Assembly (NCBI RefSeq): GCF_964059095.1
Contig: NZ_OZ060394.1
Location: forward strand, 2,706 to 66,705
DNA length: 64,000 nt
Direction: 5' to 3'
From: Buchnera aphidicola (Chaetosiphella stipae setosa)
GTDB taxonomy: Bacteria; Pseudomonadota; Gammaproteobacteria; Enterobacterales; Enterobacteriaceae
In this document: one piece after another, positions 1 through 64,000 of the stretch
How positions within the stretch are numbered: the first letter of the stretch is position 1
Layout of the letters: every line of letters starts with the position of its first letter
Notes under the pieces: model-generated
Databases searched by the model: none
What the model saw: only the letters and a program-made list of their open reading frames with translations
What the model was told of the DNA's origin: nothing
Position numbers and translations under genes: made by a program

Positions 1-2
1 TT

Positions 3-266
<264 letters not shown>

Positions 267-324
267 AAAATTTTATTAGCAGAAAACTTTTTATATAGAG
301 TTAGTCTTGAAGGAATTTAAATTT

Positions 325-817
325 ATAAATATTAATATAACTCTTTTTTAACGAACGTTTTCTTTTCTGTTTTTTTTTTACATGAAATTTATTTGAGCAT
401 CTCTTATAAAAGTAATTTTAAAAAGACAAAAATAGTTCGTGATTCCATGCTTTTATTAGAAGAAGAGAAAGAAAAATTTAAAAATAAAAAGAAAAAATCT
501 TTTAAAAAAATTCATTCTGAAAAAAAAAATCTCTAATAAATTATAGATAACGCATTAAAAAAAAGATTTTATTATTAAGAATTCTCAAAAGAAAAAGCGT
601 TATTTTAAAAAAAATATTTAATTCAATGAAATCAGAACTATTTATTCTGAAAATGAAAAAATAAAATGATATTAAAAAAAATTCTGTTTTTCTAGATATG
701 AAAATTTTTAAAGAAATTTTAAAACAAAAAATCAAAAAAAAAAAAATTCCAAAAACAAAAAAAAAACATTTTGATCAAAGTATTAAAAAATTTATTTTAG
801 ATTTTACAAGTTTTTAA
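325..817 (+). pseudogene. atpF: Degraded ATP synthase subunit b
   Basis: This is the place and length of atpF, but the frame is broken. The probable start at 325 reads ATA instead of ATG, about ten bases after an AAGGA. A TAA follows at 349-351 because a base is missing from a T run. The conserved membrane-exit segment MKFxWASLIK is readable from 382 but its tryptophan codon is TGA at 394-396. The tail (from about 690, ending TAA 815-817) still resembles the lysine-rich C-terminus in another frame. Several further stops and shifts occur. No functional stator b subunit can be made from it. Confidence 0.8.
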
Positions 818-831
818 ATATTTTTTAAAAA

Positions 832-1348
832 AATTCTTCTTCTTAAATTTCTCTAAATCTATTTTTAATATTGCGATAAGAGAAAGAAGAATTAATAAAT
901 TGAAAAAATTTTTGAATTTATTATCTTTAATTATTCACAATAAAAATATGACATTTATTTGTTTTGAGTATTTTCATTCTTTCATAAAGCATATATTTTT
1001 TTTGAAATTTTTTTACATGATTTTAAAATAAGTTATTCTGAAAAGAATTTATTAAAAATTTTATCTGAAAAGAAAAAATTTTTTTAATTTCAAAAATTTA
1101 TCAAGAATATAAATTTAAAAAAAAAATAATTATGCAAACATTATTGAAGTGATTTTAAAATTTTCTCATAAAATTTATGATGATTAAAAAAGTAAAATAA
1201 TTCATTTTTTAGAAAAATATTTTTGAAAAAAAATTATTTAAAATGTTTTTTAGATAGAAATTTAATTAGTAAAATAGTTATTTTAGTGAATTGATTTGTT
1301 ATTGATTATTTTATTAAATATGATTTAAAAATTTTTTAGAAAATATAA
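832..1348 (+). pseudogene. atpH: Degraded ATP synthase subunit delta
   Basis: The region between the atpF and atpA remnants still encodes delta-like fragments. Near 850 one frame reads SKSIFNIAIRE, resembling the PYAKAAFDFA start of AtpH, and continues into a KKFLNLLSLIIHNKNM segment. Near 1290-1340 another reads FVIDYFIKYDLKI, matching the C-terminal VIDGSVRGRLERL region, and the frame ends at TAA 1346-1348. The parts lie in different frames with several stops between them. Boundaries are approximate; the identity rests on these two fragments and on synteny. Confidence 0.7.
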
Positions 1349-1357
1349 AGAGAAAGC

Positions 1358-2735
1358 ATGATTCAGATCAATTTTATAGAAATTAGTAAAATAATTGAAG
1401 ATAGAATTTTAGATTTCAAAATTAATACACGAATATTATAGTGAAGGTAAAATTATTTCTGTCATCGATGGAATTATTAACATTTATTGTTTAAAGAATT
1501 TTATGTAAAAAGAAATTATTTTTATTCCCTAATAGAAAATATTCCATATTGCTTTCAACTTAGAAAAAGATCTTGTAGGAGAATGATTATTTTAGGTGAT
1601 TTTGAAGATATTCTAAGAAGGAATAATTGCAAAAAGGTGTGCACTAGATCTCTTTTAGAAATAATTCCTTTCGGTAATATTTTTCAGGGCGTAAAGTTAA
1701 TTCTTTAGACATTCCTATTGTGATGGCCAAAGGGGTTCAATTATAAATGATTGATATTATTCTATAAAAAATAACGTACCTATAGTTATTAATCGAGAAA
1801 AAATTAATGAACCTCTTTCAAACTTGGATATTTATCCATTGATTCAATGATTCTAATCGGAAAAGGTTAGAGAGAATTGATTATTTGTGATAAAAAAACT
1901 GGAAAAAACTTCTTTTGCTAATTAATAATATTAATGATCAAAAAAAATTTTGGTGTAAATGTATTTACTTTTCTATTGAATAAAAAATATCAGTTATTTT
2001 AGATATTTCTCGAAAATTAAATTATCATGATGTTTTTGAAAATACAGTTATTGTTTCTGCTTCTGCATCTGATTCAGTTTCTTTTCAGAGTATTTCTCTC
2101 TTGTATTCTGGATGATTCAATAAGAGAATATTTTAGAAATCAAGGAGAAAATGTTTTAATTGTTTATAATTATTTATCTAAAAATGAAATATCGTATAGA
2201 CAAAATTTCTCTTTTATTTAAAAGATCGATCCACCAGGACGTGAAATCATATCCTGGAGAGATATATTTTATTTACATGCGAGATTTATGAGAGAGATCT
2301 TCTAAAGTTAATTTAAAATATTTATCTCATTATAGTAAAAAAAATATAAAAAAAATTGTAGTTTTCATTTTTTTATCGATTATTGAAACGTAGTTAGGAG
2401 ATGTTTCTGATTTTATTCCTACAATATTATTTCTATTACAGATGGATAAATATTTTTAGAATTTTATCTTTTTGATTCAGATATACGCACTTCTGTTAAT
2501 TTAAGAATATCTGTTTCTCATGTAGTAGTGCTTCTTAAAAAGCAATCATTAAAAAACTTTCCACTTGAATTAAATCTTTTTTATCTCAATATTAAGAATT
2601 AGAAGCATTTTCTAAATTTTCTTTAGATTTAGATAAAAATGCTCAAAATCAATTAAATCTTAGAAAGAAAATTATTGAATTATTAAAACAAAAATAGTAT
2701 AGACATTTATTTATTTCAGAACAGTTTATTTTTTT
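1358..2735 (+). pseudogene. atpA: Degraded ATP synthase F1 subunit alpha
   Basis: It starts with a good ATG at 1358 (MIQINFIEISKIIEDRI) but hits stops after about 25 codons. Recognisable alpha-subunit blocks follow in changing frames: EGKIISVIDGII near 1440; the P-loop region near 1845-1910; the block around DDSIREYFRNQGENVL at 2105-2160; and AQNQLN near 2645. The P-loop reads CDKKTGKN where a working one reads GDRQTGKT, and a TAG (1869-1871) precedes it. The 3' end, about 65 codons in relatives, is missing and runs into atpG. Open stretches at 1487-1708 and 2027-2221 are pieces of this gene, not separate genes. Confidence 0.88.
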
Positions 2736-3364
2736 GAAAAAATAAAAAAATAAAAAAATAATTTTTATTCTAATTCTTTCTAGTAAAGGTTTTTTTGGTA
2801 GTTTAAAAACTAATTTGATAAAAAATTTTTTTGCATTTAAAAAATTTTTTATTTTAAAAAAATTTTCTTTTGAAGTCATCATACTTAAAAAAAAGGAATC
2901 TATTTTGATAGAAAATTTGAAAAATATCTTCAAAAATATAATCTAAATTTTTATAAAAATTTTACTTTTTATGAAGTAAAAAATTTCTTAGATAAAATTT
3001 TTTAAAATTATAAAAAAAGAAAAATTGATAAAATTTTTTTTATAATAAATATAATGATTAATTAAATCTACATCCTATAGTTGAAGAGATTGTTCCAATC
3101 CAAGTCTGTAAAAAATAAAATTTATTAAAAATATTTTAGGATTATATTTATGAATTTAATTCTAATTCATTGTATGAAAATCTTTTAAATAGATTTTTTG
3201 TAAAAAAAATTTATTATAGCGTTCTAGAAAATTTAATCGCTGAATATTCTTGTCGTATAATATCTATGAAAAATTCTATAGAAAATAGTTCTAATTGAAA
3301 GTAATATTTATAATACACACATCAAGATAATATTATTCAGAAATTAACTGAAATACTTTCTTAA
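2736..3364 (+). pseudogene. atpG: Degraded ATP synthase subunit gamma, 5' part deleted
   Basis: The first roughly 70 codons are gone in a deletion that also took the 3' end of atpA. The remaining sequence reads ILSSKGFFGSLKTNL (near 2770), the equivalent of VVSTDRGLCGGLN. The C-terminal half is clear at about 3140-3300, with YENLLNRFF, SVLENLIAEYSCRIISMKNS and then a terminal IIQKLTEILS ending at TAA 3362-3364, in more than one frame. A gamma subunit without its N-terminal rotor helix cannot couple rotation. The left boundary is approximate. Confidence 0.82.
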
Positions 3365-3409
3365 ACATCTTCTGTATTAATGGATTAAAAAATATATTGA
3401 GTTTGAAAA

Positions 3410-4860
3410 GTGATATCTTTGGGAAAGATTATTCAAATTATTGGATCTTTAATTAATATAAATTTTTTTCAAGGAAATGTATTTAAAATTTATCATATTT
3501 TAAAGGTAAAAAAAATTCTCTAATTTGCAAAGTTCAAAAACATTTAAGTTCTAATTTAGTTTGTATAATTTCTATGAGTTCTTCAGATGGATGAAAGAGA
3601 GGAATGTTAGTGAAAAATTTAAAACATGCTATAAAAGTTCCTATTGTAAAGTGTACTTTAGGAAAGATTATTAATTTTTTATGTAAGTCAATAGATAAAA
3701 TAAAGATTCTATTTTTAATAAAAAAATATTTCAGAAAAGGAATTTTAGGAAATATATCGATCTCCTACTTCTTATCAGGAATAATCTAATTCTCGTGTTA
3801 TTTTAGAAACTGGAATTAAAGTTATTGATTTAATTTGTCATTTTTTCAAAGGAAGTAAAATTGGATTATTTAGAGGAGTAGGTGTTGAAAAAATTGTAAA
3901 TATGATGGAACTGATAAGAAATTTTTTCTATTAAACATTCTTGATATTCTGTTTTTACAGGAGTCGAAGAACGCGTAAGAAAAGGTTATTATTTTTACAA
4001 TGAAATGAAAGATTCTAAAGTTTTGAATAAAGTGACTTTAGTTTATTTTCAAATGAATAAACCCACAAGAAAACAGATTTAGAGTAGAATTTATTGGATT
4101 AACTTTAGCTAAAAAATTTCAGGAAGAAGGAAAAAGATGTTTTATCTATTATATAGATGATATATTGTTATATTTTAGAAGGAATAGAAATTTCTTCTTT
4201 ATTAGGAAAAATCCTTTTTATAGTCAGGTATTAAACAACTTTATCAGAAGAGATGGGAATTATTACAGGAACGTATTGTACACTTCTACGAAAAATGATT
4301 CAATTACTTTAATCAAATATTTATTTTCCTGCTGATGATTTTATCCTGATCCTGCTCCTATCGTAACTTTTTCTCATTTAGATGCAATTATTACTTAAAA
4401 TCGAAAAATTTCTTCTCTAGAGATTTATCCTGTAATTAATCTTTTAAATTCCAATAGTAATCATTTAAATCTAGAAATGATAGGAAAAAATTATTATAAT
4501 GTTACTTGAAATATTTAATGTGTTTTGCAAAAATATGATGAGTTCAAAGATATTATTTCAATACCGGGAATAGATGTATGATCTGAAAATGATCAATTAT
4601 TAGTTTTTCAAGCAAGGAAAAAATACAAAAATTTTTATCTTCACCTTTTTTGTAGCGGTAATATTTACTGGGTCTACTTGAAAATATGTCAGTGTAAAAG
4701 ATACTATTACTAGATTTAAGAATATATTATTTTGAGAGCCTGATGATATACCAGAAAATTTTTTTATATTGTTGGATCGGTAAAAGAAGTAATAAAAAAA
4801 TTTAAAGAAAATATGAAAAATAAAAAAATACTTAGGTTTTTTATATATCCTTTTAATTAA
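3410..4860 (+). pseudogene. atpD: Degraded ATP synthase F1 subunit beta
   Basis: The remnant is near full length, readable from LGKIIQIIGSLININFF (about 3419) to VGSVKEVIKKF near the stop at 4858-4860. Intervening blocks include the LVKNLKHAIKVPI segment at 3607, the ETGIKVIDL segment near 3810 and the FSHLDAIIT region near 4370, scattered over frames with many stops. The catalytic P-loop near 3863-3895 reads RGVGVEKI in place of GGAGVGKT, so the lysine remains but the glycine and threonine are lost. The start is probably GTG 3410. The open stretch 3604-3789 belongs to this gene. Confidence 0.88.
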
Positions 4861-4871
4861 ATATCACGAGT

Positions 4872-5200
4872 ATGAATAAAAGTATATCACCTTATAGAGA
4901 TATTAAATATATTAATTTCAAGGAGGAAACAGGAAATTTTAGCGTATATTCTAAGAATTCTCAGTTATTAACTTTTAATTCTAGTCCTTTAAAGATAGTA
5001 ATGAAAAGTAAAAATTCAGAATATTTTTATATTTCATAGGAAATTTTAGACGTTCAACAAGAATTTGTAAATTTAATATCTGATTATTTTATAAATATTA
5101 AATATTTAGATGAAAAAAAAAAAAAGAAAAAAAATAAAAAAAATTTATATAAAAAATGAAAAAAATAATTTTTTTTATAAGTCAATTATATGGAAAGTCT
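4872..5200 (+). pseudogene. atpC: Degraded ATP synthase subunit epsilon
   Basis: ATG at 4872, then a frame that keeps the epsilon pattern in weak form: KYINFKEETGNFSVYS (ancestral KIQVTGSEGELGIYP), followed by EYFYIS-stop-EILDVQ, where relatives read EFLYISGGILEVQ. The in-frame TAG lies near 5037. The rest is lysine codons in A runs. The open stretch at 5110-5298 is the decayed 3' end of atpC plus translated terminator and should not be annotated as a membrane protein. Confidence 0.72.
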
Positions 5201-5208
5201 TTTTTATT

Positions 5209-5245
5209 TTAGCGGCGATATTTCTTTGTTATATTTTGCCGCTAA
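5209..5245 (+). terminator. Hairpin between atpC remnant and gyrB
   Basis: A perfect 8-bp inverted repeat, TTAGCGGC (5209-5216) and GCCGCTAA (5238-5245), with a 21-nt loop. It is one of the few GC-rich words in the spacer between two convergent transcription units. The following bases are U-rich only on the + strand. It looks like the old transcription stop of the atp operon, preserved although the genes upstream are dead. Confidence 0.5.
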
Positions 5246-5306
5246 TTATTTATACACACATTTTATATTCTTGGATTGTAAAAAGAAAGAAAATATAAAA
5301 AAAATT

Positions 5307-7742
<2,436 letters not shown>

Positions 7743-7780
7743 TTATATTTGAACTTTAATTGTTGAATTTTTTATCTAAA

Positions 7781-8881
7781 TTATAGGTATAAAGGTAAAA
7801 TTATATATTTTAATTCTGGTTTATTTGGAACTTCAATTTGTAAGTATTGAATTTTTTCATCTAGAATAAATGTAATAAAATCACATTTTAAAACGTTTAG
7901 AACATCTAGTAAGTAATTTATATTGAGAGATAATTTTAGTGTCTGAGGATATTTATATTCAATATTAAATGTATATTCTGATTTTTCTTCTTGATTATGT
8001 GAAGTGATTTTACATTGATTTTTTTTTAATTTTAAATAAATTCCTTTTGACTGTTCATGCACAAGAATAGATACATGTGATAAAGATTTTTTTAGTTTTT
8101 TAACATTAATTTTAATTTGGTATTTTTTTTCTTTAATTAAGATGTGATCTAAGTTTGGAAAATTATTATTTATTAATTTTGAAGTAAAAATAATATTATT
8201 AATGTGGAATTGAATATAGTTTTTATCATATAAAATTTTTACTAAAATTTTTTCATGATTTATTATTTTCAAGAGTTCTATAACTGATTTTCTAGGTAAA
8301 ATAATGGAAAATTTTGGATATTTTTTAGTATTTTTTTTTTTAAATATTGCCATTCTATGTCCATTAGTTGCAATAGATTTTATATATTTTTTTTTAAATT
8401 CAATAAAAATTCCATTTAAATATGGTCTAATATCTTGTGAAGACATTGAAAAATAAATATATTCTAACATATTTTTTAAAGTTTTTTGTTTTATATAAAA
8501 TTTTCTTTTATATTTTTTTTTTTTAAAATATGGAAATTTTTTTGCGGAAATAGTTAGTAAACAAAATTTGCTTTTTTGAGAAGAAAGATATAATTTTTTT
8601 TTAATTAATTTAACATAAATTAATGATTTTTCAGAAATTATTCTAAATATTTCTAATATTTTTCTTCCCGAAACAGTTATTTTTCCTGGAATACAGCTAT
8701 AATTATTGGAAATTTTATACATTAGTTCAATTTCTGTGTTAGTACTTGTAAGAAAAATATTTTTTTGATCTATTTCAATTAAAATATTTCCTAAAATTTC
8801 ATTAGGATTATTTCTGATTAATAACGAACTAATTTTTTGTAATGGAATAAGAAAATTTTTTTTTTCAATAATAAATTTCAT
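7781..8881 (-). CDS. dnaN: DNA polymerase III beta sliding clamp
   Basis: Encodes the dimeric ring that holds polymerase III on DNA. At 366 residues it has exactly the E. coli length. Conserved landmarks include ILGNILIEI near the N-terminus, YLNGIFIEF and ATNGHRMAIF in the central domain, IILPRKSVIEL, and a C-terminal YIILPLYL, like the E. coli VVMPMRL end that forms part of the clamp. It starts 5 nt after the dnaA stop, so the two are surely co-transcribed. Divergence is mostly lysine/isoleucine drift caused by AT bias. Confidence 0.96.
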   Translation of the reverse strand: MKFIIEKKNFLIPLQKISSLLIRNNPNEILGNILIEIDQKNIFLTSTNTEIELMYKISNNYSCIPGKITVSGRKILEIFRIISEKSLIYVKLIKKKLYLSSQKSKFCLLTISAKKFPYFKKKKYKRKFYIKQKTLKNMLEYIYFSMSSQDIRPYLNGIFIEFKKKYIKSIATNGHRMAIFKKKNTKKYPKFSIILPRKSVIELLKIINHEKILVKILYDKNYIQFHINNIIFTSKLINNNFPNLDHILIKEKKYQIKINVKKLKKSLSHVSILVHEQSKGIYLKLKKNQCKITSHNQEEKSEYTFNIEYKYPQTLKLSLNINYLLDVLNVLKCDFITFILDEKIQYLQIEVPNKPELKYIILPLYL

Positions 8882-8886
8882 AATTT

Positions 8887-10188
8887 TTATAAATATATTT
8901 TTTTTAATAAATAATTGTAGTTTTTTTTAATTGTTTTATTGTTTTTATATAATTTATTTATTTTTTTACATGTATATAAAATGGTTGTATGTGTTTTTTT
9001 ATTAAAAAAATTCCCAATTTCTTGTAAACTATGTGTAGTTAATTTTTTAGATAAACTGATAGCTATTTGTCTTGGGATGATAATAGATTTATTTCTTTTG
9101 ATAGATAAAAGTTCGGATAATTTGATATTATAATGTTTTGCAACTATTTTTTGTATTTTTTCAATAGTAATTTTTTTTTTTTTTGTTTTTAAAAAATCTT
9201 TAAGTATTTTTTTAATAGTTTTTGTAGTAATATTTTTATATTTATGAAATAAAAAATATGCTTGAATTTTATTTAAAGTACCTTCAATTTCATGAAAATT
9301 AGATTTCAGATTTTCTGCAATAAAATTGATATTTTTTTTTGATAAATAAATTTTTTTTTCATAAGATTTTTTAACTAAAATATCAATTCTTGTATTTTTT
9401 TTAGGAGTATTGAGACGTATACTTAATCCGCAATCTAATTTTGCTTTTAATCTTTCATTTATTCCTTTTATTTTAGTTGGATAACAATTAGAAGTTATAA
9501 TAATTTGTTTATTTTTTGTCATGAGATCATTCATAGTATGTAAGAATTCTTCTTGTGTTCTTTTTTTATGAGAAAAAAATTGAATATCTTCTATAATTAA
9601 AACATTTGCTGAACGATAGTATTTTTTAAATTTTTCAATAGAGTTATTTTTTAATGATTTCACCATTTTTTGTACAAAATGTTCAGATTGAATATATATT
9701 ATTTTTTTATGTTTTTTTTTTTCTAAAAAATTTTTTATAGCATATGATAAATGAGTTTTTCCTAATCCTGTTTTACCATATAAAAAAAAAGGATTATAAA
9801 AATTTCCTGGATTATTGGCGATTCTATAAGATAATTTGTATGCAAGTTGGTTCGATTTCCCAATAATAAAATTTTTAAATTTATATTTTTCTAAAATATT
9901 TTTAGATTTTTTCTTTGTTAAAAGATTTTTAGATTTTTGTAAATTTTTTTTATTTTTAATTAATTTTAAATTGATTTTTTTTATATGAAAATATTTATTA
10001 ATTAATATTTTTATTGTGTTTAAATATTTTTCTTTAATCCAATGTAAAAAAAAATTATTAGGAACATATAAAAAAAATTTTTTTTTTTTTATTTTTGGTT
10101 TGAGAGGTTGAATCCAAATAGTAAATTCACTAATTGAAAGTTTTTTTTTAAAATAATTTATGATTTTTTTCCATTTTAAAAGAAACAT
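8887..10188 (-). CDS. dnaA: Chromosomal replication initiator DnaA
   Basis: AAA+ protein that melts oriC. The 433-residue product has the short helicase-loader-binding domain I, a shortened linker, Walker A (GKTGLGKTH), Walker B (VLIIEDIQFF), and the domain IV DNA-binding signature around TTHSLQEIGNFFNKK, which contacts DnaA boxes. I choose the ATG at 10188 (MFLLKWKKIINYF), aligned with the family start and preceded by GGAG; the ATG at 10203 would put the ribosome site inside the gene. First gene of dnaA-dnaN-gyrB, divergent from rpmH. E. coli DnaA is 467 aa; the missing residues are mainly in linker domain II. Confidence 0.96.
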   Translation of the reverse strand: MFLLKWKKIINYFKKKLSISEFTIWIQPLKPKIKKKKFFLYVPNNFFLHWIKEKYLNTIKILINKYFHIKKINLKLIKNKKNLQKSKNLLTKKKSKNILEKYKFKNFIIGKSNQLAYKLSYRIANNPGNFYNPFFLYGKTGLGKTHLSYAIKNFLEKKKHKKIIYIQSEHFVQKMVKSLKNNSIEKFKKYYRSANVLIIEDIQFFSHKKRTQEEFLHTMNDLMTKNKQIIITSNCYPTKIKGINERLKAKLDCGLSIRLNTPKKNTRIDILVKKSYEKKIYLSKKNINFIAENLKSNFHEIEGTLNKIQAYFLFHKYKNITTKTIKKILKDFLKTKKKKITIEKIQKIVAKHYNIKLSELLSIKRNKSIIIPRQIAISLSKKLTTHSLQEIGNFFNKKTHTTILYTCKKINKLYKNNKTIKKNYNYLLKKIYL

Positions 10189-10434
10189 TTTATTTCTCCA
10201 CAATAATAAATGTGAATTGTATGACTTTTAAAAAAATATTACATTAAAAATTTTTTATATTTTTAGAAATTTTAATAAAGAATATTATATAATGTTATTA
10301 TATTTAATAAAATTAAAATTGTTTTTTGGTTTTTTCTAGTTTTTTTAATGAAACTTTGAAAAAATAGTTTTGTTTAAAATAAAAATTTAGTAAATATTTT
10401 TTAATAAAAATTTATTTATTTTTGGATATATATT

Positions 10435-10578
10435 ATGAAAAGAACTTTTCAACCGTCAATTTTGAAGAGAAATCGTGTTCATGGTTTTAGAGCAAGAATG
10501 TCTACTAAGAATGGTCGTCATATTTTGTCTCGTAGAAGAGCGAAATCTCGATCTTTTTTAACAATTTCTTCTAGGTAA
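10435..10578 (+). CDS. rpmH: 50S ribosomal protein L34
   Basis: A 47-codon gene starting [20 protein letters not shown] and ending SFLTISSR, a near-complete match to the very basic L34 family (46 aa in E. coli). It starts at ATG 10435 and stops at TAA 10576-10578. It is followed after 23 nt by rnpA, the standard rpmH-rnpA arrangement. It diverges from dnaA, so 10204-10434 must carry promoters for both directions. I saw no convincing DnaA boxes there. Confidence 0.97.
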
Positions 10579-10601
10579 AATAATTAAAAAATAAGTTTAT
10601 T

Positions 10602-10955
10602 GTGAAACAATTTTCTTTTAAAAAAAAATTTAGATTATTAAATAAAAATCAGTATAAAAATGTTTTTCGTAATTCTTATGTAGTTCGTTTTCAAGAAATA
10701 TTGATTTTTGGTCATAAGAATGATCGTAAATATTCAAGATTGGGTATTTCTATTTCAAAAAAAAATATCAAGAAATCTTATAAAAGAAATTATTTAAAAA
10801 GAATTATTAGAGAATTTTTTAGGATGAATAAGGAAAAATTTTTTCGAATGGATTTTGTTGTTTGTATTAAAAAACAGTTTTCTCAAACTAATAAAATTTT
10901 TTTAAAAAAATTAGAGTTTCTGTGGTTTAAGTATTTTTTAAAAAAAAGAAAATAG
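10602..10955 (+). CDS. rnpA: Ribonuclease P protein component
   Basis: Small basic protein that assists the catalytic RNA (rnpB, also in this window at 62522-62900) in 5' maturation of tRNA precursors. The 117-residue product has the RNR-type basic helix (KKSYKRNYLKRIIREFFR) and the N-terminal FRLLNKNQYKNVF segment seen in the family. The start is GTG at 10602, which aligns with the family start (VKQFSFKKKFRLL); no ATG is available. yidD, which follows rnpA in many bacteria, is absent. Confidence 0.93.
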   Translation: MKQFSFKKKFRLLNKNQYKNVFRNSYVVRFQEILIFGHKNDRKYSRLGISISKKNIKKSYKRNYLKRIIREFFRMNKEKFFRMDFVVCIKKQFSQTNKIFLKKLEFLWFKYFLKKRK

Positions 10956-11110
10956 TTTATTTTATATCAAAAAATTTATTTTTATATATTTTAGATTAAT
11001 TTAAATAAAATTTTTAATTTCAAACACATTAGTATAGTTATTTTTATTGAAAAAATATTATTACATTATTATTTATTAACAAAAAATTTACAAAATCAAA
11101 GAGAAAACAC

Positions 11111-12730
11111 ATGACTTATAGACGTAATTTTTTTATTTTTTCTTTTTTAATGATTTCTTTTTTTTTATGGAATTTATGGGCAAAAAATTGTTCTGAAAAT
11201 ATTAAAAATTATTTTCATAAAAATTCAATTGAAAAGATTTTTAAAGATAAAAAACATAGTCAAAAAAAATTTCAGAAAATAGATTTAGTTTTCAAAAAAT
11301 TTTTTTTTTCAGAAAAAAATTTTTCTAATTTAATAATTAAGAATAGTATACAAAGTAATAAATTATTGCATTTATATAAAAATAAAATACAAGGTTTACA
11401 AAATTTTAGATGTTTGAAAATTTTTTTAAAATATGGACATAATTTACACAATTTTTTATTTAAAAAACATATTAATAGTGAAAAAAGTTTTTTTTTTTTA
11501 AAAAATTTTATTAAAGAAAAAAAATATTTATTTCAAAAGAGAAATAAAAATTTTATTTTTTTACAATGTGGAATTTTAAAGTATTTCAAGGAAAATAAAA
11601 AAGATTGTTTATTAACAAAACAAAAACATGATGTTTTTTTCACGAGTTATGTTGAGAGATTAGAAAAAAAAAATAGTTTAAAAAATGTTTTTAGCGGTTT
11701 TTTCTCTTTCTTTTTAAAAAAAATTTTATATAAAAATTTTAATATATTGAATTTAATTAAAAAAATAAAATTTTTTTTACATGATAGTGGAACACAAAGC
11801 TTAAATATTATAAACAAAATACAATTATTAAAAAAAAATATATTTTATATTTCAATTCAAAATTTTGAGGCTACTATATTTAGTAGTTTTACGAAAAAAA
11901 TAACTGAAAAAAAAATTTTTTTTCTTCCACATTTTTCTTTAAATTTTTTTGTACAAAAATATTGTAATTTACAATTTTTATGTAAAGAATCTTCAACAAG
12001 TTCTTTTATTTTTTTTAAGTCATGGAATAATATTCCAAGAGAAATACACGCGTTTAATAAAGATTTAGATCCTACTACAAATTCCGGTTTTTGGTGGTTT
12101 TTATCTGAACCATTTTTTGAGATATTAAAATTTATTAATAGAATTGTTGGAAATTGGGGTTTTTCTATAATCTTGATGACAATATTAATACGTTTATGTA
12201 TGTATCCTATAACAAAATCTCAATATTTATCTATAGTTCGTTTGAAAAATTTACAGCCTAAAATAGATCATTTAAAGGAAAAATATACAAATGATCAGAT
12301 AAAAATGAGTAAAAAAATTTTAGAAGTATATAAAAAAAATGATGTCTATCCTTTTTCTGGGTTGTTGTCATTAGTTATGCAAATGCCAATTTTTTTAGCA
12401 TTTTATTATACTTTAACTGATGCAAAGGAATTAAAGAATGCACCTTTTATTTTTTGGATTAATGATCTTTCCAGTTATGATCCGTTTTTTATACTTCCGA
12501 TTATCATGGGAATTACTATGATTATGATGCAAAAAATTTCATCTCAAAAAACTTTTAAAGAAATTTGTTCAGGAAATTTACATGAGAAATTTATGTTCTT
12601 TTTACCAGGAATTTTTGCAGCATTTTTTTTATGGTTTCCTTCTGGATTAGTTTTATATTACATTATTAGTAATATCTTTAGTATGATTCAACAAAAATAC
12701 GTTTATGATTCATATAATTTAAAAAATTAA
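11111..12730 (+). CDS. yidC: Membrane protein insertase YidC
   Basis: Inserts and folds inner-membrane proteins, alone or with SecYEG. The 539-residue product (E. coli 548) has an N-terminal signal-anchor helix (about residues 8-24), a large, strongly eroded lysine/phenylalanine-rich periplasmic domain, and the conserved insertase core. The core begins near residue 340 (IVGNWGFSIILMTILIRLCMYPI, including the groove arginine), followed by LQPKIDHLKEKY and LVMQMPIFLAFYY, and ends at FPSGLVLYYIISNIFS. The core is much better conserved than the periplasmic part, which is dispensable for insertion in E. coli. It sits between rnpA and mnmE in the usual order. Confidence 0.95.
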   Translation: MTYRRNFFIFSFLMISFFLWNLWAKNCSENIKNYFHKNSIEKIFKDKKHSQKKFQKIDLVFKKFFFSEKNFSNLIIKNSIQSNKLLHLYKNKIQGLQNFRCLKIFLKYGHNLHNFLFKKHINSEKSFFFLKNFIKEKKYLFQKRNKNFIFLQCGILKYFKENKKDCLLTKQKHDVFFTSYVERLEKKNSLKNVFSGFFSFFLKKILYKNFNILNLIKKIKFFLHDSGTQSLNIINKIQLLKKNIFYISIQNFEATIFSSFTKKITEKKIFFLPHFSLNFFVQKYCNLQFLCKESSTSSFIFFKSWNNIPREIHAFNKDLDPTTNSGFWWFLSEPFFEILKFINRIVGNWGFSIILMTILIRLCMYPITKSQYLSIVRLKNLQPKIDHLKEKYTNDQIKMSKKILEVYKKNDVYPFSGLLSLVMQMPIFLAFYYTLTDAKELKNAPFIFWINDLSSYDPFFILPIIMGITMIMMQKISSQKTFKEICSGNLHEKFMFFLPGIFAAFFLWFPSGLVLYYIISNIFSMIQQKYVYDSYNLKN

Positions 12731-12781
12731 TAATATTTTTTAAAATAAATAAAATTTTTATTTAAAAATGATTAAAAATTT

Positions 12782-14180
<1,399 letters not shown>

Positions 14181-14218
14181 AAAAATATTTTTTTTTATAT
14201 ATTTTTTATCAAAAAATA

Positions 14219-14291
14219 TGCCCGAAGGCGGAATTGAACCACCGACACGGGGATTTTCAGTCCCCTGCTCTACCAACTGAGCTATTCGGGC
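14219..14291 (-). tRNA. pheT: tRNA-Phe (GAA)
   Basis: A 73-nt cloverleaf on the minus strand: acceptor GCCCGAA/TTCGGGC, D arm GCTC/GAGC, anticodon stem GGGGA/TCCCC with loop CTGAAAA (anticodon GAA), and T loop TTCAATT. Nearly identical to E. coli tRNA-Phe. CCA is not encoded; the 3' bases after the discriminator A are TAT. Confidence 0.97.
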
Positions 14292-14383
14292 TTTTATGTA
14301 TAGTAAAGCATTAATTATTATAACTTGTCAATATTTTTTTATTTGAACAATTTTCAAAATTTTTCTTATTTTTATTTTAAAAC

Positions 14384-14412
14384 CTTGAAAGTGAGATTAA
14401 TAGTCCATATAT
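14384..14412 (+). promoter_or_regulatory. Sigma-32 (heat-shock) promoter of groESL
   Basis: CTTGAAA (14384-14390) matches the RpoH -35 consensus exactly. After a 14-nt spacer comes CCATATAT (14405-14412), close to the -10 consensus CCCCATnT. It lies about 90 nt upstream of groES. Because rpoH is itself intact in this window (19950-20822), this is a plausible working regulon member. Confidence 0.75.
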
Positions 14413-14500
14413 CTATTTATAGAATAGATGATTTTATTTAAAATGATTGTATTCAAATATTTAAAAAAATTTCAAAATATTTTCAAGGAGATCTCAGGTA

Positions 14501-14794
14501 ATGAAAATACGCCCTTTACATGATCGTGTTCTTATTAAACGCGAAGAGGTTGAATCAAAATCTGCGGGGGGAATTGTTTTAACAGGTTCAGCAGCTAATA
14601 AATCTAATAGAGGTAAAGTTGTAGCAGTGGGAAATGGAAGAGTTTTAGATAACGGAAAAATAAAAAAATTAGATGTTAAAGTCAATGATCTTGTAATTTT
14701 TAATGAAGGTTATGGAGCAAAAACAGAAAAAATTGATGATGAAGAAGTATTAATTTTAACAGAAAGTGATATTTTAGCAGTTATTGAAAAATAA
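14501..14794 (+). CDS. groES: Co-chaperonin GroES
   Basis: Heptameric lid of the GroEL folding chamber. The 97-residue product opens [20 protein letters not shown], keeps the mobile loop that docks on GroEL ([11 protein letters not shown]) and ends SDILAVIEK as in the family. A strong ribosome site AAGGAG lies at 14485-14490. First gene of the groES-groEL operon behind the sigma-32-type promoter. Codon use and conservation are clearly higher than in neighbours, as expected for a highly expressed protein in insect symbionts. Confidence 0.98.
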
Positions 14795-16480
<1,686 letters not shown>

Positions 16481-16532
16481 TTAATTTTTTAAAATATATA
16501 AATTAAACACATTTAAAATATTTTAATTTATT

Positions 16533-16564
16533 TTTTCCCTTAATTTTTTTATATTAAGGGAAAA
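16533..16564 (+). terminator. Rho-independent terminator of groESL
   Basis: A perfect 12-bp stem, TTTTCCCTTAAT (16533-16544) with ATTAAGGGAAAA (16553-16564), an 8-nt loop, then a T-rich tract. It sits about 50 nt after the groEL stop and before efp, separating the two units. Confidence 0.85.
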
Positions 16565-16611
16565 TATTTTTTTAGATAAAACTTTTACATTAATTAATTT
16601 ATTACAAAAAT

Positions 16612-17181
16612 ATGGCAAATGATTATTCGATACATTCATTAAAACCTGGATTGAAAGTTATTATTTTAAAAGAACCATGTATTATTAAAAGTAGTTTTTT
16701 TGTAAAACCTGGGAAAGGTCAAGCTTTTACTCGTGTGAAATTTAAAAGTTTTTTATCTGGGAAAACGGTAGAATTAACATTTAAATCTACTGAACGTTTA
16801 AAAAAAGCAAATATTACAGAAATTAATGCATTATATTTGTATAATGATAATTTTTTTTGGTATTTTTTAGATCAAAAAACTTTTGAAGAGATTGCTGTAT
16901 TAAAAAAAATTATTAATACAAAACGTTTTTGGTTAGTTCCGCAATGTAAATGTCGTTTAACAATTTGGAATAAGAAGGTTATTTCAGTAATTGTGAGTAA
17001 TTTTATTAGTTTAAAAGTTGTTCAAACTACACCTGTACTTAAAAAGAATTCTATTAATAATAGTTTAAAAACAGCTATTTTAAAAACTGGTGTTTCAATT
17101 AAAGTTCCTTATTTTATTAAAGTCAATGATTATATAAAAGTGGATACAAGAACATGTAAGTATATTTCTCGAATAAAATAA
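16612..17181 (+). CDS. efp: Translation elongation factor P
   Basis: Relieves ribosome stalling on consecutive prolines. The 189-residue product has the three beta-barrel layout: an N-terminal KOW-like domain with the modification loop VKPGKGQAF, whose lysine at about residue 35 is the beta-lysylated one in E. coli, then the OB domains ending YIKVDTRTCKYISRIK. Whether the modifying enzymes EpmA and EpmB remain cannot be seen here. It directly follows groEL, as in other Buchnera, and converges on dnaC with only a 16-nt spacer. Confidence 0.95.
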   Translation: MANDYSIHSLKPGLKVIILKEPCIIKSSFFVKPGKGQAFTRVKFKSFLSGKTVELTFKSTERLKKANITEINALYLYNDNFFWYFLDQKTFEEIAVLKKIINTKRFWLVPQCKCRLTIWNKKVISVIVSNFISLKVVQTTPVLKKNSINNSLKTAILKTGVSIKVPYFIKVNDYIKVDTRTCKYISRIK

Positions 17182-17197
17182 TTTTTTTAAAAAAAAA

Positions 17198-17944
17198 TTA
17201 TACTTGTAATTTTTTAGCAGACACATTTGCTCGATAACTATTCCAATTAAAATTTAACCATAAGCTTTTTCCTAATTTCATGCGATCTAAAATTCTTTCT
17301 CCTAATAATTTATATAAACTGTTATAATTTAAATTTGATAAAATTCCAGTTGATTTTTTAGAAGCTGAACGTCTATCTATAATTTGATGAATGATAATTT
17401 TTTCATAATTAGATTCTTTTTGAATTCCAATTTCATCAATAATTAATAGATCTACTTTACTTGTTTTATTAATAAAATGTTCTTCAGTAAAATTGTTATT
17501 TTTCTGGAATGTTTTTTTTATTTTTGACATAAGATCTGCAATTGTAATGATTAATATTTTTTTCCCGTGTAAAATTAAATAATTTCCTATTGCTGCAGCT
17601 AAGTGGTTTTTTCCTGTTCCTGGTTTTCCTGAAAAAATAAAATTTGATAATTCATTATTAAAATTTTTTACATATTTTTTAGCAGAACTTAATACTTTCT
17701 CTTGTCCAGAATGAAAAACTTTATAATTTTCAAAAGAACAATTTAGATATAATTCTTTAATTCCAGATTTTTCTAAAGTTTTTTGTATTTTAATCGCTTT
17801 ATTTCTTATTAAAATAGATCTTGAAGATAGAAAACCTTTTTTTTGATTCCATGTTAATAAATCTTTTTCGTTTGTGAATTTAGGTTTAATATGAGAGGGT
17901 ATAATAGATTGTATACGTTTAATTAATTTAATGTTATTTTTCAT
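17198..17944 (-). CDS. dnaC: DNA replication protein DnaC (helicase loader)
   Basis: AAA+ protein that loads the DnaB helicase at the origin. The 248-residue product (E. coli 245) aligns over its full length. It has the N-terminal DnaB-binding region (SIIPSHIKPKF, NCSFENYKV), Walker A FSGKPGTGKNH, Walker B LLIIDEIG, the arginine-containing LLGERILDRMKLG and a C-terminal NWNSYRANV. The unusual GKN instead of GKT/S in the P-loop is also normal for E. coli DnaC. With dnaA, dnaN, dnaG and gyrB it shows that autonomous replication initiation is kept. Confidence 0.95.
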   Translation of the reverse strand: MKNNIKLIKRIQSIIPSHIKPKFTNEKDLLTWNQKKGFLSSRSILIRNKAIKIQKTLEKSGIKELYLNCSFENYKVFHSGQEKVLSSAKKYVKNFNNELSNFIFSGKPGTGKNHLAAAIGNYLILHGKKILIITIADLMSKIKKTFQKNNNFTEEHFINKTSKVDLLIIDEIGIQKESNYEKIIIHQIIDRRSASKKSTGILSNLNYNSLYKLLGERILDRMKLGKSLWLNFNWNSYRANVSAKKLQV

Positions 17945-18037
17945 AAGTAAAATCCGAATTTTTAATTTAATTTTTTATGATTAAATTTTAATGTCATAAA
18001 GATTAAATTTTTTTATATTTTGATTGTTAAAGATTAA

Positions 18038-18628
18038 TTATTTTTTTAAATAGATTTTATATTCTATTTTTTTTTGTTTTTTACTTTTTTTTAAAATCCA
18101 AGTTTTAGGAATTTCAATTTTTTGTTTAGAAATTTTTTTTTCAATGTAAATAATTGTATTTTTTTTAGTATATTTATTTTTTTCTAATAAAAATATAGTT
18201 TTTTGTAATAATTGAAGACAATTATAAGGAGGATCTAGAAAAATTATATCATAAGTGTTTTCTTTTTTTTTTAACCATTGTAAAGCATTTATATTAATTA
18301 TGTTGATTTCATGGATATTTAATTTTTTTAAATTCTTATACATTTTAAAAAAAATTTTTTTATTAATTTCAAGTGATGTTACTAATTTTGCATATCTTGA
18401 TATAGATTCTATTCCTAATATTCCGCTTCCTGCGAAACAATCTAAACATATTGAATTTTGAATATATTTGTTTAACCAATTAAATAAAGTTTCTCGAATA
18501 AAATTTTTTGTAGGTCTAAGATTTTTAGAATGAATAATATTTATTTTCTGTCTTTTAAGTTTTCCACCAATAATTTTTAAAGTATTTTTTTTAAATTTTT
18601 TTTTTTTATTCATTTTTTTATAATTCAT
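18038..18628 (-). CDS. rsmD: 16S rRNA (guanine(966)-N2)-methyltransferase RsmD
   Basis: SAM-dependent methyltransferase acting on 16S rRNA G966. The 196-residue product shows the family N-terminus KIIGGKLKRQKI followed by LRPTKNFIRETLFNWL, the SAM-binding motif LDCFAGSGILGIE, and the catalytic DPPY (IIFLDPPYNCL). It lies divergent to ftsY with a 66-nt spacer, the same arrangement as in E. coli. The first five codons before the second ATG are unconserved, so the start could be 18613. Confidence 0.92.
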   Translation of the reverse strand: MNYKKMNKKKKFKKNTLKIIGGKLKRQKINIIHSKNLRPTKNFIRETLFNWLNKYIQNSICLDCFAGSGILGIESISRYAKLVTSLEINKKIFFKMYKNLKKLNIHEINIININALQWLKKKENTYDIIFLDPPYNCLQLLQKTIFLLEKNKYTKKNTIIYIEKKISKQKIEIPKTWILKKSKKQKKIEYKIYLKK

Positions 18629-18694
18629 GTTTTATGGAAAGATTTTATTACTTATAATAATATTATATAAAAATTTTTAAAAGGTTATTTCTTT

Positions 18695-19759
18695 ATGTCT
18701 AAAGATAATAAAAATTCTTTTTTTTCATTTATAAATAAAATAAATTTTTTTAAAAAAAAAAAACCTCCTTCTGAAGAAAAAAATTCTGTCAATAATCATT
18801 GTCTTAAATATTTAAAAAAAAAAGAAGAAAGTTCTCTTTCAGGTAATCGATTTATAAATTTTTTACAAAAAAAATTTCTAAAGACAAAAGAAAGTTTACA
18901 TTCTGTTTTTAAAAATATTTTTTTTTCTAAAAAAATTGATTCATCTTTTTTTAAAAAATTAGAAGAAAAATTAATTTCTGTAGATGTTAATATAGAAACT
19001 ATACAAAAAATTTTTAATAATATAAAAAATAATTTAAGTGCAGAAGAATTAAAGAATACAAAATTAGTGTTTAAATTTATAAAAAAAGAGATTATAAATA
19101 TTCTGCAAAAAAATCCTAAATTACTTTTTTTAGATTCTAAAATTAAACCTACGATTATTATCTTAGTGGGAGTAAATGGATCAGGAAAAACAACAACTGC
19201 TGTTAAGCTATCCAAATTATATAAAAATTTAAATAAAAAAGTTCTTGTTGCAGCAGCAGATACTTTTAGAGTAGCTGCAATTGAGCAAGTAAAAAATTTA
19301 TGTGAAAATAATAATATACCTGTTATTTTTAAAAAAATTGGATCTGATCCAGCTTCTGTTGTATATGATGCTGTTCAAAAATCTATTTCTAAAAAATTTG
19401 ATGTATTAATTATTGATACAGCAGGTAGATTACAAACAAAAGTTAATTTAATGAATGAAATAAAAAAAATTATACAAGTTATCAAAAAAATTAATGGAGT
19501 TGGTCCTACAGAAATTCTTTTAACTATTGATTCTTGTACTGGACAAAATGCTTTAATTCAAGTAAAAGAATTTAATAAATTTTTAGGAATTACTGGATTA
19601 GTTTTAACAAAACTTGATGGAACAGCAAGAGGAGGAATTGTTTTATCTATATCTGATAAATTTTCTATTCCTATTAGATATGTTACTTCAGGAGAATATA
19701 TTCATGATATTCATTTTTTTGATAGTAAGGATTTTGTTCATTCAATATTCAAATTTTAA
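18695..19759 (+). CDS. ftsY: Signal recognition particle receptor FtsY
   Basis: Membrane-associated GTPase that docks SRP-ribosome complexes at the Sec translocon. The 354-residue product has a short, lysine-rich A region (about residues 1-60), the N domain, and the G domain with GVNGSGKTTT, DTFRVAAIEQ, DTAGRL and TKLDGTARGG. The acidic A domain of E. coli FtsY (497 aa) is reduced to a basic remnant. ftsE and ftsX, which follow in E. coli, are absent, and rpoH comes next. Confidence 0.95.
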   Translation: MSKDNKNSFFSFINKINFFKKKKPPSEEKNSVNNHCLKYLKKKEESSLSGNRFINFLQKKFLKTKESLHSVFKNIFFSKKIDSSFFKKLEEKLISVDVNIETIQKIFNNIKNNLSAEELKNTKLVFKFIKKEIINILQKNPKLLFLDSKIKPTIIILVGVNGSGKTTTAVKLSKLYKNLNKKVLVAAADTFRVAAIEQVKNLCENNNIPVIFKKIGSDPASVVYDAVQKSISKKFDVLIIDTAGRLQTKVNLMNEIKKIIQVIKKINGVGPTEILLTIDSCTGQNALIQVKEFNKFLGITGLVLTKLDGTARGGIVLSISDKFSIPIRYVTSGEYIHDIHFFDSKDFVHSIFKF

Positions 19760-19949
19760 CTATGATAAATTATGCTATATTAATAAATAATTATAAATAT
19801 ATAAATAATTTTTTTTTTATAAAATTATTTATGTAATTATCTATAATTAAATTTTTTTATATATTTTACTATCATTATTTTATAAAATTTTTTAACTGAT
19901 TTTTTATATAAAAATTTTTTAAAATTCATGGGTTAATGTAGGAATAACA

Positions 19950-20822
19950 ATGATTGATAAAATGAAATTTTCATCAATAAAATTTTTAAATGTTTTAAAC
20001 ACTTGTATGAGGACTTCCAATAGTTTTCCTATTTTATCTGCTCGTGATGAAAAAAAACTAGCTAAAAAATTATTTAAAAATGGTGATCTTGAATCTGCTA
20101 AGATTTTGATCTTATCACATTTGCGTTTTGTAATACATATTGCTAAAAATTATTCTGGATATGGGTTACCTCAAGCTGATCTAATCCAGGAAGGAAATAT
20201 TGGCTTAATGAAATCTGTAAAAAAATTTAATCCTTATTTAGGAGTACGGTTAATTTCTTTTGCCATTCATTGGATTAAATCTGAAATTCATGAATATGTT
20301 CTGAGAAATTGGAGAATTGTCAAAGTAGCTACAACTAAATCTCAAAGAAAACTTTTTTTTAATTTACGAAAAACAAAAAAAAAAATGGGATGGTTTAACA
20401 AAAGAGAAATCACTTATGTAGCTCAAAAATTAGGAGTTAAAAATAAAGATGTTATTGAAATGGAATCACGTATGTCTGCTAAAGATGTTTTCTTTCATAA
20501 CTACTCTGAGGATGATGATACTAAAGAGTATCCAAAAAATATATCTTCAATTCCTTTTTTAAAAGATAAATTATCTGATTTTACTTATGGAATAGAAAAA
20601 GATAATTGGAAGAAGCATGCTAAAAATAAGTTAAATTTAGCACTTTCATGTTTGGATAAGCGTAGTAGAGATATTATTTATTCACGTTGGTTAGATAAAA
20701 GTAAAAAAAAAAATACTTTACAAAATATAGCAAAGATTTATGGAATTTCTGCTGAAAGAGTGCGTCAATTAGAGAAGAATGCGATGAAAAAATTGCGTTT
20801 AACAATAGAAAATAATAAATAA
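19950..20822 (+). CDS. rpoH: RNA polymerase sigma-32 (heat-shock) factor
   Basis: Directs RNA polymerase to heat-shock promoters. The 290-residue product (E. coli 284) aligns end to end: region 2 with [20 protein letters not shown] and [20 protein letters not shown], the RpoH box QRKLFFNLR, and region 4.2 [19 protein letters not shown]. The family-specific regulatory box and both DNA-binding regions are intact, so this sigma factor should work. Together with the conserved CTTGAAA promoter upstream of groES it suggests a surviving, small heat-shock regulon. Confidence 0.96.
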
Positions 20823-20922
20823 CTTAAAAAAAATTCTATTTTTTATATAAAATATTTATTTTTTATTTGTAATAAATTTTTTATATTAAATATTAAAAAA
20901 ATTTTTAAGAAGAGACAATTTC

Positions 20923-23193
20923 ATGAAAATAGTAAATCATATATTAGGTTTTCCTAGAATAGGTTTTAAAAGAGAGTTAAAATTTGCTCAAGAAGATTAT
21001 TGGAAGAAAAAAATTTCAAAATCTGAATTAAAAAAGATTGGATTCAATATAAGAAAAAAAAATTGGATGATTCAAAAAAAAATGGGTTTACAATTTTTGT
21101 CAGTCGGAGATTTTTCATGGTATGACCATGTATTAACTACAAGTATGATGTTAGGAAATATTCCAGAGAGATTTTTAAATAATAAAAAAATAGATTTAGA
21201 TACATTATTTCATATTGCTAGAGGAGTTTCTGTTGATCGAAAACCTACTTTTCCTTCTGAAATGACAAAATGGTTTAATACAAATTATCATTATATTGTT
21301 CCTGAATTTAGTGAGAATAGTTCATTTCATTTCATATGGAAACAAATATTAGATGAGATAGACGAAGCAAAAATTTATAATCGAGATATTAAACCTATCA
21401 TTTTAGGTCCTATGTCTTATCTTTTTTTAGGAAAATCTAATAACGAAAAATTTGATCGTTTTGATTTACTTCCAAAAATTTTACCTATTTATAAAAAAAT
21501 CTTACAATCTATTTCAAAAAAAAAAATTAGTTGGATACAGATAGATGAACCGATTTTAGCATTAGATTTATCTGATCAATTAAAAAAAAAATTTTTATAT
21601 AGTTATCAATTTTTAAAAAGTAATTTAAAAATATTATTAACTACTTATTTTGGAAGTATTGAGCATAATTTTGATATTATTGATTCGATCCCAATTGATG
21701 GTTTACATATAGATTTAATTTATGGAAATTATAATTTAGAAAAAATTCATCAAAAATTATCTTCAAAAATAGTTTTATCATTGGGAGTTATTAATGGAAG
21801 AAATATTTGGAAAAGTGATCTTGTTAAATATTTTAATTTGATTAATAATTTTAAAAAATATCGTAAGAAAATTTGGATTGGTACATCTTGTTCTTTATTG
21901 CATGTGCCTCTTGATTTAGATCAAGAAGAAAATTTAAATCCTATAGTAAAAAATTACCTTTCTTTTGCTGTGCAAAAATGTTATGAATTATTTTTATTAA
22001 GTGATTCTTTAAATACAAATGATAAGAGTTTATTAGAATCTTGGATTTTACCTTTGCGTTCAAGAATTTATTTCAATAAAATTAAAAATAAAGATATTCG
22101 TAATAAATTATCTAATATTTCAAACAAAGATTATCAAAGAAAAAGTCATTATGATATACGATATGAAAAACAACAAAAGAAATTTCATTTACCAATTTTA
22201 CCGACTACTACTATTGGGTCTTTTCCTCAAACAGAAGAATTGAGATTGTTAAGAGCAAAATTTAAAAAGAAAATTTTGCATAAAAAATTATACGAAGAAA
22301 AAATTTTTAAAATTATTAAAGAAAATATTAAAATTCAAGAGAGTTTAGATCTTGATGTTTTAGTCCATGGTGAACCTGAACGTAATGATATGGTTGAATA
22401 TTTTGCTGAAAATTTAGATGGTTTTGTATTTACAGATTATGGTTGGGTACAGAGTTATGGATCTAGATGTGTGAAGCCTCCAATAATATCGCATGATATT
22501 TCTTATATCAAGTCAATTACTGTGTCTTGGATTAAATATGCACAATCTTTAACTAAAAAACCAGTCAAAGGAATGTTAACTGGACCAGTTACAATATTGT
22601 TATGGTCATTTCCTAGAGAGGATATTTCTCGTAAATTAATAGCTAAACAAATTGCATTAGCATTACGAGAAGAAATATTTGAGTTAGAAAAAAATGATAT
22701 TAACATTATACAAGTAGATGAACCTGCTCTTAGAGAAGGCTTGCCATTAAGAAATTTTGAAAAAGAAAAATATTTAAATTGGGCAGTGAATGCATTTAAA
22801 TTGAGTGTTTCTTCAGTTAAAGATACTACTCAAATACATACTCATATGTGTTATTGTGAATTTAATGATATTATGGATGCAATAGTAAATTTAGATGCAG
22901 ATGTGATCACGATTGAAAATGCAAGATCTAAAATGGAAATACTGAGATTTTTTAAAAATTTTCAATATCCTAATAGTATTGGTCCAGGATTTTATGATAT
23001 TCATTCTCCAAATATACCAACTCAAGAAAATTTTATTCAACTAATTAAAAAATCTATAAAATTAATTTCATCAAAAAGATTATGGATAAATCCAGATTGT
23101 GGATTAAAAACTCGATCTTGGAAAGAAGTAAAAGAATCTTTAAAAAATTTAGTTAATGCAACAAAAAAAGTTCGTTTGTTACAAAAATATTAA
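20923..23193 (+). CDS. metE: Cobalamin-independent methionine synthase
   Basis: Transfers the methyl group of 5-methyltetrahydrofolate (triglutamate form) to homocysteine, giving methionine. The 756-residue product (E. coli 753) has both barrels; the C-terminal barrel keeps the zinc ligands in IHTHMCYCEF (His and Cys), DVITIENARS (Glu) and NPDCGLKTRSW (Cys). Its partner MetF, which makes the methyl donor, is intact at 38058-38912. It starts MKIVNHILGFPRIGFKREL like the family. Supplies an essential amino acid to the host. Confidence 0.97.
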   Translation: MKIVNHILGFPRIGFKRELKFAQEDYWKKKISKSELKKIGFNIRKKNWMIQKKMGLQFLSVGDFSWYDHVLTTSMMLGNIPERFLNNKKIDLDTLFHIARGVSVDRKPTFPSEMTKWFNTNYHYIVPEFSENSSFHFIWKQILDEIDEAKIYNRDIKPIILGPMSYLFLGKSNNEKFDRFDLLPKILPIYKKILQSISKKKISWIQIDEPILALDLSDQLKKKFLYSYQFLKSNLKILLTTYFGSIEHNFDIIDSIPIDGLHIDLIYGNYNLEKIHQKLSSKIVLSLGVINGRNIWKSDLVKYFNLINNFKKYRKKIWIGTSCSLLHVPLDLDQEENLNPIVKNYLSFAVQKCYELFLLSDSLNTNDKSLLESWILPLRSRIYFNKIKNKDIRNKLSNISNKDYQRKSHYDIRYEKQQKKFHLPILPTTTIGSFPQTEELRLLRAKFKKKILHKKLYEEKIFKIIKENIKIQESLDLDVLVHGEPERNDMVEYFAENLDGFVFTDYGWVQSYGSRCVKPPIISHDISYIKSITVSWIKYAQSLTKKPVKGMLTGPVTILLWSFPREDISRKLIAKQIALALREEIFELEKNDINIIQVDEPALREGLPLRNFEKEKYLNWAVNAFKLSVSSVKDTTQIHTHMCYCEFNDIMDAIVNLDADVITIENARSKMEILRFFKNFQYPNSIGPGFYDIHSPNIPTQENFIQLIKKSIKLISSKRLWINPDCGLKTRSWKEVKESLKNLVNATKKVRLLQKY

Positions 23194-23198
23194 TTAAT

Positions 23199-23230
23199 AA
23201 ATTTTAGCAAAGTAATCTTTGCTAAAATTT
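23199..23230. terminator. Bidirectional terminator between metE and purH
   Basis: A perfect 14-bp stem (23199-23212 with 23217-23230) around a TAAT loop, core TTTTAGCAAAG. On the + strand it is followed by a T run. It lies directly after metE in the spacer to the convergent purH. Confidence 0.85.
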
Positions 23231-23344
23231 TTATAATATATATTTTTGATATCAATATATTTTTTTAAATATGACATATTTATCAAGAATAATTTTTTCG
23301 TTAAATTTTTTTGAATTTTATTAAATATTTTTATAAAAAAATTT

Positions 23345-24877
23345 TTAATGTTTAAAATGTCGAATATGAGTAAAGATCATGGATATATTTTCATGGTTTA
23401 CTGCATTAATTATTTCTTTATCTTTGATAGATCCTCCTGGTTGAATAATACATGATATGTTGTTTTTTTTTGCTTCTTGAATATTGTCTGTAAATGGAAA
23501 AAATGCGTCTGAAGCCATTGTAATATTTTTTTTATGTATATTATTTTCATGCATTTTTATATTTGCATTTTTTATAGAGAAAATTCTACTAGTTTGTCCT
23601 GTACCAATTGCAATAGTAGATTTTTTATATACATAAACTATACCATTAGATTTTACAAATTTCGCTATTTTCCATCCAAAAATCGCATCTTTAATTTCTA
23701 ATTTAGTTGGTTTTTTTTGACTTACTATATTTTCTTTATTGAATTTAAAATTATCATAGTCTTTTTCTTGTATTAAAAATTGATTATTGATGGTTTTAAT
23801 ATCGAATTGTTTATAGAAATTTATTTTTTTATTATTTGTAATTAATATTTTAATATTTTTTTTTTTTTGTAGAAATTTTTGTGAATTAATAGAAATTTTT
23901 GGTGCAATAATTATTTCTACAAATTGATTTTGTATAATTTTTTGTACTATTTTTGATTTTAATTTTTTATTAAATGCAATTATTCCGCCAAAAGCAGATT
24001 CAGGATCGCATAAATAAGCATGATTATATGCTTGTAAAAGATTTTTTTTTGTGGAAGCACCACATGGAGTACCATGTTTAATTATTACACATGAAGGTTT
24101 ATTAAATTGTGTCACACATTCTAATGCAATATTTGCATCTATAATGTTATTATATGAAAGTTTTTTTCCTTGAATTTTTTTAAATATTTGATCTGTTTTT
24201 TTAAAATTATTGTCTATATATAGCGCTGATTTTTGATGAGGATTTTCTCCGTAAATTAAATTTTTTTTTTTTTTTAAAATAATTTTAATTTTTTTCGGAA
24301 ATATTTTTTTTTTATTTATTAAATCATATTTTTTTTTAAAAGTGTGATATATTTTTTTTTCATATTTTGCAGAATATTTAAATGCTTTCATAGCTAATTT
24401 TAGTTTGGATTTTTTAGAAATTTTTTTTTTCTTTAAAATTTTTTCTATAATATATTTATAGTCTTGAATATCTGTAATAACAATGACATTTTTATAATTT
24501 TTTGCTGCTGCTCTAATTAGAGAGGGTCCTCCTATATCTATATATTTTGTATATTTTTTTTTTTGAAACGGATAAAAATTTACTATTACTAAATTAATAG
24601 AAAGAATTTTTTTTTTTTTTATTATTCGAGAGTCTAATATTGGGTGACTTAGTATTCCTGAATATATTTTTGGATGTAAAGTTTTTATTTTTCCATGAAA
24701 CATTTCTTTACATTTTGTATAATCGGATATTTTTGAACAAGGTATCTTGTTTTTTTTTAAAAGTTTTCTTGTTCCTTTGGTTGATAAAATTTTTATTTTA
24801 TTTTGTGTTAAAATTTTAGCTAATTTCAGTATTTTTGATTTATCAAATACGCTGATTAATGCATTTTTTATTTTCAT
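23345..24877 (-). CDS. purH: Bifunctional AICAR transformylase / IMP cyclohydrolase
   Basis: Catalyses the last two steps of IMP synthesis and also recycles AICAR released by histidine synthesis. The 510-residue product (E. coli 529) has the N-terminal cyclohydrolase domain (ALISVFDKS, KTLHPKIYSGIL, DIGGPSLIRAAAKN) and the C-terminal transformylase domain with the catalytic Lys-His pair (IIKHGTPCG), SAFGGIIAFN and IQPGGSIKD. The active sites look intact despite many lysine replacements. purD, its usual partner, does not follow. The ORF ends 114 nt before the metE terminator. Confidence 0.95.
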   Translation of the reverse strand: MKIKNALISVFDKSKILKLAKILTQNKIKILSTKGTRKLLKKNKIPCSKISDYTKCKEMFHGKIKTLHPKIYSGILSHPILDSRIIKKKKILSINLVIVNFYPFQKKKYTKYIDIGGPSLIRAAAKNYKNVIVITDIQDYKYIIEKILKKKKISKKSKLKLAMKAFKYSAKYEKKIYHTFKKKYDLINKKKIFPKKIKIILKKKKNLIYGENPHQKSALYIDNNFKKTDQIFKKIQGKKLSYNNIIDANIALECVTQFNKPSCVIIKHGTPCGASTKKNLLQAYNHAYLCDPESAFGGIIAFNKKLKSKIVQKIIQNQFVEIIIAPKISINSQKFLQKKKNIKILITNNKKINFYKQFDIKTINNQFLIQEKDYDNFKFNKENIVSQKKPTKLEIKDAIFGWKIAKFVKSNGIVYVYKKSTIAIGTGQTSRIFSIKNANIKMHENNIHKKNITMASDAFFPFTDNIQEAKKNNISCIIQPGGSIKDKEIINAVNHENISMIFTHIRHFKH

Positions 24878-24996
24878 ATTTTTTATTTATTGATAATAAC
24901 TATTTAAAAGATTTTAGATTAATTTATATAAAAATATTTTATATTAAATTATAAGGATTTGGTATATAATAAATTTTGTTCATGATTACTTGAGTC

Positions 24997-25023
24997 AGTA
25001 GGGATTAATGTGTTTTCCCTACT
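24997..25023 (-). terminator. Hairpin between hupA and purH
   Basis: An 8-bp stem, AGTAGGGA (24997-25004) and TCCCTACT (25016-25023), with an 11-nt loop, 14 nt after the hupA stop. The bases that follow on the minus strand are not a T run, so this is a weak terminator or an RNA processing or stability element at the end of the rpoBC-hupA unit. Confidence 0.5.
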
Positions 25024-25036
25024 AGTATAAAAATTT

Positions 25037-25309
25037 TTATTTAACTGCTTCTTTTAGAGTTTTTCCAGAAATAAAAGAAGGAACTTTGGTTGCTAATATT
25101 TGTATTTCTTGTCCTGTTTTTGGATTTCTACCTGTACGTGCTGATCGTTTGTTAATTTTGAATGTTCCAAATCCAACTAATTGTACGTTTTCTTCTTTTT
25201 TTAGAGATTTTGTAATTTCAGATAATATTAAGTCTAATATATCTTTTGCTTTTATTTTAGAAATAAAAGATTTTTTTGAAACAATGTCTATTAATTGTGA
25301 TTTATTCAT
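25037..25309 (-). CDS. hupA: DNA-binding protein HU
   Basis: Small nucleoid protein that bends and compacts DNA. The 90-residue product is a full HU: the N-terminal helices ([14 protein letters not shown]), the [21 protein letters not shown] core including the DNA-intercalating arm with its Asn-Pro, and the end [11 protein letters not shown] start at the ATG at 25309, preceded by AAGGA; the ATG at 25318 overlaps that ribosome site. It is the only histone-like protein gene seen here and lies downstream of rpoC. Confidence 0.96.
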
Positions 25310-25431
25310 TATTTTCATCCTTCTTGAATATTATTTTTTTAGAACAATATGATTTTTTTTTAAAATTTTTTTAAATTTTTTATTTAATATTAAATTTTAA
25401 TATTTTTTTAGAATATATTTTTTAAAAATTT

Positions 25432-28400
25432 TTATAAATTATTTGAATTTAATAGTTCTGATAAATTTGCAGAAGCTTTTTCTAAACTCGTTTGTTTTTT
25501 TGAAGATGATTTATTTTTTTTATTTTTATTAAATTTATTTTTTTTGATATTTTTTTTCAATAATCTATCTTGATGATATGAATAACCTGTTCCTGCAGGG
25601 ATTAATCTTCCAACAATAACGTTTTCTTTTAATCCTCTTAGTTCATCTATTTTTCCTGCAACTGCAGATTCTGTTAAGACTCTTGTTGTTTCTTGAAAAG
25701 ACGCTGCAGAAATAAAAGATTCTGTAGCAAGAGAAGCTTTTGTAATTCCTAATAAATCTCTTTCGTAACATATTTTTTTTTTATTATTTTTTTTTAATTT
25801 GATATTAGATATTCTGATGCGAGAATATTCTACTTGTTCTCCGTTTAAAAATTTAGATTCTCCATAATTTGTAATAGTTGCTTTTCTTAACATTTGTCGA
25901 ATAATAACTTCAATGTGTTTATCATTAATTTTCACTCCTTGTAATCGATATACTTCTTGTACTTCATTAATAATATATCTTGTAACAGCTTGAATACCTC
26001 TTAATCTTAAAATATCATGAGGTGATTCTGGACCGTCGGATATCACATCTCCTTTTTCTATTCTTTCTCCTTCAAATACATTCAATTGCCTCCATTTTGG
26101 AATCATTTCTTCATATGAAAATTTTTCATTTATTGGAGTAATTATTAATCTTCTTTTTCCTTTTGTTTCTTTTCCAAAAGATATAATTCCGCTTTTTTCA
26201 GCTAAAATTGCTGGTTCTTTTGGTTTTCTTGCTTCGAATAAATCTGCTACTCTAGGAAGTCCACCAGTAATATCTTTTGTACTAACAGATTCTTGAGGTA
26301 CTTTTGCTAATATATCTCCAGAACTTATTTTTTCTCCATCTTGAACATGAACAATTGTTTTTCCAGGCAAAAAATATTGCGCTGGCATTTGCGTTCCTGG
26401 TATGAAAACATCTTTTTTATCTGATTTTATTATTTTTAAAGCAGGTCTGAGATCTTTTCCTAATGCTGTTCGATTTGAAAGATCTAAAATAATAATTGAT
26501 GATATTCCAGTCATTTCATCAGTTTTTTTTATGATGCTTTGCCCTTCTAACATATCTATAAATTTTATGTATCCGTTAACTTCTGTTATTACAGGAATAG
26601 TATGAGGATCCCATGTAGCTATTATTTCTCCAGAAAAAACTTTTTCATGATTTTTTTTTTCTAGAATTGCTCCGTAAGGAATTTTGTAATTTTCTTGAGT
26701 TCTTCCTATTGAATCAATGATTTTTAGTTCAACATTTCTAGAAGTAATAACTATTTTATCCGAGGAGTTAATAACGAATTTTGAATTATTTAATCTTATA
26801 TTTCCATCATTTTTTGCTCTAATATTAGATTCTGTTGCTGTTCTTGAAGCGGCACCACCAATATGAAACGTTCTCATAGTTAATTGCGTTCCTGGTTCTC
26901 CTATAGATTGCGCTGCAATGACTCCAATCGCTTCTCCTTTTTTTACTAATTCCCCTCTTGCTAAATCTCTTCCATAACAGTATGCACATACACCAAAATT
27001 TGTTTCGCAATGTACAACTGATCTTACTTTAACTTTTTCGATGGAATTTTTTTCTAAAATATTGCAGTATTTTTCATTTAATAATGTATTTTTTTTAATT
27101 AAAATTTTTTTAGAATTTAATTTTAAAATATCTTTTAAAACGACTCTACCAAGAATTCTTTCTATTAATGGTTCTTTAATGTTTCCACCTTCTATGACAG
27201 AAGTCATAGTAATTCCTTTTTTTGTTTTACAATCTTTTTCTGTGACTACTAAATCTTGTGCTACATCTACTAATCTTCGTGTTAAATATCCGGAATTAGC
27301 TGTTTTTAATGCTGTATCAGCTAATCCTTTTCGTGCTCCATGGGTTGAAATAAAGTATTGTAAAACATTTAATCCTTCTCTAAAATTTGCTGTAATTGGT
27401 GTTTCTATAATCGATCCATCTGGTTTAGCCATTAAACCTCGCATTCCTGCAAGTTGACGTATTTGAGCAGCTGAACCTCTAGCTCCTGAATCTGCCATAA
27501 TAAAAATGCTGTTAAAAGAAGTTTGTTTTTTTCTTTCTCCTTTTGTATTTTTAGTTTTTACAGTTGATAAATTTTTCATCATAGATTTTGAAATTTTTTC
27601 ATTTGCTGCTGACCAAATATCTATGACTTTATTATATTTTTCTCCTTTTGTAACTAGTCCTGATTGAAATTGTTCTTGAATATCCAATACTTCTATTTTT
27701 GCATCATTGATAATTTGTGTTTTTTGAAAAGGTATTTCCATATCATCAATCCCTACAGAAGATCCCGAACGTGCAGCATATGAAAATCCTGTATACATAA
27801 TTTGATCTGCAAACAATACTGTTTTTTTAATTCCTAAGATTCTATGACATGTATTAATCATGTAAGAAATAGAATTTTTTTTTAAAGTTTTGTTGATCAT
27901 AGAAAAAGGAAGTCCTTTCGGGACGATATTCCATAAAATAGCTCGTCCTATAGTTGTTTTAATAATTTTTTGATATTTTTTTTGAATTTTTTTTTCTTTT
28001 TTTTCATATTCTGTAATTCTAATTTTTACAATAGAATGTAGTTCTGCTAATCCTAATTGATAAATTTTTTCTGCTTCTTTAGGTCCTGAAAGAAGCATGT
28101 TTTCTCCTTTTCCATTTTTTTTTTCTCGAGTCATATAATATAAACCAAGCACAACATCTTGAGATGGAACAACAATGGGTTCACCATTTGCTGGAGAAAG
28201 TATGTTATTTGTTGACATCATTAAATTTCTTGCTTCAACTTGAGATTCTAGTGTTAGAGGTATATGAACAGCCATTTGATCGCCATCAAAGTCAGCGTTA
28301 TATGCTGCACATACTAAAGGGTGTAATTGAATTGCTTTTCCTTCAATTAGTATAGGTTCAAAAGCTTGTATTCCTAATCTATGTAGAGTAGGTGCTCTAT

Positions 28401-29673
28401 TTAATAAAATAGGATGTTTTTTGATTACTTCATCTAAAATATCCCAGACAATAGGTTCTTCTTTTTCTACCATTTTTTTTGCAGATTTGATTGTATTTGC
28501 TAGGTTTTTTTCTTCTAGTTTTCCATATATAAATGGTTTAAAAAGTTCTAAAGCCATTTTTTTAGGTAATCCACATTGATTTAATTTTAGATAAGGTCCG
28601 ACTGTTATTACAGATCTTCCAGAATAATCTACTCTTTTTCCTAATAAATTTTGACGGAATCTTCCTTGTTTTCCTTTAATCATATCTGCTAATGATTTTA
28701 AAGGTCTTTTATTTGATCCAATAATTGCTCTTCCTCTTCTGCCATTATCTAAAAGAGCGTCTACTGATTCTTGCAACATTCTTTTTTCATTTCTAATGAT
28801 AATATCTGGAGCAGATAGTTCCAATAATCTTTTTAAACGATTATTTCTATTAATTACTCTTCTATATAAATCATTAAGATCAGAGGTTGCAAATCTTCCT
28901 CCATCTAAAGGGACTAGTGGTCTTAAATCTGGAGGTAATATTGGTAAAACAGTTAAAATCATCCATTCAGGTTTATTATTTGATTGTATAAAGGATTCTA
29001 TTAATTTAATTCTTTTTGTGATTTTTTTTTTCTTTGTTTCAGAGTTTGTTTTTTTTAGTTCTTTTCGGATTTTTTTACATTCTTTTTTTAAGTTTATTTT
29101 TTTTAGAAGATTTTGTATTGCTTCAGCTCCCATTTGAGCGATAAATTCATCTCCGTATTTTTCTATGGCTTCAATATTTTGTTCTTCAGTTAAAATTGAT
29201 TTATTTTTTAGTTTTGTCATTCCTTGATCAATAATTACGTATGATTCAAAATATAAGACTCTTTCAATATCTCTTAAAGGCATATCTAAGAGTAAACCAA
29301 TTCTAGATGGTAATGATTTTAAAAACCATATATGTGCTATAGGAGAAGCAAGTTCAATATGACCCATTCTTGAGCGTCTTACTTTACTTTTTGTTACTTC
29401 AACTCCACATTTTTCACATATTACTCCTCTATGTTTTAATCTTTTATATTTTCCACATAAACATTCATAGTCTTTTATTGGACCAAATATTTTTGCACAA
29501 AATAATCCATCTCTTTCAGGTTTAAATGTTCTATAATTTATAGTTTCTGGTTTTTTTACTTCGCCATAAGACCAAGATCTCATTATTTCTGGTGAAGATA
29601 AAGAGATTTTTATTGCATTAAAATCTTCTAAAATATTTTTTGATTTAATAAATTTAAATAATTCTTTCAACAA
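25432..29673 (-). CDS. rpoC: RNA polymerase subunit beta prime
   Basis: Largest catalytic subunit of RNA polymerase. The 1413-residue product (E. coli 1407) has the N-terminal zinc ribbon ([20 protein letters not shown]), the catalytic metal site NADFDGDQM, the second zinc site ending [13 protein letters not shown], the bridge-helix and trigger-loop area around [19 protein letters not shown], and a normal C-terminus with a lysine-rich tail. Conservation is very high and length essentially unchanged. It is co-transcribed with rpoB, 71 nt upstream. Confidence 0.98.
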
Positions 29674-29744
29674 TTTATTCCTGTATTTTTTAATATTTTT
29701 AAAATAAAAATATTATTTATTTAAAATTGATTATTTTATGTTTT

Positions 29745-32700
29745 TTATTTTTCTAATTCTATATTAATACCTAGAGAACGAATTTCTTTTAGAAGAACAT
29801 TAAATGATTCTGGCATTCCAGGTTCCATTTTATGATTTCCATCAACAATATTTTTATACATTTTTGTTCTACCGCTTACATCATCTGATTTTACAGTTAA
29901 CATTTCTTGTAATGTATATGACGCTCCGTATGCTTCTAACGCCCAAACTTCCATTTCTCCGAATCTTTGCCCACCAAATTGCGCTTTTCCTCCTAATGGT
30001 TGTTGCGTAACTAAACTATAAGATCCTGTAGAACGAGCATGCATTTTATCATCAACTAAATGATTTAATTTTAATATATACATATAACCTACAGTGACAG
30101 GTCTTTCAAATTTTTCTCCTGTTCTACCATCAAATAAATCTATTTGGCCGGAACTATGAAAACCAGATAATTTTAAAAGATCTTTGATTTCTTTTTCTTG
30201 TGCCCCGTCAAATACGGGTGTAGATACTGGAATTCCATTTTTATAATTTTGAGCTAAACATAATACTTCTTCATCAGTAAATTTATTTAAATTAACTTTT
30301 TGGCGTTGATTATAACCTATGTCAAAAGTTTTTTGCATAAAAGAACGAAGTTTATGAAATGTTTTATATTTATTTAATATTTTCGTGATTTTGTCTCCTA
30401 TTCCCTTAGCAGCTAATCCTAAATGCGTTTCTAGTATTTGCCCAATATTCATTCTAGAAGGAACACCTAATGGGTTTAAAACAATATCCACTGGTATACC
30501 ATTTTTATCATATGGCATATCTTCTACTGGATTTATTTTTGATATTACTCCTTTATTTCCATGTCTTCCAGCCATTTTATCTCCTGTTTGAACGTATCTT
30601 TTAACGGCTAAGTATACTTTTACAATTTTTAAAATACCTGGAGATAAATCATCACATTTAGTAATTTGTTTTTTTTTGTTGTGTATTTTTTTTTTAAATT
30701 TTTTTTGTAAGTTATTATATTGTATTTTAAATTCATTTAATTGAGTTTGATATTTTTTTTTTAATTTTAAATTAAACCATTTTTTTGGAATCATTTTTTT
30801 AAAATTTTCGTATATCATACCAGATTTTATTAAAAGATTTTTGACTTGTCTTAACAAACCCATTTCGAAAATATTTTTTTGTTCAGATAAATTATTTATC
30901 ATATTTTTTATTTGCATTTCTTCAATTTCTAAAGTTCTTTTATCTTTTTTAATTCCATCTCTTGTAAATATTTGTACATCTATTACTGTTCCAAGAATTC
31001 CATTTGGAACCCTTAAAGAAGTATCTTTGACATCAGATGCTTTTTCGCCAAATATTGCTCGTAAAAGTTTTTCTTCTGGGGTTAATTGAGTTTCTCCTTT
31101 CGGTGTCACTTTTCCAACTAATATATCTCCTCCGTTAACATCTGCTCCAATATATACAATTCCTGATTCATCTAAATTAGATAATGCAGATTCTCCAATA
31201 TTAGGTATATCTGCAGTAATTTCTTCTGTTCCAAGTTTTGTATCTCGAGAAATACATGAAAGTTCTTGAATATGAATACTTGTGAAACGATCTTTTTGTA
31301 CTACTTTTTCAGATATTAATATAGAATCTTCGAAGTTATATCCATTCCATGGCATAAAAGCAACTCTCATATTTTGCCCTAAAGCTAATTCTCCAAGATC
31401 TGTTGCTGGTCCGTCACCTAATACATCACCTTTTTTTATTATATCGTTTAAATATACACATGGATTTTGATTAATACATGTATTTTGGTTAGATCTTTTA
31501 TATTTTATTAAATTATAAATGTCAATTCCTGTATCATTTTTTTTTATCTCGTTTTTATTAACTTTTACAATGATTTGAGAAGCATCAACGTAATGAATTT
31601 TTCCTCCTCTTTTAGCAATTATTGTGATTCCTGAATCGATTGCGACTATTCTTTCCATTCCTGTTCCGACTAATGGTTTCTCTGCTTTTAATAGCGGAAC
31701 AGCTTGTCTTTGCATATTAGCTCCCATTAATGCGCGGTTAGCATCATCATGTTCTAAAAAAGGTATTAAAGACGCACCTACGGAAACTATTTGTTGATTA
31801 GAAATATCCATATAATCAATTTTTTTTTTTTTAAATAAGTTGGATTCTCCTTTATTTCTACATATTACTAGTTTATCAAGGATTTTTTGATTTTGATTAA
31901 CATTCGTATTTGCTTGAGCAATGATAAAGTTTCCTTCTTCAATTGCAGAAAGATATTTTATTTTATTTGTTACATATCCTTTGTGTACTTTTCTATATGG
32001 TGTTTCTAAAAATCCATATATATTTGTTCTTGCATATATTGATAAAGAGTTAATCAAGCCAATATTTGGTCCTTCTGGAGTTTCTATTGGACACACTCTT
32101 CCATAATGTGTAGGATGTACATCTCGTACTTCAAATCCTGCTCTTTCACGAGTTAAACCTCCTATTCCTAAGGCAGATATTCTTCGTTTATGAGTAATTT
32201 CTGATAAAGGATTATTTTGATCCATAAATTGAGAAAGTTGGCTAGAACCAAAAAATTCTTTTACTGCAGCAGAAATAGGTTTTGCATTTATCATATCTTG
32301 AGGCATTAAATTTTCTATATCTCCTGCTGATAATCTTTCTTTGACTGCTCTCTCTACTCTAATTAAACCAATTCTAAACTGATTTTCTGTCATTTCTCCT
32401 ACAGATCTCACTCGTCTATTTCCTAAGTGATCAATATCATCTATTTCTCCTTTTCCGTTTCTTATATAAATTAGTTTTTTTATAACATCAACTATATCTT
32501 TTTTACTCAGTGTATTTTTTCCAGTAATTTTTTTTCTTAATAGAGATCTATTAAATTTCATTCTTCCTACAGAAGATAAATCATATTTTTCTTCCATAAA
32601 AAATAATGATTCAAAAAGTTTTTCAGCTGTTTCTGATGTTGGAGGTTCTCCAGGACGCATCATACGATAAATTTCAATTAGAGCGCTACTTTTATCTGTT

Positions 32701-33764
32701 GTTGTATCAATTTTTAAAGTTTCAGAAATATATGGTCCGTGATCTAAATCGTTAGTAAATATTGTTTTTATAACGTTAATTTGATTTTTTTTTATTTTTT
32801 TTATCTTTTCTTTTGTAAAAATTTCGTTTGCGGAGATGATTAATTTGTTATGTTTATCAAAATAATTTTTTGATGAAATTTTTCCAATTATATATTCTAT
32901 AGGAACTTGAATAGAAGAAATTTTATCTTTTTTGAGTTTTTTTATATGTCTAACAGTGACTCGTTTATTTTTTTTTACATAAATAACATTATTTTTTTTT
33001 ATATCAAATGAAATTGTTTCTCCTCTTAATCTTTTGGGAATGAGTTTCATATATATTTTTGATTTTTTAAATATAAAAATATTCTTTTTAAAGAATATAT
33101 TCAATATTTCTTGGATACTATATCCCAGTGCTTTTAGTAAAATAGTGACAGGAAATTTTTTTCTTCTGTCAATTCTAGCAAATAAGTTATCTTTGGAATC
33201 AAATTCAAAATCTATCCATGATCCGCGATAAGGAATGATTCTAGAATTATATAAAACTTTTCCTGAAGAATGAGATTTTCCTTTATCGCTATCAAAAAAA
33301 ACACCAGGACTTCTGTGTAATTGTGAAACGACAACACGTTCTGTTCCATTAACTACGAAAGTTCCATGTTTTGTCATTAATGGAATTTCACCCATATATA
33401 CTTCTTGCTCTCTAATATCTTTTATTTTTTTATTTAATTCATCTTTGTCGTATATTATTAAACGTAAAGTCACTCTTAATGGAACTGCATACGTTGCTCC
33501 ACGAATATGACAATCCATAACGTTAAAACTTTTTTTTCCTAATCTATATTTTACATATTGTATTTCAGCATTCTCATTATAACTTTTAATAGGAAATACT
33601 GATTTTAATGCTGATTCTATTCCGTTAGAAATATTTTTTTTTATATTGATAAAATTTTTAAATGAATCAATTTGAATAGAAAGTAAATATGGAATTTTTA
33701 ACACTTGAGGATTTTTTCCAAAATCTTTTCTAATTCTTTTCTTTTCTGTATAAGAATATCCCAT
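29745..33764 (-). CDS. rpoB: RNA polymerase subunit beta
   Basis: Forms the second half of the polymerase active-site cleft. The 1339-residue product (E. coli 1342) starts [16 protein letters not shown] after the initiator Met and is collinear throughout. The rifampicin-region block [24 protein letters not shown] reads with the usual sensitive-type residues as far as I can align it. The C-terminal [23 protein letters not shown] and [16 protein letters not shown] blocks are intact. Its leader contains a conserved-looking hairpin after rplL. Confidence 0.98.
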
Positions 33765-33845
33765 TATATTTCTCTGTTTTTATAAAATTTCTATAAGAAA
33801 ATGTTGAAATTTATTTTTATATTTAAGAATTTTTAAAATTTGTTT

Positions 33846-33882
33846 AAAACCAAGCTTGTGAATTTTCCACTAGCTTAGTTTT
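33846..33882 (-). promoter_or_regulatory. rplL-rpoB intercistronic hairpin (probable attenuator or processing site)
   Basis: A 15-bp inverted repeat (33846-33860 with 33868-33882, 7-nt loop) with one G-U pair and one mismatch in the minus-strand RNA. It lies between the rplL stop and the rpoB start, the position of the attenuator and RNase III site that lowers rpoBC expression in E. coli. Only a short T stretch follows, so partial read-through is expected. Confidence 0.65.
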
Positions 33883-33907
33883 AAAAGAGATATCGTTGTA
33901 AATATAT

Positions 33908-34273
33908 TTACTTAACTTCTATTTCTGCTCCAGCTGTTTCTAATGTTTTTTTTAGTGTTTCTACTTCTTCTTTATTTATTTTTTCTTTTAGAATAGTTGG
34001 TGCTGATTCTACAAGATCTTTTGCTTCTTTTAAACCTAAGCTTGTTAGGCTTCTCACTGCTCTAATTACAGATACTTTGTTTTTTCCTATAGATTTAATA
34101 TATAAATCAAATTCTGTTTTTTCTTCTTTTTTTTCAACTTGAGTTGGATTGTTATTAATAGGAATATTAGAGGAGACTTCAAATTTTTTTTCCATTAATT
34201 TTATAAGTTCCATAATTTCTGTAACTGACATTTCTGAAACTTTTTGAATTATATCTTCTTGCGTAATAGACAT
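33908..34273 (-). CDS. rplL: 50S ribosomal protein L7/L12
   Basis: Stalk protein that recruits translation GTPases. The 121-residue product has the N-terminal dimerisation domain ([21 protein letters not shown]), a hinge that is shorter in alanines and richer in Asn/Glu/Lys than in E. coli, and the C-terminal domain with [25 protein letters not shown], the GTPase contact surface. Normal length. It lies 36 nt after rplJ, with which it forms the L10-(L12) stalk. Confidence 0.96.
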
Positions 34274-34309
34274 TTTTTTCTCTTTAGTTTGGATAAAATT
34301 TACTATTTT

Positions 34310-34804
34310 TTATTTTTTTATATTATTTTTTATTGATATTAATATTCGAATTAATTTTCCTATTGCAGATTCTTTTATTGTTATAAGAAGTTTTTGAATA
34401 GCTTCTGGATATGTTGGTATTAAAGCTAATTTTTCTATTTTTTCTGGAGAAATAAATTTTCCTTCAAAGGCTGCTCCTTTTATTTTAAAGTTTTTATTTT
34501 CTTTTGAAAATAAATATAATAGTTTTGCAGCGCTTCCTGGATGTTCAATAGAAAATGCAATTAGAGTAAATTCTTTTAAAGTTTTTTGAAGACATTGAAA
34601 AGATGTGTTTTCAAGACCTTTTTTTAATAAGGTGTTTTTAATAACAGTAATTTTAATTCCATTTTTTCTTGCTTGTTTTCTTAATAAGTTAATTTTGTTA
34701 ACATTTATTTTTTTTGAATTTGCAACAACAGCGGATAATGCATTTTTCGATATTTTATTTATTTTCTCTATAATTTTTTTTTTTTTGAGAGTACTTACAG
34801 ACAT
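34310..34804 (-). CDS. rplJ: 50S ribosomal protein L10
   Basis: Anchors L7/L12 dimers to the ribosome and, in E. coli, represses its own operon by binding the rplJ leader. The 164-residue product (E. coli 165) has the family pattern SALSAVVANSKKINVNKINLLRKQARKNG, the IKNTLLKKGLENT segment and a C-terminal helix carrying L12-binding repeats. The start MSVSTLKKKK is preceded by an AGGAG-like site. The 241-nt spacer upstream holds a hairpin that could be the autoregulatory leader. Confidence 0.95.
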   Translation of the reverse strand: MSVSTLKKKKIIEKINKISKNALSAVVANSKKINVNKINLLRKQARKNGIKITVIKNTLLKKGLENTSFQCLQKTLKEFTLIAFSIEHPGSAAKLLYLFSKENKNFKIKGAAFEGKFISPEKIEKLALIPTYPEAIQKLLITIKESAIGKLIRILISIKNNIKK

Positions 34805-34965
34805 TTTTACTCCTAGATTTTTTTAAAAAAATCCTTTATAATAATTTTATTATTTTCATATAAAATTAATAAAAATTTTTAAAATTAAAAATTTAGAAGT
34901 TTTTTAATTTTTTTATTCTATAATTAGAATTTTTAAAAAATATTGTGAAGGAAGAAATACAAAAA

Positions 34966-35010
34966 CCTAATTTCTAACTAAGATTTAAAAAAATTAATTA
35001 AGAAACTAGG
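34966..35010 (-). promoter_or_regulatory. Possible L10 leader hairpin upstream of rplJ
   Basis: In the minus-strand RNA CCUAGUUUCU (35010-35001) pairs with AGAAAUUAGG (34975-34966), 10 bp including one G-U, enclosing a 25-nt loop. It lies about 160-205 nt upstream of rplJ, where the E. coli L10-(L12)4 binding leader is found. I cannot confirm the kink-turn that defines the leader from sequence alone. Confidence 0.4.
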
Positions 35011-35045
35011 ATATTTATATATAATAAAAATAAAGTTAAAATTTT

Positions 35046-35729
35046 TTATTTTAAACTAGATTTTTTAATTTCTATTGCTTGACTCATTGTAGTTGTTAAA
35101 AATATTTTTTTAAAATACTTTCCTTTCATTTTATGAGGTTTTTGTTTTTTGAGTTCTTTAATAAGGCTTATTAAATTTTCTTTAATTTGTTTGATAGAAA
35201 AATTAATTTTTCCTATTGAGGAGTGTATAATTCCATTTTTTTCATTTTTATATCTTATTTGTCCGTTTTTTATTTTTTTTACTGTTTCGTAGATTTCAGA
35301 GGTAATTGTTCCCATTTTGTGATTTGGCATTAATCCTTTTGGGCCTAAAATAGATCCTAATAAACTGACTTGTTTCATAGATTCTGGGGTAGCAACTACT
35401 ACATGAAATTTAATTGTATTTTTTTTTATTTTTTTTGATAAATCATCCATTCCTATAAATTCAGCTCCTGCTTTTTTAGCTTCTTCTGCTTTTTTTCCAT
35501 TAGCAAATACTGCTACTATCATTTTTTTTCCCGTTCCGTGAGGTAAAACAGTTGAACCTCTAATATTTTGATCTGTCTGTTTTGCATTAATTCCTAGCAT
35601 AATTACTACATCAAAACTTTCAATGAATTTTTTTTTAGATTTTTTTTTTAAAATAGAAATAGCTTTTTCTATTTTTATTTTTTGAAATATTTTTTTTTTA
35701 TCATTTTTTTTTATTTTTTTATTTTTCAT
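35046..35729 (-). CDS. rplA: 50S ribosomal protein L1
   Basis: Forms the L1 stalk near the E site and, in E. coli, represses rplK-rplA translation. The 227-residue product is collinear with the family: [59 protein letters not shown] and the C-terminal TTMSQAIEI. The N-terminus is almost entirely lysine and isoleucine. The start at 35729 overlaps the rplK stop by 11 nt, implying coupled translation. E. coli L1 is 234 aa. Confidence 0.96.
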
Positions 35730-36165
35730 ATTTTTCGAAATTTTCTATTTTTAAACCCATAGATTTTGCTGTGCCTATAATTGATTTATTTATCTTTTCT
35801 AATGTTGATCCAGTCATATCTTTTTTTTTAATTTTAGATATTTCTTTTATTTGTGAGTATTTTATACTTCCAACAAATTCTATATTTGGTTTTTTTGATC
35901 CTGATTGTATTCCTGCGTATTTTTTTAGTAATACTGATGCAGGAGGTGTTTTTTGCACAAAAGTAAAAGTTTTATCTGAATATACAGTTATAATAACAGG
36001 TATAGGAATTCCTTTTTCTAAAGATGAAGTTTCTGCATTAAATTTTCTACAAAAATCCATAATGTTTAATCCTTTTTGACCTAATGCTGGACCAATAGGA
36101 GGGCTTGGGTTAGCTTGACCAGCTGGTATTTGAAGTTTTATATATGAGTCAATTTTTTTTGCCAT
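35719..36165 (-). CDS. rplK: 50S ribosomal protein L11
   Basis: Component of the GTPase-associated centre. The 148-residue product begins [30 protein letters not shown], with the proline-rich flexible N-terminal domain, and ends with the rRNA-binding domain ([22 protein letters not shown]). Normal length apart from a short lysine-rich tail that overlaps the start of rplA. It follows nusG in the same operon. Confidence 0.97.
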
Positions 36166-36200
36166 TTTTTTCTCTTATAAGAAAATGTATTTTGTAAGAT

Positions 36201-36754
36201 TTATAAATTTTTTTCTACTTGGTTAAAATCTAATTCTACAGGTGTAGATCTTCCAAAAATAGATACTGAAACTTTTAATCTATTTTTGTTATAGTCTACT
36301 TCTTCGACAATTCCATTAAAATCTGAAAATGGACCACTATTTACTCGAACGTTTTCTCCAGGTTCAAAAAGTATTTTTGGTCGAGGTTTATCTCCAATTT
36401 TTTTGAGTTTTTTTTGAATTTTTTTAATTTCATTTTTATTAACTGGAAAAGGATTTTCTGAAGAACCGCCTATAAATCCTATAACTTTAGGAATATTTTT
36501 TATTAAATGCCAGTTAAATTCATTCATAATCATTTTAATAAATATGTATCCAGGAAAAAATTTATTTTTACTTTTTGTTCTTTTTCCTTTTTTAATTTCT
36601 ATCACTTCTTCTGATGGAACTAAAATTTCTCCAAACATTTTCCTTCTTTTTTTTTTTTGAAGGTTGTCTTTTATAGATTTAACAACTTTATCTTCATATC
36701 CAGAATAAATTTGTATTGCATACCATTTTTTTTTTTTTGATCTAAAATTTTCAT
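36201..36754 (-). CDS. nusG: Transcription antitermination factor NusG, frame interrupted in a 13-A tract
   Basis: NusG links RNA polymerase to Rho, to the ribosome and to antitermination complexes. The gene should start at the ATG at 36754, because AAGGA lies 8 nt upstream, reading MKILDQ. It then enters a run of 13 A residues (minus strand; 36738-36726). After the run the NusG N-terminus ([15 protein letters not shown]) continues in a different frame, joined in frame through a second run of 12 A to [12 protein letters not shown], the KOW motif [14 protein letters not shown] and the end [13 protein letters not shown]. An 11- or 14-A run would restore a complete product of about 184 residues, matching E. 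coli spacing exactly (181 aa). The uninterrupted part from ATG 36638 gives only 145 residues and loses the start of the polymerase-binding domain. Slippage on the A run, or a non-standard ATT/ATC start, could rescue it; a sequencing miscount is also possible. Confidence 0.88.
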
Positions 36755-36765
36755 AGATATTTTCC

Positions 36766-37146
36766 TTAATTTTTAAAGTATGTAATTAAAGATATTGTAT
36801 AAAAAATTATTCCATCTATTCCCCATAATAAAACAGAGATTAGTGAACTAATTATTATAATCATAAATGTTGTATGTAATGTTTCTGTTTTTGTTGGATA
36901 GGAAATATTTTGTATTTCTGATTTTGTATTTTTGAAAGTGGAAATTAAATATGAGAAATTTTTTGCTATAATTGATAAAACAGTACCAATAATGAGAGAT
37001 ATAATTGCTAAATCAGCATATTGAGATTGAATTGATAAAATTTTATATTTTTTGTTTAAAAGTAAGATAAAAATGAAAAAAATATTGATAGAAATTAATA
37101 TTTTTCCTAAGGGTATTCTTTTTGTATAATTAATATTAGATTTCAT
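36766..37146 (-). CDS. secE: Preprotein translocase subunit SecE
   Basis: Clamps the two halves of SecY in the inner-membrane channel. The 126-residue product (E. coli 127) has two N-terminal membrane helices (about residues 17-33 and 46-64), the conserved amphipathic cytoplasmic segment [11 protein letters not shown], and the third, essential helix (about 91-122). It lies 11 nt upstream of the nusG start, the usual secE-nusG pair, and downstream of four tRNA genes. tufB, which lies between glyT/thrT and secE in E. coli, is absent here. Confidence 0.94.
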
Positions 37147-37214
37147 TAGAAATCCTAAAATAAGATTTTATAAAATATTAAATTAAAAATTTTTTTAGAA
37201 ATACAGTTTTTATA

Positions 37215-37288
37215 TGCTGATACCCAGATTTGAACTGGGGGTCTCACCCTTACCAAGGGTGCGCTCTAACCAACTAAGCCATACCAGC
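37215..37288 (-). tRNA. thrT: tRNA-Thr (GGT)
   Basis: A 74-nt cloverleaf on the minus strand with acceptor GCTGGTA/TATCAGC (one G-U), anticodon stem CACCC/GGGTG and loop TTGGTAA (anticodon GGT), T loop TTCAAAT. Close to E. coli thrT. No encoded CCA. Last of four clustered tRNAs before secE. Confidence 0.96.
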
Positions 37289-37322
37289 GCGTGTTTTTTA
37301 TTTTTAAAAAATTTTTAATTTT

Positions 37323-37394
37323 AGCGAACAGTGGGAATTGAACCCACATTCTCAACTTGGAAGGTTGAGGTAATATCCATTATACCATGCTCGC
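37323..37394 (-). tRNA. glyT: tRNA-Gly (TCC)
   Basis: A 72-nt cloverleaf: acceptor GCGAGCA/TGTTCGC with one G-U pair, anticodon loop CTTCCAA (anticodon TCC), T arm GTGGG/CCCAC. Same neighbours as E. coli glyT. No encoded CCA. Confidence 0.96.
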
Positions 37395-37410
37395 GTATAT
37401 TTATTTTTTT

Positions 37411-37494
37411 TGGTGAGGGAAGGATTCGAACCTTCGAAGTCGTTAAGACGTCAGATTTACAGTCTGCTCCTTTTGGCCGCTCAGGAACCTCACC
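37411..37494 (-). tRNA. tyrU: tRNA-Tyr (GTA)
   Basis: An 84-nt class II tRNA with a long variable arm: acceptor GGTGAGG/CCTCACC, anticodon loop CTGTAAA (GTA), T stem GAAGG/CCTTC. Closely resembles E. coli tRNA-Tyr. No encoded CCA. Confidence 0.96.
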
Positions 37495-37533
37495 ATTTTT
37501 ATTTTTTAATTTTTTTAAAATATTGAATTTTTT

Positions 37534-37606
<73 letters not shown>

Positions 37607-38057
37607 TTGTATTTTTTTTAGAGATTTTTTTTTTATTTTTTCTTTTTTTTTGAAAATTAGGATATTTTCAAATTAATTTAATATTTTACTTTTTTTTTAA
37701 AAAAAAATCAAATACTTAAAATTAAATTTTTAAAATTTTTTTTCCAAAGATTTTTTTTTTACAATATTATAAAAATAGAAATTTTTTAAAAGGAATACTA
37801 AATAATTTAATTAAAATGTATATTTTAAAACAAAAAAATATTAAAGTGTATTTATATGAATAATTTAATTATATCTATAAATCAAATATCTATTGTTTTA
37901 TTTTTATCAAAATTCATTTTTTCTAAAAAAGTGTCTTCTTTTTTTTCTTTATTTTTCTTTATTTTTTTTATTTTTTTTGAAAAAAAAATTTTTTATAAAT
38001 TTATTTATAGTTTTTAAATATTTTTTTATTTATTTTAAACCTTCTGAAGAGTCAAAT
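37607..38057. other. 451-nt spacer between tRNA-Thr and metF, no credible gene
   Basis: Almost pure A/T spacer that must hold the promoter of the tRNA-secE unit on one side and of metF on the other. A 53-codon frame starts at ATG 37856 and ends at 38017. It is phenylalanine/isoleucine-rich low-complexity sequence without similarity I recognise. The metF frame also stays open upstream (from 37893), but that part is unconserved. I see no murB or birA remains. Confidence 0.6.
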
Positions 38058-38912
38058 ATGATTTTTTTAAAAAATTTCATTAATATTGATGATATTAATT
38101 TATCGTTTGAATTTTTTCCTCCTTTAGATTCTAGTAAAAATGAAAAATTTTGGAAGGAAATTAAAAGACTTTCTACTTTGCATTCTAAATTTATGTCTGT
38201 TACTTATGGAGCAAATAATGGAAATAAAACTAGAACTTATAATTTTGTGAAAGAATTAAAGTTATATACAAATATAGAATCAGCTCCTCATATTACTTGT
38301 GTACATGAAAATCCAAGAGATTTAAAAAATCTTATTTTAAAATATTTAAATCTTGGTGTGAAGAATATTGTTGCTTTAAGAGGAGATTATTTAAATAAAA
38401 ATAAAGAACCTCAAATGTATGCTTGTGATTTAGTTATTTTATTAAAAAAAATTGCAGATTTTAATATATCTGTAGCTGCGTATCCAGAAGTTCATCCTGA
38501 AGCAAAAAATTCTCAATTTGATTTAATGAATTTAAAAAAGAAAATTGATGCTGGAGCGAATCAAGCAATTACTCAATTTTTTTTCGATATTGAAAATTTT
38601 TTACGGTTTCGGGATAAATGTGTAGGTCTTGGTATTAAAGAGAAAATTATTCCGGGAATATTACCAATTTATGATTTTAATCAGGTATATAAATTTTGTT
38701 TAATATCTAATATATTTGTTCCTATTTGGTTAAAAAAATTATATTTGAAATCTGATAATACTGTCAATAAAAATTATATTATTGGAAGAAATATTGCAAT
38801 TAATATGATACATACTTTATATAAAGAAGGTATACGAGATTTTCATATATATACCTTAAATAAATTAGATTTTATTAATTCTATCTTTGTAAATTTAAAT
38901 ACAATTTTTTAA
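38058..38912 (+). CDS. metF: 5,10-methylenetetrahydrofolate reductase
   Basis: FAD enzyme that makes 5-methyltetrahydrofolate, the methyl donor of MetE in this window. The 284-residue product (E. coli 296) has the catalytic FEFFPP near the N-terminus, KFMSVTYGANNG, NIVALRGDY, the SVAAYPEVHPEAK block, AITQFFFD and IIPGILPI. I start at ATG 38058 (MIFLKNFINIDDINLSFEF); the open frame continues upstream to 37893 but that stretch is hydrophobic low-complexity sequence. In relatives it is followed by argE, argC and argB; here argG follows directly. Confidence 0.94.
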   Translation: MIFLKNFINIDDINLSFEFFPPLDSSKNEKFWKEIKRLSTLHSKFMSVTYGANNGNKTRTYNFVKELKLYTNIESAPHITCVHENPRDLKNLILKYLNLGVKNIVALRGDYLNKNKEPQMYACDLVILLKKIADFNISVAAYPEVHPEAKNSQFDLMNLKKKIDAGANQAITQFFFDIENFLRFRDKCVGLGIKEKIIPGILPIYDFNQVYKFCLISNIFVPIWLKKLYLKSDNTVNKNYIIGRNIAINMIHTLYKEGIRDFHIYTLNKLDFINSIFVNLNTIF

Positions 38913-39093
38913 ATAATTTTATTTGAAAGATCAATTTTTAAAAAAATTCTGATATAATATTTTTAGATAATTTATTTTATATTAAGTAAAATCTTTTATA
39001 AATTTTTTTTAGTTTAATATCGAATCTTTCTAGCTGTAATAACATTTGTAATTTTTATATTATATTTAAAATAAAAAATTTAGGAGTATCATT

Positions 39094-40293
39094 TTGAGTA
39101 AAAAAATTGTTGTTTTAGCTTATTCCGGAGGATTAGATACTTCAGCAATTATTCCTTGGATTAAGGAAAATTATGATTTAAATGTGTTTGCTTTAGTAGT
39201 AGATATTGGACAATCTTTTGAAGATTTACAAGATATTGAAAAAAAAGCAATTAGTTCTGGAGCAATTGGATGTCAAATAATTGATTTAAAAGAAAAGTTT
39301 GTGAATGATTATGTGTATCCATTATTAAAAATTGGAGCATTATATGAAGGTTCATATCTTTTAGGAACTGCGATTGCTAGACCAATAATAGCAAAAGCAC
39401 AAATAGATTTTGCTAAAAAAATTGGTGCAGTGGCATTAGCTCATGGAGCTACTGGGAAAGGAAACGATCAAGTAAGGTTTGAAATGGTTTATGCTTCTTT
39501 AGATTCCAAATTAAAGATTATTTCTCCATGGAGAGAATGGGATTTTAAATCTCGAGAAGATTTATTAAAATATTTAAAAGAAAAAAATATTCCAACAAAC
39601 GCAACTAAAAAGAAAATATATAGTAGAGATGAGAATATTTTTCATATTTCTACTGAAGGTGGAGTATTGGAAGATTTATGGAATAAGGCTAGTAAAGATT
39701 GTTGGGTGTGGACACAAGATGTAGAAAATGCTCCAAATGATCCTGAATATGTTGTTTTAGGAATTCAAAATGGATATGTTAATTCTATTAATAATGTTAA
39801 AAAAAGTCCGTATCAATGTTTAAAACAATTAAATAAAATTGGTTCTATTCATGGTATTGGAAGAATAGATATCGTTGAAAATAGATTAGTTGGTTTAAAA
39901 TCTCGTGGTTGTTATGAAACTCCTGGTGGAACTATTATTTATCAAGCAATTAGAGCTATTGAACAGTTAGTTTTTGATAAAGATTCTATGAAGTGGAAAG
40001 AGAATTTAGCATTAGAAATGTCTCATTTAATTTATGATGGAAAATGGTTTTCACCTATAAGAGAGTCTATTCAATCTGCTTCTAATGTCTTGTCTGAAGT
40101 TGTTACTGGTACTGTGGTTTTAAAGTTATATAAAGGTTCTGTATATGCAGTACAAAAAAAATCAGTTAATTCTTTATATTTACGATCATATTCTACTTTT
40201 AGTGAAGATAATGTATATAAACAATCTGATGCTTCTGGTTTTATTAATTTGTATTCTCTCTCTACGAGAATTCGTTCTATTCAAAAAAAATAA
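39094..40293 (+). CDS. argG: Argininosuccinate synthase
   Basis: ATP-dependent ligase joining citrulline and aspartate. The 399-residue product has the N-type ATP pyrophosphatase loop [27 protein letters not shown] for substrate binding and [10 protein letters not shown]. It belongs to the common roughly 400-residue type, not the longer E. coli type (447 aa). The start is TTG at 39094, placed 7 nt after AGGAG and aligned with the family start. It forms a likely operon with argH. The preceding spacer (181 nt) leaves no room for argE, argC or argB. Confidence 0.95.
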
Positions 40294-40361
40294 TTTTTTA
40301 TTTTGTTATAAATAAGATAAAAAATACACGTTATTTAAAAATCTTTATTTTGGAAAATTAT

Positions 40362-41747
40362 ATGTCTCTTTGGGGCGGAAGATTTATTAAAGAACAGAAT
40401 AAATTTTTTAAAGATTTCAACAATTCTTTAAAAATAGATTTTATTTTGTTTAAACAAGATATTAAAGGATCTATAGCTTGGTCTAAGATTCTTTTAAAGA
40501 GTAATATTATTACTTGCGAAGAACAAAAAAAAATAGAAACAGCGTTAAATTTAATTTTTGAAGAAATAAAAAACGATCCGCAGAAGATTTTATTAAGTGA
40601 TAAAGAAGATATACATTCATGGGTTGAATCAAGACTTATTTATATTTTAGGTGATATAGGTAAAAAACTTCATACTGGAAGAAGTAGAAATGATCAAGTC
40701 GCAACAGATTTAAAGTTATGGTGTAAAAAAAAAATTAAAGTTTTAAAAAAAAGAATTATAAAATTTCAAAAAATTTTGCTTGATTTAGCAGAGAAAAATA
40801 TTTCTTCTGTGATTTCAGGATATACTCATTTACAAAGAGCGCAACCGATTCTGTTTTCTCATTGGTTTTTAGCATATTTTGAGATGATGAAACGTGATTT
40901 TTCTCGTCTTCAAGATTGTTTAAAAAGATTAAATATTAGTCCATTAGGTTCTGCTGCTTTAGCGGGTACTGGTTGGAAAATAAATAGAAAAAAATTAGCT
41001 TCTTATATGGGTTTTGAGAAAGCAAGCAAGAATAGTTTAGATAGTGTTTCTGATCGTGATTATGTTGTAGAACTCTTATCTATTGCATCTATTAGTATGA
41101 TGCATTTATCAAGATTTTCTGAAGATTTAATTTTTTTTAATTCTGGTGAATGTAATTTTATTGAATTATCAGATGAAGTAACTTCGGGTTCTTCTTTAAT
41201 GCCTCAAAAAAAAAATCCAGATTCATTAGAATTAATTAGAGGAAAAACTGGAAAAGTTTATGGTTCTTTATTAAATATTTTAGTAATTTTAAAGGGTCTT
41301 CCTTTAGCTTATAATAAAGATATGCAAGAAGATAAAGAGTGTTTATTTACAGCTTTAAATGTTTTGGATGATTGTTTAAAAATGTCTACAATAATTTTGT
41401 TAGGATTAAAAATTAATAATAAAATATGTAGAAAATCAGCTGAAAGAGGATATTCAAATTCTACTGATTTAGCAGATTATTTAGTAAAAAAAGGTATTAG
41501 TTTTAGAAATGCACATGAAATTTCTGGGAAAATTGTTTTGTATGCTATTGATCATAATAAATCTTTGTCCCAACTAAAATTAAGAGTTTTTAGAAAATTT
41601 TGTTCGGTAATTAATGATGATATATATGAAAATATTAGTTTAGAAAGTTGTTTGGATAAAAAAAATTCTTATGGTGGCACTTCTAAAAGACAAGTTTTAA
41701 GTGCTATTGATAAAGCTCAAGAATATATTTTAAAAATAACAAATTAA
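40362..41747 (+). CDS. argH: Argininosuccinate lyase
   Basis: Splits argininosuccinate into arginine and fumarate. The 461-residue product (E. coli 457) starts [16 protein letters not shown] and shows the substrate-binding [12 protein letters not shown], the catalytic-histidine block [10 protein letters not shown], and the fumarase-superfamily signature [13 protein letters not shown] use the ATG at 40362, with GGAAA just upstream; a TTG at 40350 would add four residues. The lyase signature loop is fully intact, so the last arginine step should work. Confidence 0.96.
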
Positions 41748-41911
41748 TTTTGAAATGAAAAAATTACATTTTTTTAAAATTTGTATATTTTTATTTTTTT
41801 TCAGAGATTATTATTTTTGTTTATATTTTTATAAATAAAAATATTTTTTTAAAATTAATGCTTTTTTAATGTTATATTAATAATTAATTTATTTTTTATA
41901 AGAGATTTTTA

Positions 41912-42367
41912 ATGTCAGAAGAAAAACAAAAAGAAAAGAAATCTGAAATTCAATTTCAAATTCAAAAAATTTATACAAAAAATGTTTCTTTTAAATCTCC
42001 TAATTCTCCGTATATTTTTAAAGAACAATGGAGTCCGAATATTTCTTGTGATTTAAATAATATATGTAGTAAATTGGAAGATCATGTATTTCATGTTATT
42101 TTAAAAGTTTCTGTAAAAGTAACACTTCAATCGAAGTTAATTTTTAAATGTAAAGTTCATCAATCTGGAATATTTTACATTCAAGGTATGCCTGAAGAAG
42201 AATTAACACGTTGTTTAGGTGCATATTGTCCAAATATTCTTTTTCCTTATGCGCGTGAATGTATTTCTAATTTAACAGTAAAAAGTGGATTTCCTCAATT
42301 AAATTTAGAACCAGTAAATTTTGATGTCGCTCTTAAAAAATCAAAAAATATAGAGAATTCTAAATAA
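41912..42367 (+). CDS. secB: Protein-export chaperone SecB
   Basis: Tetrameric cytoplasmic chaperone that keeps preproteins unfolded for SecA. The 151-residue product (E. coli 155) aligns from QFQIQKIYTKNVSFKSPNSP through the core beta sheet to the conserved CLGAYCPNILFPYARECISNL and the C-terminal GFPQLNLEPVNFD that touches SecA. In E. coli gpsA and cysE follow; neither is present before rpoD. Confidence 0.95.
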   Translation: MSEEKQKEKKSEIQFQIQKIYTKNVSFKSPNSPYIFKEQWSPNISCDLNNICSKLEDHVFHVILKVSVKVTLQSKLIFKCKVHQSGIFYIQGMPEEELTRCLGAYCPNILFPYARECISNLTVKSGFPQLNLEPVNFDVALKKSKNIENSK

Positions 42368-42422
42368 AAATTTTTTATGTAAGAATATATTTTTTTAAAG
42401 AAATTTTGAATGATTTTATTTT

Positions 42423-42454
42423 GTTAACAATAATCTTATATAATTATTGTTAAC
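42423..42454. terminator. Hairpin between convergent secB and rpoD
   Basis: Perfect 12-bp inverted repeat GTTAACAATAAT / ATTATTGTTAAC around an 8-nt loop, midway between two converging genes. AT-rich stem and loosely T-rich flanks fit a shared terminator. Confidence 0.6.
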
Positions 42455-42508
42455 GATATTTTATTTAAAAATATTAATTTTTTTTTATTTTTTATTTAAA
42501 AAAAAAAG

Positions 42509-44332
42509 TTAATCATCTAAAAAGCTTTTTAAAATTTCTGATCTGCTAGGATGTCTTAATTTTCTTAATGCTTTAGCTTCAATTTGTCGTATTCTTTCTC
42601 TAGTTACATCAAATTGTTTACCTACTTCTTCTAACGTGTGATCTGTATTCATATCAATTCCAAATCTCATACGTAAAACTTTTGCTTCTCTTGGAGTAAG
42701 ACTAGAAAGAATATTATTTGTTGCATTTTTTAAACTTTTTGATGTCGCTGAATCTAAAGGAAGTTCTAAAGAAGTATCTTCAATAAAATCTCCTAAATGA
42801 GAATCTTCATCATCTCCGATAGGGGTTTCCATAGAAATTGGTTCTTTGGCGATCTTAAGAACTTTTCTAATTTTTTCTTCTGAAATAAACATTTTTTCAG
42901 AAAGTTCTTCTGGTGTTGGTTCTCTTCCTATTTTCTGTAAAATTTTTCTTGATATTCTATTTAATTTATTTATTGTTTCTATCATATGTACTGGTATTCG
43001 AATAGTTCTTGCTTGATCAGCAATTGATCGAGTTATTGCTTGTCTAATCCACCATGTAGCGTATGTGGAAAATTTATATCCTCTACGATATTCAAATTTA
43101 TCAACTGCTTTCATTAATCCGATATTTCCTTCTTGGATTAAATCAAGAAATTGTAACCCTCTATTGGTATATTTTTTTGCAATAGAGATGACTAATCTTA
43201 AATTTGCTTCTACCATTTCTTTTTTTGCATATTTTGCTTTATTTTCTCCAAGTACGATTTTTTTATTGATATTTTTAATTTGACTAATAGTTAAATTAAT
43301 TTTTTTTTCAATTTTAATTAATTTGTTTATTCTATATTTTATTATTTTTTCAATTTTTAGTAATTTTTTCTTCCATTTTTGATTCATTTCTTTAATGATT
43401 TCTATCCATTTTTGATTTGTTTCATATTCTAAAAAAAGTTTTATAAATATTTTTTTAGGAATTTTGCATTTTTCTATACATAATTTCATTAAATTTTTTT
43501 CATGTTTTCGAATTTTTTGTACAACATAACGCATATTTTTAATGAGGTAATTGAATTGCTTAGGTGCTAATTTAAATTGTTTAAATATTAAAGATAATTT
43601 TTTAATTTCTTGAATAGAATCTTTATGATTTCTTTTTTTTTTTTTAATTGTATTATGCGTGATAATATATTGTTTTTTTAATTCTAAAAATTTTTTTTGT
43701 GCTAATGTTATATCAATTTCATCTTCATGAGTGTTAATTTGTTCTTCTTGAATAGATTGGATTTTTTTTCTTTCTATCGTATATTTTTTTTTAGTATATT
43801 TTTTTTTATTTTTTGATTTTTTTTGATCTAAAAATCCTATGATAACATCTGAAAGTTTTATTTTTCCAGATTTAATATGATCATATTGTTTTAACAAATA
43901 TGTTATAGATTTAGGATATTCTGAGACTGATGATTGAACTTCTTTTATTCCTTCTTCAATTCTTTTAGCAATTTCTATTTCACCTTCTCTTGTTAATAAT
44001 TCTACTGTGCCCATTTCTCGCATATACATTCTTATTGGATCTGTTGTACGAACCAATTCTGTCTCTACATTTGATAATACTTGTGTAACAGCCTCAACTG
44101 CATCTTCATCAGTATTATTATGATTAGGATTGATAATTAAATCATCAGAATCAGGTACTTTTTCAACGACTTCAATTCCCATGTCATTAATTATTTGAAG
44201 AATATCTTGAATTTGTTCTGAATCAATCATATCTTCTGGTAAATGGTCGTTAATCTCAGAAAAAGTTAAAAATCCTTGCACTTTGCCATGTTTAATAAGC
44301 GATTTTAGCTGTGATTTTTTTTTTTTATCCAT
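42509..44332 (-). CDS. rpoD: RNA polymerase primary sigma factor (sigma-70)
   Basis: Directs transcription of housekeeping genes. The 607-residue product (E. coli 613) has region 1.1 ([20 protein letters not shown]), region 1.2 [17 protein letters not shown], the large non-conserved insert, region 2 ([49 protein letters not shown]), and region 4.2 with [28 protein letters not shown]. The acidic stretch of the E. coli insert is replaced by lysine-rich sequence. Last gene of rpsU-dnaG-rpoD; the 152-nt gap to dnaG carries a 45-nt homopolymer. Confidence 0.97.
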
Positions 44333-44383
44333 AAGATAATGTCCATTTTATTAATTTAAATGAGATAGAAATTTTTTTTATTT

Positions 44384-44434
<51 letters not shown>

Positions 44435-44484
44435 AATTTTTTTTTTTTTTAAAAAAATTATTTTTTTATAAAAAACAATAATTT

Positions 44485-46221
44485 TTAAGATTTTTTTATT
44501 TGAAGTATTTTTTTTTTTAAAGACCAAATTTTTATTTTATCTTTTTTTTTAAGATTATTATTTTTCTCCTTAAGAAGTATTTTTTTAATTTTTTTTTTTA
44601 TTTTTTTTATATATAGGTAATTTAGTATTTCTAAAAATGTTTTTTTTACTTTTTTTTGCGAAATCATATTTTCCCAGTTAGAAAAATATTTTAAAATAAA
44701 GTATATTTTCTTGTTTCTATATTCTTCTAATAGTATTCCTGTATTTAATATTTTTTTTTTTTTACATGTTTCTATTATATTTAAAAATATTGGGATTCCT
44801 TTATTTTTGATTTTAGAGATTTTTGGAAGGTTTAATTGCAACTTATGTAATTGAGGATTTTGTACAATCAAACTAATTAAAATTCGCATTAAGCTATATT
44901 TTTTTTTTTTACATATGTGTTTTTTTGTAAATATTTTTTTAAAATTATCATTATTAGATATTCCAATTTTTTTTTTTAATAATTTATATAAAAAAAATTG
45001 ATAAATTTTATTTGGGATCTTATTAATTAAAGACATTGAGTCATAAAAAAAATTTTTTTTACCTTCCACTGTTTTAATATTATGTTTTTTTTTAATTTTT
45101 TTAAAAAAATATTCTGACATATATATTGCATTTTTTATTCTTTTTTTGAAAGATTTTTTTCCTTCTTTTTGTATAATTGAATCTGGATCTTCATTTTTAG
45201 GAAGAAATATAAATTTTAAATATTTTTTTTTATATAAATAAGGTAAAGAGTTTATAAGAGTTTGCCATGATGCTTTTCTTCCAGCTTTATCTCCATCATA
45301 ACAAAATATAATTGTATTAGTCATATTAAACATTTTTTTTAAATGTTCTTTTGTACAAGATGTTCCTAATATTGAAATGACATTTTTAATATTGAATTGT
45401 TTTAAAACAATAACATCAAAATATCCTTCCACTACAATTAAATATTTTAGATTATTTTTTTTTTTTAATTCATACAATCCATATATTTGTTTTTTTTTAT
45501 GAAATATTTTTGTTTCAGGAGAATTGATATATTTTGGAAATTGATTATTGATTTTTAATAGTCTGCCTCCAAAACCATTTATTTTTCCATGTTGATCTCT
45601 GATTGGAAATATAATTCTATTATGAAATCTATCATATTTTTTTCCAGAATAATTTATATTGATCACTCCTGTATTAATTAAATCTTGAGTATTATAATTT
45701 CTAGAAATATTTAAGATTTGTTGTGTTGTTTTTAAATTGGCATATCCTAATAAAAATAAATTGAATATTTTTTTTTTTATTCCTCTTTTTTTAATATAAT
45801 TTAAAATTTTTATAGATTGTTTTTGATTTAAATTTTTATGATATATATAAGATATATTTTTCATTAAATCATATAATTTTTTTTTTTTTCCATATTCTTG
45901 ATATAATTTATAATTATTTTTTTTATACGGAATATATGTATTATTTAATATAGATAATTCTTCTATGCATTCAATAAATGTAAATCCATCATAATGCATT
46001 AAAAAATCAATTGCATTTCCATGCATATTGCATCCAAAACAATGATAAATTTGTTTTTCATTATTTACAATAAAAGAAGGAGTTTTTTCTTCGTGAAAAG
46101 GACACTTTGATTGGTAATTTTTTCCTTTTTTTTTTAGATTAATTTTCGATTTAATTAAATCTACGATATTTGTTTTTGATAGTAATTCATTAATAAAATC
46201 TTTTGGAATGTTTCGCATCAT
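44485..46221 (-). CDS. dnaG: DNA primase
   Basis: Synthesises RNA primers for replication. The 578-residue product (E. coli 581) has the N-terminal zinc domain (CPFHEEKTPSF, YHCFGCNMHGNAIDF), the RNA polymerase core with the basic motif and TOPRIM residues (VVEGYFDVI, FCYDGDKAGRKAS), and a C-terminal domain that has drifted into lysine/isoleucine-rich sequence and is hard to align. That domain binds DnaB helicase, so partner recognition may have changed. Middle gene of the macromolecular synthesis operon. Confidence 0.95.
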   Translation of the reverse strand: MMRNIPKDFINELLSKTNIVDLIKSKINLKKKGKNYQSKCPFHEEKTPSFIVNNEKQIYHCFGCNMHGNAIDFLMHYDGFTFIECIEELSILNNTYIPYKKNNYKLYQEYGKKKKLYDLMKNISYIYHKNLNQKQSIKILNYIKKRGIKKKIFNLFLLGYANLKTTQQILNISRNYNTQDLINTGVININYSGKKYDRFHNRIIFPIRDQHGKINGFGGRLLKINNQFPKYINSPETKIFHKKKQIYGLYELKKKNNLKYLIVVEGYFDVIVLKQFNIKNVISILGTSCTKEHLKKMFNMTNTIIFCYDGDKAGRKASWQTLINSLPYLYKKKYLKFIFLPKNEDPDSIIQKEGKKSFKKRIKNAIYMSEYFFKKIKKKHNIKTVEGKKNFFYDSMSLINKIPNKIYQFFLYKLLKKKIGISNNDNFKKIFTKKHICKKKKYSLMRILISLIVQNPQLHKLQLNLPKISKIKNKGIPIFLNIIETCKKKKILNTGILLEEYRNKKIYFILKYFSNWENMISQKKVKKTFLEILNYLYIKKIKKKIKKILLKEKNNNLKKKDKIKIWSLKKKILQIKKS

Positions 46222-46258
46222 ATTTTTGAAAAGAATTTTTTAAAAAATAAATAAAATT

Positions 46259-46285
46259 ACCGTTCCTATTTTTAATATGAACGGT
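46259..46285 (-). terminator. rpsU-dnaG intercistronic terminator
   Basis: A 7-bp stem, ACCGTTC (46259-46265) and GAACGGT (46279-46285), followed on the minus strand by a T-rich tract. In E. coli a terminator in the same place reduces dnaG expression relative to rpsU; the position is conserved here. Confidence 0.65.
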
Positions 46286-46310
46286 TTCATAAATGAAATA
46301 AAAATTTAAA

Positions 46311-46526
46311 TTAATACATACGTTTTCTTTTTAAATTTTCTCTACATAGTTTTTTTGATAATCTTTTTATTGCAGCTGTTTTTGCTCTTTTTCTTGCTGT
46401 AGTAGGTTTTTCATAACATTCTCTTCTACGAATTTCTGATAATATTCCAGCTTTTTCACAAGATCTTTTAAAACGTCTTAAAGCAACGTCAAATGGTTCG
46501 TTTTCTCTAACTTTTATTATTGGCAT
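46311..46526 (-). CDS. rpsU: 30S ribosomal protein S21
   Basis: Small basic protein of the 30S platform that helps initiation. The 71-residue product is a near-identical match ([44 protein letters not shown]), with exactly the E. coli length. First gene of rpsU-dnaG-rpoD, divergent from tsaD as in E. coli. Confidence 0.97.
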
Positions 46527-46641
46527 ATTTTTTCCTGTATTTTTTTTACTTTTTTTTTTATTTTTCTAAATTTACATAGTTTATCAAATTTATCATTTGA
46601 AATCAGTTATAATCAATATTATTTTATAATTTTTAAAAAAT

Positions 46642-47682
46642 ATGAAAATTCTAGGTATTGAAACTTCATGTGATGATACAGGAATTGCCATATATGATGA
46701 TGAAAATGGATTAATTTTTAATGAAAAATTTAATCAATCATTAATACATAATAAATATGGTGGAGTTGTTCCTGAAATAGCTTCTAGAGAACATACATTA
46801 AATATTTCATTTTTAATAGAAAAAATTTCTAAAAATTTAAATATAAATTTTAAAAAAATTAATGCTATTGCGTATACTTGTGGACCTGGATTAATTGGTT
46901 CTTTGTTAGTTGGTGCAACTTTTGGATCCGCATTAGCTTATTCTTTAAATATTCCTACTGTTTTAGTGAATCATTTGGAAGCGCATTTAATCTCTATTAT
47001 GATGGAAAAAAAATGTCCGATCTTTCCTTTTATAGGAATGTTAGTTTCTGGAAAACATACTGAATTAATTTATGCACATAAATTTGGAAAATATAGTCTT
47101 TTAGGTAAAACTCGCGATGATAGCGCTGGAGAAGTATTTGATAAAGTAGCCAAAAATTTAAATTTAAATTATCCTGGTGGGCCGGAAATTGCAAAAATCT
47201 CTAAATTTGGAAATTTTAATAAGTATTTTTTTCCGAGACCAATGTTGAAAACAAATAATTTAGATTTTAGTTTTTCAGGTTTAAAAACTGCAGTAGTAAA
47301 TTTTATTAAAAAGCAATCTATGTTAGATTTTCAATTGATATCTGATGTTGCAAATGCTTTTGAAGAATCTATTACAGATGTTTTAGTAACAAAATGTAAA
47401 CATGCATTGAAAAAAACTCGATTAAAACGTTTAGTAATTTCTGGAGGAGTGAGTGCAAATATTTTATTAAGAAGAAAATTAAGACATATGGTTTCTAAAT
47501 GTAAAGGAGAAATTTTTTTTGTACGTCCTGAATTTTGTACAGATAATGCAGCTATGATAGCTTATTTAGGAATGTTAAAATTTCAATTAAATCAAATTCA
47601 ATCAAATTTAAATATTTACGTTGATCCTAAGTTAAAAATTTATAATTCAAAGATGAATTTGAATTTTATTAGTAATATTTGA
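46642..47682 (+). CDS. tsaD: tRNA threonylcarbamoyladenosine transferase TsaD
   Basis: Transfers threonylcarbamoyl to A37 of ANN-decoding tRNAs, working with TsaB, TsaC and TsaE. The 346-residue product (E. coli 337) begins MKILGIETSCDDTGIAIYDD, has the metal-binding NHLEAH (about residues 112-116), the ASKHA phosphate motifs GMLVSGKHTEL and LVISGGVSAN, and DNAAMIAYLG. Older names are gcp and ygjD. The C-terminal end is about ten residues longer than usual. Confidence 0.95.
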   Translation: MKILGIETSCDDTGIAIYDDENGLIFNEKFNQSLIHNKYGGVVPEIASREHTLNISFLIEKISKNLNINFKKINAIAYTCGPGLIGSLLVGATFGSALAYSLNIPTVLVNHLEAHLISIMMEKKCPIFPFIGMLVSGKHTELIYAHKFGKYSLLGKTRDDSAGEVFDKVAKNLNLNYPGGPEIAKISKFGNFNKYFFPRPMLKTNNLDFSFSGLKTAVVNFIKKQSMLDFQLISDVANAFEESITDVLVTKCKHALKKTRLKRLVISGGVSANILLRRKLRHMVSKCKGEIFFVRPEFCTDNAAMIAYLGMLKFQLNQIQSNLNIYVDPKLKIYNSKMNLNFISNI

Positions 47683-47698
47683 AATATTTTATTTTCGT

Positions 47699-47721
47699 TT
47701 ATAAACTTTACAAGTTTATAA
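47699..47721 (+). terminator. Weak hairpin after tsaD
   Basis: A 10-bp inverted repeat TTATAAACTT / AAGTTTATAA with a 3-nt loop 16 nt after the tsaD stop, followed by T-rich sequence. It is probably the tsaD terminator. The rest of the spacer to cca (to 47942) is featureless A/T sequence. Confidence 0.45.
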
Positions 47722-47942
47722 TTAATTATCTAAAAAATTTTTTAAATATAAAAATTTTAATATAATTGTTATAGAATTTTTTTTTAAATTTTTTTTATTA
47801 TGAAAAAATTGAAATGCTTATAGTTTGTAAAGAAAAATTTTTTGTGCTTTAAAAAATATTTTATAATAAATGAATAAAATTTATATCTCAAAATTTTTTT
47901 ATATATTTTGCAAAAAAATAAATAATTTTTTTAGGATGATAA

Positions 47943-49175
47943 ATGAAAGTTTATTTAGTTGGAGGAGCTGTCAGGGATTTTTTATTAAATTTACCTATCA
48001 AAGATCGAGATTGGGTTGTTGTTGGTTCTACTCCTGAAGAATTAATTCAAAAGAAATTCAAACAAGTGGGGAAAGATTTTCCAGTTTTTTTACATCCTAT
48101 AACTTCTGAGGAATATTCTTTAGCAAGAACAGAAAAAAAAAGTGGTGTAGGTTATAAAGGATTTAAAACATATTATTCAAAAAAAGTCACTTTATATGAA
48201 GATTTAATGAGAAGAGATTTAACAATTAATGCGATTGCAAAAGATAAAAATGGAGTGTTAATTGATCCTTTAAATGGAATGAAAGATATTCAATTAGGAT
48301 TATTAAGGCATATTTCTAAAGATTTTCAAGATGATCCGCTAAGAGTATTAAGAGTAGCTAGGTTTTCTGCACAATTATCTCATTTAGGTTTTAGAATTGC
48401 GAAAGAAACAATTTTTTTAATGAAAAATATTGTAAAAAATTGTGAACTGTCTTTTTTAACTTCTCATAGAATATGGAACGAAACAAAAAAAGCTCTTAAT
48501 ACTAAAACACCTCATATGTATTTTTTTGTTTTAAAAAAATGTAATGCGTTATCTGTATTGTTCCCAGAGATTGATTATTTATATAAAATTAATTATTTTT
48601 TATTTAGATATTATAATTTAGGTGAACAATTTTTATTTTCTTTTTCTAATTTTTCAAAAAAAAATTTTTCAGTTGATTTAAGATTTTCTTTTTTTTGTCA
48701 ATTTTTAGTTTATTATAATTTTCTTGTTCAAAAAAATAAATTTTTTTCACATAAAAAAATTTTTAAAGATCATTTAATTAAAAATATGTTATCTAGATTA
48801 GAGATTCCTAATTTTATTCAAAATTTATCGATTATTATTGCAAATAATTATTTTTTTTTACATAACATTTTTTTTGAATCTTCGGAAAAAATTGTTCTTT
48901 TATTTAATCGTATGAATATTTGGAGAAATCCAATAAAAATTTTTAAAATAGGAATTTTAAGTGATTTTTGTATTTTTTTTTCAGAATGTAGATATAATTG
49001 CCGAGAAAAGAAAGTGGGAAATTTTTTAAAAATTGTTTTTTTTATTTTAAGTTCTGTTTCAATACAATTTATTATTAAAAAAGGATTTAAAGGTTTTTTT
49101 ATTAATCAAGAGTTAATTAGAGTAAGAACTATTTTATTAGATATTTATAGATTAAAAATTTTTTTAATTAAATAA
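47943..49175 (+). CDS. cca: CCA-adding tRNA nucleotidyltransferase
   Basis: Adds or repairs the 3' CCA of tRNA without a template. The 410-residue product (E. coli 412) keeps the class II catalytic head: GGAVRDFLLNLPIKDRDWVVVG with its acidic pair, ARTEKKSGVGY, MRRDLTINAIA and the RVLRVARFSAQ block. The C-terminal HD phosphohydrolase domain of E. coli is eroded: where E. coli reads CHDLGKG this protein reads CQFLVYY, and the upstream His block is lost. So nucleotidyl transfer should work and the phosphodiesterase activity should not. None of the seven tRNAs in this window encodes CCA, making the enzyme indispensable. Confidence 0.94.
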   Translation: MKVYLVGGAVRDFLLNLPIKDRDWVVVGSTPEELIQKKFKQVGKDFPVFLHPITSEEYSLARTEKKSGVGYKGFKTYYSKKVTLYEDLMRRDLTINAIAKDKNGVLIDPLNGMKDIQLGLLRHISKDFQDDPLRVLRVARFSAQLSHLGFRIAKETIFLMKNIVKNCELSFLTSHRIWNETKKALNTKTPHMYFFVLKKCNALSVLFPEIDYLYKINYFLFRYYNLGEQFLFSFSNFSKKNFSVDLRFSFFCQFLVYYNFLVQKNKFFSHKKIFKDHLIKNMLSRLEIPNFIQNLSIIIANNYFFLHNIFFESSEKIVLLFNRMNIWRNPIKIFKIGILSDFCIFFSECRYNCREKKVGNFLKIVFFILSSVSIQFIIKKGFKGFFINQELIRVRTILLDIYRLKIFLIK

Positions 49176-49264
49176 AAATTATTTTTAAATTCAAGATAAA
49201 TATTTCAATAAAATTTTTTTTTACAAAATTTTTATTTTAAAAAATATTTTTTTCTAAAAATATT

Positions 49265-49292
49265 TTTAAACGGCGATTTCACGCCGTTTAAA
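49265..49292. terminator. Bidirectional terminator between cca and crr
   Basis: Perfect 11-bp GC-cored stem TTTAAACGGCG / CGCCGTTTAAA with a 6-nt loop. On the + strand it is followed by a long T run (ending cca), and on the minus strand it lies 8 nt after the crr stop. Confidence 0.88.
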
Positions 49293-49300
49293 TATTTTTT

Positions 49301-49810
49301 TTATTTTTTTTTAACATACATAATTACATTTTTTCCTGCAACAATTATTTTTCCAATTTTTTTTTCTATAATGTTCATCTTATCTGTATTAGAAATTACC
49401 ACAGGAGTAATAATTGATTTTGCTGTTTTTTTTAATAGTTTTAGGTCTATTTTAATTATTAAATCTCCCTTTTTTACTTTTTGACCTTCTTTTATACAAG
49501 ATTCAAATCCTTTTCCTTTTAATTTTACAGTATCGATTCCAAAATGTACAAAAATTTGTATTCCTTGTTTAGATTCAATTGAAAAAGCATGTAATGTATG
49601 AAAAATTTTTCCTATTTTTCCATCTATAGGTGCAACTATTTTATTTCCGGTAGGATTTATAGCTATTCCATCTCCGACTATTTTTTTTGAAAAAACTATG
49701 TCTGGGACTTTTTTTATTGATATAACATTACCAGAAATTGGAGCAAAAATTTTTATTTTATCATCTAAATGAGCATCTTTTTTTTGAAAAAAATTTGAAA
49801 TAAAGCTCAT
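49301..49810 (-). CDS. crr: PTS glucose-specific enzyme IIA
   Basis: Accepts phosphate from HPr and passes it to the membrane glucose permease. The 169-residue product has exactly the E. coli length and keeps both active-site histidines in [10 protein letters not shown] and [12 protein letters not shown]. The first residues ([23 protein letters not shown]) include the amphipathic membrane-association segment. Last gene of ptsH-ptsI-crr. Its regulatory targets in E. coli, such as adenylate cyclase, are not seen here; sugar transport is the likely sole role. Confidence 0.96.
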
Positions 49811-49838
49811 TATTTTCTCCTATTGATATTTATTATTT

Positions 49839-51566
49839 TCATAACAGATTATTTTCTTTATTAAATTTTTTAAGTAATTTTTTTATTTTTTTTACTGTAG
49901 ATTGTTGAAGAACTTTTTTAGCTAGTATTTTTGCTTTTTTAAAATTAATTTTTCTAATAATATTTTTAATAATTGGTATAGAGATTGAGCTCATACTTAA
50001 TTCATCTATTCCCATACCTACTAGTAAAGAAATTGCTTTTTCATTACTTGCAAGTTCACCGCATATTCCAGTCCATTTTTTTGCTTTATGTGATTCTTTG
50101 ATTACTTTTTTTATTAAATATAAGACGGAAGGACTCATAGGTTGATATAAATTTGAGATAATTTCATTTCCTCGATCTACAGCTAATGTGTATTGCGTAA
50201 GATCATTAGTTCCAATACTAAAAAAATCAACTTCTTTTGCAAGATGTTTAGAAATTATAGCAGATGAAGGTGTTTCTATCATAACGCCTAATTCTATTTT
50301 CTTATCAAATTTTATTTTATTTTTTTTAAGTTTTATTTTGATTTTATTTAATTCTTGTTTTAAAAAATAAATTTCTTCCATAGATATTATCATTGGAAAC
50401 ATTATTTTAAATTTTCCATAAGCTGAAGCGCGTAGAATAGCTTTAAGTTGATCATGTAAAATTTGAATATTATTAATAGAAACTCTAATTGCTCTCCATC
50501 CAAGAAAGGGATTTTCTTCTGGAGGAAAATTCATGTATGAAAGATTTTTATCTCCTCCAATATCCATTGTTCTAATAATAATATGTTTTCCATGCATTTT
50601 TTTTGCAACTTTTTTGTACGCTTGAAATTGTTCTTCTTCAGATGGTAAGTTATTTCTACCCATGAATAAAAATTCTGTTCTGTAAAGACCAATACATTCA
50701 GCTCCATATTTTTTAGATCCAATAGTGTCTTTGTAATTTCCTATATTTGATCCTATTTTTATTTTTTTTCCGTCTAAAGTAATTGCATGTACTTTCTTTA
50801 GGGAAATTAATTTTTTTTGTTTTTCGAAATATTGTTTCCTAATTATTTTGAATTCTTTAATTTGTTGTTTTGACGGATTTATAATAATTTCATTATCAAT
50901 GCCATTTAATATTATATAGTCGTTATTTTTTATTTTTTCTGTAATATTTCCCATTCCAACTATAGCTGGTATTTCTAAAGATCTAGCCATAATAGATGTA
51001 TGAGATGTTTTTCCTCCTAAATCTGTTGCAAAACCGAGTATTTTTTTAAAATTCATTTGTGCAGTTTGAGATGGAGTTAAATCTTTTGTTATAAGAATTA
51101 CTTTTTTTTGAATATTATTTAAATCAATAATAGGTATTTTTAATATATTTTTTAATAATCTATTTCCTATATCTCTAATATCTATTGCTCTATTTTTTAA
51201 ATATTCATCTTTTAATTTTTCTAATGATGAAATTTGTTCTTGAATTATTTTTTCTACAGCATGATCAGAAGTAATCATTTTTTTTTTAATTAAAGAAATA
51301 ATTTCTTTTTCTAATTCTTCATCTTCTAATATTAATATATGACCTTCAAAGATAGACGATTTTTCTTTTCCAAATTTTTTTTTTGCTTGATTTTGTATTT
51401 CTTTTAGTTGTTTTTTTGATTTTTTTCTTGCTTTAAAAAATTTTTCAATTTCTATATTAATATTCTTTTTAGAGATTTTTTTTACGTTAATGTTTATTTT
51501 TTTTTCTTTAAAAAGGAGGGCTTTTCCAAAAACAATGCCTGGCGATGCTAAAATTCCTGAAATCAT
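49839..51566 (-). CDS. ptsI: PTS enzyme I (phosphoenolpyruvate-protein phosphotransferase)
   Basis: Starts the PTS phosphate relay by taking phosphate from phosphoenolpyruvate. The 575-residue product (identical length to E. coli) shows the active-site histidine in GGKTSHTSIMARSLEIPA, the PEP-binding barrel motifs GLYRTEFLFMGR and SIGTNDLTQYTLAVDRGN, and the catalytic cysteine in TGICGELASN. Spacing to ptsH is 96 nt and to crr 28 nt. The last 30 residues are lysine-rich. Confidence 0.97.
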   Translation of the reverse strand: MISGILASPGIVFGKALLFKEKKININVKKISKKNINIEIEKFFKARKKSKKQLKEIQNQAKKKFGKEKSSIFEGHILILEDEELEKEIISLIKKKMITSDHAVEKIIQEQISSLEKLKDEYLKNRAIDIRDIGNRLLKNILKIPIIDLNNIQKKVILITKDLTPSQTAQMNFKKILGFATDLGGKTSHTSIMARSLEIPAIVGMGNITEKIKNNDYIILNGIDNEIIINPSKQQIKEFKIIRKQYFEKQKKLISLKKVHAITLDGKKIKIGSNIGNYKDTIGSKKYGAECIGLYRTEFLFMGRNNLPSEEEQFQAYKKVAKKMHGKHIIIRTMDIGGDKNLSYMNFPPEENPFLGWRAIRVSINNIQILHDQLKAILRASAYGKFKIMFPMIISMEEIYFLKQELNKIKIKLKKNKIKFDKKIELGVMIETPSSAIISKHLAKEVDFFSIGTNDLTQYTLAVDRGNEIISNLYQPMSPSVLYLIKKVIKESHKAKKWTGICGELASNEKAISLLVGMGIDELSMSSISIPIIKNIIRKINFKKAKILAKKVLQQSTVKKIKKLLKKFNKENNLL

Positions 51567-51662
51567 GACATTACCTTTGAATAAAATGAATTATAAATGT
51601 TTAATATGTAAATATTTTTGAAAAATTTTATTTATAAAATATTTTTCTAATAAATAAGTTTT

Positions 51663-51920
51663 TTATATGAGTTTTTTCATTAGAGTAGATAATTTTTCGA
51701 TTGCTTTTTTTTCATCTGATCCATTAGCAGATAAAGTTATCTTGCTTCCTTGACTTAACCCTAATGTTTGTAATTTAAATAGACTTTTTGCGTTTGCTGT
51801 TTTACCATTTGAAGTTATTGTAATTTTTGAATTATATTTTTTTGCTTCTTGCACAAGTTGTGCTGCAGGTCTAGTATGTAAACCATTTGGTGAGTTAATA
51901 TATATTTTTTTTTCAAACAT
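51663..51920 (-). CDS. ptsH: PTS phosphocarrier protein HPr
   Basis: Carries phosphate from enzyme I to enzyme IIA. The 85-residue product keeps the active-site histidine in [13 protein letters not shown] (about residue 15), followed by the [19 protein letters not shown] interaction helix that includes the Ser46-equivalent. Length matches E. coli. In relatives cysK lies next to ptsH; here the 298-nt spacer to the divergent ligA holds nothing recognisable beyond presumed promoters. Confidence 0.96.
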
Positions 51921-52218
51921 GATAGGAATATTCCTTGATTAAAATTATTATCTTTTTAATGCGCTAAATATTAATTAAATAAAAAAAAATTTTATTTAAA
52001 GATTATTTTACAATTTTTTTGTTTCTTTAAAGAAGAAATAAACTTTATATTAACATTAATCTTACAATTCTTATAAAAAAATAAAATATTTTTTCTAGAT
52101 AGATTTTAAAATTTTTTTTACAAAAAAGTTTAGAAATAGAATTGTAGAATAAATATTTTAAGAAAGTTTTTTTTGCAATAATATATAGTTTATTTCAATA
52201 TATTTCTGAAAATTTTAT

Positions 52219-54234
52219 ATGAATAAAATAGAAAAAAAAATTAAGTTATTACAGAAATCTTTAATTTATCATAATTATTTATACTTTTGTTTAGGGAAAC
52301 CTGTTATTTCAGATCATGAATATGATATTTTATTTAATAAATTAAAGTTATTAGAAAAAAAATATAAAAAAATTTATTTTTCTTCTCCTACAAGAACAAT
52401 TGGTTCAAAAATTTTTTCTAAATTATCTTTAAATAAACATTTGACTCCGATGTTGTCATTAGAAAATGTTTTTACAGAAAAGAAATTTTTGAATTTTTAT
52501 ACAAAGATTTTAAAATATAAAAACGAATTTTTAGTAAATTTTGTATGTGAATTAAAATTGGATGGGATTGCTGTTAATTTAATTTATAAAAATGGAGTTT
52601 TAAGAAAGGCATCTACTAGAGGAGACGGAGAAAAGGGAGAAGATATTACACAAAATATTTTTTTTGTAAAATCTATACCTATTAAAATAAATGGAAAAAA
52701 TATTCCTAAATTGATGGAAATTCGTGGGGAAGTGTTAATTTTAAAAAAGGATTTTATAAAATTAAATAAAAAAAATTCTTTTTTAAAAAGAAATAAATTT
52801 TCTAGTGCTCGTAATTTAGCATCTGGATCATTACTTCAGAAGAATTTTTTAAATTTAAAAAATAGAAAATTATTTTTTATTTGTCATGGTTTTGAAGTTT
52901 TTAATTTTTTTTTAGATAATAGTTATTATAATATTCTTCTTAAAATTAAAAAATGGGGGTTTAATATTAGTGAAAAAATTATTTATTCATCATCTATAAA
53001 AAAAATTTTAAAATTTTATTCACAAATAAAAAATGAAAGATTTTTATTAAACTATGATGTAGATGGTATTGTAATTAAAGTAGATGATTTAAAATTAAGA
53101 AAGAAATTAGGTGTAAGATCTCGATCTCCTCGATGGGCTATTGCGTATAAATTTCCTAATCAAGAAAAGAAAACAATTTTAAAAAAAGTCACTTTTCATG
53201 TAGGTAGAACAGGTTCAATTACTCCAGTAGCGCATTTTGTTCCTGTCAAGATTTCTGGAATAACTATTAAGAAAGCTTCTTTACATAATAAATTTTTTTT
53301 AGATAAATTAAATTTACACATTAATGATAGAATTTTTGTTTGTAGAGCTGGAGATGTTATACCTCAAGTTGTCAGAAAAGAAACAATTAATACAAAAAAG
53401 AGATTGATTCGCATACATTTTCCAGAAAAGTGTCCTTCTTGTAGATCTTTTTTAGAGATTACAAGTAAGAGTAAAAAGAATTTTTGTACAAATTATTTTT
53501 TTTGTTTAGAACAAATAAAAAAACGTTTAGTATATTTTTTTTCTAAAACTTCTTTTAAAATAAAAGATTTAGGTCCTAATATTATTAATCAATTAGTAGA
53601 TAAAATGGGATTTCGAAATCCAATAGATTTTTTTGGATTAGATTTTCATACTTTAAATAATTTAAAAAATGTAGGAAAAAAATTTTCTAAAAATATTCTT
53701 ACATCTTTTAAGAAATTCAAATCAATAAATTTAGATAAATTTATTTTATCTTTTGGAATTCATGGAGTAGGACAGGTAGTATCTAAAAAAATTGCAAAAA
53801 ATTTTAAAAATTTAAATAAAATTTTAGATTTAAAAGAAGAAGATCTTATAGAAGTTTGTGGTATAGGAAAAAAAATTACGAAAAATTTTATTAATTTTAT
53901 TCAGAATAAAAATAATAGGAATATTATTTTTAAGTTAATTAATAATTATAATATACATGTAAAATCGTATAAAAAAAAAGATAAAAATAATAAAAAATTT
54001 TCTTTTTTTTTAAACAAAACAATTTTAATTACTGGTGTTTTTAAAGATTTTTCTAGAAAAGTTTTATGTAATAAATTAAAAAATTTAGGAGCTGAAATTA
54101 AAAAAAGTATTTCAAAAAAAGTGAATTTAGTTATTCAAGGTAAAAATCCAGGAAAAAAAATATTTTATGCAAAGAAATTAGGAATAAAAATAATTAAAGA
54201 AAATGATTTTCTAAAAAAAATTTCTAAAAATTAA
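52219..54234 (+). CDS. ligA: NAD-dependent DNA ligase
   Basis: Seals nicks in replication and repair using NAD. The 671-residue product has exactly the E. coli length: the N-terminal Ia domain (YFCLGKPVISDHEYD), the adenylated lysine in CELKLDGIAVNL, the OB-fold segment VGRTGSITPVAHF, the four-cysteine zinc finger (CPSC...C...C near residues 405-430), helix-hairpin-helix repeats and a C-terminal BRCT domain (KTILITGVFKDFSR). zipA, which neighbours it in E. coli, is absent. Confidence 0.96.
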   Translation: MNKIEKKIKLLQKSLIYHNYLYFCLGKPVISDHEYDILFNKLKLLEKKYKKIYFSSPTRTIGSKIFSKLSLNKHLTPMLSLENVFTEKKFLNFYTKILKYKNEFLVNFVCELKLDGIAVNLIYKNGVLRKASTRGDGEKGEDITQNIFFVKSIPIKINGKNIPKLMEIRGEVLILKKDFIKLNKKNSFLKRNKFSSARNLASGSLLQKNFLNLKNRKLFFICHGFEVFNFFLDNSYYNILLKIKKWGFNISEKIIYSSSIKKILKFYSQIKNERFLLNYDVDGIVIKVDDLKLRKKLGVRSRSPRWAIAYKFPNQEKKTILKKVTFHVGRTGSITPVAHFVPVKISGITIKKASLHNKFFLDKLNLHINDRIFVCRAGDVIPQVVRKETINTKKRLIRIHFPEKCPSCRSFLEITSKSKKNFCTNYFFCLEQIKKRLVYFFSKTSFKIKDLGPNIINQLVDKMGFRNPIDFFGLDFHTLNNLKNVGKKFSKNILTSFKKFKSINLDKFILSFGIHGVGQVVSKKIAKNFKNLNKILDLKEEDLIEVCGIGKKITKNFINFIQNKNNRNIIFKLINNYNIHVKSYKKKDKNNKKFSFFLNKTILITGVFKDFSRKVLCNKLKNLGAEIKKSISKKVNLVIQGKNPGKKIFYAKKLGIKIIKENDFLKKISKN

Positions 54235-54260
54235 TTTTATATTTTTTTTTAGTTTTTTTT

Positions 54261-54334
54261 TGGGTCGTGCAGGATTTGAACCTGCGACCAATTGATTAAA
54301 AGTCAACTGCTCTACCGAGCTGAGCTAACGACCC
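54261..54334 (-). tRNA. lysT: tRNA-Lys (TTT)
   Basis: A 74-nt cloverleaf: acceptor GGGTCGT paired to ACGACCC, D loop one base longer than usual, anticodon loop CTTTTAA (anticodon TTT), T loop TTCAAAT. No encoded CCA. Lysine codons dominate this genome, so this is probably a heavily used tRNA. Confidence 0.97.
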
Positions 54335-54354
54335 TCTTCTTTAAAAAAATTTCA

Positions 54355-54427
54355 TGGGTAATGACGGATTTGAACCGCCGACATCCTCCGTGTAAGAGAG
54401 GCGCTCTACCAACTGAGCTAATCACCC
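54355..54427 (-). tRNA. valT: tRNA-Val (TAC)
   Basis: A 73-nt cloverleaf: acceptor GGGTGAT/ATTACCC, anticodon stem CCTCT/GGAGG with loop CTTACAC (anticodon TAC), T loop TTCAAAT. It lies 20 nt upstream of tRNA-Lys on the minus strand, the valT-lysW type pairing known in enterics. No encoded CCA. Confidence 0.97.
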
Positions 54428-54576
54428 TTTAAAAAATTTATATTTTTATAAAATTTTCTTTATATTAATTTTTAAGAAAAAAATAAGAAAATAATTTTAT
54501 TTAAATTTTTTATTTTTTATTTATTATATAATATTTTTACATAAAAACAAAATTATATTTATTAATAAGAGAAATT

Positions 54577-55989
54577 ATGTTAATTAGAACACGTTTTGCT
54601 CCTAGTCCAACTGGAGAATTACATTTTGGAAATATTCGTACTGCATTATATTCATGGTTATATGCTAAAAAGAATAATGGAGTTTTTATATTAAGAATTG
54701 AAGATACAGATCTTACTAGATCTCATAAAAAATTTTCAACCAATATTATTCAAACATTAAAATGGTTGAAGTTGTATTGGAATGAAGGTCCTTATTTTCA
54801 AAGTCAAAGAATAAGTGATTATAAAAAAATTATTTGTTTTATGTTAAAAGAAGGTTTAGCGTATAAATGTTATTGCGGAAATGAAAAATTAAATTATATA
54901 AAAAAAATTCAATCTTTAAAAGGAGTGAAGAAACAATACAATAGAGCATGTAGAAATTTAAAGCCCAATATTTTTAATTTAAATAAATATGTTGTTAGAT
55001 TTAAAAATCCAATATTTGGAAAAGTGTCTTTTCACGATATTATCAGAGGTAAAATTACTGTAAATAATTCAGAGTTAGACGATTTAATTATTCAAAGAGA
55101 GAATGGTATTCCTACATATAATTTTTGTGTTGTTGTTGATGACATGAATTCTAAAATTACTCATATAATCAGAGGAGAAGATCATATTAATAATACTCCT
55201 CGTCAGATAAATATTTTAAATTCTTTAGGTGCAAAAATTCCAAAATATGCACATTTATCTATGATTTTAAATCATGATAAAAAAATTCTCTCTAAGCGAA
55301 ATAATTTATTAAGTATATTAAAATATAAAAAATTAGGTTATTTGTCTGAAGCAATTTTAAATTATATTGTTCGTTTAGGATGGTCACATGGAAATAAAGA
55401 AATTTTTAGTTTAAAAGAAATGATTAGTTTATTTAATTTTAAATCTATTACAAAATCTTCTAGTATATTTGATATTAAAAAATTGCGATGGATGAATAAA
55501 TATTATATAAATTCTACTAAAAAATCTATAATAAAAGATCTTTTAATAAAAAGTTTTATAAAGAAGAAAATAGATTTTAATAATGGTCCTGTTTTGGATG
55601 ATGTTATTTCTGTTTTTACTCCTCGTTCCGAGACAATTCTTGATTTATTTAATGAAGTTTCTTTTTTTTATCAAGATACTTGGATAAAATTTGATAAAAG
55701 AAAATTTCAAAGTTATTTTAATATCAATTCTGTAGAAATTTTAAAGAGATCTTATGAAGAATTTTTAAAAATTTCTTTATGGGATGTAAAAAAAATTTTT
55801 ATGGTTATAAAAAATTTGTCAAAAAAATTTAATGTATTAATTAAAGATATTATATGTCCGATTAGAATAGCATTAATTGGTAAATTTAGTTCTATTGGAA
55901 TCAATCAGATTATGTTTTTTTTAGGAAAAAAAAGATCTTTAATGAAATTAAAAAATTTTTTAAAATATTATAAAAAAAATTTTTTATAA
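54577..55989 (+). CDS. gltX: Glutamyl-tRNA synthetase
   Basis: Class I synthetase charging tRNA-Glu. The 470-residue product (E. coli 471) has the HIGH-equivalent in RFAPSPTGELHFGNIRTALY, the cysteine cluster CYCGNEK..RAC of the zinc-binding insertion, RGEDHINNTPRQI, and the KMSKR-equivalent KKILSKRNN. The C-terminal anticodon-binding domain is recognisable but divergent (PIRIALIGKFSSIGI). It diverges from the valT-lysT pair, as in E. coli. Confidence 0.96.
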   Translation: MLIRTRFAPSPTGELHFGNIRTALYSWLYAKKNNGVFILRIEDTDLTRSHKKFSTNIIQTLKWLKLYWNEGPYFQSQRISDYKKIICFMLKEGLAYKCYCGNEKLNYIKKIQSLKGVKKQYNRACRNLKPNIFNLNKYVVRFKNPIFGKVSFHDIIRGKITVNNSELDDLIIQRENGIPTYNFCVVVDDMNSKITHIIRGEDHINNTPRQINILNSLGAKIPKYAHLSMILNHDKKILSKRNNLLSILKYKKLGYLSEAILNYIVRLGWSHGNKEIFSLKEMISLFNFKSITKSSSIFDIKKLRWMNKYYINSTKKSIIKDLLIKSFIKKKIDFNNGPVLDDVISVFTPRSETILDLFNEVSFFYQDTWIKFDKRKFQSYFNINSVEILKRSYEEFLKISLWDVKKIFMVIKNLSKKFNVLIKDIICPIRIALIGKFSSIGINQIMFFLGKKRSLMKLKNFLKYYKKNFL

Positions 55990-56102
55990 TTTTTTTATAA
56001 ACTTTTATAAAGAAATGTTTAATAAAAAATTTTTTTGAAGAAAATTTTTAATTTTCCAAATAAAAATTTTAATTCAATAATAAAAAAATTATTTTTTAGT
56101 AA

Positions 56103-56137
56103 AATCTTGTACTAAAGACATTTTTTAGTACAAGATT
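56103..56137. terminator. Bidirectional terminator between gltX and fliE
   Basis: Perfect 14-bp stem AATCTTGTACTAAA (56103-56116) / TTTAGTACAAGATT (56124-56137) with a 7-nt loop, between two convergent genes and with T-rich flanks on both strands. Confidence 0.8.
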
Positions 56138-56158
56138 ATAGGAATTAAATCTTTATTT

Positions 56159-56470
56159 TTATATTTGTATATTCATTATTTCATGATATGTAGAAATTAA
56201 TGTATCTCTTATTTTTTCTAAATTTTTTAAAGAAATATGAGATTTTTGAATATTATCCATGATATTTGTTATATAATTTTCATCATTTTTATTAATATTA
56301 AAGTGGTTTATTTGATGTGAAATAAGATCAACTGTTTTTATTTCCTGTTTTAACGATTTTTTTACATATTCAGAAAACTTATTACAATTTATTTTTTCAT
56401 TATGAATGAATTGATCTTTTAAATAATTGCTCTTTATATTAAAAATATAATGATATTTATTTATATACAT
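56159..56470 (-). CDS. fliE: Flagellar hook-basal body protein FliE
   Basis: In flagella FliE links the MS ring and the FliP/FliR export gate to the rod. The 103-residue product (E. coli 104) matches best at its C-terminus: ITNIMDNIQKSHISLKNLEKIRDTLISTYHEIMNIQI, equivalent to the [23 protein letters not shown] end. The N-terminal third has drifted strongly. It is divergent from fliF, as in E. coli. It is intact while much of the rest of the basal-body gene set is gone. Confidence 0.9.
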   Translation of the reverse strand: MYINKYHYIFNIKSNYLKDQFIHNEKINCNKFSEYVKKSLKQEIKTVDLISHQINHFNINKNDENYITNIMDNIQKSHISLKNLEKIRDTLISTYHEIMNIQI

Positions 56471-56647
56471 ATATTCCTTTAAAAATAAAAATTTTTATAT
56501 TAATATAAAATTATATCATGATATATTAAAAACTATAAATTTTAAATATACTTGATAATTCTTTTTTAATTTTTTATTTTATTAGAAATAGTTATTTCTA
56601 TAAAATTATATTTTACAATATTTTGACTTAGGTTATTTAAAAAAAAT

Positions 56648-57460
56648 ATGAACAATAATTCTATTAATCATGATAGTAAAAAAAATAAATCGTTTTTTGA
56701 TGATATTTTTTTTTATTTAAAAAAAAATAAATATATATTTATTTTATTTATGTTTTTAAGTGTAATGATGTTATCTTTTTCTTTTTTTTTAGTAAATAAA
56801 AATAGTTATATCATTGTATATAAAAATATATCTTTAAAAAATAATGTTCAAACAGTTATACAAAAATTAATCTCTTTAAAGATTCCTTACAAATATTCTT
56901 TTGAATCAGATTCTTTATCTATTCCTATCAGTAAAATTGAAATATTTTATTCTCATCTTTATGATATAGAATCCGATAGTAACAATCTTCCAGGATTTGA
57001 ATTATTAGATAAAGAAAAATTCGGTATTAGTTCTTTTCTTGAACAAATAAATTATCAAAGAGCGTTAGAAGGTGAGTTGTCTCGTACTATCGAGAAATTA
57101 AATTTTGTCAAGAGTGCTCGAGTACATATTGTTTGCGCAAAAAATACGTCTTTTTTTAATGAAAATAGTCATTCTTCTGCATCTGTTTTTTTAAAAGTTG
57201 ATGAAAAAATTAGTAAAAATTCAAATTTATATCGTGCAATAATTTTTTTATTATCAGCTAGTATTGTAGATTTAAAGAAAGAAAATATTATTATTATTAA
57301 TCAATATGGAGATGTTTTTAGTAGTAACGGACAAATTATAAATAATCAGGAATATTTAAAAAATACTGAAAATATTAATTCTTTTCAGGAAATAAGCAAA
57401 AATAATACAAAAGAAATTATTATTCCAGTTTTAGGTTTTAAAAACAAAGAAATCTTATAG
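56648..57460 (+). CDS. fliF: Flagellar MS-ring protein FliF, truncated after RBM2
   Basis: FliF normally has about 550 residues with two membrane helices and forms the MS ring. This frame gives 270 residues: the first membrane helix (about 30-50), RBM1 (about 55-115) and RBM2, which is very well conserved (FGISSFLEQINYQRALEGEL, SRTIEKLNFVKSARVHI). It stops at about the beginning of RBM3, so RBM3, the second membrane helix and the FliG-binding tail are missing. No poly(A) tract sits at the stop. Downstream, one frame (about 57450-57555) still reads a hydrophobic segment that could be the old second helix. Either a decaying gene or a shortened protein that still collars the FliP/Q/R gate; the clean conservation of RBM2 makes the second possible. 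Confidence 0.85.
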   Translation: MNNNSINHDSKKNKSFFDDIFFYLKKNKYIFILFMFLSVMMLSFSFFLVNKNSYIIVYKNISLKNNVQTVIQKLISLKIPYKYSFESDSLSIPISKIEIFYSHLYDIESDSNNLPGFELLDKEKFGISSFLEQINYQRALEGELSRTIEKLNFVKSARVHIVCAKNTSFFNENSHSSASVFLKVDEKISKNSNLYRAIIFLLSASIVDLKKENIIIINQYGDVFSSNGQIINNQEYLKNTENINSFQEISKNNTKEIIIPVLGFKNKEIL

Positions 57461-57918
57461 TTTTTTAATATTTATTCTATCTCTTTTAACAATAAATATA
57501 GATTCATGGATAATAGAAAAATTTTTTTACTCGAAAAAATTTGCATATGAAAGATAATTTATATAAATAATTTTTTTCTTTTTCAATGCTTTAGTATTCA
57601 AAAAAAAATTAATTTTTACAAAATCACTTTATTTGAATAATTTTAAAAAAAACAGTTATATAAATTTTATTTGTAAAAAAATTTTTTAATTTGAAAAAAA
57701 ATAAAGAAAATAAAAAAAAAATAAAAAAAAAATAAAAAAAAATAAAAAAAAAATTAAAGTTTTATTATAAATAATTTTTTGAATTTTTTTATTATCTATC
57801 TATTGAAATAAAAAAATTTTTTAATATTTTTATATTTTTTAAGAGATATAAAAAATATTTTTTTATATAAATTTTACATATTAATTTTAATAAATTACAT
57901 TTTTGAGAAAATATTCTT
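57461..57918 (+). other. Remnant spacer where fliF 3' end through fliN would lie
   Basis: This 458-nt stretch separates truncated fliF from fliP. In fuller Buchnera flagellar loci the position holds the rest of fliF and then fliG, fliH, fliI, fliJ, fliK, fliM and fliN. Apart from a possible leftover FliF membrane segment (about 57450-57555, out of frame) I recognise nothing. It contains an A-rich repeat at 57711-57753 and presumably the fliP promoter. Confidence 0.6.
57711..57753. repeat. Short A-rich tandem repeat
   Basis: Four to five copies of a unit of one T plus 8 to 10 A residues. It is low-complexity sequence in the fliF-fliP spacer, probably grown by replication slippage. Confidence 0.7.
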
Positions 57919-58656
57919 ATGTATCGCATTTTTTTATATTTTTTTCTTGCTTTTTTCCCTTCGTGTGTTTTTGCTAATGATGTGGATCTAATACATGATA
58001 TTTCAAAAAGTTTCAATTTTTTTGTTTCAGATAAATTTTCATTAAATATTTGTTTTATTATATTTTTTTTAACTGTTTTGCCTGTTTTACTTTTAGTTAT
58101 GACTTGTTTTACCAGGCTTATTATTGTTTTTGGATTATTAAGAAATGCTATGGGTACTCCATATCTTCCGTCTAATCATATTTTAGTTAGTTTATCTTTA
58201 TTTTTAACTTTTTTTGTGATGGAACCAACTTGTAAAAAAATCTATAATACAGCTTATATTCCTTTTTCACAGAAAAAAATAACTATAGATCTTGCTTTTC
58301 AGAAAGGATTTAAACCTTTAAGAGATTTTATGTTAAAACAAACTCATAAAAAGGATTTGTTAGTTTTTACAAAATTAGCGCATATAAAAGAAATTAAGAA
58401 TAATGAAGATATACCAAATCGTGTTCTGATACCTGCTTTTATAATTAGTGAAATACAAACAGCATTTAAAATTGGAGTTACTATTTTTATTCCTTTTTTA
58501 ATTATTGATTTATTAATTTCTAGCGTTTTGATGTCTTTAGGAATGATGATGGTTCCTCCATCTACAATTTCTTTACCATTAAAACTCATTATTTTTGTTA
58601 TATCAGATGGTTGGCAGTTATTAGTGACGTCATTAGTAAATAGTTTTCGTATATAA
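57919..58656 (+). CDS. fliP: Flagellar type III export gate protein FliP
   Basis: Core of the FliP5-FliQ4-FliR1 export gate in the inner membrane. The 245-residue product has exactly the E. coli length: a cleavable-looking signal (about residues 1-20, ending SCVFAND), the TCFTRLIIVFGLLRNAMGTP block, a periplasmic segment, IPAFIISEIQTAFKIG, and the gating methionine-rich loop LGMMMVPPSTISLPLKL. All functional motifs are intact, in contrast with neighbouring truncated fliF. fliO is absent, as usual in Buchnera. Confidence 0.96.
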   Translation: MYRIFLYFFLAFFPSCVFANDVDLIHDISKSFNFFVSDKFSLNICFIIFFLTVLPVLLLVMTCFTRLIIVFGLLRNAMGTPYLPSNHILVSLSLFLTFFVMEPTCKKIYNTAYIPFSQKKITIDLAFQKGFKPLRDFMLKQTHKKDLLVFTKLAHIKEIKNNEDIPNRVLIPAFIISEIQTAFKIGVTIFIPFLIIDLLISSVLMSLGMMMVPPSTISLPLKLIIFVISDGWQLLVTSLVNSFRI

Positions 58657-58722
58657 TATAAAAAATGATTAAAATAAAATATTTTTATTTTTTTCTTAAC
58701 TTAAAAAATAAAGGTATTTACA

Positions 58723-58992
58723 ATGAATAAAATGTCGTTAGAAAATATTTTTTTTGATGCAATAAAAATTTTATTTTTACTATCTTGTCCTTTATTATTT
58801 TCTATTTTATTTGTTGGATTAATTATTAGCATTTTTCAAGCAGCTACACAAATTAATGAACAAACTTTATCTTTTGTACCAAAAATTATTATAGTTTTTA
58901 TAATTTTGTTTTTTTTTGGTTCTTGGATGATAGATTTATTAGTGAATTATATTCATGATTTATTTAAAAACATAATATATATTATTTATTAG
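58723..58992 (+). CDS. fliQ: Flagellar type III export gate protein FliQ
   Basis: The 89-residue product with two membrane helices (about 13-35 and 50-70), matching the E. coli length. It has the conserved AATQINEQTLSFVPKI linker that in FliQ wraps the gate at the cytoplasmic side. The ATG at 58723 has an AAGG upstream. It lies between fliP and fliR with short spacers, so the three are one transcription unit. Confidence 0.94.
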   Translation: MNKMSLENIFFDAIKILFLLSCPLLFSILFVGLIISIFQAATQINEQTLSFVPKIIIVFIILFFFGSWMIDLLVNYIHDLFKNIIYIIY

Positions 58993-59007
58993 TAAAAATA
59001 GATTAAT

Positions 59008-59778
59008 ATGATTAATTTACAGAATTTCATTTCATTAACAAATGCAGTTTTTTTTCCAGCTATAAGAATTTTTTTTATTTTATTCACGTCTTCTTTTTTA
59101 TCTAATTATTTAAATGTTTATATTCAAGTTATTTTATCTATTTTATTTAGTTATGTGATTTTTGAAAATTTCCCAAATCTTATTGATTGTTCTATTTTTT
59201 CTTTTGATGGATTTATAATTTTTCTTCAACAAATTATTATAGGTATGTTTATTGGATTTTGTATAAATTTAATTTTTTCTATTGTTAATGTTGCAGGTGA
59301 GATTTTAGGACTTCAAACAGGTTTATCTTTTTTTAATTTTTTTGATAGTACAAATCGAACAAATTTTCCAGTTATTTCTCGTTTTTTAAATATTTTGTTT
59401 ATTTTTTCTTTTTTATTAATAAATGGGCATTTATGGATCATTACTATTATTGTTAAAAGTTTTGATATTATTCCTATAAGTATAAAATATTTTCATTTTC
59501 ATGTTTTATATTTATTGGTACAATTATTTGGTTTAGTATTTATGTGTGGTTTGCAAATTATATTTCCTTTTATTTTAATTTTGTTATCTATCAATTTAAC
59601 TTTATTTTTTGTAAACAAGTTTTTTCCACAATTATCTATTTTTTCTATTAGTTTTCCTATTATTTCTATTGTAGGAATTTTATTACTATATGTTTTTGCA
59701 TATTATTTTATTTCTTATTTAAGAATTTATTTTGATGAAATGTTTTTTATAATAATTGATCTTTTATCAAACATGTGA
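59008..59778 (+). CDS. fliR: Flagellar type III export gate protein FliR
   Basis: The single-copy subunit closing the FliP/FliQ/FliR gate. The 256-residue product (E. coli 261) has about six hydrophobic helices and the conserved IGFCINLIFSIVNVAGEILGLQTGLSFF segment, with a plug-like region in the middle. It starts 15 nt after fliQ. flhB, with which FliR interacts, would be outside the window. Confidence 0.94.
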   Translation: MINLQNFISLTNAVFFPAIRIFFILFTSSFLSNYLNVYIQVILSILFSYVIFENFPNLIDCSIFSFDGFIIFLQQIIIGMFIGFCINLIFSIVNVAGEILGLQTGLSFFNFFDSTNRTNFPVISRFLNILFIFSFLLINGHLWIITIIVKSFDIIPISIKYFHFHVLYLLVQLFGLVFMCGLQIIFPFILILLSINLTLFFVNKFFPQLSIFSISFPIISIVGILLLYVFAYYFISYLRIYFDEMFFIIIDLLSNM

Positions 59779-59792
59779 TTAAGTATATTGAT

Positions 59793-59826
59793 ATAGTATA
59801 AAAATATTTTATTATTTTTATACTAT
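59793..59826 (+). terminator. Hairpin after fliR
   Basis: A 14-bp AT-rich stem ATAGTATAAAAATA / TATTTTTATACTAT with a 6-nt loop, about 15 nt after fliR and ahead of the convergent rpmG. Probable terminator of fliPQR. Confidence 0.6.
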
Positions 59827-59896
59827 TTATATAAATTTTTGAAAAAAATAAAATTTAATTTTATTACAAGATAATATTTTTTGAAAAAAATACATT

Positions 59897-60064
59897 TTAT
59901 TTTATTTTATATTCTTTATATAAAACTCTTTTTCTTGCAATAGGATCATATTTTTTTAATTCTAGTTTTTTTGTTGTATTTCTTTTATTTTTTGTTGTTG
60001 TATAATAATGTCCTGTTTTTAATGTTGATATTAATTTTATTTTTTCTCGTATTTTTTTAGCCAT
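59897..60064 (-). CDS. rpmG: 50S ribosomal protein L33
   Basis: A 55-codon gene, the normal length. It begins [19 protein letters not shown], contains YYTTTKNKR and ends [17 protein letters not shown], matching the family throughout; the stop is TAA at 59899-59897. It follows rpmB after 8 nt, the standard rpmB-rpmG pair. This L33 lacks the zinc cysteines, as in E. coli. Confidence 0.96.
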
Positions 60065-60072
60065 TTTTTTCT

Positions 60073-60306
60073 CTATTTATTTTTTTTAAAATTAATTTTT
60101 TCAAGAACTTTTTCAATACTTTTTTTATTGATTATTCTGATTGCTTTAGTAGAAAGTTTTAATTTAATAAATTTTTTTTTTTTAGATATCCAAAATTTAT
60201 GGTTTTTTAAATTAATATTAAATTTTCTTTTTGTAGAATTTAAAGCATGAGATTTTTTATTTCCAGAGAGATTTTTTTTCCCTGTAATTTGACATTTTCT
60301 AGACAT
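60073..60306 (-). CDS. rpmB: 50S ribosomal protein L28
   Basis: A 77-residue product starting [29 protein letters not shown], collinear with E. coli L28 (78 aa). I use the ATG at 60306, placed after GAAGG and followed by the family start MSR; the ATG at 60312 overlaps that ribosome site. The middle keeps [14 protein letters not shown]. Co-transcribed with rpmG. Confidence 0.96.
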
Positions 60307-60355
60307 TTTCACCTTCTTTTTTTTCTTTTTTTTTTATGAAATAAATAAGATTTTT

Positions 60356-60901
60356 TTATTTTTTGCTATTTTTATGTTGTTTATATCTGTTTATTGATGA
60401 TATGATTTCTTGTTTTGCAATTTTTTGGTTTTCCCATTTGATAATTTTTGTCCATTTATTTTTTTCTAATTTTTTATAATATTTAAAAAAATGTTCTATT
60501 TTTTTACATAAATTTTTAGAAAGATGTTTTATTTCTTGAGTTTTTGAATATTTTTTACAAACTTTATTAATAGGAACGCATATTATTTTACAATCTAATC
60601 CAGATTCATCTTCCATTTTTAACATTCCTATAGGTCTGCATTCAATAATAGAATATGAAATTAAAGGATAATTGGTAATTACTAAAGCATCTAGAGGATC
60701 TCCATCTAAAGATAAAGTTTGATTAATAAATCCATAATTACATGGATAGAACATTGCTGTAGGAATAATTCTATCTACAAAGAGCATATTATTTTTTTTA
60801 TTGATTTCATATTTTACGGGATATGAATTAGCTGGTATTTCAATAATGATATATAATTTTTCTGGTATTTTTTTTCCGGGTTTTAGTTTTTTTAAATTCA
60901 T
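60356..60901 (-). CDS. ppa: Inorganic pyrophosphatase
   Basis: Hydrolyses pyrophosphate released by nucleic-acid and aminoacyl-tRNA synthesis. The 181-residue product (E. coli 176) has the family I active-site residues: EIPANSYPVKYEINK, FYPCNYGFI, and the signature DGDPLDALVI with its metal-binding aspartates. The C-terminal tail is lysine-rich. It lies upstream of rpmB and divergent from pmbA. Confidence 0.96.
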   Translation of the reverse strand: MNLKKLKPGKKIPEKLYIIIEIPANSYPVKYEINKKNNMLFVDRIIPTAMFYPCNYGFINQTLSLDGDPLDALVITNYPLISYSIIECRPIGMLKMEDESGLDCKIICVPINKVCKKYSKTQEIKHLSKNLCKKIEHFFKYYKKLEKNKWTKIIKWENQKIAKQEIISSINRYKQHKNSKK

Positions 60902-61119
60902 AATTTTATTTGAAAAAATTGATCATAACAAAAATTGTAAATATAATTTTTATTATATGTTTTACAAATTATAATAGCAATTTTAGAATTTTGAAAAAAA
61001 CTTTTTAATAATTTTTTTCATGCTATAAGTTTTTATATTTTTAGTTTTATACTTTTATAAGTAATTTTTAGATAAAAATACTAATAAATGAATTAATATA
61101 AAGAAAGCAGGAGAATCTA

Positions 61120-62469
61120 ATGTATGCAAGAGAAGAGATTTTAAAACAAGAAAAAAATTTAAAAAAAATTATTTTAAATTCTTTGATAGAAATTCAGAAT
61201 CAAGTAGATGATGCACATATATTTATTCAAAAAACGTATAATAATAATATTACAATAAGAAATGGATTAAAAGAGTATATAGAGTTTAATTTTAATATTT
61301 TTTTTTCAATTACAGTATATAAAAAAAACAAAAAAGGAACAGCTTCATCTACAGATTTAAGTCATAAATGTCTTAAAAAAACAATAAATTCAGCTATTGA
61401 AATTTCTAAATACACCGAATCAGATTTAAATTGTTATTTACCTGAATTTGATATTTTATCTTACAAAGTTTTAGATCTTGATTTATTTCATCCATCTTCT
61501 TTAGATTTACAAAATAAAGTGAAATTAGCGTATTTAACTGAGAAATATGCTTTAAATTTTGATAATAAAATTATTAATACTGAGGGTAGTTGTTTTTCAT
61601 CTAGTGATTCTATTATTGCTTTTGGAAATACAAAAGGAATTATTCAAACATATAAATCTAGTAAATATTTTTTATCAGCATGTACAATTGCACAAGAGAA
61701 TAATTCTTTAAAAAAAGAACGAGATTATTATTATTCTATTTCAAGAAAAATAGATAATTTAGAATCTCCAAAATATATTGGAGAAAAATGTTCAAAAAGA
61801 GCTTTATTTCGATTAAATTCTCGAAAAATTTCTACTCAAAAATTACCTGTACTTTTTACTGCGGAAATTTCATCAAGCATTTTTTCTTATTTATCTCATG
61901 CTATTACTGGTGAAAAAGTTTATCAAAAATCTACTTTTTTATTAAATAGTTTAAAACAATCTATTTTTCCACAATGGTTAAATATATTTGAAGATCCTCA
62001 TATAAAAGGAGGATTATATTCATTTCCTTTTGATAATGAAGGAATTTTAACAAAACCTTTATTTATTGTTAAAAATGGAATTTTACAAACTTGGTTGTTA
62101 GATTCTTATTATTCTAGGAAGTTAAATTTACGAAATACAGGTCATTCAGGTGGAACTTATAATTGGATTTTTTTTCAAAAAAATATTTTATCATTTAAAA
62201 GTTTATTAAGAAAAATGAATACTGGAATTGTTGTTACAAGCTTTATGGGGGATGGAGTTAATTTAATTAATGGAGATTTTTCTCGAGGTGTTTCAGGGTA
62301 TTTTATAAAAAACGGAAAATTTATGTATGCAATTAGCGAAATTACTATTTCTGGAAATTTACTCGATATGTATAAAAATATTGTTTGTATGAGTAATGAT
62401 TATGATTGCAGAAAAAAAATACAATCAGGGTCTTTTTTTATATCTGAAATGGTTATTTCTGGAAAATAG
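61120..62469 (+). CDS. pmbA: Metalloprotease-family protein PmbA (TldE)
   Basis: In E. coli TldE pairs with the metalloprotease TldD, and the complex matures peptides such as microcin B17 and degrades CcdA. The 449-residue product (E. coli 450) is complete and collinear, with the conserved segments GTASSTDLS, NTEGSCFSSSD, GGLYSFPFDNEGILTKP, NTGHSGGTYNW and GVNLINGDFSRGVSGYFI. TldE itself lacks the HExxH zinc site, which is in TldD; no HExxH occurs here either. The partner is outside the window. Confidence 0.94.
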   Translation: MYAREEILKQEKNLKKIILNSLIEIQNQVDDAHIFIQKTYNNNITIRNGLKEYIEFNFNIFFSITVYKKNKKGTASSTDLSHKCLKKTINSAIEISKYTESDLNCYLPEFDILSYKVLDLDLFHPSSLDLQNKVKLAYLTEKYALNFDNKIINTEGSCFSSSDSIIAFGNTKGIIQTYKSSKYFLSACTIAQENNSLKKERDYYYSISRKIDNLESPKYIGEKCSKRALFRLNSRKISTQKLPVLFTAEISSSIFSYLSHAITGEKVYQKSTFLLNSLKQSIFPQWLNIFEDPHIKGGLYSFPFDNEGILTKPLFIVKNGILQTWLLDSYYSRKLNLRNTGHSGGTYNWIFFQKNILSFKSLLRKMNTGIVVTSFMGDGVNLINGDFSRGVSGYFIKNGKFMYAISEITISGNLLDMYKNIVCMSNDYDCRKKIQSGSFFISEMVISGK

Positions 62470-62521
62470 CGATATTTTTGATAGGCTAAAAATATAAAAA
62501 TTTTTTAATATTTTTTATCTT

Positions 62522-62900
62522 TGAAGTTGACCGATAAGCCGGGTTCTGTTTTAGACAATCATTTATCTGGACTAAATATTACTATTTAGTTCTAGCAGCC
62601 TACCCAGGTTTAAGTACGGACAAATACTATTTTACCTATATTTGGCCTTGCTCCAAGAGGAGTTTACCTAAGCTATAAATTGTTACCAATTTATACGGTG
62701 CGCTTTTACCGCTCCTTTTCACCCTTTCCGGTTATTACATATTCTAATGTAATATTTTGGTGGTTATTTTCTGTGGCACTTTTCGTAGATTTTCATCTCC
62801 CAGACGTTATCTGGCTCTTGTGTCCTATAGAGTCCGGACTTTCCTCTCTTTAAAAGATAATTAATATATAATATTAAAGAGCGATTGTCTGGTCAACTTC
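62522..62900 (-). ncRNA. rnpB: RNase P catalytic RNA (M1 RNA)
   Basis: On the minus strand the RNA begins GAAGTTGACCAGACAATCGC, then keeps the universal GAGGAAAGTCCGGACTC core, the P-region TAACGTCTGGGAGATGAAA, GGTGAAAGGGTG-like and AAACTCCTCTTGGAGCAAGG segments, GGTAGGCTGCTAGAAC and the terminal ACCCGGCTTATCGGTCAACTTC, whose last part pairs with the 5' end (P1). Length about 379 nt is like E. coli (377). The P3 stem (about 62840-62885) is AT-rich and reduced. The exact 3' end is approximate. Confidence 0.96.
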
Positions 62901-62910
62901 ATCTTAAATA

Positions 62911-63774
62911 TTATAATATTTTTTTGTTTTTGTCACTATTTTGTTTTTTTAGCAGATATTTATATAAAAGATTTTTTTTTGTTTTATGTATTTGTGATGT
63001 TAATAATGCAGTTTTTTTTAAAGAAAAATAATTATTTAAAATTTTTAATGTATTTTGTACTTTTAAAGATATTTTATGTTTTTTTTTGTATCCTGAAATG
63101 ATTAGTACGATTTCACCTTTACAAATTATTTTGTTTTTTTTATATTTTTTTAGTAAGTTTGCAATAGTAATATATTTTATTGATTCCCAGTATTTTGTTA
63201 ATTCTCTTGCGATTGTGATTTTTCTATTTTTTCCAAATTCTTTTGATAAGTTTTGAAGAGTTTGTATAATTCTTTGGGAAGATTCAAAAAAAATTATTGT
63301 TCTTTTTTCAAATTTTAAAGATTTTATTTTTTTTTTTCTTTTTATTTTTTGAGAGGGAAGAAATCCTTCGAAACAGAATCTATTTGATGGAATTCCAGAT
63401 GCGCTTAATGCAGTAATAATTGCACAAGCTCCTGGTAACGGAATAACTTTAATTTTTTTTACATGACATTCTCGAATTAATAAAAATCCTGGATCATTTA
63501 TAGTTGGAGTTCCTGCTTCTGATACTAAAGCAATATTTTTTTGATTAATAAGGTCTTGGATAATTTTTTTTAGATTTTCGTATTCATTATGTTGATGTAA
63601 AATAATGATAGGTTTTTTAATATTAAAATTATTTAATAATCTTAGAGTTTTTTTGTAATTTTCAGACGCAATATAATCAATTTTTTTAAGAATTTTTACA
63701 GATCTATAAGTGATATCTAACATATTTCCTATTGGAGTAGATATAATAAAAAGATTTCCATGATTTTTGATCAT
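62911..63774 (-). CDS. rsmI: 16S rRNA (cytidine(1402)-2'-O)-methyltransferase RsmI
   Basis: Methylates the ribose of C1402 in the decoding centre together with RsmH. The 287-residue product (E. coli 286) has the tetrapyrrole-methylase fold motifs LFIISTPIGNMLDIT at the N-terminus, IALVSEAGTPTINDPGFLLI, IPLPGACAIITALSASGIP and FFESSQRI. It ends in lysine-rich sequence 10 nt before rnpB. Divergent from fabB. Confidence 0.95.
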   Translation of the reverse strand: MIKNHGNLFIISTPIGNMLDITYRSVKILKKIDYIASENYKKTLRLLNNFNIKKPIIILHQHNEYENLKKIIQDLINQKNIALVSEAGTPTINDPGFLLIRECHVKKIKVIPLPGACAIITALSASGIPSNRFCFEGFLPSQKIKRKKKIKSLKFEKRTIIFFESSQRIIQTLQNLSKEFGKNRKITIARELTKYWESIKYITIANLLKKYKKNKIICKGEIVLIISGYKKKHKISLKVQNTLKILNNYFSLKKTALLTSQIHKTKKNLLYKYLLKKQNSDKNKKIL

Positions 63775-63867
63775 TTTTTTAAAATTTTTTTATTTTTTTA
63801 AAATTATATCATAATTATGTATTGATATTTTTTGTTTGTTATAAAAATATTTTAAATAGGAAAAATT

Positions 63868-64000
63868 ATGAATAGAGTAGTAGTTACTGGGTTAGGAATA
63901 ATATCAAATATTGGAAAAAATAAAAAAACGGTTTTAAGTTCTTTAAAACATGGAAAATCCGGAATTATTTTTTCAAAAGAAATGAAAAAAATTGGTATGA
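63868..64000 (+). CDS. fabB: 3-oxoacyl-[acyl-carrier-protein] synthase I, 5' end only
   Basis: The window ends 44 codons into this gene. The visible part (MNRVVVTGLGIISNIG, ending EMKKIGM) aligns with the E. coli FabB N-terminus (MKRAVITGLGIVSSIG ... GITFSQELKDSGM). AGGAAAAA precedes the ATG at 63868. FabB elongates fatty acids and is needed for unsaturated ones. The catalytic cysteine and histidines lie beyond the window. Confidence 0.9.
   Translation, partial: MNRVVVTGLGIISNIGKNKKTVLSSLKHGKSGIIFSKEMKKIGM

Follow-up and report, generated by a model that had tools for sequence, protein, structure and literature searches.

The genome examined, that of Buchnera aphidicola from Chaetosiphella stipae setosa, is a single contig of 462 kb, and the window analyzed here is a stretch of 64,000 nucleotides within it (contig positions 2706–66705). 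The window opens in the atp operon, whose genes were traced by protein-to-DNA alignment tolerating frameshifts, with the Buchnera of Sipha maydis (G004) as the reference for lesion counts and the genome G010 as the reference for P-loops and extents. The first gene, atpE, is intact; it encodes subunit c (80 aa; window positions 24..266, + strand) and was recognized by an NCBIfam match and by frame-aware alignment. Further along the + strand, the relics of six genes follow in the ancestral order, at about window positions 325–5253 in the frame-aware alignment. Relative to G004, four frameshifts and five stops were counted in atpF (subunit b; 325..799, by alignment to G010), four and four in atpH (delta; 816..1356), 14 and 13 in atpA (alpha; 1361..2740), eight and six in atpG (gamma; 2741..3385), 13 and 12 in atpD (beta; 3413..4827), and one frameshift, two stops, and eight gap events in atpC (epsilon; 4845..5253). 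The relics from atpF to atpC thus carry 86 frameshifts and stops in 1640 aligned codons, compared with no frameshift and no stop in atpE, mnmG, gyrB, or dnaN in the same alignment.

A preliminary description of this DNA had read the operon as pseudogenized from atpF to atpC, with the genes still in order and atpE intact, and these counts bear that reading out for the six genes named. The damage reaches further, however, because atpB is broken as well. Of its 273 codons, roughly the first 115 survive in a remnant just upstream of the window (contig 2346–2733), which is interrupted by frameshifts and one stop, so that the loss spans atpB to atpC except atpE. Seven of the eight genes (atpB, F, H, A, G, D, and C) are therefore broken and atpE is the single intact one. 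A deletion between atpA and atpG, also noted previously, was seen in the alignments near window position 2740; it removes the C-terminal end of atpA and the first part of atpG, and what is left of atpA joins a late part of atpG (the right edge given above for atpA and the left edge for atpG are our reading of this junction). The two P-loops are lost as described: aligned to G010, the alpha motif GDRKTGKT has become CDKKTGKN in the atpA relic, and the beta motif GGAGVGKT has become RGVGVEKI in the atpD relic.

Conserved residues have eroded together with the reading frames. Among sites invariant in ten sister genomes, 66/230 are changed here in atpA and 85/298 in atpD, versus 4/403 in gyrB; with nine sisters, the counts are 74/254 for atpA and 86/311 for atpD. 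The preliminary description had also raised the matter of a second copy, and none was found: searches of the 462-kb single-contig assembly with PF00006 and an AtpA profile gave no further gene for F1 alpha or beta. The PF00006 matches in the genome are Rho and the relics only, Rho being the one intact match and the best outside the operon, and we reject a working copy elsewhere in the genome. Read from the sequence, the state of the atp operon is one of real pseudogenization in place, the half-finished form of a kind of loss that is already known.

That such losses are known runs against the preliminary description, which had held that ATP synthase is kept in known Buchnera. Passages of PMC11188193 and PMC3246468 report the atp operon as missing in Buchnera of the Lachninae, and in a set of five Lachninae Buchnera genomes (GTDB genus g11, including those of Cinara confinis, G020, and C. 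tujafilina, G321) we found AtpA above the cut-off in 0/5 and AtpE in 0/5. Between mnmG and gyrB, no atp matches were found in any of the five g11 loci, and at one of these (L117) a gap of 151 bp separates the mnmG frame from that of gyrB. All five genomes have three NuoL/M/N-type proteins and CyoB. A literature search found no earlier report of ATP synthase loss in the lineage studied here; one may exist.

To place the window genome, we used its GTDB genus set of 11 genomes, that is, the window genome and 10 genus-mates, of which those with host names are from Periphyllus lyropictus (G001), P. aceris (G003), S. maydis (G004), Chaitophorus viminalis (G005), and P. koelreuteriae 22 (G007). In a tree of MnmG, GyrB, and DnaN (1720 columns), the window genome groups with G004 with a support of 100, which identifies it as a Buchnera of the Chaitophorinae group. 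When the five g11 genomes were included, this pairing kept its support of 100 and stood apart from g11. AtpA is above the cut-off in 10/11 genus genomes, the sole exception being the window genome, and all eight atp genes are uninterrupted in each of the 10 genus-mates. The nearest genome in the set, the S. maydis Buchnera (462,390 bp), has the same order, mnmG-atpBEFHAGDC-gyrB, and the same flanks; its eight atp genes are uninterrupted, whereas the window genome keeps atpE alone in that state. The loss may thus be called recent, as had been proposed, in the sense that it came after the lineage separated from G004, which still has an intact operon. Because G004 is the sister (support 100) and all 10 genus-mates keep AtpA, the loss here is, on the tree and gene content, independent of that in the Lachninae. 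We reject a shared ancestry of the two, since the tree puts the window genome with G004, far from g11.

The genes for respiration remain. As the comparison with G004 showed, the 13 frames of nuoA-N and the five of cyoA-E are all full length. At sites invariant in nine sisters, changes were found at 16/218 in NuoL, 7/165 in NuoM, 6/112 in NuoN, 6/174 in NuoH, and 11/461 in CyoB, little beside the 74/254 of atpA and 86/311 of atpD scored on these nine, with higher values in NuoJ (9/52) and CyoD (6/51); usable sites in this test were few for nuoG (2), cyoA (2), and cyoE (7). G004 was scored against its sisters minus the window genome, and the window genome against its sisters including G004, and because these sister sets are unequal, we keep our conclusions from this test coarse. 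NuoL and NuoM pass their TIGR models; NuoN falls under its NCBIfam cut-offs, and its PF00361 domain passes in 11/11 genus genomes. Given that nuoA-N and cyoA-E are full length, proton pumping and NADH oxidation should persist, as far as gene content can tell.

A route to ATP by way of sugars is also in place. The preliminary description had called the PTS genes intact, and NCBIfam confirmed this for crr, ptsI, and ptsH (49301..51920, - strand), which would provide sugar uptake and a substrate-level route to ATP; HPr, the ptsH product, is over the TIGR01003 cut-off and under the stricter PRK10850 cut-off. The glycolytic 6-phosphofructokinase PfkA is intact in 11/11 genus genomes, as is the acetate kinase AckA. 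With PfkA, AckA, PtsH, PtsI, and Crr intact, substrate-level phosphorylation is the likely source of ATP. Rnf was found in 0/11 genus genomes, with a positive E. coli control, and we reject it as an alternative energy route. A search for TLC, the host-type ATP/ADP carrier, gave no match in the window genome or in any of 14 control genomes.

The combination of proton pumps without an ATP synthase recurs in the wider family. Among 392 family genomes, 352 passed the AtpA cut-off, leaving 39 besides the window genome; the AtpE, Nuo, and Cyo searches took 33 of these 39, the other six (G038, G137, G138, G289, G320, and G349) being those with stronger partial AtpA matches. NuoL/M/N-type proteins and CyoB occur together in 9/33, and five of these nine are the g11 genomes. 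An orphan atpE was found in 0/33 of these genomes without AtpA above the cut-off, so that among them the state seen here is either uncommon or soon passed through.

The intact atpE stands alone, the genes for all seven partner subunits (a, b, delta, alpha, beta, gamma, and epsilon) being broken. The gene scores over two NCBIfam cut-offs (NF005363, 106.3 bits against 71; TIGR01260, 89 bits against 43.95). Its start codon and its GGAG ribosome-binding site (window positions 11–14) are kept, the ion-binding Asp corresponds to position 61 of the E. coli protein, and the RQPD loop is retained. One account would be that atpE, being short, G+C-rich, and poor in homopolymers, is a chance leftover that became neutral at the same time as its neighbors. 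At the mean relic rate, 79 codons would escape all frameshifts and stops with a probability of about 0.016, which is not negligible, and only 20 of the 237 atpE bases lie in runs of at least four. In addition, an ORF of 73 aa, the longest on the same strand, persists within the relics. Intact length taken alone is thus weak evidence for atpE. Among overlapping 79-codon stretches of the relics, 0/1170 are free of frameshifts and stops (any stretch with more than 10 deleted codons was skipped). Substitutions speak more clearly. At codon positions 1 and 2 invariant in nine sisters, 8/130 sites are changed in atpE, compared with 295/1973 in the six relics and 59/2397 in three intact genes; what is left of atpB, at 23/153, has changed as fast as the relics. 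Matched for base composition, atpE would be expected to show 23.0 changes at relic rates (P = 3e-4) and 2.6 at intact-gene rates (P = 0.005). The contrast is clearest at G and C sites, where the changes are 4/57 in atpE, 167/573 in the relics, and 9/668 in the intact genes. Relic stretches that had changed as little as atpE made up 19/1168 when at least 40 usable sites were demanded, a point in favor of chance, but 0/723 when at least 100 were demanded. The amino acids agree with the substitutions: at positions invariant in ten sisters, 6/51 are changed in atpE against 151/528 in atpA and atpD together (Fisher P = 0.008; one row, M1N, was dropped from the atpE count for a start-codon offset, turning 7/52 into 6/51). 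We therefore find a wholly neutral atpE a poor fit, with eight changes where 23.0 are expected, and think it unlikely that the gene has survived by chance alone.

Full constraint fits poorly too, as the same eight changes stand against 2.6 expected. Taken at face value, (8 − 2.6)/(23.0 − 2.6), about a quarter of the neutral change of the relics has accrued in atpE, a figure that is our own arithmetic and carries a wide error. In a second account, lone subunit c is selected for a separate role that needs neither F1 nor subunit a, for instance as a membrane proteolipid or as an ion leak that eases respiratory back-pressure, and possibly lets respiration continue as an NADH sink in a cell whose proton gradient no longer serves to make ATP. 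Such a role would agree with the constraint above the neutral level, with the retained start codon, GGAG site, ion-binding Asp, and RQPD loop, and with the intact proton pumps that subunit c might serve. However, amino-acid change in atpE is faster here than in nine sisters (6/51 versus 7/475, P = 6e-4; the latter scored singly and excluding G006), and among the residues replaced are an Ala adjacent to the ion-binding Asp, now Leu, and a Pro near the loop, now Ser. Two comparisons weigh against our own reading, given below, of an atpE that is now relaxing: in G006, whose enzyme is intact, atpE is changed at 7/59 sites, though the branch of G006 is long overall, and with NuoJ and CyoD of the window genome at the values given above, atpE does not lie outside the range of working small membrane proteins. 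To our knowledge, it is not established that protons can pass through a c-ring that lacks subunit a, which we also count against a separate role for subunit c. Moreover, all five g11 genomes keep their Nuo and Cyo proteins without AtpE, so that a leak through subunit c would not be needed for respiration without ATP synthase. For this reason, we favor staggered decay over a new function of atpE, and we rate the odds of an orphan subunit c kept by selection for a membrane role as poor. Either the use of atpE was lost later than that of its neighbors, or weak selection on it would still continue.

That the frames only look broken through assembly or sequencing error is scarcely credible, and we reject it. 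In its favor, a run of nine N within a T run adjoins the window start just 5′ of atpE, and homopolymers are frequent in this DNA. Against it, mnmG, gyrB, and dnaN are free of frameshifts and stops and nuo and cyo are full length in the same assembly. The relics, besides, are interrupted by stops in frame, atpB and the atpA/atpG junction have suffered large deletions, and conserved residues have been lost in atpA and atpD as reported above.

We thus regard it as highly probable that, in this Chaitophorinae Buchnera, the F1Fo ATP synthase was inactivated after divergence from the S. maydis Buchnera and independently of the Lachninae, with the proton pumps kept and atpE lagging behind. In the sequence of events that we propose, the genes for catalytic and stator subunits would decay first, respiration would stay, and atpE would go last. 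Respiration would now reoxidize NADH and make a proton-motive force for other uses, and ATP would come from substrate-level phosphorylation and perhaps also from the host. atpE would have been under purifying selection for a time after the enzyme was lost, or would still be weakly selected, and would now be relaxing. The Lachninae may show the end point of this path, at which the operon is excised and no trace is left.

Buchnera would thus have lost its ATP synthase independently a second time, the loss as such being already known from the Lachninae, and because the present loss is half finished, it shows in what order the steps occur. According to PMC11188193, every other lineage sampled there has the genes that are missing from Lachninae Buchnera; for the atp genes, the window genome is an exception to this. 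Two questions also become testable, namely what purpose a proton-motive force and respiration serve in a symbiont unable to make ATP from them, and whether subunit c can be of use by itself.

Other known cases invite comparison. The pea aphid genome carries a truncated AtpH pseudogene, as reported in PMC2829048, and there too the damaged atp gene derives from Buchnera. That copy lies in the host chromosome and the Buchnera operon is intact, whereas here it is the symbiont's own operon that decays. Closer are the Lachninae Buchnera. The Cinara cedri strain is described in PMC3246468 as being without a respiratory chain, and PMC5702781 discusses the NADH dehydrogenase complex of that strain alongside its missing ATP synthase. 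C. cedri is not among the two g11 species named here. Like the window genome, the Lachninae Buchnera lack the F1Fo ATP synthase and keep NuoL/M/N-type proteins and CyoB (5/5 in g11). They belong to another clade, however, and their operon has been excised without trace, atpE included, whereas the window genome retains relics and an intact atpE. They differ also in sugar uptake: according to a passage of PMC11188193, crr, ptsG, ptsH, and ptsI are among the Lachninae losses, whereas the window genome has intact copies of crr, ptsH, and ptsI.

At window positions 56,648-57,918 lie FliF and the gap that separates it from FliP. In the profile search, FliF, which is only 270 amino acids long, matched positions 14-265 of the 555 of the model. 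Because the 458 bp between FliF and FliP contain no + strand open reading frame of at least 60 amino acids in the ORF listing, fliG to fliN are absent from this locus. Since a whole-genome search for PF00006, the family of F1 alpha/beta, Rho and FliI-like ATPases, returned no FliI-like protein, FliP, FliR and the short FliF are left without the export ATPase.

Immediately upstream of the window, and just ahead of atpE, nine consecutive N stand in a poly-T tract (positions 2,697-2,705 of L094, a stretch of the same genome); they mark an assembly gap, and its true length is uncertain.

NuoJ (L122, another stretch of this genome, 12,938-13,480) is the most changed of those nuo and cyo products for which over 10 sites could be used: nine sisters share the same residue at 52 sites, and the window genome differs from them at 9 of these. 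No Rnf-Nqr family protein was found in any of the 11 genomes of genus g1, to which the window genome belongs; the E. coli control was positive.

In the family sample scored for AtpA, NuoL/M/N-type and CyoB proteins are present and AtpA over the cut-off is absent in G073, G105, G134 and G330, the last an assembly of ~190 contigs. These four genomes are endosymbiont-like and lie outside g11, the genus of Lachninae Buchnera.
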